A stretch of 64,000 nt of DNA, from the NCBI RefSeq assembly GCF_000376945.1, contig NZ_AQXU01000018.1, forward strand, positions 62,001-126,000, read 5' to 3'. The position numbers were made by a program, and so were the translations under genes. Positions 1-64,000 of this stretch are shown here, piece by piece. Below the pieces are notes generated by a model. It made no database searches. It was given only the letters and a program-made list of their open reading frames with translations, and had not been told where the DNA came from. Position 1 is the stretch's first letter; the number at the start of each line of letters is the position of its first letter. This DNA comes from Leeia oryzae DSM 17879 (GTDB lineage Bacteria; Pseudomonadota; Gammaproteobacteria; Burkholderiales; Leeiaceae).

Positions 1-266
1 CGGACATCAAACCCGGGGATACACTGGCCACGTCTGGCATTGACGGCACGTATCCTGCCGGGTTGATCGTAGCCCGTGTGGAACGGGTGGAACGTGCCGG
101 CGGCCAGCCATTTGCCAGAATCTGGTGCAAGCCTATTGGTGGCGTGGATCGCAGCCGCCACTATCTGGTATTGGGCAAACCGGCCGAACTGCCTGAGTAC
201 CCAGCCTCCGCATTACCGGCAGAAAAACCCAAGAAAAGCGTAAAGGCTAAGAAACATGCGCCGTAG
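1..266 (+). CDS. mreC: Rod shape-determining protein MreC, C-terminal end (partial)
   Basis: The reading frame is open from the window edge (codons in phase from base 3) to a stop at 264-266. It begins DIKPGDTLATSG and continues through DGTYPAGLIVA, the conserved glycine-rich part of the MreC beta-barrel domain, and ends in a Lys/Ala/Pro-rich tail. MreC is the periplasmic scaffold that couples MreB and MreD to the PBP2/RodA synthase. The stop lies inside the start of mreD (11-base overlap), as is usual in the mreBCD operon. The start lies outside the window. Confidence 0.9.
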   Translation, partial: DIKPGDTLATSGIDGTYPAGLIVARVERVERAGGQPFARIWCKPIGGVDRSRHYLVLGKPAELPEYPASALPAEKPKKSVKAKKHAP

Positions 267-765
267 TCACCAGACCCTGTTATTACCCGTCAAGCCCTGG
301 TTTGTCTGGTTTTCGTTGTTGCTAGGGCTGCTGGTCAACCTGCTGCCATGGCGCAATAACGGCTGGATGCTACAACCCGACTTTGTGGCGGTGCTGTTGC
401 TCTACTGGAATCTGTACGAACCCGACCGGGTGTCGATCGGCTGGGGGTTTGCCTTCGGGCTGTTGATGGATATCGCCGATACCAGCCTGTTCGGGCAGCA
501 TGCGCTGGCTTATGTGATCATGCTGTACCTGAATATCCTGCTATCCCGCCGCATGCGCTTGTTTGGCTTCTGGAATCAGGCCATTCATGTACTACCCCTG
601 CTGCTGCTGGGTTCGCTGGTAATGTCCGGCATCCGCCTGCTGGCAGATGGCCGTCTGCCAAGCCTTACCTATTTTACCGCTCCGGCTGTCGGCGCATTGA
701 TGTGGCCCCTGATGGTGCATCTGCTGCAACTGCCACAGCGTCGGGCAAGAGAGTCCGAACTCTGA
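256..765 (+). CDS. mreD: Rod shape-determining protein MreD
   Basis: A 169-residue, very hydrophobic inner-membrane protein with about five membrane segments and an arginine-rich C-terminus (PQRRARESEL). Length and position between mreC and the PBP2 gene fit MreD, the membrane component of the elongasome. It overlaps the end of mreC, which suggests translational coupling. MreD is poorly conserved, so context carries much of the call. Confidence 0.88.
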   Translation: MRRSHQTLLLPVKPWFVWFSLLLGLLVNLLPWRNNGWMLQPDFVAVLLLYWNLYEPDRVSIGWGFAFGLLMDIADTSLFGQHALAYVIMLYLNILLSRRMRLFGFWNQAIHVLPLLLLGSLVMSGIRLLADGRLPSLTYFTAPAVGALMWPLMVHLLQLPQRRARESEL

Positions 766-808
766 TGTGTATCGTTGCTCCATCCCATTTTAACGTCTGG
801 TCATTTTC

Positions 809-2761
809 ATGAATCGTCCTACCTTGAAAGGCTCCGGGCAGGATGGCGTTCAGTTCCAGATCCGGGTCATTTTACTTGCCTTCCTGATTCTGCTTGGCTT
901 TGGCGGCCTGATTGCCCGCTTCACCCTGCTACAGGTCAGCCGGCATGACTATTACCACACCCAGGCAGAAAGCAACCGTATCGGCATTGCACCGGTGGTG
1001 CCCAATCGCGGGCTGATTGTCGACCGCAACGGCATTGTGCTGGCCCACAACTATACGGCCTACACGCTGGAACTGCGTCCGGACAAGATCGAGGACCTAG
1101 AAGCCACCATTGCCGAGCTGGGGAAAATCATCCCCATCCTGCCCAAGGAAAAGCGTCAGTTCTACAAACTGAAAGCCGAGAGCAAGAACTTTGAAACCCT
1201 GCCGCTCAAGATCCGTCTGACCGACGAGGAAATTGCCAAGGTGGCGGCACAGAACTACCGTTTCCCCGGTGTCGAAATCAAGGCCCGGCTATTCCGGGAG
1301 TATCCGTACAAAGAACTGACCTCGCATGTAATCGGCTACATCGGCCGCATCAGCCAGACCGACGAAGACCAGCTGGCCGCCGAGAACAAGGTGGCCAATT
1401 ACCGCGGCACTTCCCACATCGGGAAAAACGGCCTGGAGCAGTTTTATGAAAACGAGCTGCATGGCACCACCGGTGTGGAAGAGGTCGAAACGGACTCTAG
1501 CGGCAGGGCCATTCGCGTCCTTCACCGCACGCCGTCCATTTCCGGCAATACCCTGCACCTCTCGCTGGATATCCGGGTGCAGCAGCTGGCCGATGAACTG
1601 TTTGGCGACCGTCGTGGGGCGCTGGTCGCCATCGACCCGGCCACGGGGGGTGTGCTGGCCTTCCTGAGCAAACCCGGTTTTGATCCCAACCTGTTTATCG
1701 ATGGAATTGACTCGCAAAGCTGGCAAGAGCTGAATGATTCACCTTTCCGGCCACTAAATAACCGTGCCCTGCGCGGCATGTATCCGCCAGGTTCAACCTT
1801 CAAGCCTTTCATGGCTCTGGCCGCACTGGAAATGGGCTATCGCCGGCCGGGTGACGCCATTGCCGACCCGGGCTTCTTTGCCTTGCCGGGCAGCAGCCAT
1901 CGCTTCCGGGATGACAAACCCGGCGGCCACGGGTTGGTGGACATGTACAAATCGATTGCGGCCTCGTGCGATACCTATTACTACCGGTTGGCGTTTGACA
2001 TGGGCATTGATGCCATTGACCGCTTCATGCCCAAGTTTGGCTTCGGCAGCCAGACCGGCATTGACCTGCCCGGCGAAGCCACCGGCATTCTGCCGTCTCC
2101 GGCCTGGAAACGAAATCGTTTTTCGTCACCGAGATTCAAGGAAGAGCAGCGCAAATGGTATCTGGGCGACGTGGTCAGCATCGGGATCGGTCAGGGTTAT
2201 AATGCTTACACTCCACTGCAACTGGCCAATGCCACAGCCATCATGGCCAACAACGGCGTGGCTTTTCAGCCGCACGTGGTAGACCGTATTGAAGACGTCA
2301 GCACGCACACGTTCCGCAAGATTGACCCGGCACCGGCGGCGCGCAATAACTTCAAGCCGGAAAACCTGGAAGTCGTCAAACATGCCATGCAAGGCGTGGT
2401 AGGCCCAGGTGGTACGGCTTTCGGTATCAGTGGCGGCCTGGAATATACCATGGCCGGTAAAACCGGGACGGCACAGGTGGTGGGGATCAAGCAGGGCGCC
2501 AAATACAACGCCGCCACCACCAAGGAAATGCATCGCGACCATTCTTGGTTCATTGCCTTTGCGCCGGTCGAGCAGCCGAAAATTGCCCTGGCCGTGCTGG
2601 TCGAAAACGGGGGCTTTGGTGCCGCGACGGCCGCCCCGATTGCGCGTAAGATCATCGATTATTATCTGCTTGGCAAACGTCCGGAAATCATCCCGTCCGG
2701 CAAAGGCGACGCAACAGCATCCGAAGCCAAGGCCAGTGTAGAGGAAAACGAGCATGATTAA
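809..2761 (+). CDS. mrdA: Penicillin-binding protein 2 (peptidoglycan transpeptidase)
   Basis: A 650-residue class B PBP that cross-links peptidoglycan during cylindrical growth. A short cytoplasmic N-terminus is followed by one membrane anchor (about residues 18-40), the pedestal domain and the transpeptidase domain. The active-site motifs are visible: STFK near residue 330 (catalytic Ser), SCD near 385 and KTGTAQ near 550. It has no N-terminal glycosyltransferase domain; that activity comes from RodA, encoded next with an 8-base overlap. The length is close to E. coli PBP2. Confidence 0.97.
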   Translation: MNRPTLKGSGQDGVQFQIRVILLAFLILLGFGGLIARFTLLQVSRHDYYHTQAESNRIGIAPVVPNRGLIVDRNGIVLAHNYTAYTLELRPDKIEDLEATIAELGKIIPILPKEKRQFYKLKAESKNFETLPLKIRLTDEEIAKVAAQNYRFPGVEIKARLFREYPYKELTSHVIGYIGRISQTDEDQLAAENKVANYRGTSHIGKNGLEQFYENELHGTTGVEEVETDSSGRAIRVLHRTPSISGNTLHLSLDIRVQQLADELFGDRRGALVAIDPATGGVLAFLSKPGFDPNLFIDGIDSQSWQELNDSPFRPLNNRALRGMYPPGSTFKPFMALAALEMGYRRPGDAIADPGFFALPGSSHRFRDDKPGGHGLVDMYKSIAASCDTYYYRLAFDMGIDAIDRFMPKFGFGSQTGIDLPGEATGILPSPAWKRNRFSSPRFKEEQRKWYLGDVVSIGIGQGYNAYTPLQLANATAIMANNGVAFQPHVVDRIEDVSTHTFRKIDPAPAARNNFKPENLEVVKHAMQGVVGPGGTAFGISGGLEYTMAGKTGTAQVVGIKQGAKYNAATTKEMHRDHSWFIAFAPVEQPKIALAVLVENGGFGAATAAPIARKIIDYYLLGKRPEIIPSGKGDATASEAKASVEENEHD

Positions 2762-3869
2762 GCACTTATGGCTGCGATTGATCAGACCGCTGGACCCCTG
2801 GCTGCTGATCATTCTGCTGGCCCTCATATGCGTCGGCCAGATCACGCTGTATTCGGCTGGCGAACGCAGCTTTGACCGGGTCGAATCGCAAATGATCAAC
2901 TTCGCGGTGGCCTTTGCCTGCATGTGGTTTGTCGCCAGCCAGCCGCCACAGCGGTTGATGAGTGTGGCGCTGCCACTCTATCTGCTGGGGGTGGCGCTGC
3001 TGGTCGGGGTATTCCTGTTTGGCGATGTCAGCAAAGGCGCTCGCCGCTGGCTGAACATTGGCGTGACCCGGATTCAGCCGTCGGAAATGATGAAAATTGC
3101 CCTGCCGATGATGCTGGCCTGGTACATGCACAAACACGAGGCGATGCTGCGGGTGCGGGATTTTCTGGTGGCGGCCATCCTGCTGGCCATCCCGGTAGCC
3201 TTTGTACTGAAGCAACCCGATCTTGGCACGGCTATCCTGATCGCCGGTTCCGGTTTCTTTGTCCTGTATCTGGCCGGGTTGTCATGGAAACTGATCGTGC
3301 CGATGATTCTGGTCGGGATTGTCAGCATCTGGTTTGTGATGGATCTGGGGCGTTGCAGCCAGGTGTTCCATGATTATCAATGCCAGCGGGTACAGACACT
3401 GCTGGACCCGAGTACCGACCCATTGGGCAAGGGTTACCATACCATTCAGGGGACCATCGCCATCGGCTCTGGCGGCGTGACCGGCAAAGGCTGGCTGCAG
3501 GGAACCCAGACCCATCTGGATTATATTCCCGAGAAAACCACGGACTTTGTGTTTGCCGTTTATTCGGAAGAATTCGGCCTGGTTGGCAACCTGGTGCTGC
3601 TAACCCTGTATGTACTGGCCCTGATGCGCGGCCTGTCGATCACCATGCACGCCAATACCCTGTTTGGCAAATTGCTGGCGGGGGCCATTACCATGACCTT
3701 CTTTACCTATGCGTTTGTGAACATGGGCATGGTGTCGGGCATTCTGCCTGTGGTGGGGGTGCCGTTACCGCTGATCAGCTATGGCGGAACGTCGCTGGTG
3801 ACCCTGCTTATCGGGTTCGGCTTGCTGATGAGCATCCGCCGCCACCGTGCCATGATCAAGTTTGGTTGA
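2754..3869 (+). CDS. mrdB: RodA, SEDS peptidoglycan glycosyltransferase
   Basis: A 371-residue polytopic membrane protein of the SEDS family that polymerises lipid II together with PBP2. Family segments are present: GARRWLNIG with IQPSEMMKIALP, KQPDLGTAI, and near the end PLPLISYGGTSL. There are about ten membrane helices with the long periplasmic loop between. The start overlaps the end of mrdA. Confidence 0.97.
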   Translation: MIKHLWLRLIRPLDPWLLIILLALICVGQITLYSAGERSFDRVESQMINFAVAFACMWFVASQPPQRLMSVALPLYLLGVALLVGVFLFGDVSKGARRWLNIGVTRIQPSEMMKIALPMMLAWYMHKHEAMLRVRDFLVAAILLAIPVAFVLKQPDLGTAILIAGSGFFVLYLAGLSWKLIVPMILVGIVSIWFVMDLGRCSQVFHDYQCQRVQTLLDPSTDPLGKGYHTIQGTIAIGSGGVTGKGWLQGTQTHLDYIPEKTTDFVFAVYSEEFGLVGNLVLLTLYVLALMRGLSITMHANTLFGKLLAGAITMTFFTYAFVNMGMVSGILPVVGVPLPLISYGGTSLVTLLIGFGLLMSIRRHRAMIKFG

Positions 3870-3879
3870 AGGAATGCGT

Positions 3880-4890
3880 ATGACCATCAACAGACTGACA
3901 CTCGCTGGCGCATGCGCCGTCACCCTGCTGCTGGCCGCATGCGGCACCAGCCAGATGCCACAAAATGGCCAGCGCACACCCGACACCGGCCCACCCAAAC
4001 CGGCCGCCAAAACCAGTAAAACCGACAACACCTATGTCCCCGGTGCCAAACCTAGCCGAGACCCCAAGCTGCCACCACCGTCCAAAGAGGGCGGCTACTA
4101 TCTGGATGACGGCCCGGCCGAGGTCATTCCACCCGGACTGGAAAACACACCAGATGCCGAACCCAAGGCCGAGCCGTTAAACCGCTTTGCCAACAAACCC
4201 TATAATGTACTGGGAGATACCTGGGTACCGGATACCACCGGCAAACCGTATGTGGCCGAGGGCAGAGCGTCCTGGTACGGCAAGAAGTTTCATGGCAAAC
4301 GCACCAGTAGCGGAGATTTGTACGACATGTTTGGCATGTCCGCCGCCCACCGCACCTTGCCCATCCCCAGCTATGCCCGCATCACCAATCTGGAAAACGG
4401 TAAGTCCGTGATCGTTCGCATCAATGACCGTGGCCCCTTCCATAGCGAACGGCTGATCGATTTGTCTTTTGCCGCGGCCTTCAAGTTGGGCTACTCCAGC
4501 AAGGGCAGTACCCGGGTTCGTGTCGAGCGGGTCTTCCCGATTGGCCAGTCTCCGTCGGCCACGCAGCTGGCAGCGCAAGACAAGGACAATAGTCTGTTCC
4601 CTGCAGCCTCCCCGTCAACGGATACTCCGGCGGGCAGTGATACCCCGACAATGATCAGTGGAGCGCTCTATCTGCAACTGGGATCGTTCAGCCTGAAAGC
4701 CAATGCCGAGGCCCTGAAAGAAAAACTGGCCGGTCCGCTGGCTGCGCTAGGCAAAGATATTCAGGTGATTTTTTACAAGAATCTGCACAAGGTAGTGCTT
4801 GGTACATTTGACAATGAACAACTGGCGCGAGCCAGCATCACTGAGGTCAAACGCTTGTCCGGTCTGCAAGCCATGCTGTTGCGCCCCTGA
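3880..4890 (+). CDS. rlpA: Septal ring lytic transglycosylase RlpA, lipoprotein
   Basis: A lipoprotein of 336 residues. The chosen ATG at 3880 follows AAGGA by six bases and gives a standard signal with lipobox LLAAC; an ATG at 3874 lacks a spaced ribosome site. After a Pro/Lys-rich linker comes the double-psi beta-barrel domain (about residues 122-215, with ASWYGKKFHGKRTSSGD and NDRGPF), which cleaves glycan strands denuded of stem peptides. A C-terminal SPOR domain (about 260-335) binds denuded septal glycan. It is last in the mre/mrd run, as in many proteobacteria. Confidence 0.93.
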   Translation: MTINRLTLAGACAVTLLLAACGTSQMPQNGQRTPDTGPPKPAAKTSKTDNTYVPGAKPSRDPKLPPPSKEGGYYLDDGPAEVIPPGLENTPDAEPKAEPLNRFANKPYNVLGDTWVPDTTGKPYVAEGRASWYGKKFHGKRTSSGDLYDMFGMSAAHRTLPIPSYARITNLENGKSVIVRINDRGPFHSERLIDLSFAAAFKLGYSSKGSTRVRVERVFPIGQSPSATQLAAQDKDNSLFPAASPSTDTPAGSDTPTMISGALYLQLGSFSLKANAEALKEKLAGPLAALGKDIQVIFYKNLHKVVLGTFDNEQLARASITEVKRLSGLQAMLLRP

Positions 4891-4915
4891 GACCAGCCCA
4901 TCCCGTCCGCCGTGG

Positions 4916-5935
4916 TCATGCCCCTTTCAGGGCTGGCCATGGCACCCGTGACAACCAGTGCGTTTCCCACTGCCGCTGGGCCACTTCCAGCAGACTGGCT
5001 TCGTCCGTCCGGTGCAAACCGTACAGGCCAGGATGCCGGATATCCATGGCGAAGCACTGCGGATAATCCTTCACCCTCAGCACCGGATCGATACTGACAA
5101 ACACGGCGACCGTGGGGACATCGAACCCGGCCGCCACATGCAAGGTTGCGCTGTCTGTCGAGAACACAAACCGGGCTGACCTGACCCAGGCCAGATAGTC
5201 CCGGGTGGGCACTGGCGCCAAGTGGTGGTAGGCCGGATGCGTTAAGGCCTCAAACCCGTAAACCGGCAAGCGGTATTGCTGCCACAAGGCATCCAGCACC
5301 AGGTACTGCACGTGCTCTGGCATGGTACGCAAACGGGTACTGGCCCGCGGGCTAAAGAACACATAGGGTTCCGCCGGCGCTACGGATGGCAGCGACAAGT
5401 CTTGCAACCAGTGATGCTGGCGGTTAATGCGGGGAATCAGCGCGGCAGGTACACCGAGTGACTGGATAAAGAAATCCAGCATGTGCAGGCGTCCAAACGA
5501 GGGCCTGGCCACCACATCGGCCAGATCAATTACCCAGTGCCGCGGGCCGAGTGCGGGCAATCTGGCCGGCAGCTCCACCACCTCAAACCAGTGTGATACC
5601 AGTCGCAGCAGGGATTTCACGGCGTCTGGCGCATATCGCCCGTAATACACCACAATCTTCAAGGCAGGATACAGGCGTTTGAGGCCAATCAGCGCCGTCA
5701 GCCCCATGATGGCATCCCCCAGGGCAACCCCGGTGGCATTGATGACATGAAGCGATGTCAGATGCGGCGGCAACTCAAACGGGGTCTTGTCCGCATGACG
5801 GACGTAAGGCGAATGCGGTAGCGGTTGCAGCCCGGGAATCAGCTCCGGATGCAAGGCGACGTCAAAGGGTAGCCAGATGCGGTGCTCCGCATCAACCAGC
5901 GATGCCCCCAGCCAGTGATGTGCGAGTGTATTCAT
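4916..5935 (-). CDS. Glycosyltransferase family 9 protein (heptosyltransferase-like)
   Basis: 339 residues. The C-terminal half has the GT9 donor-binding signature FSTDSATLHVAAGFDVPTVA, typical of ADP-heptose:LPS heptosyltransferases. The N-terminal half has NATGVALGDAIMGLTALIGL, the usual GT9 acceptor-side Rossmann start. The ATG at 5935 overlaps the stop of the upstream gene in an ATGA, so the two are translationally coupled. Acceptor and donor sugar cannot be told from sequence; assembly of lipopolysaccharide or another surface glycan is the likely setting. It converges on rlpA with a 25-base gap. Confidence 0.75.
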   Translation of the reverse strand: MNTLAHHWLGASLVDAEHRIWLPFDVALHPELIPGLQPLPHSPYVRHADKTPFELPPHLTSLHVINATGVALGDAIMGLTALIGLKRLYPALKIVVYYGRYAPDAVKSLLRLVSHWFEVVELPARLPALGPRHWVIDLADVVARPSFGRLHMLDFFIQSLGVPAALIPRINRQHHWLQDLSLPSVAPAEPYVFFSPRASTRLRTMPEHVQYLVLDALWQQYRLPVYGFEALTHPAYHHLAPVPTRDYLAWVRSARFVFSTDSATLHVAAGFDVPTVAVFVSIDPVLRVKDYPQCFAMDIRHPGLYGLHRTDEASLLEVAQRQWETHWLSRVPWPALKGA

Positions 5936-6813
5936 TTGATGAGCATCCAGCCCATGATGATGCCGGCACAGGCGGCACTCCCCACCAGGACAGCGTGCCA
6001 CCAGGCCGGCCGTAACGTGGCCGGCAACACAAACTGCCAGTAGGCCATACCGAGCAGGACGGGCCACGCAATCCACCAGGACCAGCCAACCGCCAGTACC
6101 TGCATGCTGCATATCAGCGCATACAAGACGATGGTCGCGCTCCACTCCCGCCATGGCCAGGCCTCATTGGGCCGGTACACGCTCAGAATGGGCAGACGCT
6201 CCAGAGACAGCCAGTAAGCGGGCTGGCGGGAAATCTCAAGCTGCAGATGAGAGACGGTAGCGGCCGGGAAAAAATGCTTTAACCCGTCTTCCAGTGATTC
6301 GACTTCTTCCCACGGGTTGTGTTCCAGCTCTGCCAGTTGCGTGATCTGCTGCTGTTGTTGCAACTGCTGGTGTGCACTCAGGAGCCGGGCCAGGCGGAAA
6401 CCCAGCCATAACATGGCCAGAAAAGAGAACAGAACAAACAGCTGACGCCGGAAATCCGGCGTGGCGTCTCCTGTCAGAAGCAGGCTCCCCAGCAGGGTAC
6501 CTGCCAGAATAGGCGCTTCCAGTGCCGGCAGGCAGATTGACCAGTCCCGTCTGGAATAACGGATCAGCGGGAGAATGTCCGGCAGCAACTTGCGCAGGTA
6601 AAAAGTCAGGATGCCCTGACCCAGCCAGCGGGAAAGCCAGCGCCAGACGCGGTCGCCTCTGCCGGGCACATAGGGTTGCACCCCCTGAAAGTGCGACTGG
6701 ACATAGCCCAGCAACACCCATTGCCTGGGGGTGCCGTCATAACTGTCGGCCAGCTGAAGGCACCACCAGCGGGCTTTGGCTGCTTGATCTGTCGGATTGG
6801 ATGGCATGGGCAT
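5932..6813 (-). CDS. Membrane protein of unknown function
   Basis: 293 residues, unrecognised. A soluble, Trp-rich N-terminal part (about 1-95) is followed by two hydrophobic segments (about 97-145), a glutamine-rich stretch (QQLQQQQQ), an acidic middle and three more membrane helices at the C-terminus. It is coupled by ATGA to the GT9 gene, so a role in surface polysaccharide handling is possible, but that is only context. The ATG at 6813 has a weak AGAG ribosome site; ATG 6807 is an alternative. Confidence 0.6.
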   Translation of the reverse strand: MPMPSNPTDQAAKARWWCLQLADSYDGTPRQWVLLGYVQSHFQGVQPYVPGRGDRVWRWLSRWLGQGILTFYLRKLLPDILPLIRYSRRDWSICLPALEAPILAGTLLGSLLLTGDATPDFRRQLFVLFSFLAMLWLGFRLARLLSAHQQLQQQQQITQLAELEHNPWEEVESLEDGLKHFFPAATVSHLQLEISRQPAYWLSLERLPILSVYRPNEAWPWREWSATIVLYALICSMQVLAVGWSWWIAWPVLLGMAYWQFVLPATLRPAWWHAVLVGSAACAGIIMGWMLIK

Positions 6814-6887
6814 AGTCTCTCACATTTCTGGATGAATGCAAGTCACCCGGCATGCGACGATGCCCCGATCCGGTCTATGTGACTGGC

Positions 6888-8306
6888 TTACTGCGCCCCT
6901 TCGTCATGCCCGTGATCCAGCCCCAGCTCCTGTACCTTGCGGGTCAGGGTATTGCGCCCCAGCCCCAGTAACTGTGCAGCTTCTATCCGGCGGCCATGGG
7001 TAAATTTCAGGGCTTCGGTAATCAGCGTGCCTTCAAAGCGATGGGTTAACGCTTCCATGATGCCGCTATCGCCACGATGAAACGCAGCCAACGCCTCTGT
7101 CGCCAGTGCCTGTTCCCAGGAAGCATCAGCACTAGCAGCCGGGGATTGCGATGCATCTCCGTCGCGGAATTCGGGCGGCAGGTCTCCCACATCCACCCGC
7201 TGGCCTGGCGCCATCACGGTCAGCCAGTGACACAGGTTTTCCAGCTGGCGGACGTTACCCGGTAATGGGTGATGCTCCAGCACCTCCAGCGCGGCATCGG
7301 TCATCTGTTTGGGTTCGCCGCCCAGCTCCGCGGCGCTTTTTTGCAAAAAGTGGCGTGCCAGCAAGGGGATATCCTGTGAGCGCTCTCGCAATGCCGGCAA
7401 GCGCAGGCGAATCACGTTCAGACGATGGAACAGATCCTCGCGGAAACCGCCCTCTTTCACCCGGGTTTCCAGGTCCTGGTGGGTAGCCGCAATCACCCGG
7501 ACATTGGCCTTGACGGGCTGGTGCCCGCCGACCCGGTAAAAGTAGCCGTCCGACAGCACCCGCAACAGGCGGGTTTGCAGCTCGGCGGGCATGTCACCGA
7601 TTTCATCCAGGAACAGGGTACCGTTCTCGGCCTGCTCGAAGCGCCCTTGCCGCTGTGCTTGTGCGCCGGTAAACGCACCGCGCTCATGGCCGAACAGCTC
7701 GGACTCCAGCAAGTCACGCGGAATGGCGGCCGTGTTAATGGCAATAAACGGCTTATTGCTGCGCGGACTGTGACGGTGCAAGGCACGGGCGACCAGCTCT
7801 TTGCCCGAACCGGATTCACCGGTAATCAGGACCGTGGCGCTGGAATTGGACAACCGCCCGATGGCGCGGAACACGTCCTGCATGGCGGGCGCCTGCCCGA
7901 GGATGTCAGCCTGGCTCAAGGTTGGCTCGGGCTGGACAGACACCGGGTTGGTCGACAGCGCACGCTCAATCAGGGAAATGGCCTGATCCACATCAAACGG
8001 TTTGGGCAGGTATTCAAATGCCCCGTTCTGGAACGCCGACACGGCGCTGTCGAGATCCGAATAGGCGGTCATGATGATGACCGGAATGTTCGGGTGCAGA
8101 TCACGCAGCTCGCGCAGAAAATCCAGGCCGCTTTCGCCCGGCATGCGAATGTCGCTGACTACTACCTGCGGCAGATTGCCCGACAGGGCAGCGCGGGCAC
8201 TGGCGATATCCGGAAAGCTCTCGAACTGGATATGCGCGCGGGCCAGGGCCTTTTCGAACACCCAGCGGATGGAGCGGTCATCATCAATAATCCAGACTTG
8301 TGGCAT
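6888..8306 (-). CDS. ntrC: Nitrogen regulatory protein NtrC (sigma-54 activator)
   Basis: 472 residues from the ATG at 8306, preceded by AGGA. The receiver domain (about 1-120) has the phospho-acceptor Asp in SDIRMPG. The AAA+ domain (about 140-370) has Walker A GESGSGKE and the sigma-54 contact motif GAFTGA, both intact. A Fis-type helix-turn-helix lies at the C-terminus (RRIEAAQLLGLGRNTLTRKV). Phosphorylated by NtrB, it activates nitrogen-limitation genes such as glnA, whose promoter region in this window carries matching sites. Confidence 0.97.
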   Translation of the reverse strand: MPQVWIIDDDRSIRWVFEKALARAHIQFESFPDIASARAALSGNLPQVVVSDIRMPGESGLDFLRELRDLHPNIPVIIMTAYSDLDSAVSAFQNGAFEYLPKPFDVDQAISLIERALSTNPVSVQPEPTLSQADILGQAPAMQDVFRAIGRLSNSSATVLITGESGSGKELVARALHRHSPRSNKPFIAINTAAIPRDLLESELFGHERGAFTGAQAQRQGRFEQAENGTLFLDEIGDMPAELQTRLLRVLSDGYFYRVGGHQPVKANVRVIAATHQDLETRVKEGGFREDLFHRLNVIRLRLPALRERSQDIPLLARHFLQKSAAELGGEPKQMTDAALEVLEHHPLPGNVRQLENLCHWLTVMAPGQRVDVGDLPPEFRDGDASQSPAASADASWEQALATEALAAFHRGDSGIMEALTHRFEGTLITEALKFTHGRRIEAAQLLGLGRNTLTRKVQELGLDHGHDEGAQ

Positions 8307-8345
8307 AACAGTTTCCTGATCAAAACTTGGTGACGGTCGCAACCG

Positions 8346-9434
8346 TTAGCAGTTGTTGCCCAAGGGCAGCAACATCGTAAATTCCGTGTGACCCGGCCGG
8401 CTGGTAAAGTCCAGCGTGCCGCCATGCTGGTGAACAATGCTCTGCGCCAGTGACAGCCCAAGCCCCGTCCCTTCGGCCCGGCCGGTCACAAGCGGGTAAA
8501 ACACATGCGGCTGCAACGATTCCGGAATGCCGGGGCCGTTATCGATGATGGAGATCTGGATCGCCAGCGGATAGCGCTTGCGGTGCAAGGTCACCTGTCG
8601 GGCAATGCGGGTGCGGAAGGTGACGTCCCCTGCCCCGCCCAGCGCCTGCACGGCATTCTTGACGATATTGAGCACCACCTGGATCAGCTGCCCGCGGTCT
8701 CCATGGATATCGGGCAAACTGGCATCGTAATCACAATGAAACGTCACCCGGCGCTGGGTTTCGGCGCTTACCAGCTGGCGTACCCGCTCCAGCACTTCGT
8801 GAATGTTCAGTACCACCAGTTGCGGTTTCGGGTTTGGCGTCAGCAGGCGGTCCAGCAGCCCTTGCAGACGGTCAGCCTCGGCACGGATGACCTGGGTATA
8901 TTCCTGCAAGGCCGGGTCGGCAAGTTCATGCTCCAGCAGCTGTGCCGCACCGCGAATCCCGCCCAGCGGGTTCTTGATCTCGTGCGCCAGGTTGCGCATC
9001 TGCTCGCGGTTGGCGTCTTGCTGTCGCGCCATCTGTTCTTCCTGCGCCGCCCGCCATTGCGGGTCGATCGGCGTCAGCTCCAGCAAGACATCCGCCTGGG
9101 CGCGCAGGCGATCATCCAGCGGGATGGTTTGCATGTTCAGATGCACTTCGCGGCCGGCGTGCAGCAGCATCAGGTGCATGTCGTATTCCCGGCAGGCCGT
9201 TTGCTGCCGGCGGGTCTGTCTGGCGGCTTGCAACAGCGCATTGACCCCCTCGCCAAAAAAGTGTGCCAGAGGCCGTCCGATCAGGTGCCGGTTGCTGACT
9301 TCCAGCATTTGTTCTACCGCCGGATTGGCAAACACGATGCTGTCTTGTGCATCCAGGGCAAAGACCGGGTGTTCAAGCCAGTCCAGACCGGCAAACGGTG
9401 CGGTAGTTACTGCGGGCTCTAGCGAAGAAGTCAC
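8346..9434 (-). CDS. ntrB: Nitrogen regulation sensor kinase NtrB
   Basis: About 362 residues: an N-terminal PAS domain, HisKA with the phosphorylated His in LAHEIKNPLGGIRGAAQ, and HATPase with NIVKNAVQAL, DNGPGIPE and GTGLGLSLAQ. It has no membrane helices, as expected for the cytosolic NtrB controlled by PII. The start is uncertain. GTG 9434, with an AGAGAG ribosome site, best matches family length. An in-frame ATG at 9500 would add 22 residues but has no ribosome site. ntrC follows after 39 bases. Confidence 0.93.
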   Translation of the reverse strand: MTSSLEPAVTTAPFAGLDWLEHPVFALDAQDSIVFANPAVEQMLEVSNRHLIGRPLAHFFGEGVNALLQAARQTRRQQTACREYDMHLMLLHAGREVHLNMQTIPLDDRLRAQADVLLELTPIDPQWRAAQEEQMARQQDANREQMRNLAHEIKNPLGGIRGAAQLLEHELADPALQEYTQVIRAEADRLQGLLDRLLTPNPKPQLVVLNIHEVLERVRQLVSAETQRRVTFHCDYDASLPDIHGDRGQLIQVVLNIVKNAVQALGGAGDVTFRTRIARQVTLHRKRYPLAIQISIIDNGPGIPESLQPHVFYPLVTGRAEGTGLGLSLAQSIVHQHGGTLDFTSRPGHTEFTMLLPLGNNC

Positions 9435-9597
9435 CAGCTTGTCTCTCTGTAGTAAGCGTCGTGTTGATGAACAATGACCCAGCCTCGCGGCGGCTGTCAT
9501 GCGGTATAACTAGCAAAAACCAAGCCAGCATGAATTGCACCAAAAACCGCCGGTTTCGCGCATTCTGGCACCAGTTTATACAGCGCCCTGACCATCA

Positions 9598-9614
9598 TGC
9601 ACCATTATAGTGCA
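9598..9614 (-). promoter_or_regulatory. NtrC-type binding site upstream of ntrB, overlapping a -10 hexamer
   Basis: TGCACCATTATAGTGCA is a 17-base palindrome matching the NtrC consensus (TGCAC-N7-GTGCA). On the minus strand it contains TATAAT (9604-9609), a perfect sigma-70 -10 hexamer oriented toward ntrB; no good -35 is visible. The arrangement resembles the E. coli glnL promoter, where NtrC represses its own operon. Function is inferred. Confidence 0.6.
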
Positions 9615-9660
9615 TACCAATAAAAACGCCGGTGGGACTCACCGGCGTTTTTATTGGTAT
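9614..9660 (-). terminator. Rho-independent terminator, 21-bp perfect stem
   Basis: Arms at 9614-9634 and 9640-9660 are perfect reverse complements around a 5-base loop, with an A-run in one arm and a T-run in the other. It lies 13 bases past the stop of the DUF4124 gene and separates that transcript from ntrBC. Confidence 0.85.
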
Positions 9661-9673
9661 GCGAGAAATTGGC

Positions 9674-10114
9674 TCAGTATTCTTTGACGCCCGCCAGTTC
9701 TTTTTGCAGGGCTTCGATATTTTTCTGGTGAATGGTCACGCTTTCCTGAATACGGCTCTGCTTGTCGATGGGCAGCTTCTTGGTCGCAGGGTCCATCAGG
9801 GCCTTGCGGGAATCGTCCAGCATTTTCTGTTCATCCGCCAGCTCCTGGTTCAGCACCTGATAACGCATGGCATCGCGTTTTTTCTGGGTGTCGGTATCCA
9901 CTTTGGGGAAACTGGCCGGAGAGGCTGTGGCGGTACTTTTGGGCTTGGCAGGTGCATCTGCGCCAACCGTGGCGTCTTCCAGATAAATGCGTTTGCCACC
10001 CTTGGTCGGGATATTGGTATAGGTGATGTTGCCGTTAGCATCGACAACCTTGAAGATGGCATCCGCCAGCACCAGATTAGGTAGCAGCAATGAGAGCAGC
10101 AGATACTTTTTCAT
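9674..10114 (-). CDS. DUF4124 domain-containing secreted protein
   Basis: 146 residues. A cleavable signal peptide (MKKYLLLSLLLPNLVLA) precedes a DUF4124 domain (FKVVDANGNITYTNIP), an Ala/Pro/Ser/Thr linker and a charged helical C-terminus likely to form a coiled coil (about 85-146). The biochemical role of the family is unknown. Genes of this type often sit between glnA and ntrBC, as here. The start at 10114 is fixed by the signal peptide. Terminators lie on both sides, so it is probably transcribed alone. Confidence 0.8.
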   Translation of the reverse strand: MKKYLLLSLLLPNLVLADAIFKVVDANGNITYTNIPTKGGKRIYLEDATVGADAPAKPKSTATASPASFPKVDTDTQKKRDAMRYQVLNQELADEQKMLDDSRKALMDPATKKLPIDKQSRIQESVTIHQKNIEALQKELAGVKEY

Positions 10115-10243
10115 GGTGGTACCCTGACGTTTTTGATGACTGGTCTTAGAGTCTATGCCAACAGCACGGCCACCGCAAGGAAAGCGCGCACGGCAAGGCG
10201 CATGAGCCGATAACCGGCCGGGATAACCGCCACATGCCCATAA

Positions 10244-10271
10244 AAAAACCCGCACCTGGGTGCGGGTTTTT
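10244..10271 (-). terminator. Rho-independent terminator of glnA
   Basis: A 12-bp stem (10244-10255 with 10260-10271) around a CTGG loop, with a T-run on the minus strand, located 36 bases beyond the glnA stop. Confidence 0.85.
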
Positions 10272-10307
10272 CAGGAAGCGTCTTCCAACGCGTACAACCA
10301 GCCCTTA

Positions 10308-11717
10308 TTACAGGCTGTAGTACATCTGGAATTCGACCGGATGCGTTGTCATGCGGGTCTTGTTCACTTCTTCCATCTTCAGGTCGATGTAAGCATCGAT
10401 GAAGTCATTGCTGAACACGCCGCCACGGGTCAGGAACTCGCGGTCTGCATCCAGCGCTGCCAGTGCTTCTTCCAGGCTTGCACAAACGGTAGGAATCAGT
10501 TTGTCTTCTTCTGGTGGCAGGTCGTACAGGTTCTTGTCAGCTGGATCGCCTGGGTGGATCTTGTTCTGGATACCATCCAGACCGGCCATCATCAGTGCAG
10601 AGAAGCACAGGTACGGGTTGGCCAGCGGATCAGGGAAGCGGGTCTCGATACGGCGAGCCTTGTCCGATGCCACGTGTGGAATACGGATAGAGGCTGAACG
10701 GTTCTTGGCAGAGTAAGCCAGTTTCACCGGAGCTTCGTAGTGAGGAACCAGGCGCTTGTAAGAGTTGGTACCCGGGTTGGTGATGGCGTTCAGGGCTTTA
10801 GCGTGCTTGATGATACCGCCGATGTAGTACAGGGCCATATCAGACAAGCCGGCGTAGCCGTTGCCTGCGAACAGGTTTTTGCCATCTTTCCAGATAGACT
10901 GGTGCACGTGCATGCCAGAGCCGTTGTCGCCAACGATTGGTTTTGGCATGAAAGTCGCGGTTTTGCCGTACTGGTGCGCCACGTTGTGAACCACGTACTT
11001 CAGGGTCTGGGTCCAGTCGGCACGCTCTACCAGGGTAGAGAACTTGGTACCGATTTCACACTGGCCAGCGGTGGCCACTTCGTGGTGGAACACTTCAACC
11101 GGGATGCCCAGCTCTTCCAGGATCAGCACCATTTGTGCACGGATGTCGTGCAGGCTGTCGACTGGAGGCACAGGGAAGTAACCGCCTTTAACGCCTGGAC
11201 GGTGACCGGTGTTGCCGCCTTCGTATTTCTTGTTGGAAGACCATGCAGCTTCTTCGGATTCGATTTCTACGAAGCAGCCGGACATGTCGATGTTAAAACG
11301 CACGCCGTCAAAAATGAAGAATTCTGGCTCTGGACCGAAGAAAGCGGTGTCACCAATACCAGAGGCTTTCAGGTAGGCTTCTGCGCGCTTGGCGATAGAG
11401 CGTGGGTCACGGTCATAACCTTTGCCATCGGCAGGTTCGATCACGTCACATGTCAGGTAAACGGTTGGCTCGTCGAAGAACGGGTCCAGACGGGCTGTGT
11501 TTGCATCTGGAGACAACAGCATGTCAGAAGCCTGAATGCCTTTCCAGCCGCCAATGGAAGAACCGTCAAATGCGTGACCATGTTCAAACCACTCTTCGTC
11601 TACCACGTGGGCAGGGATCGTTACGTGCTGCTCTTTGCCGCGTGTATCGGTAAAGCGCAAGTCAACAAATTTAACATCATTTTCTTTGATGAGTTTCAGT
11701 ACGTCGGCGACAGCCAT
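10308..11717 (-). CDS. glnA: Glutamine synthetase type I
   Basis: 469 residues, the full length of GSI-beta. It joins ammonia to glutamate with ATP in the cytoplasm. Visible motifs are the beta-Grasp start ([15 protein letters not shown]), the latch DGSSIGGW, the ATP-binding [16 protein letters not shown] and the adenylylation loop NLYDLPPEE, whose Tyr is modified by GlnE. Activity is therefore probably controlled by adenylylation and expression by NtrC. The ATG is preceded by AGGAGA. Confidence 0.98.
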
Positions 11718-11796
11718 TACGTTCTCCTAATAATTGATAACCCGTTACATACAGCACAGCAAAAATTTAGCACAAGATTTGCTCACGAAATACCAA

Positions 11797-11812
11797 AGCA
11801 TGATCTGTGCCA
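11797..11812 (-). promoter_or_regulatory. Sigma-54 (-24/-12) promoter of glnA
   Basis: On the minus strand this reads TGGCACAGATCATGCT, with GG and GC at the exact spacing of the sigma-54 consensus TGGCACG-N4-TTGCW. The expected transcript start is near 11786, giving a leader of about 70 bases before glnA. Two NtrC sites lie upstream at typical enhancer distance. Confidence 0.8.
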
Positions 11813-11874
11813 GCTTAAAAATGTCGCCCCAAAGCCAAAGTGCGGCGGCGGTTCAACAAATCCGCCGAATACAC

Positions 11875-11889
11875 GCACCAATTTGGTGC
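11875..11889 (-). promoter_or_regulatory. NtrC enhancer site 1 for glnA
   Basis: GCACCAATTTGGTGC is a perfect 15-base palindrome matching the core of the NtrC consensus. Its centre is about 95 bases upstream of the expected glnA transcript start. Confidence 0.8.
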
Positions 11890-11904
11890 CTTTAAAAAAG
11901 TAAC

Positions 11905-11919
11905 GCACCAAAAAAGTGC
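11905..11919 (-). promoter_or_regulatory. NtrC enhancer site 2 for glnA
   Basis: GCACCAAAAAAGTGC, a second NtrC-type palindrome with one imperfect pair. Its centre is 30 bases (about three helical turns) beyond site 1, so both would face the same side of the DNA, as in the enterobacterial glnA enhancer. The rest of the 307-base gap between glnA and the rhodanese gene shows no gene. Confidence 0.75.
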
Positions 11920-12024
11920 GCTGCATGCATAAACAGATGTCTAGTGTACGTCACACACGCAGAGCGTGCGATAATAGATTGAATACTGACATCTGATCAT
12001 GACACATTCTTGACGAGGTTTATC

Positions 12025-12477
12025 ATGAGTGAAGCAAACAATATCCTGCTGATTGCGCGGTCCAGAGGAGAGCAGCTGGGTCTGCCCTATGCCGGCGCGC
12101 TGGAGCCTGCCGAGGCACATACGCTGCTGCTGGCCCATCCGGAAGTCAAACTGATCGACGTACGTTCGGCAGCGGAATGGGCGCTGGTAGGCCGCATTCC
12201 CGGCGCCATCGAAATCGAGCTCAAGTCGTTCCCGGGCATGGTACCCAACCCGCATTTTGCGGACCAGTTAAAGCAACGGGTGAGCCCTGAGCACACCGTA
12301 CTGTTTATCTGCCGTTCCGGCGCTCGTTCGCACGATGCAGCCATGCTGGCACATACGCTGGGCTACGCCGCCGCCTATAACGTGCTGCAGGGTTTCGAGG
12401 GCGACAAGGATGCCAACGGACACCGTGGCAACGTCAATGGCTGGAAAGCCCATCGGCTACCATGGATACAGAGCTGA
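12025..12477 (+). CDS. Rhodanese-like domain protein
   Basis: 150 residues with a single rhodanese domain: [10 protein letters not shown] early and the active-site loop CRSGARS, whose Cys would carry a persulfide, followed by [14 protein letters not shown]. The native sulfur acceptor is unknown. The ATG at 12025 is preferred over an upstream TTG because it gives the normal start of the family. aroE follows after 4 bases, so they are probably cotranscribed. Confidence 0.85.
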
Positions 12478-12481
12478 GACG

Positions 12482-13306
12482 ATGACCGACACATACGCAG
12501 TGGTGGGCAACCCGATCGCCCACAGCAAGTCCCCGCTGATTCACGCCCGTTTTGCGGCGGACAGTGGCGAGGATCTGGTGTACGAGCGTTTGCTGGCGCC
12601 GCTGGACGGTTTTGCAGCTACCCTGCGCCAGTTTGTGGCTGACGGCGGCAAAGGACTCAACGTCACCGTCCCGTTCAAGCTGGAAGCGTTTGACTATGCC
12701 CGCACCCGCGGGCAACTGACCGAACGTGCGCAACTTGCCGGCGCCGTCAATACGCTCAAATTTGAGCAAGACACCGTACTGGGCGACAACACCGACGGTG
12801 CAGGTCTGGTCCGGGATATCACACTCAACCTGTCGACCCCGCTTCAAGGCAAGCGTGTCTTGCTGCTGGGGGCTGGCGGTGCGGCGCGTGGCGCGCTGGG
12901 TCCGCTTGTCGATGCCGGTCCGGCCGCCATTACCATTGCCAACCGCACCCCGGCCAAAGCCAGCGAGCTTGCCGCGATGGTGAGCCCCGAACACACTCAC
13001 GTGACTGCCAGCAGTTTTGATGCTTTGAGCGGACCGTTCGATGTCATCATCAATGCCTCTGCCAGTAGCCTGCAGGCAGCCGAACTGCCCCTGCCGGCGC
13101 AAATTTTCCGTGACTGTGCACTGGCGTACGACATGATGTACGCCGCGGAGCCAACCCCCTTTATGCAGCAGGCCGAACGCAACGGTGCCCGGCGCACCGC
13201 AGACGGTATCGGCATGCTGATCGAACAGGCGGCAGAGGCGTTTTATGTCTGGCGGCAGGTACGCCCGGATACGGCACCGGTGTTCCAGCTGCTGCGGCCA
13301 GCCTGA
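12482..13306 (+). CDS. aroE: Shikimate dehydrogenase
   Basis: 274 residues, normal AroE length. It reduces 3-dehydroshikimate to shikimate with NADPH. Motifs: shikimate-binding [12 protein letters not shown], catalytic Lys in NVTVPFK, NTDGAGL, and the NADPH loop [14 protein letters not shown]. The in-frame region upstream of 12482 lies inside the rhodanese gene, so the ATG at 12482 is used. Confidence 0.95.
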
Positions 13307-13368
13307 TCCCGGCCATACACCGTGGACCGTTTAACCTTTTTACCTACTTTGATGACTTCTGACCCCAC

Positions 13369-14106
13369 ATGAGTGCAACCCTAACTGCAGGAAATTACAG
13401 CCAGAAGAAGCGCGGCTTCTGGTTCTGGACCAAACGGATTATCGGCTGGAGCATTTTGCTGTTTTTGCTCTATAACCTGTGGATCTTCATCCAGGTCTGG
13501 TGGATGATCGACCACAACCCGGACAACACCGCGTTCATGAAAAGCCAGCTGGCCGAGATTCGTCAGGATCATCCGGATGCAGTGTTGCAACATCAGTGGG
13601 TGTCATATGACAAGATTTCCCGCAACCTGAAAGCAGCACTGGTGGCGTCGGAAGATGCGAAGTTCGTGGACCACAAAGGGTTTGACGTGGAAGGGCTGAA
13701 AGTCGCTTTCCAGAAAAACCTGAAACAAGGCCGCATCGTCGCAGGCGGATCTACCATCAGCCAGCAGCTGGCCAAAAACCTGTTCCTGTCCGCCAGCCGC
13801 AATCCGTTGCGCAAAGGGGAAGAAGCCATCATCACCGTGATGCTGGAACAGATGATGACCAAAGAGCGGATTTTCGAGATTTATCTCAACAGTATCGAAT
13901 GGGGCGTTGGCGTGTTTGGTGCCGAGGCGGCTGCGCGTCATTATTACAATACCAGTGCCAGCAAGCTATCGGCTCGTCAGGCGGCCAAACTGGCGGCCAT
14001 GGTGCCAAACCCGAGATATTACGACGACCACCGCCAGGATGGTCGCCTGCGCCGCAAGACCGGGATTATCTTGCGCCGGATGGGCTCTTCCGATATTCCG
14101 GACTAA
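13369..14106 (+). CDS. mtgA: Monofunctional biosynthetic peptidoglycan transglycosylase
   Basis: 245 residues. A short cytoplasmic tail and one membrane anchor (about 25-47) precede a GT51 glycosyltransferase domain. The catalytic Glu is in ASEDAKFVDHKGFD and the second conserved block is GGSTISQQLAKNL. It polymerises lipid II into glycan strands but lacks a transpeptidase domain. Placing mtgA after aroE is common in proteobacteria. Confidence 0.95.
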   Translation: MSATLTAGNYSQKKRGFWFWTKRIIGWSILLFLLYNLWIFIQVWWMIDHNPDNTAFMKSQLAEIRQDHPDAVLQHQWVSYDKISRNLKAALVASEDAKFVDHKGFDVEGLKVAFQKNLKQGRIVAGGSTISQQLAKNLFLSASRNPLRKGEEAIITVMLEQMMTKERIFEIYLNSIEWGVGVFGAEAAARHYYNTSASKLSARQAAKLAAMVPNPRYYDDHRQDGRLRRKTGIILRRMGSSDIPD

Positions 14107-14127
14107 GCCGCTTACCTGACCGCTCCC

Positions 14128-14598
14128 TCAGGTGCGGATGTCCCCAGCCGACTCCGGTACGGGGACAAGGGGTGGCGGGTCTGGTAGTTTCTTGCGCATG
14201 AGCGGTGACCGCATCGGGGCATCCGGCGGTGGCGCATGATGCCGCTCCTTGCGGTCTTCCCAGCGTTTGCGCCGTTGTGCCAGCGCCCGCTCCAGCTCGG
14301 TTTTCTCCTGCGGGGTCAGGGTACCGTTCTTCCATTTTTCCAGCAGGGCGGCCTGCTTCTGCCAGCGCAACCGTATCTTGGCGGCGTCTTCCGCCGAAAT
14401 ATCCCCATTATCGATTGCCTGCTTTAACCGGCGTTCCCGCCATTGCTGCTGCCGCTGGATCTGTGCTGGCGAGGGCATGTCGTCCTGACTGGCCTGCCAG
14501 CTGGGCACGGCGTCTCCGCCCGGCGCCGCCAACGCGGACACCGGAATCAGGCCGGGACCGGCCATCAGGAGGCCGATCAGATAATGAACGGATTTCAT
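14128..14598 (-). CDS. Small secreted helical protein of unknown function (A)
   Basis: 156 residues, unrecognised. A signal peptide (to about ALAA) precedes a strongly charged, helix-prone mature part with two similar segments, DNGDISAEDAAKI and KNGTLTPQEKTEL, followed by a basic Arg/Lys stretch and a Pro-rich tail. The same segment pattern occurs in the neighbouring gene at 14708-15040, suggesting that both belong to one structural class of periplasmic proteins near a two-component system. It converges on mtgA. Confidence 0.6.
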   Translation of the reverse strand: MKSVHYLIGLLMAGPGLIPVSALAAPGGDAVPSWQASQDDMPSPAQIQRQQQWRERRLKQAIDNGDISAEDAAKIRLRWQKQAALLEKWKNGTLTPQEKTELERALAQRRKRWEDRKERHHAPPPDAPMRSPLMRKKLPDPPPLVPVPESAGDIRT

Positions 14599-14707
14599 GC
14601 GTATGTTTTACCTTAAAACGGCGCCGTACACGGTCGGGCAGGTGACTGCCGGCGCATGCCCCCATTGTAGCAACAGCGATGCAATAGCGTCACGATGAGC
14701 ACCAGCC

Positions 14708-15040
14708 CTAGCGGCTGGCCACCTGGTCATCATGCTTCTGCCGATAAATGTCCCGCGATGCATGACGCTTGTCGCGTAACAGTTTGCGCCGCTCCTGGGG
14801 ACTCAGCTCGCCATCTTTCATGTCTTGTTTGCGCTCCCGGTGAATGGCGCGCTGCTCGGCATTCAGGCGAATGCGTTCATGACGGGTCAGCTCGCCGCTT
14901 TCGACCCCCTGGTGGATGCGTTTGTGCATGTGCAAAGGACCGGAGGTTTGCTGATTTTCAGCCGTTCCTTCCGCCCATGCCGATTGTCCCATGAAACCGG
15001 CGGCCAGCATGACCATCAGGCCAGATAACGAAATGCGCAT
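14708..15040 (-). CDS. Small secreted helical protein of unknown function (B)
   Basis: 110 residues starting at the ATG at 15040, behind AAGGAGAG. The signal peptide ends near SAWA. The mature protein is charged and helical with two repeats, ESGELTRHERIRL and KDGELSPQERRKL. It is divergent from ompR-like 15227-15952 and shares a 186-base promoter region with it. It may be a target or accessory of that system, by analogy with small periplasmic proteins such as CpxP and Spy, but no homology to them is claimed. Confidence 0.65.
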   Translation of the reverse strand: MRISLSGLMVMLAAGFMGQSAWAEGTAENQQTSGPLHMHKRIHQGVESGELTRHERIRLNAEQRAIHRERKQDMKDGELSPQERRKLLRDKRHASRDIYRQKHDDQVASR

Positions 15041-15095
15041 ACAGAACTCTCCTTGGGTTAATGCGTTTCGGACAAGCTCTATCGTGCCGGCGGCG

Positions 15096-15143
15096 TGTAA
15101 AGGAGATGTGAAGGGCCAGGCCTGCTTTGTAAAAAGTCGTAAC
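15096..15143. promoter_or_regulatory. Direct-repeat sites between the small secreted protein and ompR
   Basis: TGTAAAG and TGTGAAG (15096-15102, 15107-15113) repeat at an 11-base period. A second pair, GTAAA and GTAAC (15129-15143), is separated by five bases. Tandem GTAAA-type half-sites are typical of OmpR/CpxR-class regulators. Autoregulation and control of the divergent gene are inferred. Confidence 0.4.
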
Positions 15144-15226
15144 CATTCGCGCATCTTGCAGTGATTTGATACAACTTTCATGGCGGCGAGGCTTTCGGTC
15201 ACGGCTTTTTTTGCTAAAGTGAGGCC

Positions 15227-15952
15227 ATGGAAAAAAATCAGAAACGACTGCTGCTTATTGACGATGACGCACGCATCCGCGAGCTCTTGACCCGCTACCT
15301 GACCGAACAGGGGTTCGAGGTGGACGTCTATGCCGACGCCTCCATGCTGGACAAGCGCTTGCAGCAAAAACGCCCGCACCTGCTGATTCTGGATCTGATG
15401 CTGCCCGGCGAGGATGGTTTGTCGGTGTGCCGGCGCATCCGCGCCCAGGGCGATACCTTGCCGATCATCATGCTGACCGCCAGAGGCGACGACATCGACC
15501 GCATCATCGGGCTGGAAATGGGGGCAGACGATTATCTGCCCAAGCCGTTCAACCCGCGCGAGTTGCTGGCCAGAATCCAGGCCGTTTTGCGCCGCCACGC
15601 AACCCCGGCCGCACTGGCGGCCACCTTTGAGCCCGGCGAGGTGTACGAGTTTGCCCAGTTTGTGCTGGATGCCGGCCAGCGCAAACTGTTCAAGAACGGT
15701 GAGGACATCCCGCTCAGTCAGGCCGAGTTTTCTTTGCTGAAGGTACTGGCCATGCACCCGCGTCACCCGTTGTCCAGGGAGCGTTTGCTGGAGCTGTCGC
15801 GCGGCCGCGAATTTGAAGTATTCGATCGCAGTGTCGACGTGCAGATTTCCCGCCTGAGAAAACTGATTGAAGACGATCAGGCCAATCCGCGCTATATCCA
15901 GACGGTATGGGGGTTTGGCTATGTGTTTGTGCCGGATGGTGGTACCCGTTGA
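15227..15952 (+). CDS. ompR: OmpR-family response regulator
   Basis: 241 residues and close to E. coli OmpR along its length. The receiver (about 1-125) has acidic DDD at the start, phospho-acceptor Asp in LDLMLPGEDGLS, and GADDYLPKPFNPRELLARI with the conserved Lys. The winged-helix DNA-binding domain (about 140-238) ends in RYIQTVWGFGYVFVPDG, nearly the OmpR C-terminus. It regulates envelope genes on signals from the sensor encoded next (TTGA overlap). The direct repeats upstream may mediate autoregulation. Confidence 0.92.
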   Translation: MEKNQKRLLLIDDDARIRELLTRYLTEQGFEVDVYADASMLDKRLQQKRPHLLILDLMLPGEDGLSVCRRIRAQGDTLPIIMLTARGDDIDRIIGLEMGADDYLPKPFNPRELLARIQAVLRRHATPAALAATFEPGEVYEFAQFVLDAGQRKLFKNGEDIPLSQAEFSLLKVLAMHPRHPLSRERLLELSRGREFEVFDRSVDVQISRLRKLIEDDQANPRYIQTVWGFGYVFVPDGGTR

Positions 15953-17271
15953 AAGCCGTCTGGCAGCGCTGGATTCCGGACTCGCTGTTTGCACGGCTAA
16001 CCGTGCTGCTGCTGGTCACGCTGGTGATCACCCAGCTGTTTGCCATCAGCCTGTTCCGCTACAACCGCGACCAGTTGCTGGCCCGCCAGGTCAGCGAGCA
16101 GATCGTGGACGCCATGGCCGAACTGGAAATGACCATGGAAGGCATGGACGCCAGCGACCAGCAGGATTTTCTGGAGGTATTCAACCGGCCGTATGGCATC
16201 AACCTGCATCCGGCCAGCCAGCTGCAGCCACCCGCCGATATTGACACCGATACCCGGCTGACCCGGCAGATTGTCAAACGCCTGCAGAGTGACCATATCC
16301 CCTTCAGCCAGCTGGGCTTGCAAATGCACCCGCGCTGGCGCTTGTGGCTGCACGTGAATGTCCTGGGAAAACCCTACTGGCTGACCCTGCCGCTGGGCCG
16401 ATTGCAGCACGAAAACCAGACACCGATGATCTGGATGGGGATTGGCATCACCATATTTGCCCTGCTGGCGGCCTCGTGGTTTGCCTGGCGCATGAACCGG
16501 CCACTGCGGCGGCTAAGCGATGCCAGCCAGGCGCTGGCCCGGGGAGAGCAACCCACCCCGCTGGAAGAAAGCGGCCCGCGCGAGCTGCGACTGCTGGCCA
16601 GACAGTTCAACCACATGATGCAGTCCCTGCAGGCCGCCGACCAGGAGCGGCGGCTGATGCTGGCCGGCATCAGTCACGATGTCCGCACCCCGCTGACCCG
16701 GCTGCGGCTGGGTATTGAAATGATGCAGGACGACTCCCTGCGCGATGGCATGTGTACCGACGTGGCCGACATCGAGCGCATCGTGCAGCAATTTACGGCG
16801 TTTATTGGCGGGGAACCCGACGAAGCGTGGGTCGACACGGATCTGGCCTTGCTGTTGCAGGCGTTGGCACAGCGGTTTGATCGCGCCGGCCAACCGGTGA
16901 CGCTGCATCTGGACCCCTTGCCGCGCATTCTCGTCAAACCCCTGGCCATCGAACGCCTGCTGGCGAATCTGCTCGATAACGCCAGGCGTTACGGGGCGCC
17001 ATCCTTTGACCTGAGTGCCAGACCGGAGGGCGAATGCATCCGGATCGAGGTGCGGGACCATGGACCGGGCATTGCCGACGCCGATATCGCCCGGCTGATG
17101 ACGCCCTTTGTGCGCGGCAATGCCGCCCGTGGGGGTGACGGCGGCAGCGGACTGGGCCTGGCCATTGCTGAACGCATCGTCAAAGCCCATGGCGGGCGTA
17201 TTGCACTGGAAAATGCACCGGGGGGTGGCTTGCAGGTCAACCTGCTGCTGCCACTCAGACCACCGGCCTGA
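15949..17271 (+). CDS. envZ: EnvZ-like sensor histidine kinase
   Basis: 440 residues from a TTG at 15949 that overlaps the ompR stop. This start gives the usual short cytoplasmic N-terminus before the first helix; the region upstream in this frame lies inside ompR. Order: membrane helix (about 15-37), periplasmic domain, second helix (about 160-182), HAMP, HisKA with GISHDVRTPLTRLRLGIEM (His phosphorylated), and HATPase with LLDNARRYG, DHGPGI and GSGLGLAI. It is partner of the preceding regulator. Confidence 0.92.
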   Translation: MKAVWQRWIPDSLFARLTVLLLVTLVITQLFAISLFRYNRDQLLARQVSEQIVDAMAELEMTMEGMDASDQQDFLEVFNRPYGINLHPASQLQPPADIDTDTRLTRQIVKRLQSDHIPFSQLGLQMHPRWRLWLHVNVLGKPYWLTLPLGRLQHENQTPMIWMGIGITIFALLAASWFAWRMNRPLRRLSDASQALARGEQPTPLEESGPRELRLLARQFNHMMQSLQAADQERRLMLAGISHDVRTPLTRLRLGIEMMQDDSLRDGMCTDVADIERIVQQFTAFIGGEPDEAWVDTDLALLLQALAQRFDRAGQPVTLHLDPLPRILVKPLAIERLLANLLDNARRYGAPSFDLSARPEGECIRIEVRDHGPGIADADIARLMTPFVRGNAARGGDGGSGLGLAIAERIVKAHGGRIALENAPGGGLQVNLLLPLRPPA

Positions 17272-17283
17272 GGACGGCATGCA

Positions 17284-17832
17284 TCAGCCGTCAAAGGTAC
17301 GGCAGCCGACTTCGGTCTGATCATCCGTCTTGCCGGCCCGAATGAACATCAGCGGCGGATAGGGGTTCTTGCGGGAGCGTTTCTGCATCCAGACACCGGC
17401 GACATACCGGTCTTCTTTGCGCATGCGCTGTGGTAGCGATTGTGCGCCCAGTTGCCGGATCAGCTGCTGCGGGCTGGCCGCCAGCACCACATAGAATTCA
17501 CTGCCGCTATCGGCCCAGTAGCGGATGACCCGGGTGTGGTACCCCAGCACCGACACGGGCCGGTTTAACAGCCAGACATCTTCTGGCGGGCCATCCGGCA
17601 CCGCGCTTGCGACCGGCACCCCCAGCCGCCTGAGCGACGCCAGGAACACCGGGTCTTGTACCGGCGCCACAAAATCCTGCTGGCAACGAACATTGCTCCC
17701 CACCCAGGACTCGAACTGTCCCCACCCTTGCAGGTGAGGTTGCGCCACGGCAGATACGCCGGTCAGTGCACAAACCATCAGCCACGGCCAACTGCGCCAT
17801 GCGTGCCAAGAACGATAAAAAGGAGCCAGCAT
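17284..17832 (-). CDS. Secreted protein of unknown function
   Basis: 182 residues, unrecognised. The ATG at 17832 gives a Trp-rich signal peptide ending near GVSAVA. The mature part has two cysteines, one near its start (VRCQQD) and one at the end (VGCRTF), which could form a disulfide. No lipobox and no known domain can be seen. It converges with envZ (12-base gap) and is divergent from mgtE. The start is moderately certain because the ribosome site is weak. Confidence 0.5.
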   Translation of the reverse strand: MLAPFYRSWHAWRSWPWLMVCALTGVSAVAQPHLQGWGQFESWVGSNVRCQQDFVAPVQDPVFLASLRRLGVPVASAVPDGPPEDVWLLNRPVSVLGYHTRVIRYWADSGSEFYVVLAASPQQLIRQLGAQSLPQRMRKEDRYVAGVWMQKRSRKNPYPPLMFIRAGKTDDQTEVGCRTFDG

Positions 17833-18186
17833 GAACCATCCGACATCAAAAACAGGCTTCCATGCTAGCAAAACCACGGCAAACTGCACCGGTACAGTCA
17901 GGGACAAAACCGCAGACACTTGCATCCTGTACTGATGCGCACACACAGTCAGCAATCGCACACCGGCAGCTGGCTACCATGGCCAAAATATTGCACAAAA
18001 GCCGCAAACCGCACAGCCAAGCGCGGCATTCAATGTTACAATCGCTCCTGTTGCGGCCCAAGCGCCGCTTACGGATTTCCCGACATGGACTTACCTAGTT
18101 ATCACTTGATGACAAAGCAGCAGAACCACTACCACCGTTGATCCCCAGCAGCGCCAATGCCTGCCTGTCGGGGCGGAGTTTGGCGT
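17833..18186. other. Intergenic region and long mgtE leader
   Basis: 354 bases between divergent genes. A possible -10 hexamer TACAAT lies at 18037-18042 on the plus strand, without an obvious -35, which would give mgtE a leader of about 140 bases. The leader holds a short frame (18085-18141) and then CCCC/GGGG arms (near 18145 and 18169) close to the mgtE ribosome site. I do not recognise a known magnesium riboswitch in it. Confidence 0.35.
18085..18141 (+). CDS. Possible leader peptide upstream of mgtE
   Basis: An 18-codon frame, MDLPSYHLMTKQQNHYHR, stops 45 bases before the mgtE start. Magnesium transporter genes in enterobacteria (mgtA, mgtC) use short leader frames for control, but this peptide is not related to those and no strong ribosome site precedes it. 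This is a hypothesis only. Confidence 0.2.
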   Translation: MDLPSYHLMTKQQNHYHR

Positions 18187-19632
18187 ATGACCACAGAATT
18201 CAAACAAGAAACACCCGAGAACCTGCAAGAATACCTGAAGCAGGTCGTTGCCTTGCTGCACAAGCAGGCACAGCTGAAAGAATCTTTCCAGAAGCAGGAA
18301 CAAGACATCGATAGCGCCGAGCTAGCGGCCCTGCTGCACGCGCACCAGACCGAGCTGCAGCAGCATCTGGATGACCTGCACCCGGCCGATATCGCCCACA
18401 TTCTGGAAGCCCTGCCGCTGGCAGACCGGCTGGCCGTCTGGCATCTGGTACAAGCCGACCGTGACGGCGACATCCTGCTGGAAGTCTCGGATGCGGTACG
18501 TGAAACCCTGATCGCCGACATGGATGACGAGGAGCTGCTGGCCGCGGCCGAAAGCCTCGACACCGATGAACTGGCCGATCTGGCGCCAGACTTGCCGGAA
18601 GACGTGGTCGCCGATTTGATGACCACGCTGGATGCCCAGGAGCGTGAACGGCTGCAATCGGCCCTGTCGTACGAAGACGACCAGGTCGGGGCGCTGATGG
18701 ACTTCGAGATGGTCAGCATCCGTGACGACGTCACGCTGGAAGTCGTACTGCGCTACCTGCGCCGCTTTGAAGAACTGCCCAGCCATACCGACAAGCTGTT
18801 TGTGGTCGACCATGTCGGTATCCTGAAAGGCATTCTGCCCATCAAGCGGCTGTTGCTGAATGACCCGGACAAAACCGTGGCCGACGTGATGTCGGACGAC
18901 CCGGTGACCTTCGCCCCCGAAGACGATGCCAGCGATGCAGCCCAGGCTTTCGAGCGCTATGACCTGGTGTCAGCCCCGGTGGTGGATGCCGAAGGCAAGC
19001 TGTGCGGCCGCCTGACCATCGACGAAATGGTGGACGTGATCCGTGAGGAATCCGACAGCGAAGCGCTGAACCGTGCCGGTCTGCGCGAAGAAGAAGACAT
19101 GTTTGCCACACCGCTCAAGTCGGCCAAGAACCGCTGGCTGTGGGTAGCGGTCAACCTGCTGACCGCCTTTATTGCCTCCCGCGTGATCGGCGCCTTTGAA
19201 GGTACCATCTCCCATATCGTGGAACTGGCCGGTCTGGCCACCATCATTTCCGGCATTTGCGGTAACACCGGCACCCAGACTACCACCCTGATGATCCGTG
19301 GCCTGGCGCTCAAGCAGATTACCGTGCGCAACGTCGGCAAGATTTTTGCCAAAGAAATCATCATCGCCATCATGACCGGCGTGCTATGGGGCGGCATTAC
19401 CGGCTTCCTGGCTTACCTGATCTACGGCAAGCCGGCCCTCGGGCTGGTCATGGCCACCGCCATGCTACTCAATCTGGTGGTGGCGGCACTGGTCGGGATG
19501 ATCATTCCGATCACCATGCAGAAACTCGGGCGTGACCCGGCCTTCGGTTCCAGCGTGCTGCTGACCTTCATGACCGACAGCATCGGCTTCTTCATCCTGC
19601 TGGGGCTGGCAACCGTGTTCTTGCTGCATTAA
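18187..19632 (+). CDS. mgtE: Magnesium transporter MgtE
   Basis: 481 residues. The cytoplasmic N domain (about 1-140, acidic) is followed by two CBS domains (about 145-270), a plug helix and five membrane helices (about 300-480). Family motifs include HPADIAHILEALP in the N domain and SGICGNTGTQTTTL at the start of the pore region. It is a Mg2+-gated channel of the inner membrane; cytosolic Mg2+ closes it through the acidic N and CBS domains. prmC follows after 7 bases. Confidence 0.95.
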   Translation: MTTEFKQETPENLQEYLKQVVALLHKQAQLKESFQKQEQDIDSAELAALLHAHQTELQQHLDDLHPADIAHILEALPLADRLAVWHLVQADRDGDILLEVSDAVRETLIADMDDEELLAAAESLDTDELADLAPDLPEDVVADLMTTLDAQERERLQSALSYEDDQVGALMDFEMVSIRDDVTLEVVLRYLRRFEELPSHTDKLFVVDHVGILKGILPIKRLLLNDPDKTVADVMSDDPVTFAPEDDASDAAQAFERYDLVSAPVVDAEGKLCGRLTIDEMVDVIREESDSEALNRAGLREEEDMFATPLKSAKNRWLWVAVNLLTAFIASRVIGAFEGTISHIVELAGLATIISGICGNTGTQTTTLMIRGLALKQITVRNVGKIFAKEIIIAIMTGVLWGGITGFLAYLIYGKPALGLVMATAMLLNLVVAALVGMIIPITMQKLGRDPAFGSSVLLTFMTDSIGFFILLGLATVFLLH

Positions 19633-19639
19633 GACAACG

Positions 19640-20473
19640 ATGCAGACCACCGTCTCGTCCCTGATCCGCAGCTCCGGGCTGGATCGCACCGATGCCCGGG
19701 TACTGCTGCAATACGTACTGGGCGTCAACCGCGCCTGGCTGGTGGCGCACGGGGACGACGTACCGGACGAAGCGAGTTGCAACCGCTTTCATACCCTGGC
19801 GGCACGCCGCCTGGCTGGCGAACCGGTGGCCTATCTGGTCGGCGAGCGCGAGTTCTGGGGGCGCCCGTTTCAGGTAACGCCGGATGTGCTGATTCCGCGG
19901 CCGGAAACCGAACTGCTGATCGAGACCGCGCTGGCCACGCTGGATGTGACCGCGCCGTTGCGCGTACTGGATGTCGGCACAGGGTCTGGCTGCATCGCCA
20001 TCACCCTGGCACTGGAAGCCCCCGCCTGGCAGGTCAGTGCGCTGGATATCTCGCCTGCCGCACTGCAGATTGCAGCCCGCAATGCCCGCGAGCTGGGCGC
20101 AAACGTCACCCTGCTGGAAAGCGACATGCTGGACGCCTTACGCCTGCAAACCCCGCTACCGCAGTTTAACCTGATCGTGTCCAACCCGCCGTATATCCCT
20201 GCCGGAGACCCGCACCTCGATCAGGGGGATCTGCGTTTTGAACCGGCGAATGCGCTAACCGACCAGCAAGACGGTTTGTCGTGCTATCGCCATCTGGCCA
20301 CTTACGCAGGTGCCCTGCTGGCGCCCAACGGCTATCTGCTGCTGGAACACGGCTATGACCAGGGCGATTCGGTGCCGGCCCTGCTGCAACAAGCGGGCTG
20401 GCAAAGCGTCGAATGCCTGCCGGATCTGGCCGGACAACCACGCCTGACCCGCGCCCGGCGCCCGCTCGATTAA
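19640..20473 (+). CDS. prmC: Peptide chain release factor N5-glutamine methyltransferase
   Basis: 277 residues. It methylates the GGQ glutamine of RF1 and RF2 with SAM. A helical N-terminal substrate domain precedes a class I methyltransferase fold with LDVGTGSGCIAI (SAM loop) and the catalytic NPPY motif in SNPPYIPAGD. Length and motifs are normal for PrmC/HemK. It lies directly after mgtE and ends 70 bases before an AraC-type gene. Confidence 0.95.
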   Translation: MQTTVSSLIRSSGLDRTDARVLLQYVLGVNRAWLVAHGDDVPDEASCNRFHTLAARRLAGEPVAYLVGEREFWGRPFQVTPDVLIPRPETELLIETALATLDVTAPLRVLDVGTGSGCIAITLALEAPAWQVSALDISPAALQIAARNARELGANVTLLESDMLDALRLQTPLPQFNLIVSNPPYIPAGDPHLDQGDLRFEPANALTDQQDGLSCYRHLATYAGALLAPNGYLLLEHGYDQGDSVPALLQQAGWQSVECLPDLAGQPRLTRARRPLD

Positions 20474-20543
20474 CGCATCGCCGCGCTACCGTTTGTGGTG
20501 TAGACTCCTTTTGTCCATTCATTGATGTTTGCCTGCATGTCCC

Positions 20544-21251
20544 ATGTCTAGCCAAGCCAGTATCCGGTCTTATGCCCACCTGCACCACCGGCACGCGCAC
20601 GAGCATTTCCAGCTGCTGTATTGCATTCACGGGCAATTGCAACTGGAAACCGGCGACCGCCAGCATCTGCTGACCCCGGGCCAGGGCGTGCTGATTCCGG
20701 CAGGCAAAGACCATGATTTTGCCGGGCAGGATACTCCCCGCTGTCTGGTACTCGATATCCCGCCCGATCAACCGCTGGCACGCCTCACCCGCCAAGTCTT
20801 GCTGGACCACAAGGCACTGCTGGACTTACAGGCACTGGATACGGCCCTGCAAACCCGTGCAGAAGACCCGCTGCTGCAGCGGATTGCCCAAGAGCAAGGC
20901 ATCCACTGGCTGGCCGCGGCCCATGAACAGACGAGCAAACGCTATCTGCCACTGGCGCAGCTGGATGCCTGGATCACCCGTCATCTGACGGAACCCATCC
21001 GTACCCGTCATCTGGCAGACCTGTGCCATTTGTCCGAAGCCCATTTCCGGGAACGCTTTGAAGCCGCCACCGGGCTCAGTCCGTCTCGCTATATCCAGTG
21101 GCGCCGGCTCGACGAGGCCAATCGCTGCGTTCGAGCCGGCGTACCGGTAGCCATTGCCGCCAGCCGCTGCGGCTATCAGAGCCCGTCTGCGCTCACCGCC
21201 GCCCTCAAGAAGACCCGCGGCCAGACCCCCAGGCAGCTGCGCCAGCATTAG
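20544..21251 (+). CDS. AraC-family transcriptional regulator with cupin sensor
   Basis: 235 residues from the ATG at 20544. The N-terminal cupin (about 1-100) has HHRHAHEHFQL and GQGVLIPAGKDHDF, the His-rich pattern of AraC ligand domains. Two helix-turn-helix motifs occupy about 150-235, with LADLCHLSEAHFRERFEAAT and AASRCGYQSPSALTAALKK. It lies just upstream of an EamA exporter gene on the same strand; AraC-EamA pairs of this kind usually regulate export of an amino acid or similar solute. The ligand is unknown. Confidence 0.85.
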   Translation: MSSQASIRSYAHLHHRHAHEHFQLLYCIHGQLQLETGDRQHLLTPGQGVLIPAGKDHDFAGQDTPRCLVLDIPPDQPLARLTRQVLLDHKALLDLQALDTALQTRAEDPLLQRIAQEQGIHWLAAAHEQTSKRYLPLAQLDAWITRHLTEPIRTRHLADLCHLSEAHFRERFEAATGLSPSRYIQWRRLDEANRCVRAGVPVAIAASRCGYQSPSALTAALKKTRGQTPRQLRQH

Positions 21252-21357
21252 GCCACCCAGTCTCACCACGCATAACCCGCAAATCCCGACGATTCACCCC
21301 TGCATTTTCTGGCATGCTCTCCTTTTGAAGAAACAGACATACAGGACATACCAGACC

Positions 21358-22209
21358 ATGGGACCCATTGCTGCTTTGATCGCCATCGTGATGTGGGGTG
21401 CGCTCGCCGTACTGGGCGTCTCGCTCGCGCATGTGCCGCCTTTTTTGCTGACCGGTGCCAGCCTGGCCATTGGCGGCCTGCTGACGCTGCCCAAATGGCG
21501 CAGCTGGGCCTTGCCGCTAAAAACCATCCTGCTGGGGGTGTATGGCCTGTTCGGCTTTCACTTCTTGCTGTTCATGGCCTTGCGCCATGCGCCGCCAATT
21601 GAAGCCAATCTGATCAACTACCTGTGGCCCTTGCTGATCGTGCTGCTGACGCCGCTGTTTTTCCCGGGCATGCATCTGCAGCCTGTGCACTGGCTGGCCG
21701 CCCTGGCCGGGGGGGCGGGTGCGGTACTGGCCATCATGGGCGGCAAGCAGATCGGCTGGAGCGGCAGTGTGGTCGGCTACCTGTGCGCCGCCTGCTCTGC
21801 CGTGGTGTGGGCTACCTACTCGCTCGGCATCCGCAAAGTCCGGCCATTCCCGACCGCAGCGGTGGGGGGCATCTGCCTGATCTCGGCAGCGCTGTCCTTG
21901 CTGTGCCATCTGCTGTTTGAACCGGCAGTCACGCTATCCACGGTCGACATGGGTCATATCGTGCTACTGGGCATCGGACCAATGGGGACCGCGTTCTATC
22001 TGTGGGACTGGGCCATGAAGCAGAGCGACCCGCGCAAAATCGGGGTACTGGCCAATCTGACCCCCGTTTTTTCCACCGTGATGCTGCATCTGTATACCGG
22101 ACGGACGCTGTCGATGAACATGGCCATTGCTGCCTTGCTGATTTCCGGCGCGGCGCTGATGGTGTGGTGGTTCGGGCAATCCCGGTCGACCCCTGCCAAG
22201 GCAGCCTGA
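21358..22209 (+). CDS. EamA-family (DMT) transporter
   Basis: 283 residues forming about ten membrane helices in two repeated EamA halves. Characteristic segments are APPIEANLINYLWPLLIVLL in the first half and LANLTPVFSTVML in the second. It resembles YddG-type aromatic amino-acid exporters, but the substrate is not shown by sequence. The ATG at 21358 is used because the frame upstream lies within the regulator gene and the promoter gap. Confidence 0.82.
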   Translation: MGPIAALIAIVMWGALAVLGVSLAHVPPFLLTGASLAIGGLLTLPKWRSWALPLKTILLGVYGLFGFHFLLFMALRHAPPIEANLINYLWPLLIVLLTPLFFPGMHLQPVHWLAALAGGAGAVLAIMGGKQIGWSGSVVGYLCAACSAVVWATYSLGIRKVRPFPTAAVGGICLISAALSLLCHLLFEPAVTLSTVDMGHIVLLGIGPMGTAFYLWDWAMKQSDPRKIGVLANLTPVFSTVMLHLYTGRTLSMNMAIAALLISGAALMVWWFGQSRSTPAKAA

Positions 22210-22322
22210 TACCGGACAAGAAAGTCTCCTCGCCAGCGCGGAATCTGGCGAGTTTCCACCCACTGGGCATGGTTTTTTGTTAGTATCGACGCTTCTACGA
22301 CCGATCGATAGCAGCGACCTTT

Positions 22323-23591
22323 ATGCTCCATATTCAGCGTATCGCCACCGAAGTGGTGACCCGGGTGTTAACCGGACGCAATCTGACCGATACCCTGGCT
22401 GACGCCCTGAGAAACCACCCTCAGCTCACCCCGCAACAACGGGGTGCGATACGCGATTTATCCTACGGCACACTTCGCCATTACAACCAGCTGGACGCCC
22501 TGGTCAAACGCATGGTACAGCACGCCCCGGCCGACGGCAGAATCAGCATGCTGTTGATGGTGGCCATCTACCAGCTGCGGTTTACCGATGCGGCACCTTA
22601 CGCCATTGTCGACCATGCGGTGAAACTGGTGACCCGCTGGTTCGAACCCGGCAAGGGGCTAGTCAATGCCGTGTTGCGCCGCGTGCAGCGCGAAGGCGAT
22701 GCCCTGTGGGCTGAAGTGTGCGCCAAACCGGCCATCCGCTATGCCCTGCCGGACTGGTGGCTCAGCAAATGGCAGGCGGATTATCCGGACCAGTGGCAAC
22801 AGATTGCCGAAGCCAGCCTGCTGCATCCGCCCATGACCTTGCGCGTCAACCAGCGCAAAACCACTGTTGCAGATTATCTGGCCCAATTGACCGAGGCCGG
22901 ACTGGCCGCCCGCGAAAGCGGCCCCAGCGGCATTCGTCTGGCACAGCCGGTACCGGTCGACAAACTGCCCCATTTCCACGATGGCTGGGTTTCGGTACAG
23001 GATGAAGGCGCGCAAGCGTCCGCCCGTCTGCTGCAAGTCGAGGCCGGCATGCGGGTCCTGGATGCCTGCGCAGCCCCCGGCGGCAAGACCGGCCACCTGC
23101 TGGAAACCGCTGACATCGGCCTTGTCGCCATCGATCAGGATGCCAAGCGGCTGGAACGCGTGCAAGAAAACCTGCAGCGCCTCGGACTGAGTGCCGAACT
23201 GAAAACCGGTGACGCCAGCCAGCCGCAGGGCTGGTGGAACGGGGTGCCGTTCGACCGCATCCTGCTGGATGTCCCATGCAGCGCCTCCGGCGTGGTACGC
23301 CGCAACCCGGACATCAAATGGCACCGTCTGGCCAAAGACATTGCCCAGTTTTCGAAAGAACAAGCCGATATTCTGCGGGCCATCTGGCCCTGCCTGAAAC
23401 CCGGTGGCAAACTGCTATATGCGACCTGCTCGGTGTTTCCGGAAGAAAACCAGCAGCAGATCGAAGCCTTTTTGAAAGCAACCCCGGACGCACGTCTGGA
23501 CCCGATTGCAGCAGACCAGCCTTACCAGCAATGGCTGCCCTCCCCTGACCATGATGGCTTTTTCTATGCAAGGCTCGAAAAACTTGGCTAA
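22323..23591 (+). CDS. rsmB: 16S rRNA (cytosine-967-C5)-methyltransferase
   Basis: 422 residues. An N-terminal NusB-like RNA-binding domain (about 1-140) precedes the RsmB/NOP methyltransferase domain. Visible motifs are SAM-binding LDACAAPGGKTGHLLE, the first catalytic Cys in LLDVPCSASGV and the second Cys in LYATCSVFPEEN. It makes m5C967 in 16S rRNA. It is the first gene of the rsmB-DUF4390-ntrY-ntrX run, an order common in betaproteobacteria. Confidence 0.96.
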   Translation: MLHIQRIATEVVTRVLTGRNLTDTLADALRNHPQLTPQQRGAIRDLSYGTLRHYNQLDALVKRMVQHAPADGRISMLLMVAIYQLRFTDAAPYAIVDHAVKLVTRWFEPGKGLVNAVLRRVQREGDALWAEVCAKPAIRYALPDWWLSKWQADYPDQWQQIAEASLLHPPMTLRVNQRKTTVADYLAQLTEAGLAARESGPSGIRLAQPVPVDKLPHFHDGWVSVQDEGAQASARLLQVEAGMRVLDACAAPGGKTGHLLETADIGLVAIDQDAKRLERVQENLQRLGLSAELKTGDASQPQGWWNGVPFDRILLDVPCSASGVVRRNPDIKWHRLAKDIAQFSKEQADILRAIWPCLKPGGKLLYATCSVFPEENQQQIEAFLKATPDARLDPIAADQPYQQWLPSPDHDGFFYARLEKLG

Positions 23592-24141
23592 GCGCCTGAC
23601 GGGCATCCTCCTCGCCCTGCTGTGTCTGCTGTCAGTATCGACACTGGCGTGGGGAGACATCATCCTGAAAAGCACCCGGGTGCAGCAAAACGACGAAGGC
23701 TATCAGCTCAATGCCCACTTCAGCTGCAGCCTGACCCCCAGCCTGGAAGATGCCTTGCGTCAGGGCGTGTCGCTCGGGTTCGTCATCGACCTGGAAATCA
23801 ACAAGGCGCGCCGCTTCTGGTTTGATACCAATCTGGTCTCGATGCAGCGCCGCTACAAGCTCAACTACTATGCCCTCACCCGCCAGTACCGCCTCTACTA
23901 CGGGGGTCTGGTACAAAACTTCAGCCGGCTAGACAGTGCCCTGGGCGTGATGTGCAGCCCGTCCGCCTGGCAGGTGCTGGACAAATCCCGCGAAGAACCC
24001 GGCCTGACCGCCCGCATCCGCATGCAGCTGGATACCGACCAGCTACCCAAGCCGTTCCAGATCAACGCCATTACCTCCAAAGACTGGACGCTGGATTCGG
24101 ACTGGTACAGCTTCAACTTTGCCACGGATGCCGCCCCATGA
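23566..24141 (+). CDS. DUF4390 domain-containing secreted protein
   Basis: About 191 residues. A signal sequence (AKRLTGILLALLCLLSVS, cleaved near LAWG) precedes a beta-rich domain typical of DUF4390 (IILKSTRVQQNDEGYQLNA, LEINKARRFW, RQYRLYYGG). The function is unknown; the gene is usually found, as here, between rsmB and ntrY. The start overlaps the rsmB end by 26 bases and is uncertain, with ATGs at 23551, 23554 and 23566. The stop overlaps ntrY (ATGA). Confidence 0.85.
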   Translation: MQGSKNLAKRLTGILLALLCLLSVSTLAWGDIILKSTRVQQNDEGYQLNAHFSCSLTPSLEDALRQGVSLGFVIDLEINKARRFWFDTNLVSMQRRYKLNYYALTRQYRLYYGGLVQNFSRLDSALGVMCSPSAWQVLDKSREEPGLTARIRMQLDTDQLPKPFQINAITSKDWTLDSDWYSFNFATDAAP

Positions 24142-26258
24142 AGAAGCTGCTGATCATCAGCATCTGCATGGCCCTGCTGGTGCTGTACCTGCTGGCCATG
24201 GCATCGTCTAACACCGCCCGCTTTACCGGCCATTACAACCAGTTGCTGCTGATCAATGCCACGGTGCTGACCGGCATGTCGATTCTGGTGGGTTACCAGC
24301 TGTGGAAACTGCGCAAAAAGCTCAAGGCCGGCGTATTCGGCTCCAAGCTGACCTTGCGTCTGGTGCTAATGTTTGCTCTGGTGGCGGTCCTGCCGGGGGC
24401 GCTGGTGTATCTGGTGTCGTTCCAGTTCCTGACCAAGAGTATCGACACCTGGTTTGACGTGCGCGTGGACTCTGCGCTGGACCGGGGGCTTAGCCTGGGT
24501 CAGGTGGCACTGGACCACGTACGTCAGGAGCAGGAAAAAAACACCCTCTCGATCGCCCGGCAACTGTTGGAGCGCAAAGGCGATTTGCTGACCAATATCT
24601 ACCCGCTGCGCGATGAAACCGGGGCCAGCCAGCTGGCAGTATTTACCGCGCGCGGCACCTTGCTGGCCTTTGCCGGCAGCGCCGCACCGGATAACCCGAG
24701 CGTGCTGGAACTCAACCAGGTACGCAGCGGACCGGTCTCGTCGATCGAAGGCGGGACGGATCAGGACCATGGGCTGTATATCCGGGTGCTGGTGCCGCTG
24801 AAAAACAACCTGCTCGGCAATGACTCGCGCATCCTGCTGTTGCAGCAACCCGTACCCAAGCAGCTGGCCGAGGACGCCGACGTACTGGAGAACATCCGGC
24901 GGGATTACAAAACCCTGACGCTCTCGCGCGGTAACCTGCAACTGCTGTACACCGTCACCCTGACGCTCACGCTGCTGATGGCCCTGCTGAGCGTCCTGGC
25001 CCTGGCGTTTTTCCTCTCGGACCGCCTGTCTGCCCCGCTCACGGTACTGGCAGCGGGGACACGTGCAGTGGCGCAGGGTGACTTCAGCCAGCGGCATACG
25101 GTGCAGACCCGGGACGAACTGGGGATGCTGACCATGCAGTTCAACCGCATGACCCGGCAACTGGCCGAGGCGCGCGACAATGTCGAGCATCAGCAGCTGG
25201 CACTGACCGCCACCAACGAATACCTGGAAAGCCTGCTGGCCAACCTGACCACCGGGGTACTGGCGTTTGATGTCGAGATGCACTTGCGCTCGGCCAATGC
25301 CGGCGCCGGTCACATTCTCGGTGTCGACATCCATACCCTGCAAGGCGTGATTCTCAAGCACTGGCCGCAGAAGCACAGCCTGCTGCGTGCATTTGCAGAA
25401 CGGGTCATGCTAGGCTTTGCCGAGGCGGGGCTTGAGCACTGGCAAACCGAGTTCGAGCACAGTGGCCCCAAAGGTACCCAGGTCCTGCTGTTGCGCGGGA
25501 GCCGCCTGCCGTCTGCCGAACACGGTTTTGTGGTGGTCTTCGATGACATCACCGACATGATGCAAGCCCAGCGACAGGCCGCCTGGGGTGAGGTCGCCCG
25601 CCGGCTGGCGCACGAGATCAAGAACCCGCTGACACCGATTCAATTGTCGGCAGAGCGACTGCAACTGAAATTGAGTGATAAGCTATCATCACAGGATGCA
25701 GACATGCTCAACCGCAGCACCCAGACCATCGTCAACCAGGTCGCGGCGCTGAAAAACATGGTAGAAGACTTCAAGGAATACGCGCGCGCGCCCAAACAGC
25801 GCTTGCAGCCATTAGAGTTACATGATTTGATCAAAGAAGTCCTTACCCTGTACGAATCCAGTAATATGGTGTCTGTGACGCTTGATCCACGTGTTGCCCT
25901 GGTCAACGGCGACCCGACCCGCTTGCGGCAGGTTCTGCACAACCTGCTGCAAAATGCGCAGGACGCGGTCAGTAATGTGCCAGACCCGCAGATCTCGGTC
26001 ACCACGGAAGTCACCGAATCCGATATCCGGCTGGTGATTGCCGATAATGGCTGCGGTTTTCCGGCAGACATGCTGGCCAGGGTGTTTGAACCCTACGTCA
26101 CCACCAAGGCCAAGGGTACAGGCCTTGGCCTGGCGATCGTGAAAAAAATATGTGAAGAACACCAGGGAAGCGTGCAGATCATGAACCGTGACCCGCAAGG
26201 TGCTGCTGTAACACTGATCTTGCCAAGACTGCACGAGCAGCCGGAGGAAGTTATATGA
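24138..26258 (+). CDS. ntrY: NtrY-type membrane sensor histidine kinase
   Basis: 706 residues. Order: two N-terminal membrane helices, a third near 75-95, a periplasmic sensor region (about 95-270), a membrane helix near 275-300, HAMP, PAS (about 370-460), HisKA with RRLAHEIKNPLTPIQLSAE, and HATPase with NLLQNAQDAV, DNGCGFP and GTGLGLAIV. This layout is diagnostic of NtrY. In other bacteria NtrYX responds to nitrogen or redox/respiratory state. It overlaps the genes on both sides by 4 bases. Confidence 0.95.
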   Translation: MKKLLIISICMALLVLYLLAMASSNTARFTGHYNQLLLINATVLTGMSILVGYQLWKLRKKLKAGVFGSKLTLRLVLMFALVAVLPGALVYLVSFQFLTKSIDTWFDVRVDSALDRGLSLGQVALDHVRQEQEKNTLSIARQLLERKGDLLTNIYPLRDETGASQLAVFTARGTLLAFAGSAAPDNPSVLELNQVRSGPVSSIEGGTDQDHGLYIRVLVPLKNNLLGNDSRILLLQQPVPKQLAEDADVLENIRRDYKTLTLSRGNLQLLYTVTLTLTLLMALLSVLALAFFLSDRLSAPLTVLAAGTRAVAQGDFSQRHTVQTRDELGMLTMQFNRMTRQLAEARDNVEHQQLALTATNEYLESLLANLTTGVLAFDVEMHLRSANAGAGHILGVDIHTLQGVILKHWPQKHSLLRAFAERVMLGFAEAGLEHWQTEFEHSGPKGTQVLLLRGSRLPSAEHGFVVVFDDITDMMQAQRQAAWGEVARRLAHEIKNPLTPIQLSAERLQLKLSDKLSSQDADMLNRSTQTIVNQVAALKNMVEDFKEYARAPKQRLQPLELHDLIKEVLTLYESSNMVSVTLDPRVALVNGDPTRLRQVLHNLLQNAQDAVSNVPDPQISVTTEVTESDIRLVIADNGCGFPADMLARVFEPYVTTKAKGTGLGLAIVKKICEEHQGSVQIMNRDPQGAAVTLILPRLHEQPEEVI

Positions 26259-27550
26259 GTGGTAATGAGATCCTGATCGTCGATGACGAAATGGGCATTC
26301 GGGAATTATTGTCAGAAATCCTGCAAGATGAAGGCTATACCGTCCGGCTGGCCGAAAATGCCGCGCAAGCGCGCAGCTATCGTAACCAGCAGCGTCCGGA
26401 CCTGGTATTGCTGGATATCTGGATGCCGGATTGTGACGGCATCACGCTCCTGAAAGAATGGGCCCGCGCCGGTCAGCTCACCATGCCTGTGGTGATGATG
26501 TCTGGCCACGCCACCATCGATACCGCCGTAGAAGCCACCCGCATTGGCGCGCTGGATTTCATGGAAAAACCGATTGCGCTGCAAAAGCTGCTGTCTACCG
26601 TGCAGCGTGCCCTCAAGCGCAGTGGTGTTCAACACCAGCCGGAACAGTCACTGGCCAGCCTCGGCAAGGGTGAGGCCATCATGGACCTGAAAGCCCGTCT
26701 GGACCAGATCCTGCCGCAAAAGCAGCCTGTGCTGCTGACCGGCGAATACGGCGTGGCGTTCGAACCGTGCGCCCGCTACCTGTTTACGCCCAACACCCCG
26801 TGGGTGACCTTGACCACCCCGCAAACGCTGATCGATGCGCCCTTGACCCTGCTGGAACAGGCACGCGACGGCCTGCTGTTTGTCCCGGAGGTTTCCGAAC
26901 TGCCGCGCCGCGCCCAATCAGGCCTGCTATTGCTGATCAACAAGCTGGACAAGTTCCATGTGCGACTGGTCGCCACCTCCAGCCGTCCTTTGCTGCCATT
27001 GGTAACCGACCGCCATTTTGACCACAGCCTGTATCAGGCGCTCAGTACCCTGACCGTGGTTGTACCGCCATTGCGCCAGCATGCCGAGGATGTGCCGGAT
27101 CTGGCCAACCAGCAGCTGACCCAATTGATCGAGAGCCGCAAAGTACCCCAGCGAAAACTGTCTACCGCAGCACTCAACACGCTGCGGCTGCATACCTGGC
27201 CCGGCAATCATCAAGAACTGCTGCAGGTGGTACAGTCCGCGGCGCTGACGGTCTCCGGTGACGAAATTACCGAAACCGATATCCAGCCCTTGCTGCAGCA
27301 AAGTGCCGGTATCGAACCGCATCCGGTCGATACCCCGGTGGCCCCTGCCTGCCCGGTGTCCTTCGACCAGCCGCTACGGGAAGCGCGGGATGAATTCGAA
27401 CGTCTGTATCTGGAATACCATCTGCGGGAAACCGGCGGCAACATGAGTCAGGTGGCCGAACGGGTAGGACTGGAACGTACCCACCTGTACCGCAAGCTGA
27501 AACAGCTGGGGGTCAGTATCGGTCGTCGTGGCAGTCACGACGACGAGTAA
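26255..27550 (+). CDS. ntrX: NtrX response regulator with degenerate AAA+ domain
   Basis: 431 residues. The receiver (about 1-120) is complete: DDE at the start, Asp in LLDIWMPDCDG, and the Lys in MEKPIAL. The middle domain aligns in position with the sigma-54 AAA+ module but Walker A is TGEYGVAFEP instead of GESGTGKE, Walker B is weak (GLLFVPEV), and no GAFTGA motif is present. It is also shorter than NtrC. A Fis-type HTH is intact at the end (NMSQVAERVGLERTHLYRKL). It probably binds DNA but cannot activate sigma-54 by ATP hydrolysis. Confidence 0.93.
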   Translation: MSGNEILIVDDEMGIRELLSEILQDEGYTVRLAENAAQARSYRNQQRPDLVLLDIWMPDCDGITLLKEWARAGQLTMPVVMMSGHATIDTAVEATRIGALDFMEKPIALQKLLSTVQRALKRSGVQHQPEQSLASLGKGEAIMDLKARLDQILPQKQPVLLTGEYGVAFEPCARYLFTPNTPWVTLTTPQTLIDAPLTLLEQARDGLLFVPEVSELPRRAQSGLLLLINKLDKFHVRLVATSSRPLLPLVTDRHFDHSLYQALSTLTVVVPPLRQHAEDVPDLANQQLTQLIESRKVPQRKLSTAALNTLRLHTWPGNHQELLQVVQSAALTVSGDEITETDIQPLLQQSAGIEPHPVDTPVAPACPVSFDQPLREARDEFERLYLEYHLRETGGNMSQVAERVGLERTHLYRKLKQLGVSIGRRGSHDDE

Positions 27551-27584
27551 CGCACTTTTTCAACACGAGAACGAACCACGCATC

Positions 27585-27908
27585 ATGAGCATGACTTTTC
27601 AGGAACATCTGGCCACCCTGCCCACCATCGACAGTATTGCCGCGCTGGAACTGACCAATGGTGCCGGTGAAACCGTTGCCCGCATCGAGAACCGCCCGGG
27701 CACGGCAGCGTCTGCCCGCCTGTACCACGCGCTGGCGCAGGAGTTTGGCAGCATCAATGCCGCTGCTGCTGCCAAGGGTATTGTCCTGTATGCCGAGCAT
27801 ACAGCGGACGCCCGCATCAACCCTGGCAAGCACCCTAACATTGACCGCCTGTTCGCCATTGCAGAACAGGGCGCACCAGCGCTGGGTGTCAACACCATTC
27901 TGGCCTGA
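27585..27908 (+). CDS. DUF2322-family protein
   Basis: 107 residues from the ATG at 27585. A small soluble protein with no signal peptide or membrane helix, containing VLYAEHTADAR and HPNIDRLFAI. I place it in DUF2322, a family of unknown function known from Neisseria and relatives, from memory of these conserved blocks. It follows ntrX by 34 bases and may be cotranscribed. Confidence 0.6.
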   Translation: MSMTFQEHLATLPTIDSIAALELTNGAGETVARIENRPGTAASARLYHALAQEFGSINAAAAAKGIVLYAEHTADARINPGKHPNIDRLFAIAEQGAPALGVNTILA

Positions 27909-27916
27909 CAAGCGAA

Positions 27917-27942
27917 ACAGCCCTTGTTCTGGCAAGGGCTGT
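27917..27942 (+). terminator. Hairpin after the ntrX/DUF2322 run
   Basis: ACAGCCCTTG (27917-27926) pairs with CAAGGGCTGT (27933-27942) around a 6-base loop, 8 bases past the stop. There is no clear T-run, so it may be a weak terminator or an RNA end-protecting hairpin between the convergent genes. Confidence 0.5.
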
Positions 27943-27982
27943 CACATCTGCTGGCCGGTGCTACCGGCAACCTGCCAGCAGT

Positions 27983-29143
27983 TTATTCGCGATACGCATC
28001 CTGTCCGTAACCGGCCATCCCCATCAGTGCCCGGACCATCTGGTAAGCCAGCCACGGCAGCACGCGGTAACCCCACCAGCGCTTGCGCAACATATCCACA
28101 CTGACCTCCACCCCGCTTTCGCGGATTTCCTTCAGCAGGTCCTGCCGCAATGTTTTGGCAAAGCCGACATGACGGATGACCAGATTGGCTTCCCGCGCCA
28201 CCAGAATCGAAAACGGATCAATATTGCTTGAGCCGACGGTAGACCACTGATGGTCGATGACAGCCACCTTGGCGTGCATCAGGCCGCGCCGGTACTCCAC
28301 GATGCGTACGCCCGCCTTGACCAGCTGGTGAAAATACCCGCGACAGGCAAATTGCAGCAAGGCATGGTCGAGCCGTCCCTGCAATAACAGCGTCACCGAC
28401 ACGCCTCGTTCGGCCGCCGCCACCAGCGCCCGGCGAAACCGGACCCCCGGCAGGAAATAGGCATTGGCAATGATGATTTCCCGCTGGGCATTTTCCATGG
28501 CTGTCAGATACGCATTCTCGATATCCCGCCGGTGGCGGCCATTGTTGCGGACCACCAGTGCGGCCGCCTGCTCGCCAGTTTCCGGCTGCCTGGGCAGGCG
28601 AACAGGCGGCATTATCCAGTCGTGCTTCCACTGGATCCGGCTGGTCCTGCGCCATTGCTGCGACATGGTCTTGGCAATGTCCATGCAGACCGGGCCGGTA
28701 ACCTGGACGGCATAGTCAAAACGCGGCGGGGTAGCCGGACTGCTTTTGTCATTGATGATATTGATGCCGCCCACAAAACCGATACGGCCGTCTATCAGGG
28801 CCAGCTTGCGGTGCAGCCGGCGCAGACGCTGACGCTGAAACGGCCACAGCCCGATTTCCGGCCGGAAGAACAGCAGGCGGACGCCCGCCTCCAGCAGCGA
28901 TCGCTGGAAAGCATCGGACAAACCGCCAGAACCAAAACCGTCCAGCAGCAGATTGACCTGAACACCGCGCGCGGCAGCCGCCTGCAAGGCATTGGCAACC
29001 GTCTGCCCGGTCTCATCCTGCGTAAAGATATAGGTTTCCAGCCAGACAGAATGCCGGGCCGAGGCAATCGCGGTTAACAGCGCGGGGAAGAATGCCGCCC
29101 CGTCACGGAGCAGCACGACATGATTGCGGGGGAGTAATTGCAT
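27983..29143 (-). CDS. Cardiolipin synthase-like phospholipase D family protein
   Basis: 386 residues with two HKD motifs, HRKLALID (about 150) and HAKVAVID (about 325), each followed by the Gly/Asn-containing tails GGIN and GSSNID. This is the pattern of ClsB-type cardiolipin synthases, which condense phospholipids to cardiolipin at the inner membrane. There are no N-terminal membrane helices, as in ClsB. The ATG at 29143 starts just before the conserved PLD fold; the frame upstream is in the panC gap. It is last in the panB-panC direction. Confidence 0.82.
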   Translation of the reverse strand: MQLLPRNHVVLLRDGAAFFPALLTAIASARHSVWLETYIFTQDETGQTVANALQAAAARGVQVNLLLDGFGSGGLSDAFQRSLLEAGVRLLFFRPEIGLWPFQRQRLRRLHRKLALIDGRIGFVGGINIINDKSSPATPPRFDYAVQVTGPVCMDIAKTMSQQWRRTSRIQWKHDWIMPPVRLPRQPETGEQAAALVVRNNGRHRRDIENAYLTAMENAQREIIIANAYFLPGVRFRRALVAAAERGVSVTLLLQGRLDHALLQFACRGYFHQLVKAGVRIVEYRRGLMHAKVAVIDHQWSTVGSSNIDPFSILVAREANLVIRHVGFAKTLRQDLLKEIRESGVEVSVDMLRKRWWGYRVLPWLAYQMVRALMGMAGYGQDAYRE

Positions 29144-29250
29144 GCATCGACCGGTTTCATGGCGAGGACAACCGCAAGGATATGCTGTATGACCAATCTT
29201 CGCCAGCGCTTTTGCGCCGGGAGATGCCCGGAAACCGGTTTTTGCCGCGT

Positions 29251-30078
29251 TTAAAGTGACAGATTGTCGATCAGACGGGTGTTGCCGGAGAACGCGGCGA
29301 TCAGCAAGCGGGACGCGACGTCCGGCAGCTGCTCGCACGGCTGCAGGTTATCATCCCGGCGCCATTCCAGATATTGCGGCACCCAGCCATTGGCTTGCAG
29401 CTCGGCCTGCGTTGCGGCTTGAACGTCGGCCCAGGTGTCACCGGCTTTCAGGCGTGCCGTCGCGGTTTGCAGCAACCGATACAAACGGGTGGCTTCTGCG
29501 CGTTGCGCGGGGTCCAGATACTGGTTGCGCGAACTCATGGCCAGGCCATCGGCTTCACGGACAATCTCGCCACCGATAATCTCGATCGGGTGGTTCATCT
29601 GCCGGGTCATTTCCCGCAAGATCAGAAACTGCTGGAAGTCCTTCAGACCAAACACCGCCACATCCGGCCGGCTCAGGTTAAACAGTTTGCTGACCACGGT
29701 ACAGACACCCCGGAAATGCCCGGGCCGGAACGCACCGCACAAGGTGTCGGACAGCGCTTCTGGCGGTTCCACAAAATACTGCTGGGGTTGCGGGTAGAGG
29801 GTGCTTTCTTCTGGATGCAGCACCGCCGTACAGCCTTCGGCTTCCAGCAAGGCACAGTCACGCTCGAACGTACGCGGATAGCGGTCGAAGTCTTCGTTGG
29901 GACCGAACTGCAAGCGGTTGACAAAGATGCTGACCAGCACTTCGTCTGCGTGCTGCTTGGCCAGCCGCACCAGCGACAGGTGCCCGGCATGCAGGTTGCC
30001 CATGGTAGGCACCAGGGCCAGCTTCTTGCCCGTTTGTCGAAACCGCGCAACGTCTTCAGGTGTGCTCAAGATCAGCAT
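29251..30078 (-). CDS. panC: Pantothenate synthetase
   Basis: 275 residues. It joins pantoate to beta-alanine with ATP. Motifs: ATP-site VPTMGNLHAGHLSLV (HIGH-like), FVNRLQFGPNEDFDRYPR, and the KMSKS-like AMSSRNQYL. The ATG at 30078 is preceded by GGAGAA; an upstream in-frame TTG at 30090 lies before that ribosome site. It lies downstream of panB on the same strand but across a 324-base gap. Confidence 0.96.
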   Translation of the reverse strand: MLILSTPEDVARFRQTGKKLALVPTMGNLHAGHLSLVRLAKQHADEVLVSIFVNRLQFGPNEDFDRYPRTFERDCALLEAEGCTAVLHPEESTLYPQPQQYFVEPPEALSDTLCGAFRPGHFRGVCTVVSKLFNLSRPDVAVFGLKDFQQFLILREMTRQMNHPIEIIGGEIVREADGLAMSSRNQYLDPAQRAEATRLYRLLQTATARLKAGDTWADVQAATQAELQANGWVPQYLEWRRDDNLQPCEQLPDVASRLLIAAFSGNTRLIDNLSL

Positions 30079-30402
30079 GTTGTTCTCCAACCGGTCATCT
30101 CATCCGGTTTTGTCGCAAGGGCCAGGAGGTCATTTGTCCCTTCCAGTCAGGGAGATAACCATCGCAATGCCAGTCATTTTTTGTGCATTGCCGCACACGC
30201 GGCAGGAAACGCAGTTTACACGGAAATTGCACCGGATGGCGCAGGAATTTCTAACTATTGCCATGCGGATGCGCCCTGCAAAATTGCATGTGCAAACAGG
30301 GGCTTACCCGGCGGGTTGCCATCATCGTCATGGCAAGGGAGAGGTGTTGGCCACCATCCGGGGCACCGGACCCGGGAGGGCAGCCAATCACGGGGATCGC
30401 GC
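30079..30402. other. Intergenic region between panB and panC
   Basis: 324 bases with no gene. On the minus strand a hairpin TGCCGC-GTGT-GCGGCA (30189-30204) lies near an A-rich stretch. An extended -10-like TGTAAACT just upstream of that hairpin could drive panC separately. Neither is strong. Confidence 0.3.
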
Positions 30403-31197
30403 TCAGAAAGTGTGTTCGGCAGCCGGGAAACTACCGTTGCGCACGGCCTCGACATAAGCGGCAACGGCGGCCTGGATACTGGTCTGGTTGAGCATGAAAT
30501 TGCGAACGAAGCGGGCTTTCTTGCCCGGGTAGATATTGAGCATGTCCTGCAGGACCAGCACCTGCCCATGGCAATTCACCCCGGCACCAATGCCGATGGT
30601 GGCCGCAGTGGTCAGACTGGCAGTAATTTCGGCCGCCAGGACGGCCGGCAGCGCCTCCAGCACAATCATGCTGACCCCGGCAGATTCCAGCGCCAGTGCC
30701 TCGGCTTTCAGGCGTTCTGCGGCTTCGTTGGTTTTTCCCTGCACCTTATAGCCACCCAGGGCATTGACTGCTTGCGGGGTCAGGCCAATATGCCCGCACA
30801 CAGGGATGCCTCGCTCAACCAGAAAACGGACCGTCTCCAGCATGTGGTGCCCGCCTTCGAGCTTGACCATGTGCGCACCGGCCGACATCAGCTTGACGCT
30901 ACTTGCCAGCGCCTGTTGCGGGCTTTCCAGATAGGCTTCAAACGGCAGGTCGGTCAACACCAGGCTACGGCTGGCTTTGCTGACCACACAGCGGGTGTGG
31001 TACACCATGTCGTCGAGTGTCACCGGTAGCGTGGAGCCATGCCCCTGCATGACCATGCCCAGCGAATCACCCACCAGCAAGACATCCACGCCCGCCTCGT
31101 CCAGCACGCTGGCAAAGGTCGCATCGTAACAGGTCAGCATGACGATTTTCTGCCCCTGTCGCGCCATGGAATTCAATGTACTGGTGGTAATCTGCAT
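30403..31197 (-). CDS. panB: 3-methyl-2-oxobutanoate hydroxymethyltransferase
   Basis: 264 residues, normal for PanB, which makes ketopantoate using methylene-THF. Motifs: [16 protein letters not shown], the metal-binding [15 protein letters not shown], and [11 protein letters not shown]. The ATG at 31197 follows GAGAA. It lies 130 bases after the deoxynucleoside kinase gene. Confidence 0.96.
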
Positions 31198-31327
31198 GTT
31201 GTTCTCGCTGTTATGATTCTCGTTATAAGGTGACGCATGTTCCGGGGGTAGCCAGCATGGAGAACCTGCGCCAGGTCGTCCGTGCCGGATCTGCGGCACG
31301 GGCTTGGACCCGTCATCATAAAACCCG

Positions 31328-31963
31328 TCAGTCGCCTTTGTTGAAGAACTCTCGGGTACCACGCATGGTGTTGACGCGACGCAACAATAACGCAAAATCC
31401 TCTTCGGATTCAAGGTCTAAATGCTCGACATTCACCATCAGCACCGGTGCAGCTGCATACCGGTAAAAGAAACTGCTGTAGCGCTGGGCCAGACGCTTGA
31501 TCAGGCCATCCGGGATTTGCGGCAGATGGGGATAAGCGTGCTTTCTGACATGCTCGACCAGCCAGTTGGGCGAGGCCTGCAGCGAAATCACCAGATCCGG
31601 ACGGGGAATATTGGGGGCCAGCTTCTGGAACAGGGTGTGGTAGAGCTCGTACTCTTCGTTGCTCAGCAGCAGCTCAGCATACAAGGCGTCTTTGTCCAGC
31701 ATGAAGTCCGTGACCAGTCCAGTATCGAACAGGTCCGGCTGGGCCAGCGGCTCCAGATGCCGGATGCGCTGGAACAGAAACGCCATCTGGGTCGGCAGGG
31801 CGTAGCGGGTGGTATCGGCATAAAACCGGGGCAGGAACGGATTTTCAGCCGTCTGGTCCAGCAGCAGACGGCTGCCGGTATGCTCGGCCAGGCGTTTGGC
31901 CAGTGCTGTCTTGCCGACACCGCAAGGTCCTTCGACCACAATGTAACGATACTGGCGCAACAT
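31328..31963 (-). CDS. Deoxynucleoside kinase family protein
   Basis: 211 residues with the P-loop [16 protein letters not shown] and the dNK-type pattern of a substrate-binding segment followed by a lid ([14 protein letters not shown]). It would phosphorylate a deoxynucleoside with ATP in the salvage pathway; specificity (dA/dG or dC) cannot be read from the sequence. Genes of this family between folK and panB recur in betaproteobacteria. Confidence 0.8.
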
Positions 31964-32028
31964 GCGTCACCCCTATCTGCAACACGTTATGGAAACCACA
32001 GGATACAGTTACGACATCAGCAGCAGCG

Positions 32029-32511
32029 TTAATCTGCCAAGCGTTCAATACGCTGATCTTGACAGGCCCGCAGCAAAGGATCAAGTGGGCCATGACCGGG
32101 CAAGACCATTTCCGGCGCAATTTCGGCCAGGGGCTGCAAGACAAAGGCGCGTTCGTGCATGCGCGGGTGCGGCAGGATCATGACCGGATCAGTGGAGACG
32201 AGCTCATCGTACAGCAGCAGGTCCAGATCCAGCGTGCGCGGCGCATTGGCAAAACTGCGCTCGCGGCCACCTTCAAACTCCAGCGCAAACAGCAGTTGCA
32301 GCAAGTCCATGGCCGGCAGACTGGTTTGCACACGCGCCACGGCATTGATGAAGTCGGGCTGGTTATCGTAACCCACCGGGGCCGTGCGATAAAAACCGGA
32401 ACAGGTCACCGAACTGACATCAGGATGCTGTGCCAGCGCGGCCAGGGCGCGCTGCATCTGCGCGACCGGGTCCCCCAGATTCCCCCCCAGCGCGACATAC
32501 GCGGTAGGCAC
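32029..32511 (-). CDS. folK: 2-amino-4-hydroxy-6-hydroxymethyldihydropteridine pyrophosphokinase
   Basis: 160 residues. It transfers pyrophosphate to the pterin in folate synthesis. Motifs: VALGGNLGDP, the metal-binding RTLDLDLLLYD and LPHPRMHERAFVL. The start is a GTG at 32511, two bases after the pcnB stop, so it is translated right behind pcnB. Confidence 0.96.
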   Translation of the reverse strand: MPTAYVALGGNLGDPVAQMQRALAALAQHPDVSSVTCSGFYRTAPVGYDNQPDFINAVARVQTSLPAMDLLQLLFALEFEGGRERSFANAPRTLDLDLLLYDELVSTDPVMILPHPRMHERAFVLQPLAEIAPEMVLPGHGPLDPLLRACQDQRIERLAD

Positions 32512-32513
32512 GG

Positions 32514-33881
32514 TTATTCGTCCCCGCCATCATCCATATTGTCAGCCGCGCTATCCGGCCCGCCCTCTTCACCGGCCGGTTTGCGACGGCGACGGCGACG
32601 TTTCTTCTTGGCCGGGTCTGTGCGTTCCGGCTGCAGCATTTTCGTCTGTTCAGCGGCGTCTGCTTCCTGGAACTTCGTCCACCAGTCAGCCAGCTCGGCC
32701 AATGACTCGTCTTCCGTGGCACGAAGCAGCAGGAAGTCATAAGAGGCACGGAACCGCGGGTGCTCCAGCAGGCGGAATGGCTTGCGTCCAACCCTGCCCT
32801 CGAAGCGGGGTTGCAGCGACCAGATTTCGCGCATGGTGCCCGACAAGCGGGCGGGTGCCAGGCCACGGTTCTGGTCCAGCACGTCTTCGATGGCATTCAT
32901 GATGGCCTGGATACTGCTCTGGCCGCTGCCTTGCAGCTGCTCCCAGCGGCGTTGTACCTGCGGCCACAACAAGGCGGCCAGCTGGAACGCCGGGTTCACC
33001 GGCTTGCCAGCGGTAATGCGGTCATCCGTTGCCTGCATGGCGGTTTTCAGGAAGGCACGGTCCGCCGGAGAGGCCATGACCCGACCCAGTTGCGGCATCA
33101 CCGCCTTGTACAGACCGGATTCGTACAACGCCTCCAGACAGGCACTGGCCGCGCCGGATACCAGCATCTTGGTCAGCTCGTCAAACAGGCGCGCTTGCGG
33201 TACGTCGTCCAGCAGCGGGATCAGTGTGGCAATCGGGGCATCGGTCCCCTTTTCGATCTTCAGGCCAAGCTTGGCAGACAAACGCACGGCGCGCAGCATG
33301 CGTACCGGGTCTTCCCGGTAGCGACGCTCCGGGTCGCCAATCATGACCAGCTGACGTTTTTCCAGATCCTGCAAGCCGTGGTGGTAGTCATACACCACCT
33401 GTTTGCTCGGATCGTAATACAGGGCATTGGCGGTAAAGTCACGGCGGCGGGCATCCTGCTCCTGGTCGCCCCAGACGTTATCCCGCAGGATACGGCCGGT
33501 TTCCTCATCGGTATGCGAGTCGTGCGTGTCCCCGCGGAACGTGGTGACCTCGATGATTTCCGGGCCAAACGGCACGTGCACAATGCGAAAACGCCGGCCA
33601 ATGATGCGGGCCCTGCGGCCAAACACACGCTGCACTTCTTCAGGGGTAGCATTGGTGGCGACATCGTAATCTTTGGGGTCACGGCCCAGCAGCAGATCCC
33701 GTACGGCACCGCCCACGACCAGCGCGGTATAGCCGGCGGCCTGCAACTTGTCGGTCACTTTCAAGGCAGCCGGACTGATCTGCTCCCGTGTCACGCCATG
33801 CTTTTTCAGCGGTAATGCCTGCGCCCCGCCATGCGGCAAGGTTGGTAGCCGGAGAACCCGTCGTATCAGTTTTCGAATCAT
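32514..33881 (-). CDS. pcnB: Poly(A) polymerase I
   Basis: 455 residues. The class II nucleotidyltransferase head (about 45-200) has LVVGGAVRDLLLGRDPKDYDV with the two catalytic aspartates, and RRRDFTANAL. Poly(A)-polymerase-type RNA-binding and C-terminal domains follow, then a very basic tail (KKKRRRRRRK) as in PcnB. It adds poly(A) tails that promote RNA decay. The tail and the pcnB-folK linkage argue against a tRNA CCA enzyme. Confidence 0.93.
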   Translation of the reverse strand: MIRKLIRRVLRLPTLPHGGAQALPLKKHGVTREQISPAALKVTDKLQAAGYTALVVGGAVRDLLLGRDPKDYDVATNATPEEVQRVFGRRARIIGRRFRIVHVPFGPEIIEVTTFRGDTHDSHTDEETGRILRDNVWGDQEQDARRRDFTANALYYDPSKQVVYDYHHGLQDLEKRQLVMIGDPERRYREDPVRMLRAVRLSAKLGLKIEKGTDAPIATLIPLLDDVPQARLFDELTKMLVSGAASACLEALYESGLYKAVMPQLGRVMASPADRAFLKTAMQATDDRITAGKPVNPAFQLAALLWPQVQRRWEQLQGSGQSSIQAIMNAIEDVLDQNRGLAPARLSGTMREIWSLQPRFEGRVGRKPFRLLEHPRFRASYDFLLLRATEDESLAELADWWTKFQEADAAEQTKMLQPERTDPAKKKRRRRRRKPAGEEGGPDSAADNMDDGGDE

Positions 33882-34038
33882 CGATCTATTCTGTATTCTT
33901 GTTTGGTATTGTTATTGATTAATATAGACGGTTCGTTTGCCACTGCGCCAGTCTTGTACCTCTTTCGCTGTCGCGGTGGCAAACGGGCATGAAACCTGCC
34001 CGTGCGGCAGACTGCATGCCCGGTATCACATCTTAGCC

Positions 34039-35412
<1,374 letters not shown>

Positions 35413-35566
35413 TTATCAGCCAGAATCACAAAATGAAACATTTTATCACGATGACGGCATTTCTACCCAGCGTCATGCCATTGAAGACCAACTTTTTCCA
35501 TTTCCAACGACATCAGCATGTATTTGAAAATAAATAGCATTTTGTTTGCCGGAAGGTCGTGATTCT

Positions 35567-35584
35567 CTTTCATTTTTCTGTCAC
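35567..35584 (+). promoter_or_regulatory. Putative Pho box upstream of the phosphate transport pair
   Basis: CTTTCAT-TTTT-CTGTCAC: two 7-base half-sites separated by four bases, matching the PhoB consensus CTGTCAT-N4-CTGTCAC with one mismatch in the first half. It lies about 200 bases before the PhoU-like gene. A further hairpin (CCCCGAC/GTCGGGG, 35654-35672) sits in the leader. The remaining bases of the 377-base gap from purB (35410-35786) show no gene. Confidence 0.6.
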
Positions 35585-35786
35585 AATTCGTCCCGATCGA
35601 CCGCAGATCCGACATGCCTGTGCCGCAGGCGCCCCGGCTGCGGTGTGAATACCCCCCGACAAACCGTCGGGGCATGGTTTATTTTGCTTGACCCCCTGCC
35701 ACACAAGGCAGCGAGGCCATTTGATGGAAGCGGGCTGCTGATGACAGGGATGGCCCGCATGTTTTTTGTATAAGGGAGAACAACCC

Positions 35787-36437
35787 ATGTCCAATTTTCT
35801 GACCACGCTGATCGCGAAGGTCTCTCCAAATGAAGAGAAATTTTTCACCTGGTTTGATCAACACGCAGCCCTGGTTGTTGAAGCCGCCAAGCATCTGGCA
35901 GCCATGAGCGCAGAACCTGCCGCGAGTTTCAAAGGACATTTTGAAGCAATCGAAACACTGGAACGCAAGGCAGATGACGTGTCTCGTGACATCCTGCTGG
36001 CCTTGCACCGTACCTTCGTCACTCCGTTTGACCGTGGCGAGATCAAGGATCTGGCTACTGCGCTGGATGACGTGGTCGACATCATTGAACAGATTCCGGT
36101 CAAGGCATCCATCTACGGCGTGCAGAATTTCACGCCGGAAATGGCCGCATTGGGCCAGATCGTACTGCGCGCCTGTGAAAAGCTGCAAGACGCTGTGTCC
36201 AAACTGAACGACATGACCCACGCCGACGGCATCATCAAGGCTTGCCATGACGTGAAGATCATCGAAGACGACGCCGACCGCGTTCGCCGTAACGGTATCG
36301 CCCGCCTGTTCGCCGAAGAAAGCGATGCACGCGCACTGCTGGCCACCAAAGAATTGTACGAACTGTACGAAGCAGCGGTTGACCGCTGTGAAGATGCAGC
36401 CGACATGATCCACAGCATTGTGCTGGAACGCATTTAA
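35787..36437 (+). CDS. DUF47 (PhoU-like) phosphate transport accessory protein
   Basis: 216 residues, all-helical, of the DUF47/PhoU-related family that sits in front of pit genes. It starts at the ATG at 35787 behind AAGGGAGA. Conserved acidic/helical segments include ETLERKADDVSRDIL and LDDVVDIIEQIP, which in PhoU proteins hold metal clusters. It probably tunes the Pit transporter encoded 24 bases downstream. Confidence 0.88.
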   Translation: MSNFLTTLIAKVSPNEEKFFTWFDQHAALVVEAAKHLAAMSAEPAASFKGHFEAIETLERKADDVSRDILLALHRTFVTPFDRGEIKDLATALDDVVDIIEQIPVKASIYGVQNFTPEMAALGQIVLRACEKLQDAVSKLNDMTHADGIIKACHDVKIIEDDADRVRRNGIARLFAEESDARALLATKELYELYEAAVDRCEDAADMIHSIVLERI

Positions 36438-36461
36438 TCCGGACGGGCGAATCCCACGATT

Positions 36462-37469
36462 ATGGATACTCATCTGTTACTGATTATTACGCTGCTGGTT
36501 GCACTGGCGCTGGCCTTCGACTTCATGAACGGGTTTCATGATGCGGCCAACTCGATTGCCACCATCGTGTCCACCCAGGTACTGAGCCCGCAAATGGCGG
36601 TGATCTGGGCGGCCTTCTTCAACTTCGTTGCGTTTCTGGTGTTCGACCACAAAGTGGCCGCCACCATCGGCAAAGGCACCATTCACCCGGACATTGTCGA
36701 CAATGCGGTGGTGTTCGGCGCCCTGGCGGGTGCATTGACCTGGAACATCATTACCTGGTGGTTCGGCATTCCGTCCAGTTCTTCCCACGCACTGGTGGGC
36801 GGTCTGGCAGGTGCAGCCGTGGCCAAGACGGGCTCGTTCTCGGCCCTGATCGGCAGCGGTTTCATCAAGACCGCTGGCGCCATCGTCCTGTCACCGCTGC
36901 TGGGCATGGTGCTGGCTATCATCCTGTCGGTGATCGTGACCTGGTTCTGCGTGCGCTCGACCCCGGTCAGCGTGGACATGCGCTTCCGCAAGCTGCAATT
37001 TGTGTCTGCGGCCCTGTACAGTCTGGGTCACGGCGGTAACGACGCGCAGAAAACCATGGGTATTATCTTGCTGCTGCTGGTCTCCAACCATGTGGTACCT
37101 GCCGATGCAGGCCTGCCGCTATGGGTGGTGCTGTCGTGCCAGGTGGCCATGGGTCTGGGTACGCTGTTTGGTGGCTGGCGCATCGTAAAAACCATGGGCA
37201 TGGGCATTACCAAGCTCAAGCCCATGGGTGGCTTCTGTGCCGAAACCTCCGGTGCGATCACGCTCTTCCTGGCGACTTCGCTAGGGATTCCGGTCTCTAC
37301 CACCCACACCATTACCGGTGCGATTGTCGGCGTTGGCGCATCCCGCCGCATGTCGGCCGTGCGCTGGGGTCTGGCTGGCCGCATCGTCTGGGCCTGGGTA
37401 CTGACCATTCCGTGTTCGGCGCTGGTCTCGGCCCTGTGCTGGAAACTGGGGACGGTGATTTTGCCATAG
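36462..37469 (+). CDS. pit: Low-affinity inorganic phosphate transporter Pit
   Basis: 335 residues and about ten membrane helices in two inverted repeats. Each repeat carries the Pit/PiT signature: FDFMNGFHDAANSIAT near the start and LGHGGNDAQKTMGI in the second half. It moves metal-phosphate with protons across the inner membrane. At 335 residues it is of the shorter PiT class rather than E. coli PitA (about 500). The upstream Pho box suggests induction or control under phosphate limitation. Confidence 0.93.
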   Translation: MDTHLLLIITLLVALALAFDFMNGFHDAANSIATIVSTQVLSPQMAVIWAAFFNFVAFLVFDHKVAATIGKGTIHPDIVDNAVVFGALAGALTWNIITWWFGIPSSSSHALVGGLAGAAVAKTGSFSALIGSGFIKTAGAIVLSPLLGMVLAIILSVIVTWFCVRSTPVSVDMRFRKLQFVSAALYSLGHGGNDAQKTMGIILLLLVSNHVVPADAGLPLWVVLSCQVAMGLGTLFGGWRIVKTMGMGITKLKPMGGFCAETSGAITLFLATSLGIPVSTTHTITGAIVGVGASRRMSAVRWGLAGRIVWAWVLTIPCSALVSALCWKLGTVILP

Positions 37470-37489
37470 GCAACCGCACTCCCCCATGT

Positions 37490-37526
37490 CAAAACGGCCT
37501 GTCTGCCTGTGCAGCAGGCCGTTTTG
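37490..37526 (+). terminator. Rho-independent terminator of pit
   Basis: CAAAACGGCCTG (37490-37501) pairs with CAGGCCGTTTTG (37515-37526), a perfect 12-bp stem followed by TTTT, 20 bases past the pit stop. Confidence 0.85.
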
Positions 37527-37582
37527 TTTTATAAATGTCCGTTAAACAGGTAAACTGCTATGAAGTTTATCTGGAGAAGACC

Positions 37583-38584
37583 ATGTCCCGCGTTACCCTG
37601 AGCCGTTATCTGATCGAACAAACCCGTGACCACAACACGCCTGCTGACCTGCGTTTTCTGGTCGAAGTGGTGGCGCGCGCCTGCAAAGCCATCAGCCATG
37701 CAGTTTCCAAAGGGGCGCTGGGCGGGGTACTGGGCAATGCCGGGACGGACAACGTACAGGGCGAGGCGCAGAAAAAGCTGGATGTGATCTCCAACGAAAT
37801 CCTGCTGGAAGCCAACGAATGGGGCGGCCACCTGGCGGCCATGGCATCCGAAGAAATGGAAGAAGCCTACCAGATCCCGGGGCACTACCCGAAAGGCGCG
37901 TATCTGCTGCTGTTTGATCCGCTGGATGGGTCCAGCAACATTGACGTCAACGTGTCAGTCGGTACCATTTTCTCGGTGTTGCGCTGCCCGGAAGGCACCA
38001 CCACCCCGAACGAGCAATCATTCCTGCAGCCGGGTACCGAACAGGTAGCTGCCGGTTATGCCATCTATGGCCCGCAGACCATGCTGGTCCTGACCATGGG
38101 CAACGGCGTAAAAGGCTTTACCCTGGACCGCGAAATGGGCTCTTTCGTATTGACCCACGACAACATGCAGGTGCCGGAGCAAACCAAAGAATTTGCCATC
38201 AACATGTCTAATCAGCGCCATTGGGAAATCCCGGTGGCCCGCTATGTGTCTGAGCTGCTGGCTGGCACCACCGGCAGCCTGGGCAAAGATTACAACATGC
38301 GCTGGATCGCCTCCATGGTGGCCGATGTGCACCGCATCCTGACCCGTGGCGGCATTTTCATGTACCCGCGTGATGCGCGTGAACCGGAAAAAGCCGGCAA
38401 GCTGCGCCTGATGTATGAAGCCAACCCGATGAGTTTCATCATTGAACAGGCGGGTGGTGCGGCCACCAACGGCCGCCAGCGCATTCTGGATATCCAGCCG
38501 GAGAGCCTGCATCAGCGTGTAGCCGTGTTTCTGGGGTCCAAAGAAGAAGTAGACCGCATCACCGGTTATCACCACAACGCCTGA
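37583..38584 (+). CDS. fbp: Fructose-1,6-bisphosphatase class I
   Basis: 333 residues. It releases phosphate from fructose 1,6-bisphosphate in gluconeogenesis. The metal site [12 protein letters not shown] and the later [10 protein letters not shown] and [10 protein letters not shown] segments are present, and the length matches class I. The ATG at 37583 follows GGAGA; the in-frame ATG at 37535 lies just behind the pit terminator and has no ribosome site. Confidence 0.96.
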
Positions 38585-38609
38585 TGCCTCTAGCGGCTTG
38601 TGCATAAAT

Positions 38610-38644
38610 AAAAAATGGCAGCGTGATGTACGCTGCCATTTTTT
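38610..38644. terminator. Bidirectional terminator between fbp and adk
   Basis: A perfect 15-bp stem (38610-38624 with 38630-38644) carries A-run and T-run arms, so it can stop transcription from fbp (+) and from adk (-), which converge here. Confidence 0.88.
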
Positions 38645-38699
38645 TATGTCAGGTCATCCGCCCACCGACGAATGCCCTGTCACGTACGCCTGCGGTCGA

Positions 38700-39461
<762 letters not shown>

Positions 39462-39464
39462 TTA

Positions 39465-40247
39465 TTATGCTGATGCAGGCGGGTTATCGGCCAGCCAGGC
39501 ACGGACACGCTCAAGATCTTCTGGCGTATCCACACCGGCGGGCGGTGGCGTCTCTACCACTGCAACAGTAATACCATAGCCATGCCACATTGCCCGCAAT
39601 TGCTCTAGCGCTTCGAACTGCTCGATGGCAGCCGGCGCGAGGCTCCGGTATGCACGCAAAAAACTGACACGGTATGCATATATGCCAATATGCCGGTAAG
39701 CAGGTAAGCCTTCCGGCAAAGTGTCCTTGCGATGTGCAAAGGCATCTCTGGCATACGGGATGGGCGCACGACTGAAGGTCATGGCCCGGCCATTGTGGTC
39801 AAAGATCACTTTCACCACATTTGGATTAAAAAATTCTTCAGCGTCATGAATCGGGTGGCACAAGGTTGCAATGGCGGCCGTTTCATGGCGGGCCAGGGTC
39901 TCTGCCACCTGGTCGATCAATGCCGGTGGCAGCAGCGGCTCATCCCCCTGAACATTAACCACAATTGCGTCGTCCGGCAAGCCCAGCAAATCGGCCGCTT
40001 CGGCCAGACGGTCCGTCCCGCTCGGATGGCTGACATCCGTCAGCACCACCGGCACGCCAGCCTGGCGGGCAGCCGCCGCAATCTCGTCATGGTCTGCTGC
40101 AATCACCACCTGGGTGGCAGCGCTTTGCTGCGCACGTCTGGCGACCCGCACCACCATCGGCACGCCGGCCAGATCGGCCAGCATTTTGCCTGGCAAACGG
40201 GTAGACGCGTGCCGGGCCGGAATCACCACCGTGAAGGCAATTGCCAC
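39465..40247 (-). CDS. kdsB: 3-deoxy-manno-octulosonate cytidylyltransferase
   Basis: 260 residues. It activates Kdo as CMP-Kdo for lipopolysaccharide. Motifs: nucleotide-binding [15 protein letters not shown] near the start, [11 protein letters not shown] with the metal-binding Asp, and [12 protein letters not shown]. The start is a GTG at 40247 with GAGGAA just upstream, inside the end of the Trm112-like gene (3-base gap). Confidence 0.96.
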
Positions 40248-40250
40248 CGC

Positions 40251-40427
40251 TTATTCCTCTTCAGCGGCCAGGCTGCGGGCTTCGTCTTCCAGCATCACCG
40301 GAATACCGTCCCGAACCGGGAACGCCAGGCGGTCTGCCTTGCAAATCAGCTCTTGCGCAGCTTTATCAAAAACAAGTGGGCCTTTGCACACCGGGCACAC
40401 CAGAATTTCCAGCAGTTTAGCATCCAT
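40251..40427 (-). CDS. Trm112-family protein (YcaR-like)
   Basis: 58 residues, a small gene between lpxK and kdsB. It reads [18 protein letters not shown] at the start, the conserved CPxCKG knuckle of Trm112/UPF0434 proteins, then [11 protein letters not shown], also typical. Only three cysteines are present, so a full four-Cys zinc site is absent, as in many bacterial members. The ATG at 40427 overlaps the lpxK end by 11 bases. E. coli has the same order (lpxK-ycaR-kdsB). Confidence 0.92.
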
Positions 40428-41421
40428 TTTTCAAGCGTCTTTCTACAAAAGCGACCAGATCAGGCGATACTGTCGCCTCTACACGTAAGGCCCATAGTTT
40501 ATCATTATTCAGCGAAGAACATTTCACTGCATCTTTTTCGGTCATTAAAACCGCATCTGCCGCCGGAAACACCAAGTCTTCTGCACGGTAGGCGTAATGG
40601 TCCGGAAAGGCTTGCACCGGTACGTGAACCCCGAGTGACGCCAGTGTGGCTTCAAAGCGGGCCGGATTGCCCATGCCCGCTACCGCCACCAGACGCTTGC
40701 CTTGCCAGTGACGGGCGTCCACCCCTTCGCCGTGCCCGGTCACCGGATAAAAGCCCTGAGGCTGCAACTGCATCAGAAAAGCCGCCGGCGTGCGTGGCAA
40801 ACCGGCCGATGGCATCGCGCCATTGCAGACAATGGCGTCGACCTGTTGCAAGCGGCGCCAGCTTTCGCGCAGCGGCCCCAGGGGCAACATGCGGCGTACT
40901 TGCTGGCGCGTACCGTCCATGACGCACAGCTCGACCTGACGCGCCAGGCGGTAATGCTGCAATCCGTCGTCACAGAGAATCACATTGATGTCCGGCCGGG
41001 CAGCAAGCAAGGCCTGGCCAGCCGCCACACGATCCCGCCCCACCCAGACAGGGATACCGGGCAGTCTTTTCGCCATCAGCAAAGGTTCATCGCCGCTAAC
41101 CGCTGGCAAATCGTCTGGCGTGACCTGCCGCACGTCATCCGTCTGGCGACCATAGCCGCGACTGACGATGCCGACCTGCCAGCCGCGAGCTTGCAAGGCT
41201 TGCGCCAGATACAGGGTCAGCGGGGTTTTACCGGTACCGCCCACATGAATATTACCGATGACCACCACCGGCACAGGCAGGCGCCGGGACTTGAGCACAC
41301 CCAGCCGGTAAAGCCCGCGACGTACTGCGACCAGCGCGGCATACAGTAACGCCGGCACCCACAAGAAAAAACGCCGCCATGTGGGGCGGCGCCATTCGTT
41401 TTCCAGCCAGTGGGTCTGCAC
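40417..41421 (-). CDS. lpxK: Tetraacyldisaccharide 4'-kinase
   Basis: 334 residues. It phosphorylates the lipid A precursor at the 4' position at the inner membrane. An N-terminal hydrophobic helix (about 18-35) is followed by the P-loop in [16 protein letters not shown], then [10 protein letters not shown] and the later MTEKDAVKC. The start is a GTG at 41421, preceded by AAAGAG within the end of exbD. Confidence 0.95.
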
Positions 41422-41425
41422 CGGT

Positions 41426-41848
41426 TTACTCTTTGGGTGTCTGGGTTGCGAACGTCACCTGGCCATAGCCGGCTTCACTGGCGGCTTCCATGATGTCGAT
41501 CACCTGCTGGTGCTTGGCGTTGGCGTCGGCATTGATGACGATGATCGGGTCTTTGTTATCGCCAGCGGCCTTTTTCAGCTCGGTCGCCAGTTCGTCCGGC
41601 GAGCCAAAGGTCAGCGGGTGGTTATCCAGCATGAAACGACCCTGGGCATCCACGGCCACATTGATGGTTTTTTCCTGCTGGGCAGGTTGCGTCGCATCCT
41701 TGGCCGTTGGCAGGGTAATCTGCAGTTCGGCAAAGCGGGAATAGGTCGTGGTCACCATCAGGAAAATCAGGATGACCAGCAACAGGTCGATCAGCGGGAT
41801 AAAGTTGATCTCGGGCTCTTCGCGATGCCGTCCGCGGTGAAAGTTCAT
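41426..41848 (-). CDS. exbD: ExbD/TolR-family biopolymer transport protein
   Basis: 140 residues. A short cytoplasmic N-terminus precedes one membrane helix with the essential Asp (FIPLIDLLLVILIFL) and a periplasmic domain of about 95 residues. With the ExbB-type partner it forms a proton-driven motor. Whether the pair serves TonB or Tol cannot be read from sequence; the location by lpxK is typical of betaproteobacteria. The stop is 4 bases from the lpxK start. Confidence 0.88.
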   Translation of the reverse strand: MNFHRGRHREEPEINFIPLIDLLLVILIFLMVTTTYSRFAELQITLPTAKDATQPAQQEKTINVAVDAQGRFMLDNHPLTFGSPDELATELKKAAGDNKDPIIVINADANAKHQQVIDIMEAASEAGYGQVTFATQTPKE

Positions 41849-41860
41849 GTCCGTTCCCTG

Positions 41861-42478
41861 TTAATTTCGACGGTCGCCGTGCACGATTTCTACCAGCTTG
41901 ATGGCTTGCTGTTCCATCTCGACCAGCAGCTGGTCGACACGGGCACGGAAGTGGCGATAGAAACCCATGCTCGGTACCGCCACGATAATCCCGAAAGCAG
42001 TGTTGTACAGTGCCACCGAAATACCGTGCGCCAGCTGGGCCGGGTTGTTGCCGGTAGCCGGGCTTTGCGCACCGAAGATTTCGATCATGCCGACCACGGT
42101 GCCGAACAGGCCCAGCAGCGGGGACAAGGCAGCAATGGTGCCCAGCAGGGTCAGGAAGCGTTCCAGCTCCAGAGAAGCAGCACGGCCGGCTTCTTCGATG
42201 GATTCTTTCATCACTTCGCGCGAGCTGCCCACGTTTTTCAGGCCGGATGCCAGCACACGCGCCATCAGGGGCGCTCGCGGGTCCAGCAGTTTTTTCAGCA
42301 AGGCTTCATTGACGCCGGCCTGGCGGTAATCCTGCACCACCTCTTTGAGCAAGCCGTGCGGTACGACCACGCTGGCCCGCAATGACCAGAAACGCTCGAA
42401 GATGATGGAAAGCGCGATGATGGACGCGATGATCAACAACCAGATTGGCCAGCCTGCAGCATCAATAATCGGTAACAC
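41861..42478 (-). CDS. exbB: ExbB/TolQ/MotA-family proton channel protein
   Basis: 205 residues with three membrane helices (about 12-32, 105-135, 150-175). The family block LTLLGTIAALSPLLGLFGTVVGMIEIF is present, abbreviated here as its core LSPLLGLFGTVVGM. It starts at a GTG at 42478. It is first in the exbB-exbD-lpxK-Trm112-kdsB-adk run, so motor and lipid A genes share an operon. Confidence 0.88.
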   Translation of the reverse strand: MLPIIDAAGWPIWLLIIASIIALSIIFERFWSLRASVVVPHGLLKEVVQDYRQAGVNEALLKKLLDPRAPLMARVLASGLKNVGSSREVMKESIEEAGRAASLELERFLTLLGTIAALSPLLGLFGTVVGMIEIFGAQSPATGNNPAQLAHGISVALYNTAFGIIVAVPSMGFYRHFRARVDQLLVEMEQQAIKLVEIVHGDRRN

Positions 42479-42821
42479 AAATAAGTCCTTTTCGAAACGA
42501 CACCCAAGCCTGACGGGCTTTCCAGACCATCAGCAAGGGCATGCGCAAATGCGCAGATCCGTCACATGACATTGACCTGCGAGCATACCATAGCGGGGAG
42601 ATTTTCTCTCGCCCCGGTATTATCGCACAATGACTGTTTTTTGGTGGGGTCTGTGCATGAAGCTGACCTGTAGTTCAGTGACCCGGTTTCCCGGGCTGGA
42701 CATAGCAGATAAAAAAATATTCGCAACGATGGTTTTCATGCTAGATTTTAAAGGTTGAGACTTTAAGAAAAGCCGATAAGCCTATCATCTACATAGGGTT
42801 TTGCGGTTTACTCACAGAAGC

Positions 42822-42842
42822 TGTGGATAACTTTGTGAATAA
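42822..42842 (-). promoter_or_regulatory. Pair of DnaA-box-like sites
   Basis: TGTGGATAA (42822-42830) is the exact complement of the DnaA box TTATCCACA. TGTGAATAA (42834-42842) differs by one base and lies in the same orientation 12 bases on. TGTGGATGA at 43000-43008 is a third one-mismatch copy. Binding is inferred. Confidence 0.45.
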
Positions 42843-42882
42843 ACCGTGAAAAACAGCGCTAACCCCCAGCTGCATAAGGGGA

Positions 42883-42919
42883 TTTTATAAACTGCCAGCA
42901 AAATGACCAGTTTATAAAA
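42883..42919. repeat. Perfect inverted repeat upstream of xseA (1)
   Basis: TTTTATAAACTG (42883-42894) and CAGTTTATAAAA (42908-42919) are exact reverse complements around 13 bases. It could form a hairpin or bind a dimeric regulator. Confidence 0.6.
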
Positions 42920-42943
42920 ACATTTACAATCAAACACTTAGGT

Positions 42944-42997
42944 TTGTCAAGCCTCTCCAGAACATCTGCAAACTTCGTGAAATTCGAGGCTTGACAA
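42944..42997. repeat. Perfect inverted repeat upstream of xseA (2)
   Basis: TTGTCAAGCCTC (42944-42955) and GAGGCTTGACAA (42986-42997) are exact reverse complements 30 bases apart, centre to centre about four helical turns. The right arm includes TTGACA (42991-42996), a perfect -35 hexamer toward xseA, though no good -10 follows before the start codon. Confidence 0.6.
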
Positions 42998-43023
42998 GAT
43001 GTGGATGACCTGATCAAAAACAC

Positions 43024-44376
43024 ATGCAAAATGAATATATCAGCAAGGTGATCCCGGTTTCCTTGCTCAATCAACAGGTTGGCGACCTGCTCAACCAGAC
43101 CTTCCCGCCACTATGGGTCAGCGGCGAGATATCCAACCTGACACGCGCAGCGTCTGGCCACTGGTATTTTGTGCTGAAAGATGCGGCCGCCCAGGTCCGC
43201 TGCGTGATGTTCCGCCACAAGGCGCAGTATGTAGACTGGCAGGTAGCCAACGGCGAACAGGTCGAGTTGTTTGCGAGCGTCGGTTTTTATGTGCCGCGCG
43301 GCGAGTTCCAGCTGACCATCGAGACCATGCGCCGGGCAGGACGCGGCAGCCTGTTTGAGGCGTTTGAGCAGTTGAAAGCCAAACTGGCAGCAGAAGGCCT
43401 GTTTGCGAGCACGCGCAAGCGCCCGTTACCCACCCATCCGGCCGCCATTGGGGTGATCTCCTCGCCGCAGGCCGCGGCACTGCGCGACATCCTGATCGCC
43501 CTGCGTCGGCGTGCCCCGCATATTCCCGTCATCATCTACCCGGCGCCGGTGCAAGGCGACGGCGCAGCGGCCAAACTGACACAAGCGGTACGGACGGCCA
43601 ATGCACGCGCTGAAGTGGATGTCCTGATTGTGGCACGGGGAGGCGGGTCGATTGAGGACCTGTGGTCTTTCAATGATGAGGCGCTGGCCCGTGCCATTGC
43701 CGGGTCAGATATTCCGGTGGTGAGCGGCGTTGGCCATGAAACCGACTTTACCATAGCGGACTTTGCCGCCGATGTACGGGCGGCCACGCCCACTGCGGCG
43801 GCTGAACTGGTATCGCCCGACGGCGCGGTATTACGGCACCGCTTGCTGCAGGCCCGCGAGCGTTTGCAGCGCGGCCAGCAGCGGATGATGGAACAACGCA
43901 TGCAGCAACTGGACTGGCTGGCGCGCCGGCTGATCCACCCCGGTGAACGGCTGGCACGCCAGTCAGAACAGCTGAGCCAGCTGGAACGCCGGTTGCAGCA
44001 GGCGCTGGAACGCCGCGTGAACCTGGCCAGCCACCGGGTACAGCAAGCCCGGCTGCGCCTGAAAGGAACTCGTCCGGACCTGCAGCCGCTGCAATGGCGT
44101 CTGGCCCAGACCGAAGCCCGTTTGAAGCAAGGCCTGCAGACCCGCATGCAAACCCGGCAGCACCAGCTGGACCGGCTGGCCAACCGCTTGCAAGGGCTGG
44201 ACCCGACAGCGGTACTGGCGCGCGGTTACAGCCTGGTGACCAACCTGCAAGGCGAGATCATTCGCAGCCCGGCACAGGTAGCACCAGGTGAAGCGCTGGC
44301 CGTGCAATTGCAGGGCGGCAAGCTGGAGGTGAATGCCAAACGTGCAGCCCCCGTTCAGACCGAGCTGCCGTTATAA
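43024..44376 (+). CDS. xseA: Exodeoxyribonuclease VII large subunit
   Basis: 450 residues. An N-terminal OB-fold (about 1-105) is followed by the catalytic domain with [31 protein letters not shown] and [15 protein letters not shown] long Gln/Arg/Leu-rich coiled coil (about 270-400) follows, then a short C-terminal segment. With XseB it degrades single-stranded DNA to oligonucleotides. No xseB is seen in this window. Confidence 0.96.
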
Positions 44377-44655
44377 TCTGGCCTATCATCCGATGAAATT
44401 GACTGCACCGGCCTGCCAGATCGAATTTATGTCAGGCATGGTCGCTTGAAGGCGGTTGCTTTGGCCCCATTTAGTCAGGATACAGATCATCACTGCCATG
44501 CACAGACATGACCCCGCCGGGCCGGTCGCCAGACGCACCCGCCCGCCGGGCAGCGTCATTGCAGGGCAGTACATGCCATCATCCATCAATACCGAATGCC
44601 TGCCGGCAGATCACTCCACGTACTGCGGCAAGCACCCTGAATGTTAGAGGACACC

Positions 44656-45774
44656 ATGCAAAAAGCGGCACCTATTCCAGTTACCATCGTCACCGGCTTT
44701 CTTGGTGCAGGCAAAACCACCCTGCTGAACCGGGTTCTGAAAGAAAATCATGGCCAGAAAATTGCCGTGATCGAAAACGAGTTTGGCGAAGTCGGGATTG
44801 ATAACGAACTGCTGGTGCAAGACAGCGAACAGATCGTAGAAATGAATAACGGCTGTATCTGCTGTACCGTACGCGGGGACTTGCAACGCAACCTGCTGGA
44901 ACTGGCAGGCAAGCGGGCCATGGGCCAGCTGAACTTTGACCGGGTGCTGATCGAGACCACCGGTCTGGCCGACCCGGGGCCGGTAGCTCAGACCTTCTTC
45001 TTCGACGAAGAAGTACAGCGTCTGTATACCCTGGATGCCGTGCTGACCGTCGTGGATGCCAAGCATGGCGATGTGCAGCTAGACCGTGAAGAAACCGCCC
45101 AGAAACAGGTGGCATTTGCCGACCGCATCTTGCTGTCCAAGACCGATCTGGTAGATGCGGCAACCCGCGAGGCACTGGAAACCCGCCTGCTGCGCATGAA
45201 CCCGCGCGCGCGCATCCAGGCCGTACATTTTGGCGAAACCCCGCTGGACCAGATTCTGGACATTCAAGGCTTTGACCTGAAAGCCAAGCTGGAAATCAAC
45301 CCGAAGTTTCTGGAAATCGAAGCGCATGACCATGCGCACGATCACGACCACGAATGCGATGACCATTGTGACCATGATCACCACCATCATGATCATGACC
45401 ACGACCATGCCTGTGACGAACATTGCGACCATGACCATGATCACGGTCATGCGCACGGCCATCTGGACGCAGTGCAGTCGTTTGTGTTCCGCAGCGAGCG
45501 CGCCTTTGAAATGGGCAAGCTGGAAGCGTGTCTGGGCAAGCTGCTGGATATCTATGGCAATGACCTGTATCGCTACAAGGGCTTGCTGTACATTGCCAAG
45601 GAGCCGCGCCAGGTGATTTTCCAGGGCGTACACATGATGATGAGCAGCGATTTTGGCCGGCGCTGGAACGATGGCGAAAAGAAAACCAACACCATGGTGT
45701 TTATCGGCCGTGACCTGCCGAAGGACATCTTCGAGCAGGAGCTGACCCGCTGCTTGCTGGCGCCCAAGTCGTAA
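44656..45774 (+). CDS. CobW/COG0523-family GTPase, metal chaperone-like
   Basis: 372 residues from the ATG at 44656 (AGAGGA upstream). The P-loop is GFLGAGKTTLL, the metal-binding family motif is GCICCTVRGDL (CxCC), and the base motif is LSKTDLVD. A His/Asp-rich linker (about 222-268) with repeated HDHDH follows, then the CobW C-terminal domain. Members insert or deliver metals such as zinc or cobalt; the linker argues for metal storage or sensing. I see no cobalamin riboswitch or Zur palindrome in the 279-base upstream gap (44377-44655), so the metal is open. Confidence 0.88.
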   Translation: MQKAAPIPVTIVTGFLGAGKTTLLNRVLKENHGQKIAVIENEFGEVGIDNELLVQDSEQIVEMNNGCICCTVRGDLQRNLLELAGKRAMGQLNFDRVLIETTGLADPGPVAQTFFFDEEVQRLYTLDAVLTVVDAKHGDVQLDREETAQKQVAFADRILLSKTDLVDAATREALETRLLRMNPRARIQAVHFGETPLDQILDIQGFDLKAKLEINPKFLEIEAHDHAHDHDHECDDHCDHDHHHHDHDHDHACDEHCDHDHDHGHAHGHLDAVQSFVFRSERAFEMGKLEACLGKLLDIYGNDLYRYKGLLYIAKEPRQVIFQGVHMMMSSDFGRRWNDGEKKTNTMVFIGRDLPKDIFEQELTRCLLAPKS

Positions 45775-45780
45775 ACACGG

Positions 45781-46590
45781 ATGGATGTCGCCCGGCTGTT
45801 CCGCCACCCGCTGCTCCCGGAAACCGAGCTGCTATCGGCGCATTACGAGGAACACACCTTCAGCCCGCACTGGCATGACTGTTATGTCGTGCCGGTGATT
45901 CAGGCCGGGGCACAGGTGTACCAGTATGCCCGAGAGCAGCACTTGGCCATTTCGGGCTGTATTGGGGTGATTAACCCCGGTGAAATCCATACCGGGATGC
46001 GGGCAGGAGATGAAGGCTGGACCTACCGGGCGTTTTATCCGCCAGTCAGCTATCTGCAAAAAATTGCCTGTGACCTGGCGGGCAAAGACGTTTCCCCGCC
46101 CTGGTTTCCGCTTCGGGTGATTCAGGATATTCCGCTGGCCAGACAATTATTGGCCGCGCACCAGCTGCTGGAGCAGCAATTTCCTGACTGGCTGGAAATC
46201 GAAACCCGACTGTATCAGGCCATGAGCACCCTGATTACCCGTTATGCCGGTATTGCACCAGAAAATGATGCAGGCCAACTGCCACGACAAGTAACCCTGA
46301 TGAAAGAAGTATTGTCTTGCCGGTTGGAAGACAGCCTGACGCTGGAACAATTGGCGGCTGAGACCGGGTTGTCGGCCTTTCATGCGGCCCGTACATTCTC
46401 GCGCACGGTCGGCATGCCGCCGCATGCGTGGCGTAACCAGCTGCGGCTGAACCGGTCACTTGATTTGCTGCGACAGGGTAAATCGGTCACGGAAACCGCC
46501 GTGGCACTGGGCTTTACCGACCAGAGCCACTTTACCCGCCATTTCAAGCGCGCCTTCGGCGTGCCGCCCGGCAGCTGGAAAGCCGCCTGA
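45781..46590 (+). CDS. AraC-family transcriptional regulator
   Basis: 269 residues. The AraC-type ligand domain (about 10-95) has HYEEHTFSPHWHDCYVV and GVINPGEIHTG. Two helix-turn-helix motifs lie at about 175-265 (LEQLAAETGLSAFHAARTFS and TAVALGFTDQSHFTRHFKRA). It is followed by a membrane protein and azlCD. AraC regulators of this type commonly control azlCD exporters, so it may sense branched-chain or related amino acids. Confidence 0.85.
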   Translation: MDVARLFRHPLLPETELLSAHYEEHTFSPHWHDCYVVPVIQAGAQVYQYAREQHLAISGCIGVINPGEIHTGMRAGDEGWTYRAFYPPVSYLQKIACDLAGKDVSPPWFPLRVIQDIPLARQLLAAHQLLEQQFPDWLEIETRLYQAMSTLITRYAGIAPENDAGQLPRQVTLMKEVLSCRLEDSLTLEQLAAETGLSAFHAARTFSRTVGMPPHAWRNQLRLNRSLDLLRQGKSVTETAVALGFTDQSHFTRHFKRAFGVPPGSWKAA

Positions 46591-46591
46591 C

Positions 46592-47116
46592 ATGCCTGTG
46601 TACAGACTGTTTCCATCCCATAGCTGGACCATCCAGAGCCCGTTAACCGTCGAGCAATTGACGGATGGCCTGCATCGGGAAATCGACACCCGCCTGTTTG
46701 ACGATGCGCTGCCAAGGCACTGGCATGGCCGCATTGATAAAACCGGATTTGAATGCCAACCCGTGCGGCCCGGCAACCCGGCCTTTCTGCCGCAGTTGAG
46801 CGGTACCTTTGACCAGAGCCAGCCACCCGGTACGCGGGTAGCGCTACACATCAGCCAACCGCTCTTGAGCGGTGCGCTGGTCATCCTGTGGTGCATTTTC
46901 CTGCTGCTGCTCGGCAGCGTGCATGTGTACGGACAACTGCAGCAGCACCTGCCGCTGACGTTGAAAGCGGGGGTGCCTTTTCTGCTAGCCGTGATCAGCT
47001 ATGGCTGGCTGAACCACCATTTCTGGCAGTCTGCCTTGCCGGAGATACAGCGTTTCAACCGGTGGCATGATGCCATGGCCGGCCAACCTGGCCATTCGCC
47101 TGCGCAAGACGCCTGA
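46592..47116 (+). CDS. Membrane protein of unknown function
   Basis: 174 residues, unrecognised. It starts one base after the AraC stop. A soluble N-terminal part (about 1-90) is followed by two membrane helices (about 94-118 and 127-145) and a short tail. The tight spacing suggests cotranscription with the regulator and perhaps with azlCD, 114 bases further on. Confidence 0.6.
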   Translation: MPVYRLFPSHSWTIQSPLTVEQLTDGLHREIDTRLFDDALPRHWHGRIDKTGFECQPVRPGNPAFLPQLSGTFDQSQPPGTRVALHISQPLLSGALVILWCIFLLLLGSVHVYGQLQQHLPLTLKAGVPFLLAVISYGWLNHHFWQSALPEIQRFNRWHDAMAGQPGHSPAQDA

Positions 47117-47230
47117 CCCGCCGTCGGCGTGCCGCACAAGGCCCGCCCCGGTGTCCACCGCAAGAATGTACAAGCCCGTTCGGTCTTTTCGCGGTAAGGT
47201 AAAACCTTCCTTCGCTGACCGGACCTTCGC

Positions 47231-47941
47231 ATGACCGACGCCCATACCCCCAAAACCCTGTTCTGGCTAGGTGCCAGAGACATCCTGCCCATGCTGGTAG
47301 GTGCCGCGCCGTTCGGGATCATTTTTGGCGCCCTGGCCGCCACCAGCGGCATGTCGCTCTGGCATGGTCCGTTGATGTCGTCGATTGTCTTTGCAGGCTC
47401 CAGCCAGTTTATCGCCGTCGGGCTGGTAACCGGCCACGCCAGCATGGTACTGATCTGGCTGACCACCTTTATCGTCAACCTGCGCCATGGCCTGTACGGC
47501 GCCACCCTGCTGCCGCATGTCAGCCATCTGCCGTTGCGCTGGCGCCTGGGACTGAGCGCCATTCTGACCGACGAAGCCTTTGCCGTGATGGTGGGCCACT
47601 ACCGGACCCACCCGGACAACCCGCATTCGCACTGGTATTTTCTGGGGTGCAGTCTGGCCATGTACGTCAACTGGCAGTGCTGTACCCTGATCGGGGTGTT
47701 GTTCGGGCAGGCCTTTCCCGGGCTGGAACACATGGGGCTGGACTTTGCCATGGCCGTCACATTCATCAGTATTGTGGTGCCGCAACTGGTAACCCGCCCC
47801 AAACTGATTGCCGCGCTGATCTCTGCCGTGGTGGCGGTGGCTACACTGGGCTGGCCTTACAAGCTGGGCCTGATGACCGCCATCCTGGCCGGTGTGGCTG
47901 CCGGCATGCTGCTGCACAAACACAAGGAAGCTGCCAAATGA
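47231..47941 (+). CDS. azlC: AzlC-family amino-acid exporter, large subunit
   Basis: 236 residues, seven to eight membrane helices, with the family start (PMLVGAAPFGIIFGALA) and FAGSSQFIAVGL, LRHGLYGATL and TDEAFAVM. With the small AzlD subunit it exports branched-chain amino acids and analogues (YgaZH in E. coli, AzlCD in Bacillus). It overlaps azlD by 4 bases. Confidence 0.9.
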   Translation: MTDAHTPKTLFWLGARDILPMLVGAAPFGIIFGALAATSGMSLWHGPLMSSIVFAGSSQFIAVGLVTGHASMVLIWLTTFIVNLRHGLYGATLLPHVSHLPLRWRLGLSAILTDEAFAVMVGHYRTHPDNPHSHWYFLGCSLAMYVNWQCCTLIGVLFGQAFPGLEHMGLDFAMAVTFISIVVPQLVTRPKLIAALISAVVAVATLGWPYKLGLMTAILAGVAAGMLLHKHKEAAK

Positions 47942-48255
47942 ACTACACCCTGATGATTGTCGGCATGATGGTCGCCACCTTTGCCACCCGGGCGATTTTC
48001 TTTGTGCTCGGGGACCGCATCCGTTTTTCAGAGACCCTGAAAACTGCACTCGGGTTTGTGCCGGTGACGGTACTGACAGCCATTACTGTACCCATGCTGC
48101 TGGTGCCCAACGGCTCGCTGGATCTCAGTTACCGTAACCCCTGGCTGGTGGGCGGCGTGGTCACCGTCTTCACTGCCCTGTTGCAGAAGAACCCGCTGGT
48201 GACCATCGTGATCGGACTGGCGGCTTTTTTCGCCTACAAGCACTGGCTGCTCTGA
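47938..48255 (+). CDS. azlD: AzlD-family amino-acid exporter, small subunit
   Basis: 105 residues, about four membrane helices, with FATRAIFFVLGDRI, FVPVTVLTAITVP and NPLVTIVIGLAAFF, typical of AzlD. It starts at an ATG inside the azlC stop (ATGA). It is the partner of AzlC in the export complex. Confidence 0.9.
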   Translation: MNYTLMIVGMMVATFATRAIFFVLGDRIRFSETLKTALGFVPVTVLTAITVPMLLVPNGSLDLSYRNPWLVGGVVTVFTALLQKNPLVTIVIGLAAFFAYKHWLL

Positions 48256-48276
48256 ACCAGGCGGCGTGAACATTCC

Positions 48277-49866
48277 TTATGCTCCCTGCCCTACCGGGCG
48301 CACATACACGGCGCAGGGCGCGCCGCGGCGGTCTGGCAGGTCCTGGTGATGCTCGAACCCCATCTGCTGATACAATCTGACCGCGGTTTTGAAGATCGGA
48401 CTGGTATGCAACCCCAGCGTCGAGACGCCGTCCCGCTGCGCCCGCTGGATGCACGCCTCTACCAGCTGACGGCCAACCCCGAGTCCCCGGGCATCCGGAT
48501 GAACGGACAGCATGCGGATCACGCCCCAATCCGGCTGAAATACTGGCTCGCGCAGCCGACCGGGGGCCACATAGCCGACCGACCCGATCACGACGCCATT
48601 TTTCTCGGCGACCAGCAGTTCTGCATCGTCGGCCAGCTTGGCCGTTGAGGCGAGGACATCGACAAAACCCTGCCAGTGATCCAGGTCTTTCCGGAACTGA
48701 TAGAACGCATCCAGGGCAACTTGGTTCACCGCGGCATAATCGGTCGCCTGATAGCGACGGATGGTGATCTGCTCACGGGGAACGTGCCGGTGCCGACGCC
48801 GCCACAACCCTTCTGGCCGGTAACGCATCATCAGGATCAGGGCCAGCCCGAAGATCAGCATGCGCAGCGTCCCGGCATCCAGCAGGTGCGTCCAGACAGC
48901 AGGGTTCACCAGCGACACATGCTTGACCAGCAGGGGGTGCACCCATTCAATGACATCGCGCAGCACTTCCGGCAGCACCGTCAGCAGCACGGCCCCAATG
49001 ATCACCCCGGGAATGGACCCCATGCCCCCCAGCACCACCATCACCAGCAGCATGGTGGATTCGCCCAGAGTAAAGGATTCCGGGCTGACAAACTGCTGGA
49101 AACTGGCAAACAGCGCCCCGGAAATGCCGCCAAACGCCGCCCCCATCGAAAAAGCCAGCAGCTTGATGTTGCGCTTGTTAAGGCCGGTGGCTTCTGCGGC
49201 CACTTCGTCTTCGCGCAAGGCCATCCAGGCACGGCCGATGCGGGAGTTTTCCAAGCGATGCGACACCTGCACCAGCAGCAGTATCAGTGCGAGGAACACA
49301 AAGTAGTAGTTGATGACCGGGGTTAGCGTAACCGGCCCGATGGACCAGGTGGTGAGGACCGACAGCTCGCCGGCATGCAGGGGCTGTATGCCCATGATGC
49401 CTTGCGAACCGCTGGTGATGTCGAACGGGCGGTCCAGATTCACCACAAAGATGCGGATGATTTCACCAAAGCCGAGCGTCACGATGGCCAGATAATCGCC
49501 GCGCAGCTTGAGGGTGGGTGCGCCCAGAAGCGCCCCCGCAACCCCCGCCAGCACGGCGGCCAGCATCAGGATCAGCCAGACCGGCCAGTCGGTGGGTGTC
49601 GTCGCCAGCCCGGCGCTGAACAGGTGCGGTGACGCCAGCAAGGCGTACAGATAAGCGCCCAGCGCATAAAAGCCGATGTAACCCAGATCCAGCAAGCCGG
49701 CATAGCCCACCACGATGTTAAGCCCGAGCGCCAGCATGGCATACAGCATGGAAAAGCAGGCCACCCGTACCCAGGCATCTCCCAGAAACGGGGCACCGTG
49801 CAATACAAACGGCAACACCACCAGCAACAAGGCCAGGGCAATGGTTTTTTTAGGATGGAAACGCAT
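48277..49866 (-). CDS. LivM-type ABC permease fused to a GNAT acetyltransferase
   Basis: 529 residues in one uninterrupted frame. Residues 1 to about 355 are a branched-chain amino-acid permease of the LivM type (LNIVVGYAGLLDLGYIGFYA, KLRGDYLAIVTLGFGEI, LREDEVAAEATGLN). From about 365 to 529 it is a GNAT domain with the acetyl-CoA loop VHPDARGLGVGRQLVEA and LYQQMGFEHH. The ATG at 49866, behind GAGGGGAC, starts the permease. No livH, livG, livF or livK is nearby. The junction (about 48770-48800) could be a genuine fusion or the result of a lost stop codon. Confidence 0.85.
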   Translation of the reverse strand: MRFHPKKTIALALLLVVLPFVLHGAPFLGDAWVRVACFSMLYAMLALGLNIVVGYAGLLDLGYIGFYALGAYLYALLASPHLFSAGLATTPTDWPVWLILMLAAVLAGVAGALLGAPTLKLRGDYLAIVTLGFGEIIRIFVVNLDRPFDITSGSQGIMGIQPLHAGELSVLTTWSIGPVTLTPVINYYFVFLALILLLVQVSHRLENSRIGRAWMALREDEVAAEATGLNKRNIKLLAFSMGAAFGGISGALFASFQQFVSPESFTLGESTMLLVMVVLGGMGSIPGVIIGAVLLTVLPEVLRDVIEWVHPLLVKHVSLVNPAVWTHLLDAGTLRMLIFGLALILMMRYRPEGLWRRRHRHVPREQITIRRYQATDYAAVNQVALDAFYQFRKDLDHWQGFVDVLASTAKLADDAELLVAEKNGVVIGSVGYVAPGRLREPVFQPDWGVIRMLSVHPDARGLGVGRQLVEACIQRAQRDGVSTLGLHTSPIFKTAVRLYQQMGFEHHQDLPDRRGAPCAVYVRPVGQGA

Positions 49867-49918
49867 GAATGCTGTCCCCTCTGTTGGTGGTTTGTACAAG
49901 ACCGGCCCACACGTGATG

Positions 49919-49931
49919 CGAACCTGATTCA
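49919..49931. promoter_or_regulatory. MetR-box-like site near the livM-GNAT gene
   Basis: CGAACCTGATTCA matches the MetR consensus TGAA-N5-TTCA with one mismatch and has the consensus central T. It lies 53 bases before the permease start, in the 190-base divergent region. Confidence 0.4.
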
Positions 49932-50038
49932 TGAAAAAACAAGCGACCTGTCTGATGCAGACTTGATTAAGCTCATGTTCTGCCTGATTATTATTAACTT
50001 GACACCGTATGACAAACGGAAAATACTTGCTGTACCCA

Positions 50039-50051
50039 TGAATCAGATTCA
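50039..50051. promoter_or_regulatory. MetR-box site at the regulator start
   Basis: TGAATCAGATTCA is an exact TGAA-N5-TTCA palindrome that ends 5 bases before the regulator start codon. Occupancy there would fit autorepression, as known for LysR-type regulators. Confidence 0.5.
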
Positions 50052-50056
50052 TACAG

Positions 50057-50992
50057 ATGACCACCAAAAGCCCGCTGGAAATCCGGCACCTCTACACGCT
50101 ACTGACACTGGCCCGCACTGGCAGCTTTACCGAAACCGGACGCCTGCTGCACCTGACCCAGTCCGCCATCTCCTATCAGATCAAGGCACTCGAAGAACAC
50201 TACCGGGTGAAGATTTTCGAACGGAAAACGCTGCCGCCGCGCTTTACCATGGCCGGGCAAAGCCTGCTGGAACTGGCAAGGGTGGTGCAGGATCAGGTCA
50301 GTTCTACCGAGCACGATCTGGAGCGGATTGCGCGGGCCGAAGCCGGACAGCTGCGGATCACCGTCAGTTGTCACTCCTCGTTTGACTGGCTGCTGCCGGC
50401 CAATGAACGCTTTCATGAACGCTACCCGGGGGTGCTGCTGGATTTTGTGATGGGCTGGCCGACCGACCCGGTGACGATGCTGAAACAGGGCATTGCCGAC
50501 GTCATCATTGCCGAGGAAGTCGATGAACCGGCCGTGGTGCAGCAACCGATGTTTTCATTTGAGGTGATGGCGGTACTGCCCAAAGGACACGCCTTGCTGG
50601 CCAAACCGTTTCTGACGGCTGCCGACTTTGCGAACGACACCCTGATTACCTACCCGCTGCCCGATAACCGCCTGGATGTGGTGCACAAGGTGTTGCAGCC
50701 GGCGGGCATTACCCCGCCACGCCGGACCAACGAGTTTACCGCCGCGATTGTGCAACTGGTGGCACTGGGACACGGGCTGGCCACCCTGCCGGCATTCGGG
50801 GTGGCTGATTATGCAAAGCGCGGTTACGTGGAAGTCCGGCCAATTACCGAACACGGTTTGTATTGCGACCTGTTTGCCATCATCCGGCCGGAATCTGCCC
50901 GCATTGGCTATGTGGCAGCGTATCTGGATGAAATCCGCACGGCGGGCACCCGGCATGTCGCCCAGATCTGGCAACCGGCAGGGGCCGCCTGA
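50057..50992 (+). CDS. LysR-family regulator of the MetR type
   Basis: 311 residues. An N-terminal winged helix (about 5-65; TETGRLLHLTQSAISYQIKAL) is followed by a periplasmic-binding-like effector domain. Its effector half resembles MetR: SCHSSFDWLLPANERFHERYPGV and TYPLPDNRLDVVHKVLQPAG correspond block by block to MetR. MetR senses homocysteine and controls methionine genes. The two MetR-type palindromes in the divergent promoter support the call, and livM-GNAT is the likely target. Confidence 0.8.
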   Translation: MTTKSPLEIRHLYTLLTLARTGSFTETGRLLHLTQSAISYQIKALEEHYRVKIFERKTLPPRFTMAGQSLLELARVVQDQVSSTEHDLERIARAEAGQLRITVSCHSSFDWLLPANERFHERYPGVLLDFVMGWPTDPVTMLKQGIADVIIAEEVDEPAVVQQPMFSFEVMAVLPKGHALLAKPFLTAADFANDTLITYPLPDNRLDVVHKVLQPAGITPPRRTNEFTAAIVQLVALGHGLATLPAFGVADYAKRGYVEVRPITEHGLYCDLFAIIRPESARIGYVAAYLDEIRTAGTRHVAQIWQPAGAA

Positions 50993-51004
50993 ATCCGGCA
51001 TGCG

Positions 51005-52480
51005 TTACGCGTCGCACACGTCCCGCATCAGACGCACGCTGTCGGTGATGTCTTCTGTTGCCACCGCACCATAACCCAGCACCAGCCCGTTGCCGTCCTG
51101 CGCCTGCTGCCGGTAGTACGACAACAAGCGCAGTGACAGCCCCTGTGCTGCCGCTCGCACCGCCCAGCCATCGGCATCCAGTGGATGTTGCCATTGCAGG
51201 GTGAGGTGCAGGCCGGCATGGCCGCCAGACAACACAAACTCGGGGCCAAAGTGCTGCTGGAGCGCTTGCCGGAGCACCTGCTGGCGTTCGGCATAAATGC
51301 CGCGCATGCGGCGGATGTGGGTAGCAAAGTAGCCGGCATCGATAAAATCGGCCAGCGCCGCCTGCAACACCAGCTGACCCGGCCGATACAGCTGGGTCAG
51401 CGCCACCCGGAAGGCCGGTGCCAGCGATGACGGCACCACCAGATAACTCAGCCGCAGCCCCGGATACATCACCTTGCTGAACGTCCCCAGATAAATGACC
51501 CGCTCATGGTCATCCAGCCCCTGTAATGCGGGCAGCGGCTTGCTGTCGTAACGGAATTCGCTGTCGTAATCGTCCTCGACGATCCAGACACCTTGCGCGC
51601 GCGCGTATGCCAGCAGCTGATGGCGCCTGGGCAGACTCATCGGAATACCCAGCGGGTACTGATGCGCAGGGGTGGTCAGCACCAGCTTGGGTGCGGGGTG
51701 GCCGGACACGGCCATCTGATCACAGCAGATGCCTTCCTGATCCACCGGCACGCCATCCACCACGAGCCCCGCGGCCTGCCAGACCAGACGGGAGCTGGTA
51801 TTGCAGGGCTCCTCCACCAGTGCACGGTCCCCTGCATCAGCCAGCATGCGCGCGCACAGGTCCAGCGACTGGCGCGTGCCCGTGGTAATCAGGATCTGGT
51901 CCGGATGGCAGCGCACCGCCCGGGAAACCTGCAGATAATCGGCCAGCACCCGCCTGAGCGGCGCGTACCCCCCGCTGGTGTCGTAACCGGAGAGCAAGGC
52001 AGCGTCCTGCTTGCCGCGGCGGTTTTGCAGCCGCTGCCAGATGGCAAACGGGAAATGACGGGTATCGGCCACCCCGGGCACAAAAGCACCCGCCGGGGCC
52101 AGCATGGTTTTGGGCCGTGCCAGCAATTGCCCTGCGCGTTGCGACAGCATCGTCTGGGGCGGGACACTGGCCGTGGCTGGCGGCGGCACCTGCCGGGAGG
52201 ACGGCAAGCTATGGCCGACAAAGGTGCCGCTGCCGTGGCGCGCCTGCAGGTAGCCTTCGGCCTGCAACTGGTCAAAGGCCAGCGTGACGGTGATTCTGGA
52301 CAATTGCAGTTCACTGGCCAGCGCCCGCGTGGAAGGCAAACGCTGGCCGGCCACCAGCACGCCATCCAGGATGGCCTGTCGGATGGCGGCATAGAGCTGG
52401 CGCTGCAAGGGTTGCGCCGCATCGCGCGACAATCGGGCCAGCAGCAAATCGGCCAACGGGGTGGACACCAAAGTGGACAT
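51005..52480 (-). CDS. MocR-family (GntR-aminotransferase) regulator
   Basis: 491 residues. A GntR winged helix (about 18-85; GQRLPSTRALASELQLSRITVT) is joined by a linker to a full fold-type I aminotransferase domain with the PLP lysine in YLGTFSKVMYPGLRLSY. In this family PLP or a PLP-amino acid adduct is the signal. It converges with the MetR-like gene and is divergent from the kinase/PLP-enzyme pair, which it probably controls. Relation to PdxR, GabR or TauR cannot be settled from sequence. Confidence 0.88.
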   Translation of the reverse strand: MSTLVSTPLADLLLARLSRDAAQPLQRQLYAAIRQAILDGVLVAGQRLPSTRALASELQLSRITVTLAFDQLQAEGYLQARHGSGTFVGHSLPSSRQVPPPATASVPPQTMLSQRAGQLLARPKTMLAPAGAFVPGVADTRHFPFAIWQRLQNRRGKQDAALLSGYDTSGGYAPLRRVLADYLQVSRAVRCHPDQILITTGTRQSLDLCARMLADAGDRALVEEPCNTSSRLVWQAAGLVVDGVPVDQEGICCDQMAVSGHPAPKLVLTTPAHQYPLGIPMSLPRRHQLLAYARAQGVWIVEDDYDSEFRYDSKPLPALQGLDDHERVIYLGTFSKVMYPGLRLSYLVVPSSLAPAFRVALTQLYRPGQLVLQAALADFIDAGYFATHIRRMRGIYAERQQVLRQALQQHFGPEFVLSGGHAGLHLTLQWQHPLDADGWAVRAAAQGLSLRLLSYYRQQAQDGNGLVLGYGAVATEDITDSVRLMRDVCDA

Positions 52481-52495
52481 ATCAGATCAACAAAA

Positions 52496-52529
52496 CTGGC
52501 TATAGGGAATAAAGCCATTCTGGCCTATG
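52496..52529. promoter_or_regulatory. Candidate MocR operator, direct repeats
   Basis: CTGGCTATAG (52496-52505) and CTGGCCTATG (52520-52529) are similar half-sites in the same orientation, 24 bases apart, within the 82-base divergent gap. Direct repeats of CTGG-type sequences are known operators for MocR regulators such as TauR. Binding is inferred. Confidence 0.4.
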
Positions 52530-52562
52530 ATGAACTGCAATCGCAAGTGACTTTTACCGTAC

Positions 52563-53627
52563 ATGGATGCGCCGATGACCACACCCGCCAGTAACCAGCT
52601 CTTTTCCACCATGGCTGCCCGCACCTCCCTGGAAGATGCCGCCGCCTGTCTGTGGCAACACTACGGTCTGCGTGGGGTGGCCAGTCCGCTCAACAGCGAA
52701 CGGGACGAGAACTTTCACATCCGGGCCGACAATGGTCAGGAGTACGTGCTGAAATTCACGCACCCAGCCGAAGACCCGGGGGTGACCGACTTCCAGACCC
52801 GGGCCTTGATGCATGCCGCCCAGCGAGATCCTGAGTTACCCATCGCCCGGATCATGCCGCGGCTGGATGGCGAGCCGTACGGACGGGTGCAGATTGATCA
52901 TGGACCCGCACGCATCTTGCGCCTGTACAGTTACCTTCAAGGAACACCCCTGCACCAGATCAGCCGCACCCCGGCCCAGCGCCGGCATCTGGGCATGACC
53001 CTGGCCCGGCTGAACATCGCCTTGCAGGACTTTAGCCATCCGTCGGCAGGCCACGAACTGCTCTGGGACATTCAGCACTCCGAACGCCTGAAACCGCTGA
53101 TGGACGGCATGCCCGTCGGCCCGCGCCGTGACCTGTCCGAACGCTTCATGCACAACTTCGAGACCGTGGTGCAGCCGCGTCTGGCCAGCCTGCGCAAGCA
53201 GGTCATCCACAACGACCTGAACCCGTATAACGTGCTGGTAGACCCGCACGACCATACCACCACCGCCGGCCTGATCGACTTTGGCGACATGGTGCACGCC
53301 CCGCTGGCCAACGAGCTGGGCGTTGCCTGCTCCTACCAGCTATCGCAAAACGAGAACCCGCTGGATACGGCGGCGGAACTGATTGCCGGCTATCACGCGG
53401 TGAATCCGCTGCGGCCTGATGAAATCGACCTGCTGTACGACCTGATTGCCGCCCGCCTGCTGATGACCGTGACCATTACCGGCTGGCGCGCCCGCCAGTA
53501 CCCCGAAAACGAAACCTACATCCTGCGCAACAACCGCTTGTCGTGGGACGGACTGGAGCGCATTGCCGCGGTCCGGCGTGAAGACGCGCAACGCTACCTG
53601 CGCCACATCTGTGAGATGGAGAACTGA
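52563..53627 (+). CDS. Phosphotransferase (hydroxylysine/ethanolamine kinase-like)
   Basis: 354 residues with an aminoglycoside-phosphotransferase-type kinase fold: a start with LNSERDENFHI, the Brenner motif HNDLNPYNVLV (catalytic Asp) and the metal site DFGDM. The family includes hydroxylysine, homoserine and choline-type kinases. Followed after one base by a class III PLP enzyme of the phospho-lyase type, it most likely phosphorylates a small amino alcohol or hydroxy-amino acid. The start could also be the ATG at 52575. Confidence 0.78.
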   Translation: MDAPMTTPASNQLFSTMAARTSLEDAAACLWQHYGLRGVASPLNSERDENFHIRADNGQEYVLKFTHPAEDPGVTDFQTRALMHAAQRDPELPIARIMPRLDGEPYGRVQIDHGPARILRLYSYLQGTPLHQISRTPAQRRHLGMTLARLNIALQDFSHPSAGHELLWDIQHSERLKPLMDGMPVGPRRDLSERFMHNFETVVQPRLASLRKQVIHNDLNPYNVLVDPHDHTTTAGLIDFGDMVHAPLANELGVACSYQLSQNENPLDTAAELIAGYHAVNPLRPDEIDLLYDLIAARLLMTVTITGWRARQYPENETYILRNNRLSWDGLERIAAVRREDAQRYLRHICEMEN

Positions 53628-53628
53628 C

Positions 53629-54960
53629 ATGAGCCAGAAAGACCCCCGCATGGCCAACGCCTTTGACCCCGGCAAGCTGGGTGACCTGCCCGCCCGGGAG
53701 CAGGCACTCATTGCCCGCCGCCAGCGCACGCTGGGCCAGGCTTACCGGCTGTTTTACGAACACCCGGTGCACGTGGTGCGTGGCGAAGGGGTCTGGCTGT
53801 ACGACCCGGACGGCACCCCGTATCTGGATGTATACAACAACGTGGCGTCGGTCGGGCACTGTCACCCGCGGGTAGCGGATGCCATTTACCGGCAAGCCAC
53901 CACGCTCAACACCCACACCCGCTATCTCAATGAAGTGATTCTGGATTACGCCGAGCGCCTGCTGGCGACCTTGCCGGCGGCCACCAGCCAGACCATGTTT
54001 ACCTGCACCGGCAGCGAAGCCAACGACCTGGCGCTACGGCTGACGCGTGCTTTTACCGGCGGGACCGGCATCATTGTCACCGCACACGCCTACCATGGCG
54101 TCACCAGCAGCATTGCCGAACTGTCCCCGTCCTTTGGCCCGAACGTACCGTTAGGGGCGCATGTGCGCACCGTGACGCCGCCCGACCCTTACCGCTATCC
54201 GGACGAAGCCGTAGGAGAACGCTTCACCCGCGAGGTACAAGCCGCCATTGATGACCTGCTGGCCAACGGCATCCAGCCAGCAGCGCTGCTGGTGGACACC
54301 CTGTTTACCAGCGATGGCGTGTTTGCCGACCCGCCCGGATTTCTGGCCGGGGCCGTCGAGGCCATCCACCGTGCCGGCGGGCTGTTCATCGCAGATGAGG
54401 TACAAGCTGGCTTTGCCCGCTCCGGCAGTCATTTCTGGGGCTTCCAGCGCCACGGCATCACACCGGACATCGTCACCATGGGCAAGCCGATGGGCAACGG
54501 CCACCCGATTGCCGGTCTGGCCGCCCGCCCGGAAATCATCGATACCTTTGGCAGCAAGGTGCGCTACTTCAATACCTTTGGCGGCAACCCGGTTTCGTGC
54601 GCGGCCGGCATGGCAGTGCTGGACGTGATCCGGGACGAACAGCTGCAGGACAATGCCCGCATGACGGGCGCCTACCTGAAAGCCGGGTTTGAACAACTGG
54701 CAGAAAAACATGACCTGATCGGCGATGTGCGCGGCGCCGGATTCTTTCTGGGGGTAGAAATGGTGACCGACCGGCAGGCACGGACACCCGCCCGCGAAGA
54801 AACCGCCAGAATCGTCAATGCCCTGCGGGAAAAGCACATCCTGATCAGCGCCACCGGTCCACACGGCAACACACTGAAGGTAAGGCCGCAACTGCCCTTC
54901 TCGGTCGACAATGCCGACTTGCTGCTCGGGACGCTGGATGACGTGCTCACCTCGCTGTAA
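53629..54960 (+). CDS. Class III PLP enzyme, phospho-lyase-like aminotransferase
   Basis: 443 residues of aminotransferase class III. The PLP lysine lies in [17 protein letters not shown] and the acidic PLP-contact region is [14 protein letters not shown]. This wording around the lysine is that of the ETNPPL/PHYKPL branch, which removes phosphate and ammonia from O-phosphoethanolamine or 5-phosphohydroxylysine rather than transaminating. A one-base gap to the kinase supports a two-step kinase then lyase pathway. Ordinary aminotransferase activity remains possible. Confidence 0.8.
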
Positions 54961-55104
54961 CCGTCGCGGCTGACGCCAGCGGCCCAGGTACTGACAATGA
55001 AAGCACCGTGCAGAGACCGCTGAATGGTGCCATAATGAATCGTCCATGCCGGATAGATGCCTGCCCGGTTTGGACATTCAAGTGTCTGGACCTGGAGCAG
55101 TCGC

Positions 55105-55872
55105 ATGTCACGCATCACATCGGTCTTTGTTGCCGTGCTTGTCAGCTGTCTGGCGTGGTTTCCGCCGGTCCAGGCCCGCACGCTGACCATGTGCTATGAC
55201 AATTGGAAGCCGTATGCGTTTATCGACGCCCATGACCACATCACCGGCATTACCATCGAGATACTCCAGACAGCCGCCAAGACGCTAGGGCACGACCTGC
55301 GCCCGGTTTACAGTTCTTATGACGCCTGCCGGCGCCTGGTCAGAAGCGGTAACGTGGACATCAAGCTGTTCTCGTCGGGTGATGAAGACCAGGATTTGCC
55401 CCATCTGGCACGCAGCACCGAATACTGGCTCATCGCCGCGGTGGTTCCCGCAGAGAGTCCGCAGACCAGCTTCAGCGACATGCGCATGTTTGCCGGCAAG
55501 ACCGCCGGGCTGGTACAGGGGTATGTGTATCCGGACAGCATGACCCAGTTCAAGGACTGGAAAAGCATCCATACCTCGCTGGAATCCGAAACCAACATGA
55601 ACCTGCTGCAGTTGGGAAGAATCGACGTGACGTTTGATGATTACTACTGGCTAAAAGACGAAATCAGCCAGCGCAAAGCCCCCTTGAAAGTGCTGTTGCC
55701 CATTATCAGTGCGATTCCGCAGTACACGATTTTTGCGAAGAAAGACCAAGCACTGGCCAGACAGTTTGATGCAGAGATCAGCAAACTGTTCCAGAGCGGC
55801 AAGGTAGACGCCATCTATAAACACTACACCGGCTCGACGCTAGCGCATTACATCAAGCCGGAACATCCATAA
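55105..55872 (+). CDS. Orphan periplasmic solute-binding protein, family 3
   Basis: 255 residues. A signal peptide (about 1-25, ending PVQA) precedes an amino-acid-type SBP domain: TMCYDNWKPYAFIDA, GITIEILQTAAKTLG, and a C-terminal DAIYKHY. It has no transporter genes attached; the ATG at 55105 follows GGAG. Such orphans may work with another importer or act as sensors. It lacks the strongly conserved start of the binding protein at 59690-60475, so the ligand is likely different. Confidence 0.78.
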   Translation: MSRITSVFVAVLVSCLAWFPPVQARTLTMCYDNWKPYAFIDAHDHITGITIEILQTAAKTLGHDLRPVYSSYDACRRLVRSGNVDIKLFSSGDEDQDLPHLARSTEYWLIAAVVPAESPQTSFSDMRMFAGKTAGLVQGYVYPDSMTQFKDWKSIHTSLESETNMNLLQLGRIDVTFDDYYWLKDEISQRKAPLKVLLPIISAIPQYTIFAKKDQALARQFDAEISKLFQSGKVDAIYKHYTGSTLAHYIKPEHP

Positions 55873-55918
55873 ACCACCGGCACCCGGGGCGGATACCGGT
55901 GGTGCTGGCACACCTGCC

Positions 55919-56818
55919 TTAGCGGGTAAATGCCTTGGCCAGCTCGGCAATATGGTCCGGGGAAATGCCGCAGCAACCGCCAACGATGGTTGCACCCTGG
56001 TCCACCCAGCGTTGCGCCCACTGCAGGTAGTTTTTAGGTCCCAGATCTTCACGCAGTTCATCCAGCCCTGAGTTGGCTTCTGCATCTTTCGGTTGTGGTG
56101 GGAAGGCATTGGCGTACACGCCAACTTCAACCTGTGCCCCGGCCGCGTCGATTACCTGCCGCGCCGCCTTGACCGCAGACTCCATCACTTCTGGCTGGCT
56201 GCAGTTAAACAGGACAGCTTTGACGTTCAGGGCCAATGCCGCACGCACTGCATCAGCCACGGCTTCGCCTGAGCGCAGGCGAACATCCGCACCGGCAAAT
56301 TCGTCATCCAGCGTAAACGATACCCAGAACGGCTTGCTGTTACCGGCCAGCGCGGTATGCGCCGCGCGGATTTCTGCAATCGAGCTTTGGGTTTCTGCCA
56401 GCCATACGTCGACATGCGCATCCAGGCCCTTGATCAGGGTCTGGTGGATACGGATGGATTCGGCCTCGTCAAACAGGTCTGGCCGATAGGAGCCCAGCGC
56501 AGGCGAGAGTGACCCCGCCACGGTCACCGGATGCGCTGCCTTGCGGGCAGACTCGCGCGCCAGCTCGCCAGACAACCTGGCCAGTGCTTCGCCCTGTGCG
56601 TTAAAACGCTCGTCACCAATGTGAAAAGGCACCACGGCATAGCTGTTGGTGCTGATGATCTGCGCGCCGCTCTGGATGAAGGCATCGTGCGCCTGCACCA
56701 CAAATTGTGGCCCCTCCATCAGCGCCAGTGCCGACCATTCCGGCTGGCGGAAAGGCGCACCGATACGGTTGAGTTCGCGGCCCATGCCGCCGTCCAGAAT
56801 CTTTACTTGTGTTGCCAC
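55919..56818 (-). CDS. Homocysteine S-methyltransferase (MmuM-like)
   Basis: 299 residues from a GTG at 56818 behind GGAGAA. The start KILDGGMGREL, the zinc ligand Cys in FNCSQPEV and the two-Cys motif GGCCGISPDHI match the MmuM/BHMT family. It methylates homocysteine to methionine using S-methylmethionine or SAM, in the cytosol. It is last in the run with the importer and the cystathionine-type enzyme, so methionine recycling is the likely job. Confidence 0.85.
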   Translation of the reverse strand: MATQVKILDGGMGRELNRIGAPFRQPEWSALALMEGPQFVVQAHDAFIQSGAQIISTNSYAVVPFHIGDERFNAQGEALARLSGELARESARKAAHPVTVAGSLSPALGSYRPDLFDEAESIRIHQTLIKGLDAHVDVWLAETQSSIAEIRAAHTALAGNSKPFWVSFTLDDEFAGADVRLRSGEAVADAVRAALALNVKAVLFNCSQPEVMESAVKAARQVIDAAGAQVEVGVYANAFPPQPKDAEANSGLDELREDLGPKNYLQWAQRWVDQGATIVGGCCGISPDHIAELAKAFTR

Positions 56819-56990
56819 GTGGTTTCTCCAGTCTGGCAAGGCGCCCCTCCGGCCGGTAGGGTATGTGCGCCCTGCTTTGTTCATGCAAAAAGCGTTTTCT
56901 TGTTTCCGTTGTATCAGGGTAAACGCAACGGGCTGCCGATATCAACCGTCAACAGACAGCCGGATACCGGACGTTTGAGTGATTGCCAGA

Positions 56991-58160
56991 TTACAGCTGG
57001 TCCAGCGCCTGCAGGATATCGGCATTGATATCGTCACTGTGTTCGATACCGATGGCGTAGCGCACCAGGTTCACCGGGATACCCGCGGTTTTCATCTGCT
57101 CCGGCGTCAGGGTGCCTGCCCACATGGCTGCGGCATGGATCACCAGCGAATCCACCCCGCCCAGGCTAGGCGCGTTGACGGGCAGCTTCAGCAGCGACAC
57201 AAAGCGGCTGGCGGTGTCGTAGTCACCGTCGATCATGAACGAGACAATGCCACCAAAGCCTTTCATCTGGCGTTTGGCCAGTTCGTGCTGCGGATGACTT
57301 GCCAGCCCCGGGTACAGCACGCGCTGTACCTTCGGGTGCGCTTCCAGCGTCTGCGCCAGCGACAGGCCGTTCTGGTTGACGCGGTTCATCCGCATCGGGA
57401 AGGTTCTGAGGCCGCGCAGCAGCAGCCAGCTGTCCATCGGTGACAAGACCGAGCCCAGCGTGATGTGGGTTTTCCAGATACGGGCGGCCAGTTCTTTGCT
57501 GGTACACACCACACCCGCGGTCAGGTCATGGTGCCCACCCAGGTATTTGGTGGCGCTCTGCACCACGATATCCACCCCCAGATCGTGCGGGCGCTGGTTA
57601 AACGGGGTCGCCAGCGTATTGTCAGCCAGCGTCAGGATGCCCTTTTCGCGCGCCACCCGGGTTACGGCTTCGATGTCGGTAATCGCCAGCATCGGGTTGG
57701 ACGGAGTTTCCAGCGTGATCAGGCGGGTGTTCGGACGAATGGCATCGATAAAGGCCTGGGCATCGGCCTGGTCCACCAGGGTGATTTCCACGCCAAAGCT
57801 GCGCAGCATTTCGTCCAGAATCCGGCTGGTACTCATGTAGTGGCGTGTCTGCCCGATGACATGGTCACCCGCTTTGACGAACGACAGGATGGAAGAAGAG
57901 ATTGCGCCCATGCCGGAACCCATGACCAGCGCGGTTTCCGTGCCTTCGAACTCGGCCAGGATGGCTTTGATGCGCTCATGCCCCGGATTGCCGTAGCGGG
58001 TGTAATTGCGCGGGTGCTGCGGCACCTCGGACATCTCGATGAACTCTTCCGGGCTGTCGGCGCGGAACACGGCCGAGTAGTTGATCGACGGGGCGACGGT
58101 TTTATCGTCAGTCACGCCGTAATCGGCATGAATCGCCAGGGTATCGAGGTGATAGGTCAT
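56991..58160 (-). CDS. Cys/Met metabolism PLP enzyme (cystathionine lyase-like)
   Basis: 389 residues, fold-type I PLP enzyme of the MetB/MetC/MetY class. The PLP lysine is in QSATKYLGGH, with TRYGNPGHERIKAILAEFEG, GSGMGAIS and ETPSNPML also diagnostic. Reaction choice (beta-lyase, gamma-lyase or gamma-synthase) is not decided by what I can see. The ATG at 58160 follows AGGAGA. Next to an importer and MmuM, production of homocysteine from cystathionine is a reasonable reading. Confidence 0.85.
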   Translation of the reverse strand: MTYHLDTLAIHADYGVTDDKTVAPSINYSAVFRADSPEEFIEMSEVPQHPRNYTRYGNPGHERIKAILAEFEGTETALVMGSGMGAISSSILSFVKAGDHVIGQTRHYMSTSRILDEMLRSFGVEITLVDQADAQAFIDAIRPNTRLITLETPSNPMLAITDIEAVTRVAREKGILTLADNTLATPFNQRPHDLGVDIVVQSATKYLGGHHDLTAGVVCTSKELAARIWKTHITLGSVLSPMDSWLLLRGLRTFPMRMNRVNQNGLSLAQTLEAHPKVQRVLYPGLASHPQHELAKRQMKGFGGIVSFMIDGDYDTASRFVSLLKLPVNAPSLGGVDSLVIHAAAMWAGTLTPEQMKTAGIPVNLVRYAIGIEHSDDINADILQALDQL

Positions 58161-58206
58161 GTCTGCATCTCCTGCCTGCCGCAGTAAAACAATGGGGGAT
58201 CGGGGT

Positions 58207-58237
58207 CGGGCAAACCCCGGGGATGGATGTTTGCCCG
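58207..58237 (-). repeat. Hairpin between the permease and PLP enzyme genes
   Basis: CGGGCAAAC (58207-58215) and GTTTGCCCG (58229-58237) form a perfect 9-bp stem with a 13-base loop, without a T-run. It may be a processing or attenuation site. Confidence 0.4.
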
Positions 58238-58248
58238 CGTGGGTCTTG

Positions 58249-58950
58249 TTAGCGACGGATGTGCCGGGTATTGCGGTGTTCGGCAAACCGGACCACCAGC
58301 GAGATGGTCAGCGTCGTCAGGGCATAGATCACCCCGGCAATGATCAGCGCATCGGTGGTGTACGACCGGGCCGACAGCCGGCGAACGATGCCGGTCATGT
58401 CCAGCACGGTAATGGTACTGACCAGCGCCGTGGCCTTGAGCTGGGCAATCACTTCGTTGCCCAGTACCGGGGTCACGATGCTCAGTGCCCGCGGGATGAT
58501 GATGTAGCGGTAGCACTGGAACTTGCTCAGACCATACGCCGTGGCGGCTTCTTTCTCGCCGTGCGGGACGGCCATGATCCCGGCGCGCACGTCTTCAGCC
58601 ATGTAGGCGGTCAGGTTGAGCGCCAGCACGGTAATGCCGCAATAGAAAGAATCACCCAGCAGTGGCCAGATCACCGAGTTGCGCACGGCTTCGAACTGGC
58701 TCAGCCCGTAATAAAAGATAAAGATCTGTACCAGCAGTGGTGTACCGCGGAAAATCGACGAATAGGTACGGGCAAACTGTCTTAGCCAGGCGTTTTCTGA
58801 CACGCGGGCAATCGCCAGGGGCACGGCCAGCAGGAAGGCAAAGAAACAGGAACCGGCCAGCAGCTTTAGCGAGACAATGAAACCGTCCAGAATTTCCGGA
58901 CCGCTCTCGATCAGCAGAGTGTAGTAATCATCAAACAGAGACATGCTCAT
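58249..58950 (-). CDS. Polar amino-acid ABC transporter permease (HisM-like)
   Basis: 233 residues, about five membrane helices, with IFRGTPLLVQIFIFYYGLSQ and the EAA-loop sequence GEKEAATAYGLSKFQCYRYI, which contacts the ATPase. It is paired by a 4-base overlap with the permease gene upstream. Together they form the membrane channel for a polar amino acid. Confidence 0.92.
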   Translation of the reverse strand: MSMSLFDDYYTLLIESGPEILDGFIVSLKLLAGSCFFAFLLAVPLAIARVSENAWLRQFARTYSSIFRGTPLLVQIFIFYYGLSQFEAVRNSVIWPLLGDSFYCGITVLALNLTAYMAEDVRAGIMAVPHGEKEAATAYGLSKFQCYRYIIIPRALSIVTPVLGNEVIAQLKATALVSTITVLDMTGIVRRLSARSYTTDALIIAGVIYALTTLTISLVVRFAEHRNTRHIRR

Positions 58951-59624
58951 GACCTCGCTGTAAAGCCACGGTTTGCCATTTTTTCCAGATAGGCAAATAC
59001 CGGGTTAGAAATCGCCAGAAACAGAAAGTAAATGCCCGCCACTGCCACAAAAAACACAAACGGCTGCTTGGTGTACTGGGCGGCCATGTCGGCCTTTTTC
59101 AGCAGGTCTTCCAGACCCACCACCGATACCAGCGAGGTATCTTTCAGCAGCGATTGCCACATATTGTTCAGACTGGGCAAAGAAATCCGCCACGCCTGTG
59201 GTAACTGGACATAAAAGAACATCTGGGTACGCGACAGGCCATAGGCCTTGGCCGCTTCAATCTGCCCGACCGGTACGGCATTGAACGCACCGCGGAACAC
59301 TTCGGACGCGTAGGCCGAAAACACGATGGCCAGCGCAAACACGCCACCGACAAACGGGCTGATCTCGAAGACCCCGTCAAACTGGTTGTTGATCAGGTTG
59401 GACAAGCCGAAGTAACAGATCAGGATGATCAGAAACTCGGGCACGCCACGCAAAAAGTTGGTGAAGAAATTCACCGTGCGGCGCAAGTACGTATAGCTGG
59501 ATAACTTGCAGGCAGCAAAAACCAGGCCCAGTACCAGACCAAACAATAGTGCGGTAAACGCCAGCTGCAGGGTGACAGACGCCCCCAGCAACAACTGTTC
59601 ACCGTAACTGAGCAGGATATCCAT
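58947..59624 (-). CDS. Polar amino-acid ABC transporter permease (HisQ-like)
   Basis: 225 residues from the ATG at 59624 (AGAGGAG upstream). Contains LRGVPEFLIILICYFGLSNL and the EAA loop GQIEAAKAYGLSRTQMF. Second half of the membrane pair; coupled to the next gene by ATGA. The upstream in-frame extension lies in the hairpin region and is not used. Confidence 0.92.
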   Translation of the reverse strand: MDILLSYGEQLLLGASVTLQLAFTALLFGLVLGLVFAACKLSSYTYLRRTVNFFTNFLRGVPEFLIILICYFGLSNLINNQFDGVFEISPFVGGVFALAIVFSAYASEVFRGAFNAVPVGQIEAAKAYGLSRTQMFFYVQLPQAWRISLPSLNNMWQSLLKDTSLVSVVGLEDLLKKADMAAQYTKQPFVFFVAVAGIYFLFLAISNPVFAYLEKMANRGFTARS

Positions 59625-59648
59625 TCGTACTCCTCTAAACTTTGCAAA

Positions 59649-59670
59649 GGTGCCGGCCAGGGCCGGCACC
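59649..59670 (-). repeat. Strong hairpin between binding-protein and permease genes
   Basis: GGTGCCGGCC (59649-59658) and GGCCGGCACC (59661-59670) form a 10-bp GC-rich stem with a very small loop, just past the binding-protein stop. Such hairpins commonly stabilise the upstream mRNA and lower downstream expression, giving more binding protein than permease. Confidence 0.6.
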
Positions 59671-59689
59671 CGTCACTACGCTGCCGGGC

Positions 59690-60475
59690 TTACTTGCTGG
59701 CAGGTGCAATACTGAAAGGGAAAACCTTTTTGTTGGCTTTGGCAAACGTGCCATCGCTCAGGATTTGCTTGATGGCCGCGTTGTATTTGTCTTTCAGCGC
59801 ATCGCCCTTGCGAACGGCAATCCCGGTACCTTCACCGAACATCGCGACATCGTTGATGGCCTTGCCGGCATAGTTAAAGCCGTCTTTCTTGCCGGTCTTG
59901 TTGATCCAGTCGTAAGACACGGTGGTATCGGCCAGCACGGCGTTCACACGGCCGGCTTCCAGATCCAGCCAGGCCTGATCCAGCGACTGGTAAATCTTCA
60001 GTTCGATACCGGACTTGTCTTTTGGCAGACGGGTTTTCAGGTAGCTTTCGTGGTTGGTACCGCTTTGTACGCCTACGATCTTGCCTTTGAGCGTGGCTGG
60101 GTTCTCAGTAATGCCAGAACCTTTTTTCGCTACGTATTGCACCGGTGCCAGGGTAAACAGGTTGGTGAAATCGACGACTTTCTTGCGTTCGTCGGTAATG
60201 GACATCTGTGCCAGTACCGCATCGATCTTCTTGGCTTTCAGGGCAGGAATCAGGGCATCAAAGTCCATGGTCACGTATTCGCACTTGACCTTCATCTGCT
60301 TGCACATCACGTCGTTCAGTTCGATTTCCATGCCTTGCAGCTTGCCGGTGGCATCCTTGAATTCGAATGGCGCGTAGTCGGACAGGGTACCTACCTTGAC
60401 CACCTGTTCAGCATGAGCCGCCAGGCCCAGCATCAAACTACCGGCAACAACAGCGCTTAGGGTTTTCAATTTCAT
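59690..60475 (-). CDS. Periplasmic amino-acid binding protein (ABC importer)
   Basis: 261 residues. A signal peptide (to about AAHA) precedes a family 3 binding domain with VGTLSDYAPFEFKDATGKLQ, the Arg-binding-type region ALKAKKIDAVLAQMSIT and GVQSGTNHESYL. It resembles HisJ/ArtJ/GlnH-class proteins; the ligand is not determined. The ATG at 60475 follows AGGAGA. The ATPase gene is 32 bases upstream. Confidence 0.9.
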   Translation of the reverse strand: MKLKTLSAVVAGSLMLGLAAHAEQVVKVGTLSDYAPFEFKDATGKLQGMEIELNDVMCKQMKVKCEYVTMDFDALIPALKAKKIDAVLAQMSITDERKKVVDFTNLFTLAPVQYVAKKGSGITENPATLKGKIVGVQSGTNHESYLKTRLPKDKSGIELKIYQSLDQAWLDLEAGRVNAVLADTTVSYDWINKTGKKDGFNYAGKAINDVAMFGEGTGIAVRKGDALKDKYNAAIKQILSDGTFAKANKKVFPFSIAPASK

Positions 60476-60507
60476 CTTTGCTCTCCTGATTGAACAATCG
60501 TCAACAA

Positions 60508-61305
60508 CTACTTGGTGGCCATACTTGAAAGAAACTTCTGGAAACGTGGCGATTTCTGGCTGGCAAACAGTTCTGCCGGCGGACCGTCTTCTTCGACCTT
60601 GCCCTGATGGAAAAACACCACCCGGCTGGCCACTTCACGGGCAAAGCCCATTTCGTGGGTCACCACCAGCATGGTGCGGCCATCTTCGGCCAGCGAACGC
60701 ATGACCTTGAGCACTTCACCCACCAGCTCCGGGTCCAGCGCCGAGGTCGGCTCGTCAAACAGCATGACGTCCGGCTCCATGGCCAGTGCACGCGCAATGG
60801 CCACCCGCTGCTGCTGCCCGCCGGACAACTGGTTAGGGTAATGGTGGCGTTTTTCGGCCAGACCTACCTTCTCCAGATAGGCAATGGCGGCCAGCTCTGC
60901 GTCCCGCTTGTCGATGCCCAGCACCTTGACCGGTGCGAACATCACGTTTTGCAGCACGGTCATGTGTGCCCACAGGTTGAACTGCTGGAACACCATTGCC
61001 AGCTTGCGACGAATGCGTACCATCTGCTGCGCGTCTGCCGGGTAGGGCAGGCCATCGCGGCCGGTGGCCATCTTGATCAGTTCACCATTCACGTACACAC
61101 GGCCGGCATTGGGCATTTCCAGCAGGTTGATACAGCGCAGGAAGGTACTTTTGCCCGAGCCGCTGCTGCCCAGAATGGTAATCACATCATGCTTTTTGGC
61201 CGTCAGGCTGATCCCCTTCAGGACTTCAGTCTGGCCAAACGACTTGTGCAAGTCTTCAACTACCAGCACGTCTCTGGCATGACTATTAGTTTCTGTACTA
61301 CTCAC
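60508..61305 (-). CDS. Polar amino-acid ABC transporter ATPase (HisP/GlnQ-like)
   Basis: 265 residues from a GTG at 61305 spaced 7 bases from AGGAGGA. Walker A is GSSGSGKST, the signature [16 protein letters not shown], Walker [14 protein letters not shown] and the switch His in VVTHEM. HisP-type insertion ([11 protein letters not shown]) suggests the histidine/arginine/octopine class. The frame is open to a GTG at 61440, but the ribosome site and family length favour 61305. It is first in the six-gene run. Confidence 0.93.
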
Positions 61306-61371
61306 TTGAGTGTCCTCCTGACTAAATGGACGGAATATGACCTGGATGACGACCGGAACACCGGATGAAGC

Positions 61372-61397
61372 CAGGTTCTGAAAGTAAACAGAACCTG
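61372..61397 (-). promoter_or_regulatory. Leader hairpin of the ABC operon
   Basis: CAGGTTCTG (61372-61380) and CAGAACCTG (61389-61397) form a perfect 9-bp stem with an 8-base loop within the untranslated leader, about 65 bases before the start codon. I do not recognise a known riboswitch. Confidence 0.4.
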
Positions 61398-61448
61398 ACT
61401 CACAGACAATGCCTGTTACGCATTCATGTAAGTTAGGCACACATTTTT

Positions 61449-61476
61449 ATAATATATAACCTAAACTTATCGCCAA
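61449..61476 (-). promoter_or_regulatory. Sigma-70-like promoter of the ABC operon
   Basis: On the minus strand TTGGCG (61471-61476) and TATTAT (61449-61454) are 16 bases apart and lie in an AT-rich stretch. The expected leader is about 135 bases. Confidence 0.5.
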
Positions 61477-61561
61477 GCGTTGCAACATATATGAAACCAC
61501 CTGTGTTGAGAAGCATTAAGTAAAAGATTTCACCTAAAGGGCGGGATTCCCCCTGATTATA

Positions 61562-61574
61562 TGAATTTTGTTCA
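61562..61574. promoter_or_regulatory. MetR-box-like palindrome upstream of the ABC operon
   Basis: TGAATTTTGTTCA, an exact TGAA-N5-TTCA with the central T, about 90 bases upstream of the predicted -35. It is also 1 base too short to be an ArgR-type ARG box. One such match per window is expected by chance, so it is only suggestive. Confidence 0.3.
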
Positions 61575-61600
61575 TAAACCAGCAGCACCCCGCTTTTGCC

Positions 61601-63016
61601 TCACCCGCGATTGATACACACCACTTTGGGTTGCGACATCTCGGCGACCGAGAAACGCACGCCTTCCCGCCCGAGTGACCCGTGCTTGAAACCGCCAAAC
61701 GGCATGCCGTCGAACCGGTAGTCAGACGAATCATTGATCATGATGCCGCCTGCCTCGATGCGCTCGGCCGCTTGGAGCGCGGTCTCCAGATTGCGGGTAA
61801 AAATGCCGGCATGCAAGCTGCTTTCGCTGCGGTTGGCTTCAAGGATGGCGTCTTCAAAATCCTCGAACGGCGCAATGCTCACGACCGGGGCAAACACTTC
61901 CTCGGACCAGACCAGACTCTCCGGTGAGACATCCGTCAGGACCGTGGGCTGGTAGACGCTGCCCTGGCGACGGTGACCACAGACCACGCGGGCGCCCTGC
62001 CGTACGGCATCATCTACCCACTGCTCGATCCGCCGTGCCTGGAACTCGGTAATCATCGGCCCCATGTCGGTCGTTTCCTGTAGCGGGTCACCGGTTACCA
62101 TCTGCCGGGTTTGCTCGGCAAACTGCGCCACAAACGCCTCATACACCGAGGCCTGCACCAGAATCCGCTGAGTGCCGATACAGTTCTGCCCGGCGGCCCA
62201 GAAAGACCCGGACACGCACGACGCTACGGCCGCGGCCAGATCACAATCTGCCATCACGATAACCGGCGCGTTACCACCCAGATCCATGGCCATTTTCTTC
62301 AGACCCGCCGCACGGGTAATGGCCTCGGCCGTTTTGGTACCGCCGGTAAAACTGATCATGCGGATGTCGCGTTCGCGGACCAGCGCTTCGGCCAGGTGTT
62401 TTTCGCCATGCACCACCTGCAACTGACTGGTCGACAGCCCTGCAGCCCACAACACCTCGGCCAGCTTCTGGGCCGACAGCGGCGCCAGTTCGGACGGCTT
62501 CAGGATCACCGCATTACCGGCAGCAATGGCCGGCCCCAGCTTGTGTGCCGCCAGATTCAGCGGATCGTTAAACGGGGTGATGGCCAGAATGATGCCCAGC
62601 GGCTCCTGGGTAAAATACCCCTGACGCTGCTCTGAGCCCTGGTAGGCGCTGAACGGAATCACTTCGCCACCCAGGCGCTTGGCTTCTTCTGCCGACAGGC
62701 GCAAGGTATTGATACAGCGCGCCACTTCTTTGCGCGCCTGGCGGATCGGCTTGCCGGACTCGGCCGAGATGGTGCTGGCAAAGGTTTCCACCTGGCTGGC
62801 AATGGCATCTGCCGCCCCGTTCAAGATCTGAGCCCGGTCGTGACGGGACATGCGGCGACCGATGTCAGCCCCGGCCCGGGCCCGTTGCATCACCATCGGC
62901 ACGTCGTCCACCTCGGTGAACGGCACGTAGCCGACAATGCGTCCGTCAAAAGCAGCATACACCGTCAGGTTTTCAATGGCTGGGGTCATGGCGACCGCTT
63001 CACGCAAGATGTTCAT
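61601..63016 (-). CDS. NAD(P)-dependent aldehyde dehydrogenase
   Basis: 471 residues of the ALDH superfamily. The cofactor region has ITPFNDPLNLAAHKLGPAI and KPSELAPLS, FTGGTKTAEAI follows, and the catalytic Cys lies in AAGQNCIGTQRI. The usual general-base Glu is replaced by Asp at residue 245 (MDLGGNAP). It lies 7 bases after a homoserine dehydrogenase, so its substrate may be an amino-acid semialdehyde; aspartate semialdehyde is one guess. The ATG at 63016 follows GAGGA. Confidence 0.85.
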   Translation of the reverse strand: MNILREAVAMTPAIENLTVYAAFDGRIVGYVPFTEVDDVPMVMQRARAGADIGRRMSRHDRAQILNGAADAIASQVETFASTISAESGKPIRQARKEVARCINTLRLSAEEAKRLGGEVIPFSAYQGSEQRQGYFTQEPLGIILAITPFNDPLNLAAHKLGPAIAAGNAVILKPSELAPLSAQKLAEVLWAAGLSTSQLQVVHGEKHLAEALVRERDIRMISFTGGTKTAEAITRAAGLKKMAMDLGGNAPVIVMADCDLAAAVASCVSGSFWAAGQNCIGTQRILVQASVYEAFVAQFAEQTRQMVTGDPLQETTDMGPMITEFQARRIEQWVDDAVRQGARVVCGHRRQGSVYQPTVLTDVSPESLVWSEEVFAPVVSIAPFEDFEDAILEANRSESSLHAGIFTRNLETALQAAERIEAGGIMINDSSDYRFDGMPFGGFKHGSLGREGVRFSVAEMSQPKVVCINRG

Positions 63017-63023
63017 CGGGTCC

Positions 63024-64000
63024 TCACTTCTTGATACGGTCGTTCAAATCAATCAGGTCTGACAGCATGGCAAACGCCGTTTCATGGCGGCCAGCGCCAG
63101 GTCCGGAGACGGTCATCGCCCCCAGCAGGTCAGTGGTAAACGTCACGGCATTGTTGGCGCCATGTGCGGCCAGCAGCGGGTCGGTCAGCGGCAGTTTCTG
63201 CGGCCCGACCGTCCCGTTGATGCTGCCGTCGGCCTGCTGGCGGCCTTCGCCGATCAGGCGCCAGGCGTATCCTTCTGCGCGGGCCTCACGTACCTGCTGT
63301 TCTGACAAACCGGTAATGCCTTCCCGGGCGATCTCGGCCGGTTTCATGCCGTTACCCCACAAGGCGTTGGCCAAAATCGCCACTTTCAGTTGCACATCCC
63401 AGCCTTCGACGTCAGCGGTCGGGTCGGCTTCGGCATAACCCAGTTGCTGGGCTTCGCGGATGGCGTCAGCAAAACTGGCGCCGGCCTCCACCTGGCTCAG
63501 CACAAAGTTGCAGGTGCCATTGAGGATGCCGCGGAAACCGCTGATGTCACAGCCGCGCAAGGTCACGTCCAGCTGGCGCAGTACCGGGGTACCGCTCATC
63601 ACCGTGCCTTCGAACAGGAACTGCACGCCCATTTCGCTGGCCAGCGACTGCAGCGCATGCCCGGCCAGCGCCAACGGCCCTTTGTTGGTGGTAATCAGGT
63701 GCTTGCCGGCGCTTAAGGCGGTGCGGCAATGGCTGAGCGCCGGTTCGCCGGTTTGCGGGTTGGTAAAGGTGGCTTCCAGCACCACATCCACGCAGTTCAG
63801 CTGAATCATGGACAGAGTCTCTGCCAGCGAAGCACCACCACGCTGGGTACCGGCCTTGGCCAGCACGTCATCTACCGCGTACCCCTTGGCCGGCAGGGCG
63901 ATCAGCGCATCCAGATCCAGACCGTCTTCATGCCAGATGGTCCCGAACCGCATGTCGGATACCGCCGTGATGTTCAGGGTCATGCCATAGCGGTCTGCCA
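63024..64000 (-). CDS. hom: Homoserine dehydrogenase (partial, N-terminus outside window)
   Basis: The frame stays open past the ATG at 63983 to the window edge (codons read ADRYG before it), so the NAD-binding Gly motif lies outside. Present are TTNKGPLALAG with a conserved Lys, the substrate block GTVMSGTPVLRQLD, ILNGTCNFVLSQVE and the full signature AQQLGYAEADPTADVEGWDV followed by QLK with the catalytic Lys. The protein ends without an ACT domain, so threonine feedback through ACT is unlikely. It precedes the ALDH by 7 bases. Confidence 0.9.
   Translation of the reverse strand, partial: ADRYGMTLNITAVSDMRFGTIWHEDGLDLDALIALPAKGYAVDDVLAKAGTQRGGASLAETLSMIQLNCVDVVLEATFTNPQTGEPALSHCRTALSAGKHLITTNKGPLALAGHALQSLASEMGVQFLFEGTVMSGTPVLRQLDVTLRGCDISGFRGILNGTCNFVLSQVEAGASFADAIREAQQLGYAEADPTADVEGWDVQLKVAILANALWGNGMKPAEIAREGITGLSEQQVREARAEGYAWRLIGEGRQQADGSINGTVGPQKLPLTDPLLAAHGANNAVTFTTDLLGAMTVSGPGAGRHETAFAMLSDLIDLNDRIKK

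Follow-up and report, generated by a model that had tools for sequence, protein, structure and literature searches.

A LivM-GNAT gene fusion and its junction

The window analysed here, a 64-kb stretch of DNA, carries on its minus strand a gene that we call livM2-GNAT (48277..49866), which encodes a LivM-type ABC permease (residues 1-355, 48802..49866), a mostly basic linker (residues 356-365, 48772..48801) and a GNAT acetyltransferase (residues 366-529 plus the stop codon, 48277..48771). From the ATG at 49866 to the stop at 48277 the frame runs for 529 codons without interruption. It remains open upstream of this ATG, and AGAGGGG, about 9 nt 5' of it, makes a good ribosome-binding-like site. 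Both domains were recovered by Pfam far over cut-off, BPD_transp_2 at residues 34-345 (E 1e-47; profile positions 4-267 of 269, thus near full length) and Acetyltransf_1 at residues 410-504 (E 2e-17). With a GC3 of 0.79 for LivM and 0.74 for GNAT, the two halves both look coding in the same frame. The initial annotation had reported a single 529-residue frame with a complete LivM followed by a complete GNAT domain and its acetyl-CoA loop, and this was confirmed by the open frame, the Pfam matches and the fold. We conclude that the two domains of livM2-GNAT are genuinely fused in frame within one gene.

The junction covers residues 354-366 (about 48770-48807), in agreement with the earlier placement near 48770-48800. 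Whereas an ordinary LivM ends in RPxGLWPS and a charged tail of about 10-45 residues, the fusion reads RPEGLW-RRRHRHVPRE-QITIRRY, with the linker in place of the tail, and its ITIRRY is the point where stand-alone GNATs start (MEITIRHY in L036). Between the LivM end and the first GNAT strand there is no in-frame ATG, GTG or TTG, the last candidate being a TTG at residue 354, and stops interrupt the remaining two frames across the junction. The GNAT half thus lacks a start codon from which it could be translated separately, and its translation depends on LivM. Loss of a stop codon or a wrong base between genes that were each intact, the outcome considered beforehand as fatal to the fusion, was rejected because the halves are in frame and no GNAT start codon follows the LivM end. 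The 15 residues after the last helix of the LivM half include six K/R, which suggests that the C-terminus is cytoplasmic; use of acetyl-CoA requires the same.

The convergent neighbours of livM2-GNAT are azlC and azlD (47231..48255, plus strand). AzlCD was set aside as a functional partner because, in a fusion-free congener, azlCD keeps its neighbourhood of xseA, cobW and araC. The syntenic place in that congener (L091) reads xseA-cobW-araC-azlC-azlD and then continues with other genes, and in the other congener (L089), also without the fusion, azlC and xseA likewise lie close together. azlC-azlD are thus probably unrelated to the fusion, which is located in an accessory segment missing from both congeners.

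The gene had been described as lacking Liv partners. This holds locally: when LivH, LivG and LivF of this genome were run by tblastn against the 64-kb window, no Liv partner was found, and the only matches, 25-27% identical and at 60.5-61.3 kb, fell on the ATPase of an unrelated ABC importer for polar amino acids. It does not hold for the genome (3.79 Mb, 99.97% complete), where the search for livHGF elsewhere led to one ordinary and complete livH-livM-livG-livF operon on contig C24, adjoining genes that read as flagellar flhB/flhA. Both congeners carry the same operon. Against this single livH, the genome encodes about 11 LivJ/K-type periplasmic binding proteins (PF13458), in which the congeners are likewise rich, and a single transporter core may serve many such proteins. 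The operon and the binding proteins together mean that an accessory LivM has partners to join.

Origin and distribution of the two halves

The LivM half is 64% identical to the LivM of the C24 operon, hereafter the resident LivM. The LivM model NF008450 gave the fusion protein 271 bits, below its cut-off of 366 and over model positions 94-387 of 418, vs 92 bits for UrtC and 38 for LivH; by these scores and by the tree described below, it belongs with LivM and not with LivH or UrtB/C. AlphaFold2 pLDDT of the LivM half is mostly 80-95. It keeps 91 of the 94 strictly invariant LivM positions (ordinary copies in the genus keep 91-92), and its coupling-helix stretch, REDEVAAEATGLNKRNIKLLAF, is nearly identical to that of the resident LivM. 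Otherwise conserved positions are altered at N149D, N152S, P154S and G258Q, and also at P356. The LivM half has the whole permease fold and the coupling-helix region in common with the LivM of the LIV-I/LS importer (BPD_transp_2, NF008450), from which livM2-GNAT differs in having no adjacent livH, livG, livF or binding-protein gene and a GNAT domain instead of the C-terminal tail. LivM-LivG and other ABC permease-ATPase fusions exist; in LivM-LivG, as in livM2-GNAT, a Liv permease bears an extra C-terminal cytosolic domain, but the added domain is then the ATPase of the transporter itself.

A maximum-likelihood tree was built from 58 LivM proteins (the LivM half and 57 LivM-like sequences). 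In it, the LivM half clustered with the three LivMs of its own genus with 100/100 support, on a branch of 0.62 vs 0.03 for the resident copy. Its position within the genus clade is weakly supported, which would fit either an old, fast-evolving duplicate or arrival from a more distant relative. Most likely, the LivM half is a second LivM of the type native to the genus, which has either diverged or been acquired from a relative. For the long branch and the changed conserved positions, new specificity and relaxed constraint would be equally fitting explanations.

The GNAT half carries the acetyl-CoA loop (R/Q)xxGx(G/A) as RGLGVG at residues 460-465, with the R and the three G invariant in all aligned relatives. 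Since the alignment for the full-length AlphaFold2 model held LivM sequences only, the GNAT half of that model is poor and its placement relative to the channel cannot be read from it; a fold search with the full-length model gave no match at E<=0.001. A mixed LivM and GNAT alignment was left unused, as it misplaced GNATs onto LivM. Modelled alone, the GNAT half reached a pLDDT of 92.9 with the standard GNAT order of helices and strands, and the fold search matched it at E<=0.001 to 863 PDB chains, of which the best listed are all acetyltransferases. Among these best matches are YncA, phosphinothricin and tabtoxin acetyltransferases and ArsN, GNATs with amino acids or amino-acid analogues as substrates; at about 20% identity, such predicted likeness does not fix the substrate of the GNAT half. 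At the sequence level it is weakly similar to N-terminal and ribosomal-protein acetyltransferases.

The GNAT half is 35-47% identical to stand-alone GNATs that occur here and there in the order, and it keeps 33 of the 43 residues invariant in that family. These proteins (for example L036, L037 and L038) resemble it over the whole domain and their first strand starts alike, but they are separate genes of about 160-190 aa, whereas the fused half has no start codon. No Liv genes were found beside the stand-alone relatives, so that nothing there hints at a role in transport prior to the fusion.

The initial annotation had proposed to ask whether the two-domain architecture recurs in several genera with the same neighbours. 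It was not found in relatives or in samples taken at the level of order, class and phylum, which comprised roughly 1,100 different genomes (with only the 3-4 best candidates per genome scored in the larger samples). It is missing from both congeners, a pattern scan that covered 84,980 species genomes but is sensitive to close relatives only did not find it, and it was not found among the best 60 plasmid records; two other records, outside those 60, cover at least 80% of the query, weakly. As far as can be seen from these samples, a single species has the architecture. A search of the literature library used here found no publication on LivM-GNAT or permease-GNAT fusions. Because of the single-species occurrence, evolution offers no proof that joining the two domains is useful.

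The divergent regulator and operator-like sites

Divergent from livM2-GNAT lies a gene for a LysR-type regulator (50057..50992, plus strand; Pfam HTH_1 and LysR_substrate). Its best NCBIfam model is MetR (NF011950) at 192 bits vs a cut-off of 382, so the protein is MetR-like only. The 190-bp intergenic region contains a weak sigma-70-like promoter, TTGTCA-17-AATAAT (49987..50015, minus strand), which reads towards livM2-GNAT (2 sites were found vs 1.1 expected in shuffles), and a MetR-type operator-like site, TGAATCAGATTCA (50039..50051, plus strand). The latter lies about 65 bp upstream of the livM2-GNAT transcription start that the weak promoter match implies, and about -65 is the usual place of a LysR-type recognition site. 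A perfect MetR-type site arose in 28 of 5000 shuffles of the intergenic region.

The MetR site has been published as TGAAnnTnnTTCA (PMC5002191) and in another form as TGAANNNNNTTCA (PMC13393422). Perfect matches to TGAANNWNNTTCA number two in the window, vs 0.35 expected, one of them in the divergent intergenic region. The second (61562..61574, plus strand; a perfect match in 4 of 5000 shuffles) precedes a set of possibly co-regulated minus-strand genes (55919..61440) that comprises an ABC ATPase (60508-61440), HisM/HisQ-type permeases (58249-59669), a methionine gamma-lyase-like gene (56991-58286) and a homocysteine S-methyltransferase (55919-56884). Besides the methyltransferase, the lyase-like enzyme and the polar-amino-acid ABC importer, the cluster at 55919-63983 also holds an aldehyde dehydrogenase and a homoserine dehydrogenase. 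Genome-wide, the operator scan gave 43 sites vs 22 for a reversed control pattern, and of the sites inspected in context most fall within genes. The scan was therefore rejected as a definition of a regulon, and the operator pattern is a lead.

Five exact copies of the 13-mer TGAATCAGGTTCA, counting its complement, are present in the genome (C13:19753, C21:150190, C23:163242, C24:211981 and C24:355091); those whose context was read lie within genes or where genes begin. A paralogue of the MetR-like LysR gene is divergent from a glutamine-amidotransferase-like gene both in the same genome (L147, C23:161500-165000) and in a congener (L090), where an EamA-like transporter gene, named by eye from its sequence, comes next. 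Within the window, genes for an APH phosphotransferase and a class-III aminotransferase overlap in tandem (52563-54960); they correspond to the ends (5-343 and 582-1009) of the 1015-residue single-protein family PRK06148, the middle part of which is missing here. A MocR-type regulator (51005-52480) adjoins this pair on the opposite strand.

Possible roles of the fusion protein

We asked what such a protein might do. In the reading that we find most likely, with a probability of roughly 0.4, an accessory LivM pairs with LivHGF and holds at the cytosolic mouth of the channel a GNAT that acetylates the incoming amino acid, under MetR-type control. By this account, a second LivM of the genus type was joined to a GNAT that elsewhere stands alone. 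The LivM half would replace LivM in the resident LivH-LivM-LivG-LivF importer, and one of the many LivJ/K-type binding proteins would serve the exchanged complex. The C-terminus, probably cytoplasmic, would tether the GNAT where acetyl-CoA is at hand, and the enzyme may then N-acetylate an incoming amino acid or analogue of the methionine/homoserine or branched-chain type. Expression would be switched on by the MetR-like LysR protein that is encoded divergently. An exchangeable LivM is suggested by the resident-like coupling helix, the probable cytoplasmic C-terminus and the amino-acid-type GNATs among the fold matches; in addition, the LIV-I importer of E. coli transports L-homoserine too (PMC9792984). 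We also count in its favour the intact frame and domains, the missing GNAT start codon, the 100/100 clade, the 91 of 94 invariant positions, the available partners and the MetR-like regulator with its operator-like sites. Against it stand the single-species occurrence, the stand-alone GNATs with no Liv gene at their side, the altered conserved positions on a long branch and the many operator-like sites elsewhere in the genome.

A stricter form of this proposal, in which an amino acid or toxic analogue would be N-acetylated as it leaves the channel, so that acetylation is vectorial, with the exchanged LivM in a shared LivHGF core and again under MetR-type control, is rather doubtful. The initial annotation had suggested acetylation of the substrate at the membrane or a regulated permease. 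Its two-domain protein is real and the idea is compatible with the data, but the protein does have partners in the genome and the architecture does not recur in the other genera sampled.

The chief rival is a recent neutral fusion, in which a dispensable LivM paralogue captured a GNAT without any coupling of transport to acetylation. One or both halves may still work in this case, and the permease half may be little beyond a membrane anchor. We regard such an origin as somewhat unlikely, if by no means far-fetched. Occurrence in a single species, the branch of 0.62 vs 0.03 for the resident copy and the location in an accessory segment missing from both congeners all speak for it. In contrast, most invariant residues are kept in both halves (91/94 and 33/43), no stop interrupts the frame, and a regulator gene of its own, with an operator-like site, lies divergent to it.

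Two further explanations appear improbable to us. In the first, a sensor or regulated permease, binding of a substrate by LivM would control a protein acetyltransferase, or the GNAT would acetylate LivG/LivF and so throttle uptake. A precedent exists in the actinobacterial ACT-GNAT proteins, a group of 150 members in which an amino-acid-binding domain controls a protein lysine acetyltransferase (PMC6434083). Like livM2-GNAT, they fuse an amino-acid-handling domain to a GNAT; unlike it, they have a soluble ACT domain, protein substrates and no membrane part (PMC6434083). Control of this kind would fit the weak sequence likeness between the GNAT half and acetyltransferases of protein N-termini and ribosomal proteins, but many small-molecule amino-acid acetyltransferases are among its best fold matches, and the neighbourhood suggests no acetylation target.

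In the second, to which we assign an equally small chance, the GNAT would convert an imported amino acid to an N-acetyl product that acts as co-effector of the divergent MetR-like LysR protein. The divergent gene and the operator-like site at about -65 would suit such inducer synthesis, as would the precedent of Salmonella OatA, which makes N,O-diacetylserine and thereby raises expression of the CysB-controlled cysteine regulon (PMC6277577). However, the known co-effector of MetR is homocysteine and no acetylated compound (PMC5002191). Least probable by far is an assembly or sequencing error that fused two separate genes: the fusion is found in one genome only, but the frame is the same on both sides, the coding composition matches, the normal LivM tail is missing and no GNAT start lies between the halves, so that an error would need to have removed a stop and a start while keeping the frame.

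If the fusion is neutral, it would clearly illustrate how a permease and an enzyme have recently been fused. If the two halves cooperate, livM2-GNAT would make the ABC importer one whose cargo is chemically altered as it enters, in a step resembling group translocation. To our knowledge, a step of this kind is known only for other transporter classes. The gene counts in the genus further raise the question of whether one LivHGF core takes different LivM subunits and many binding proteins.
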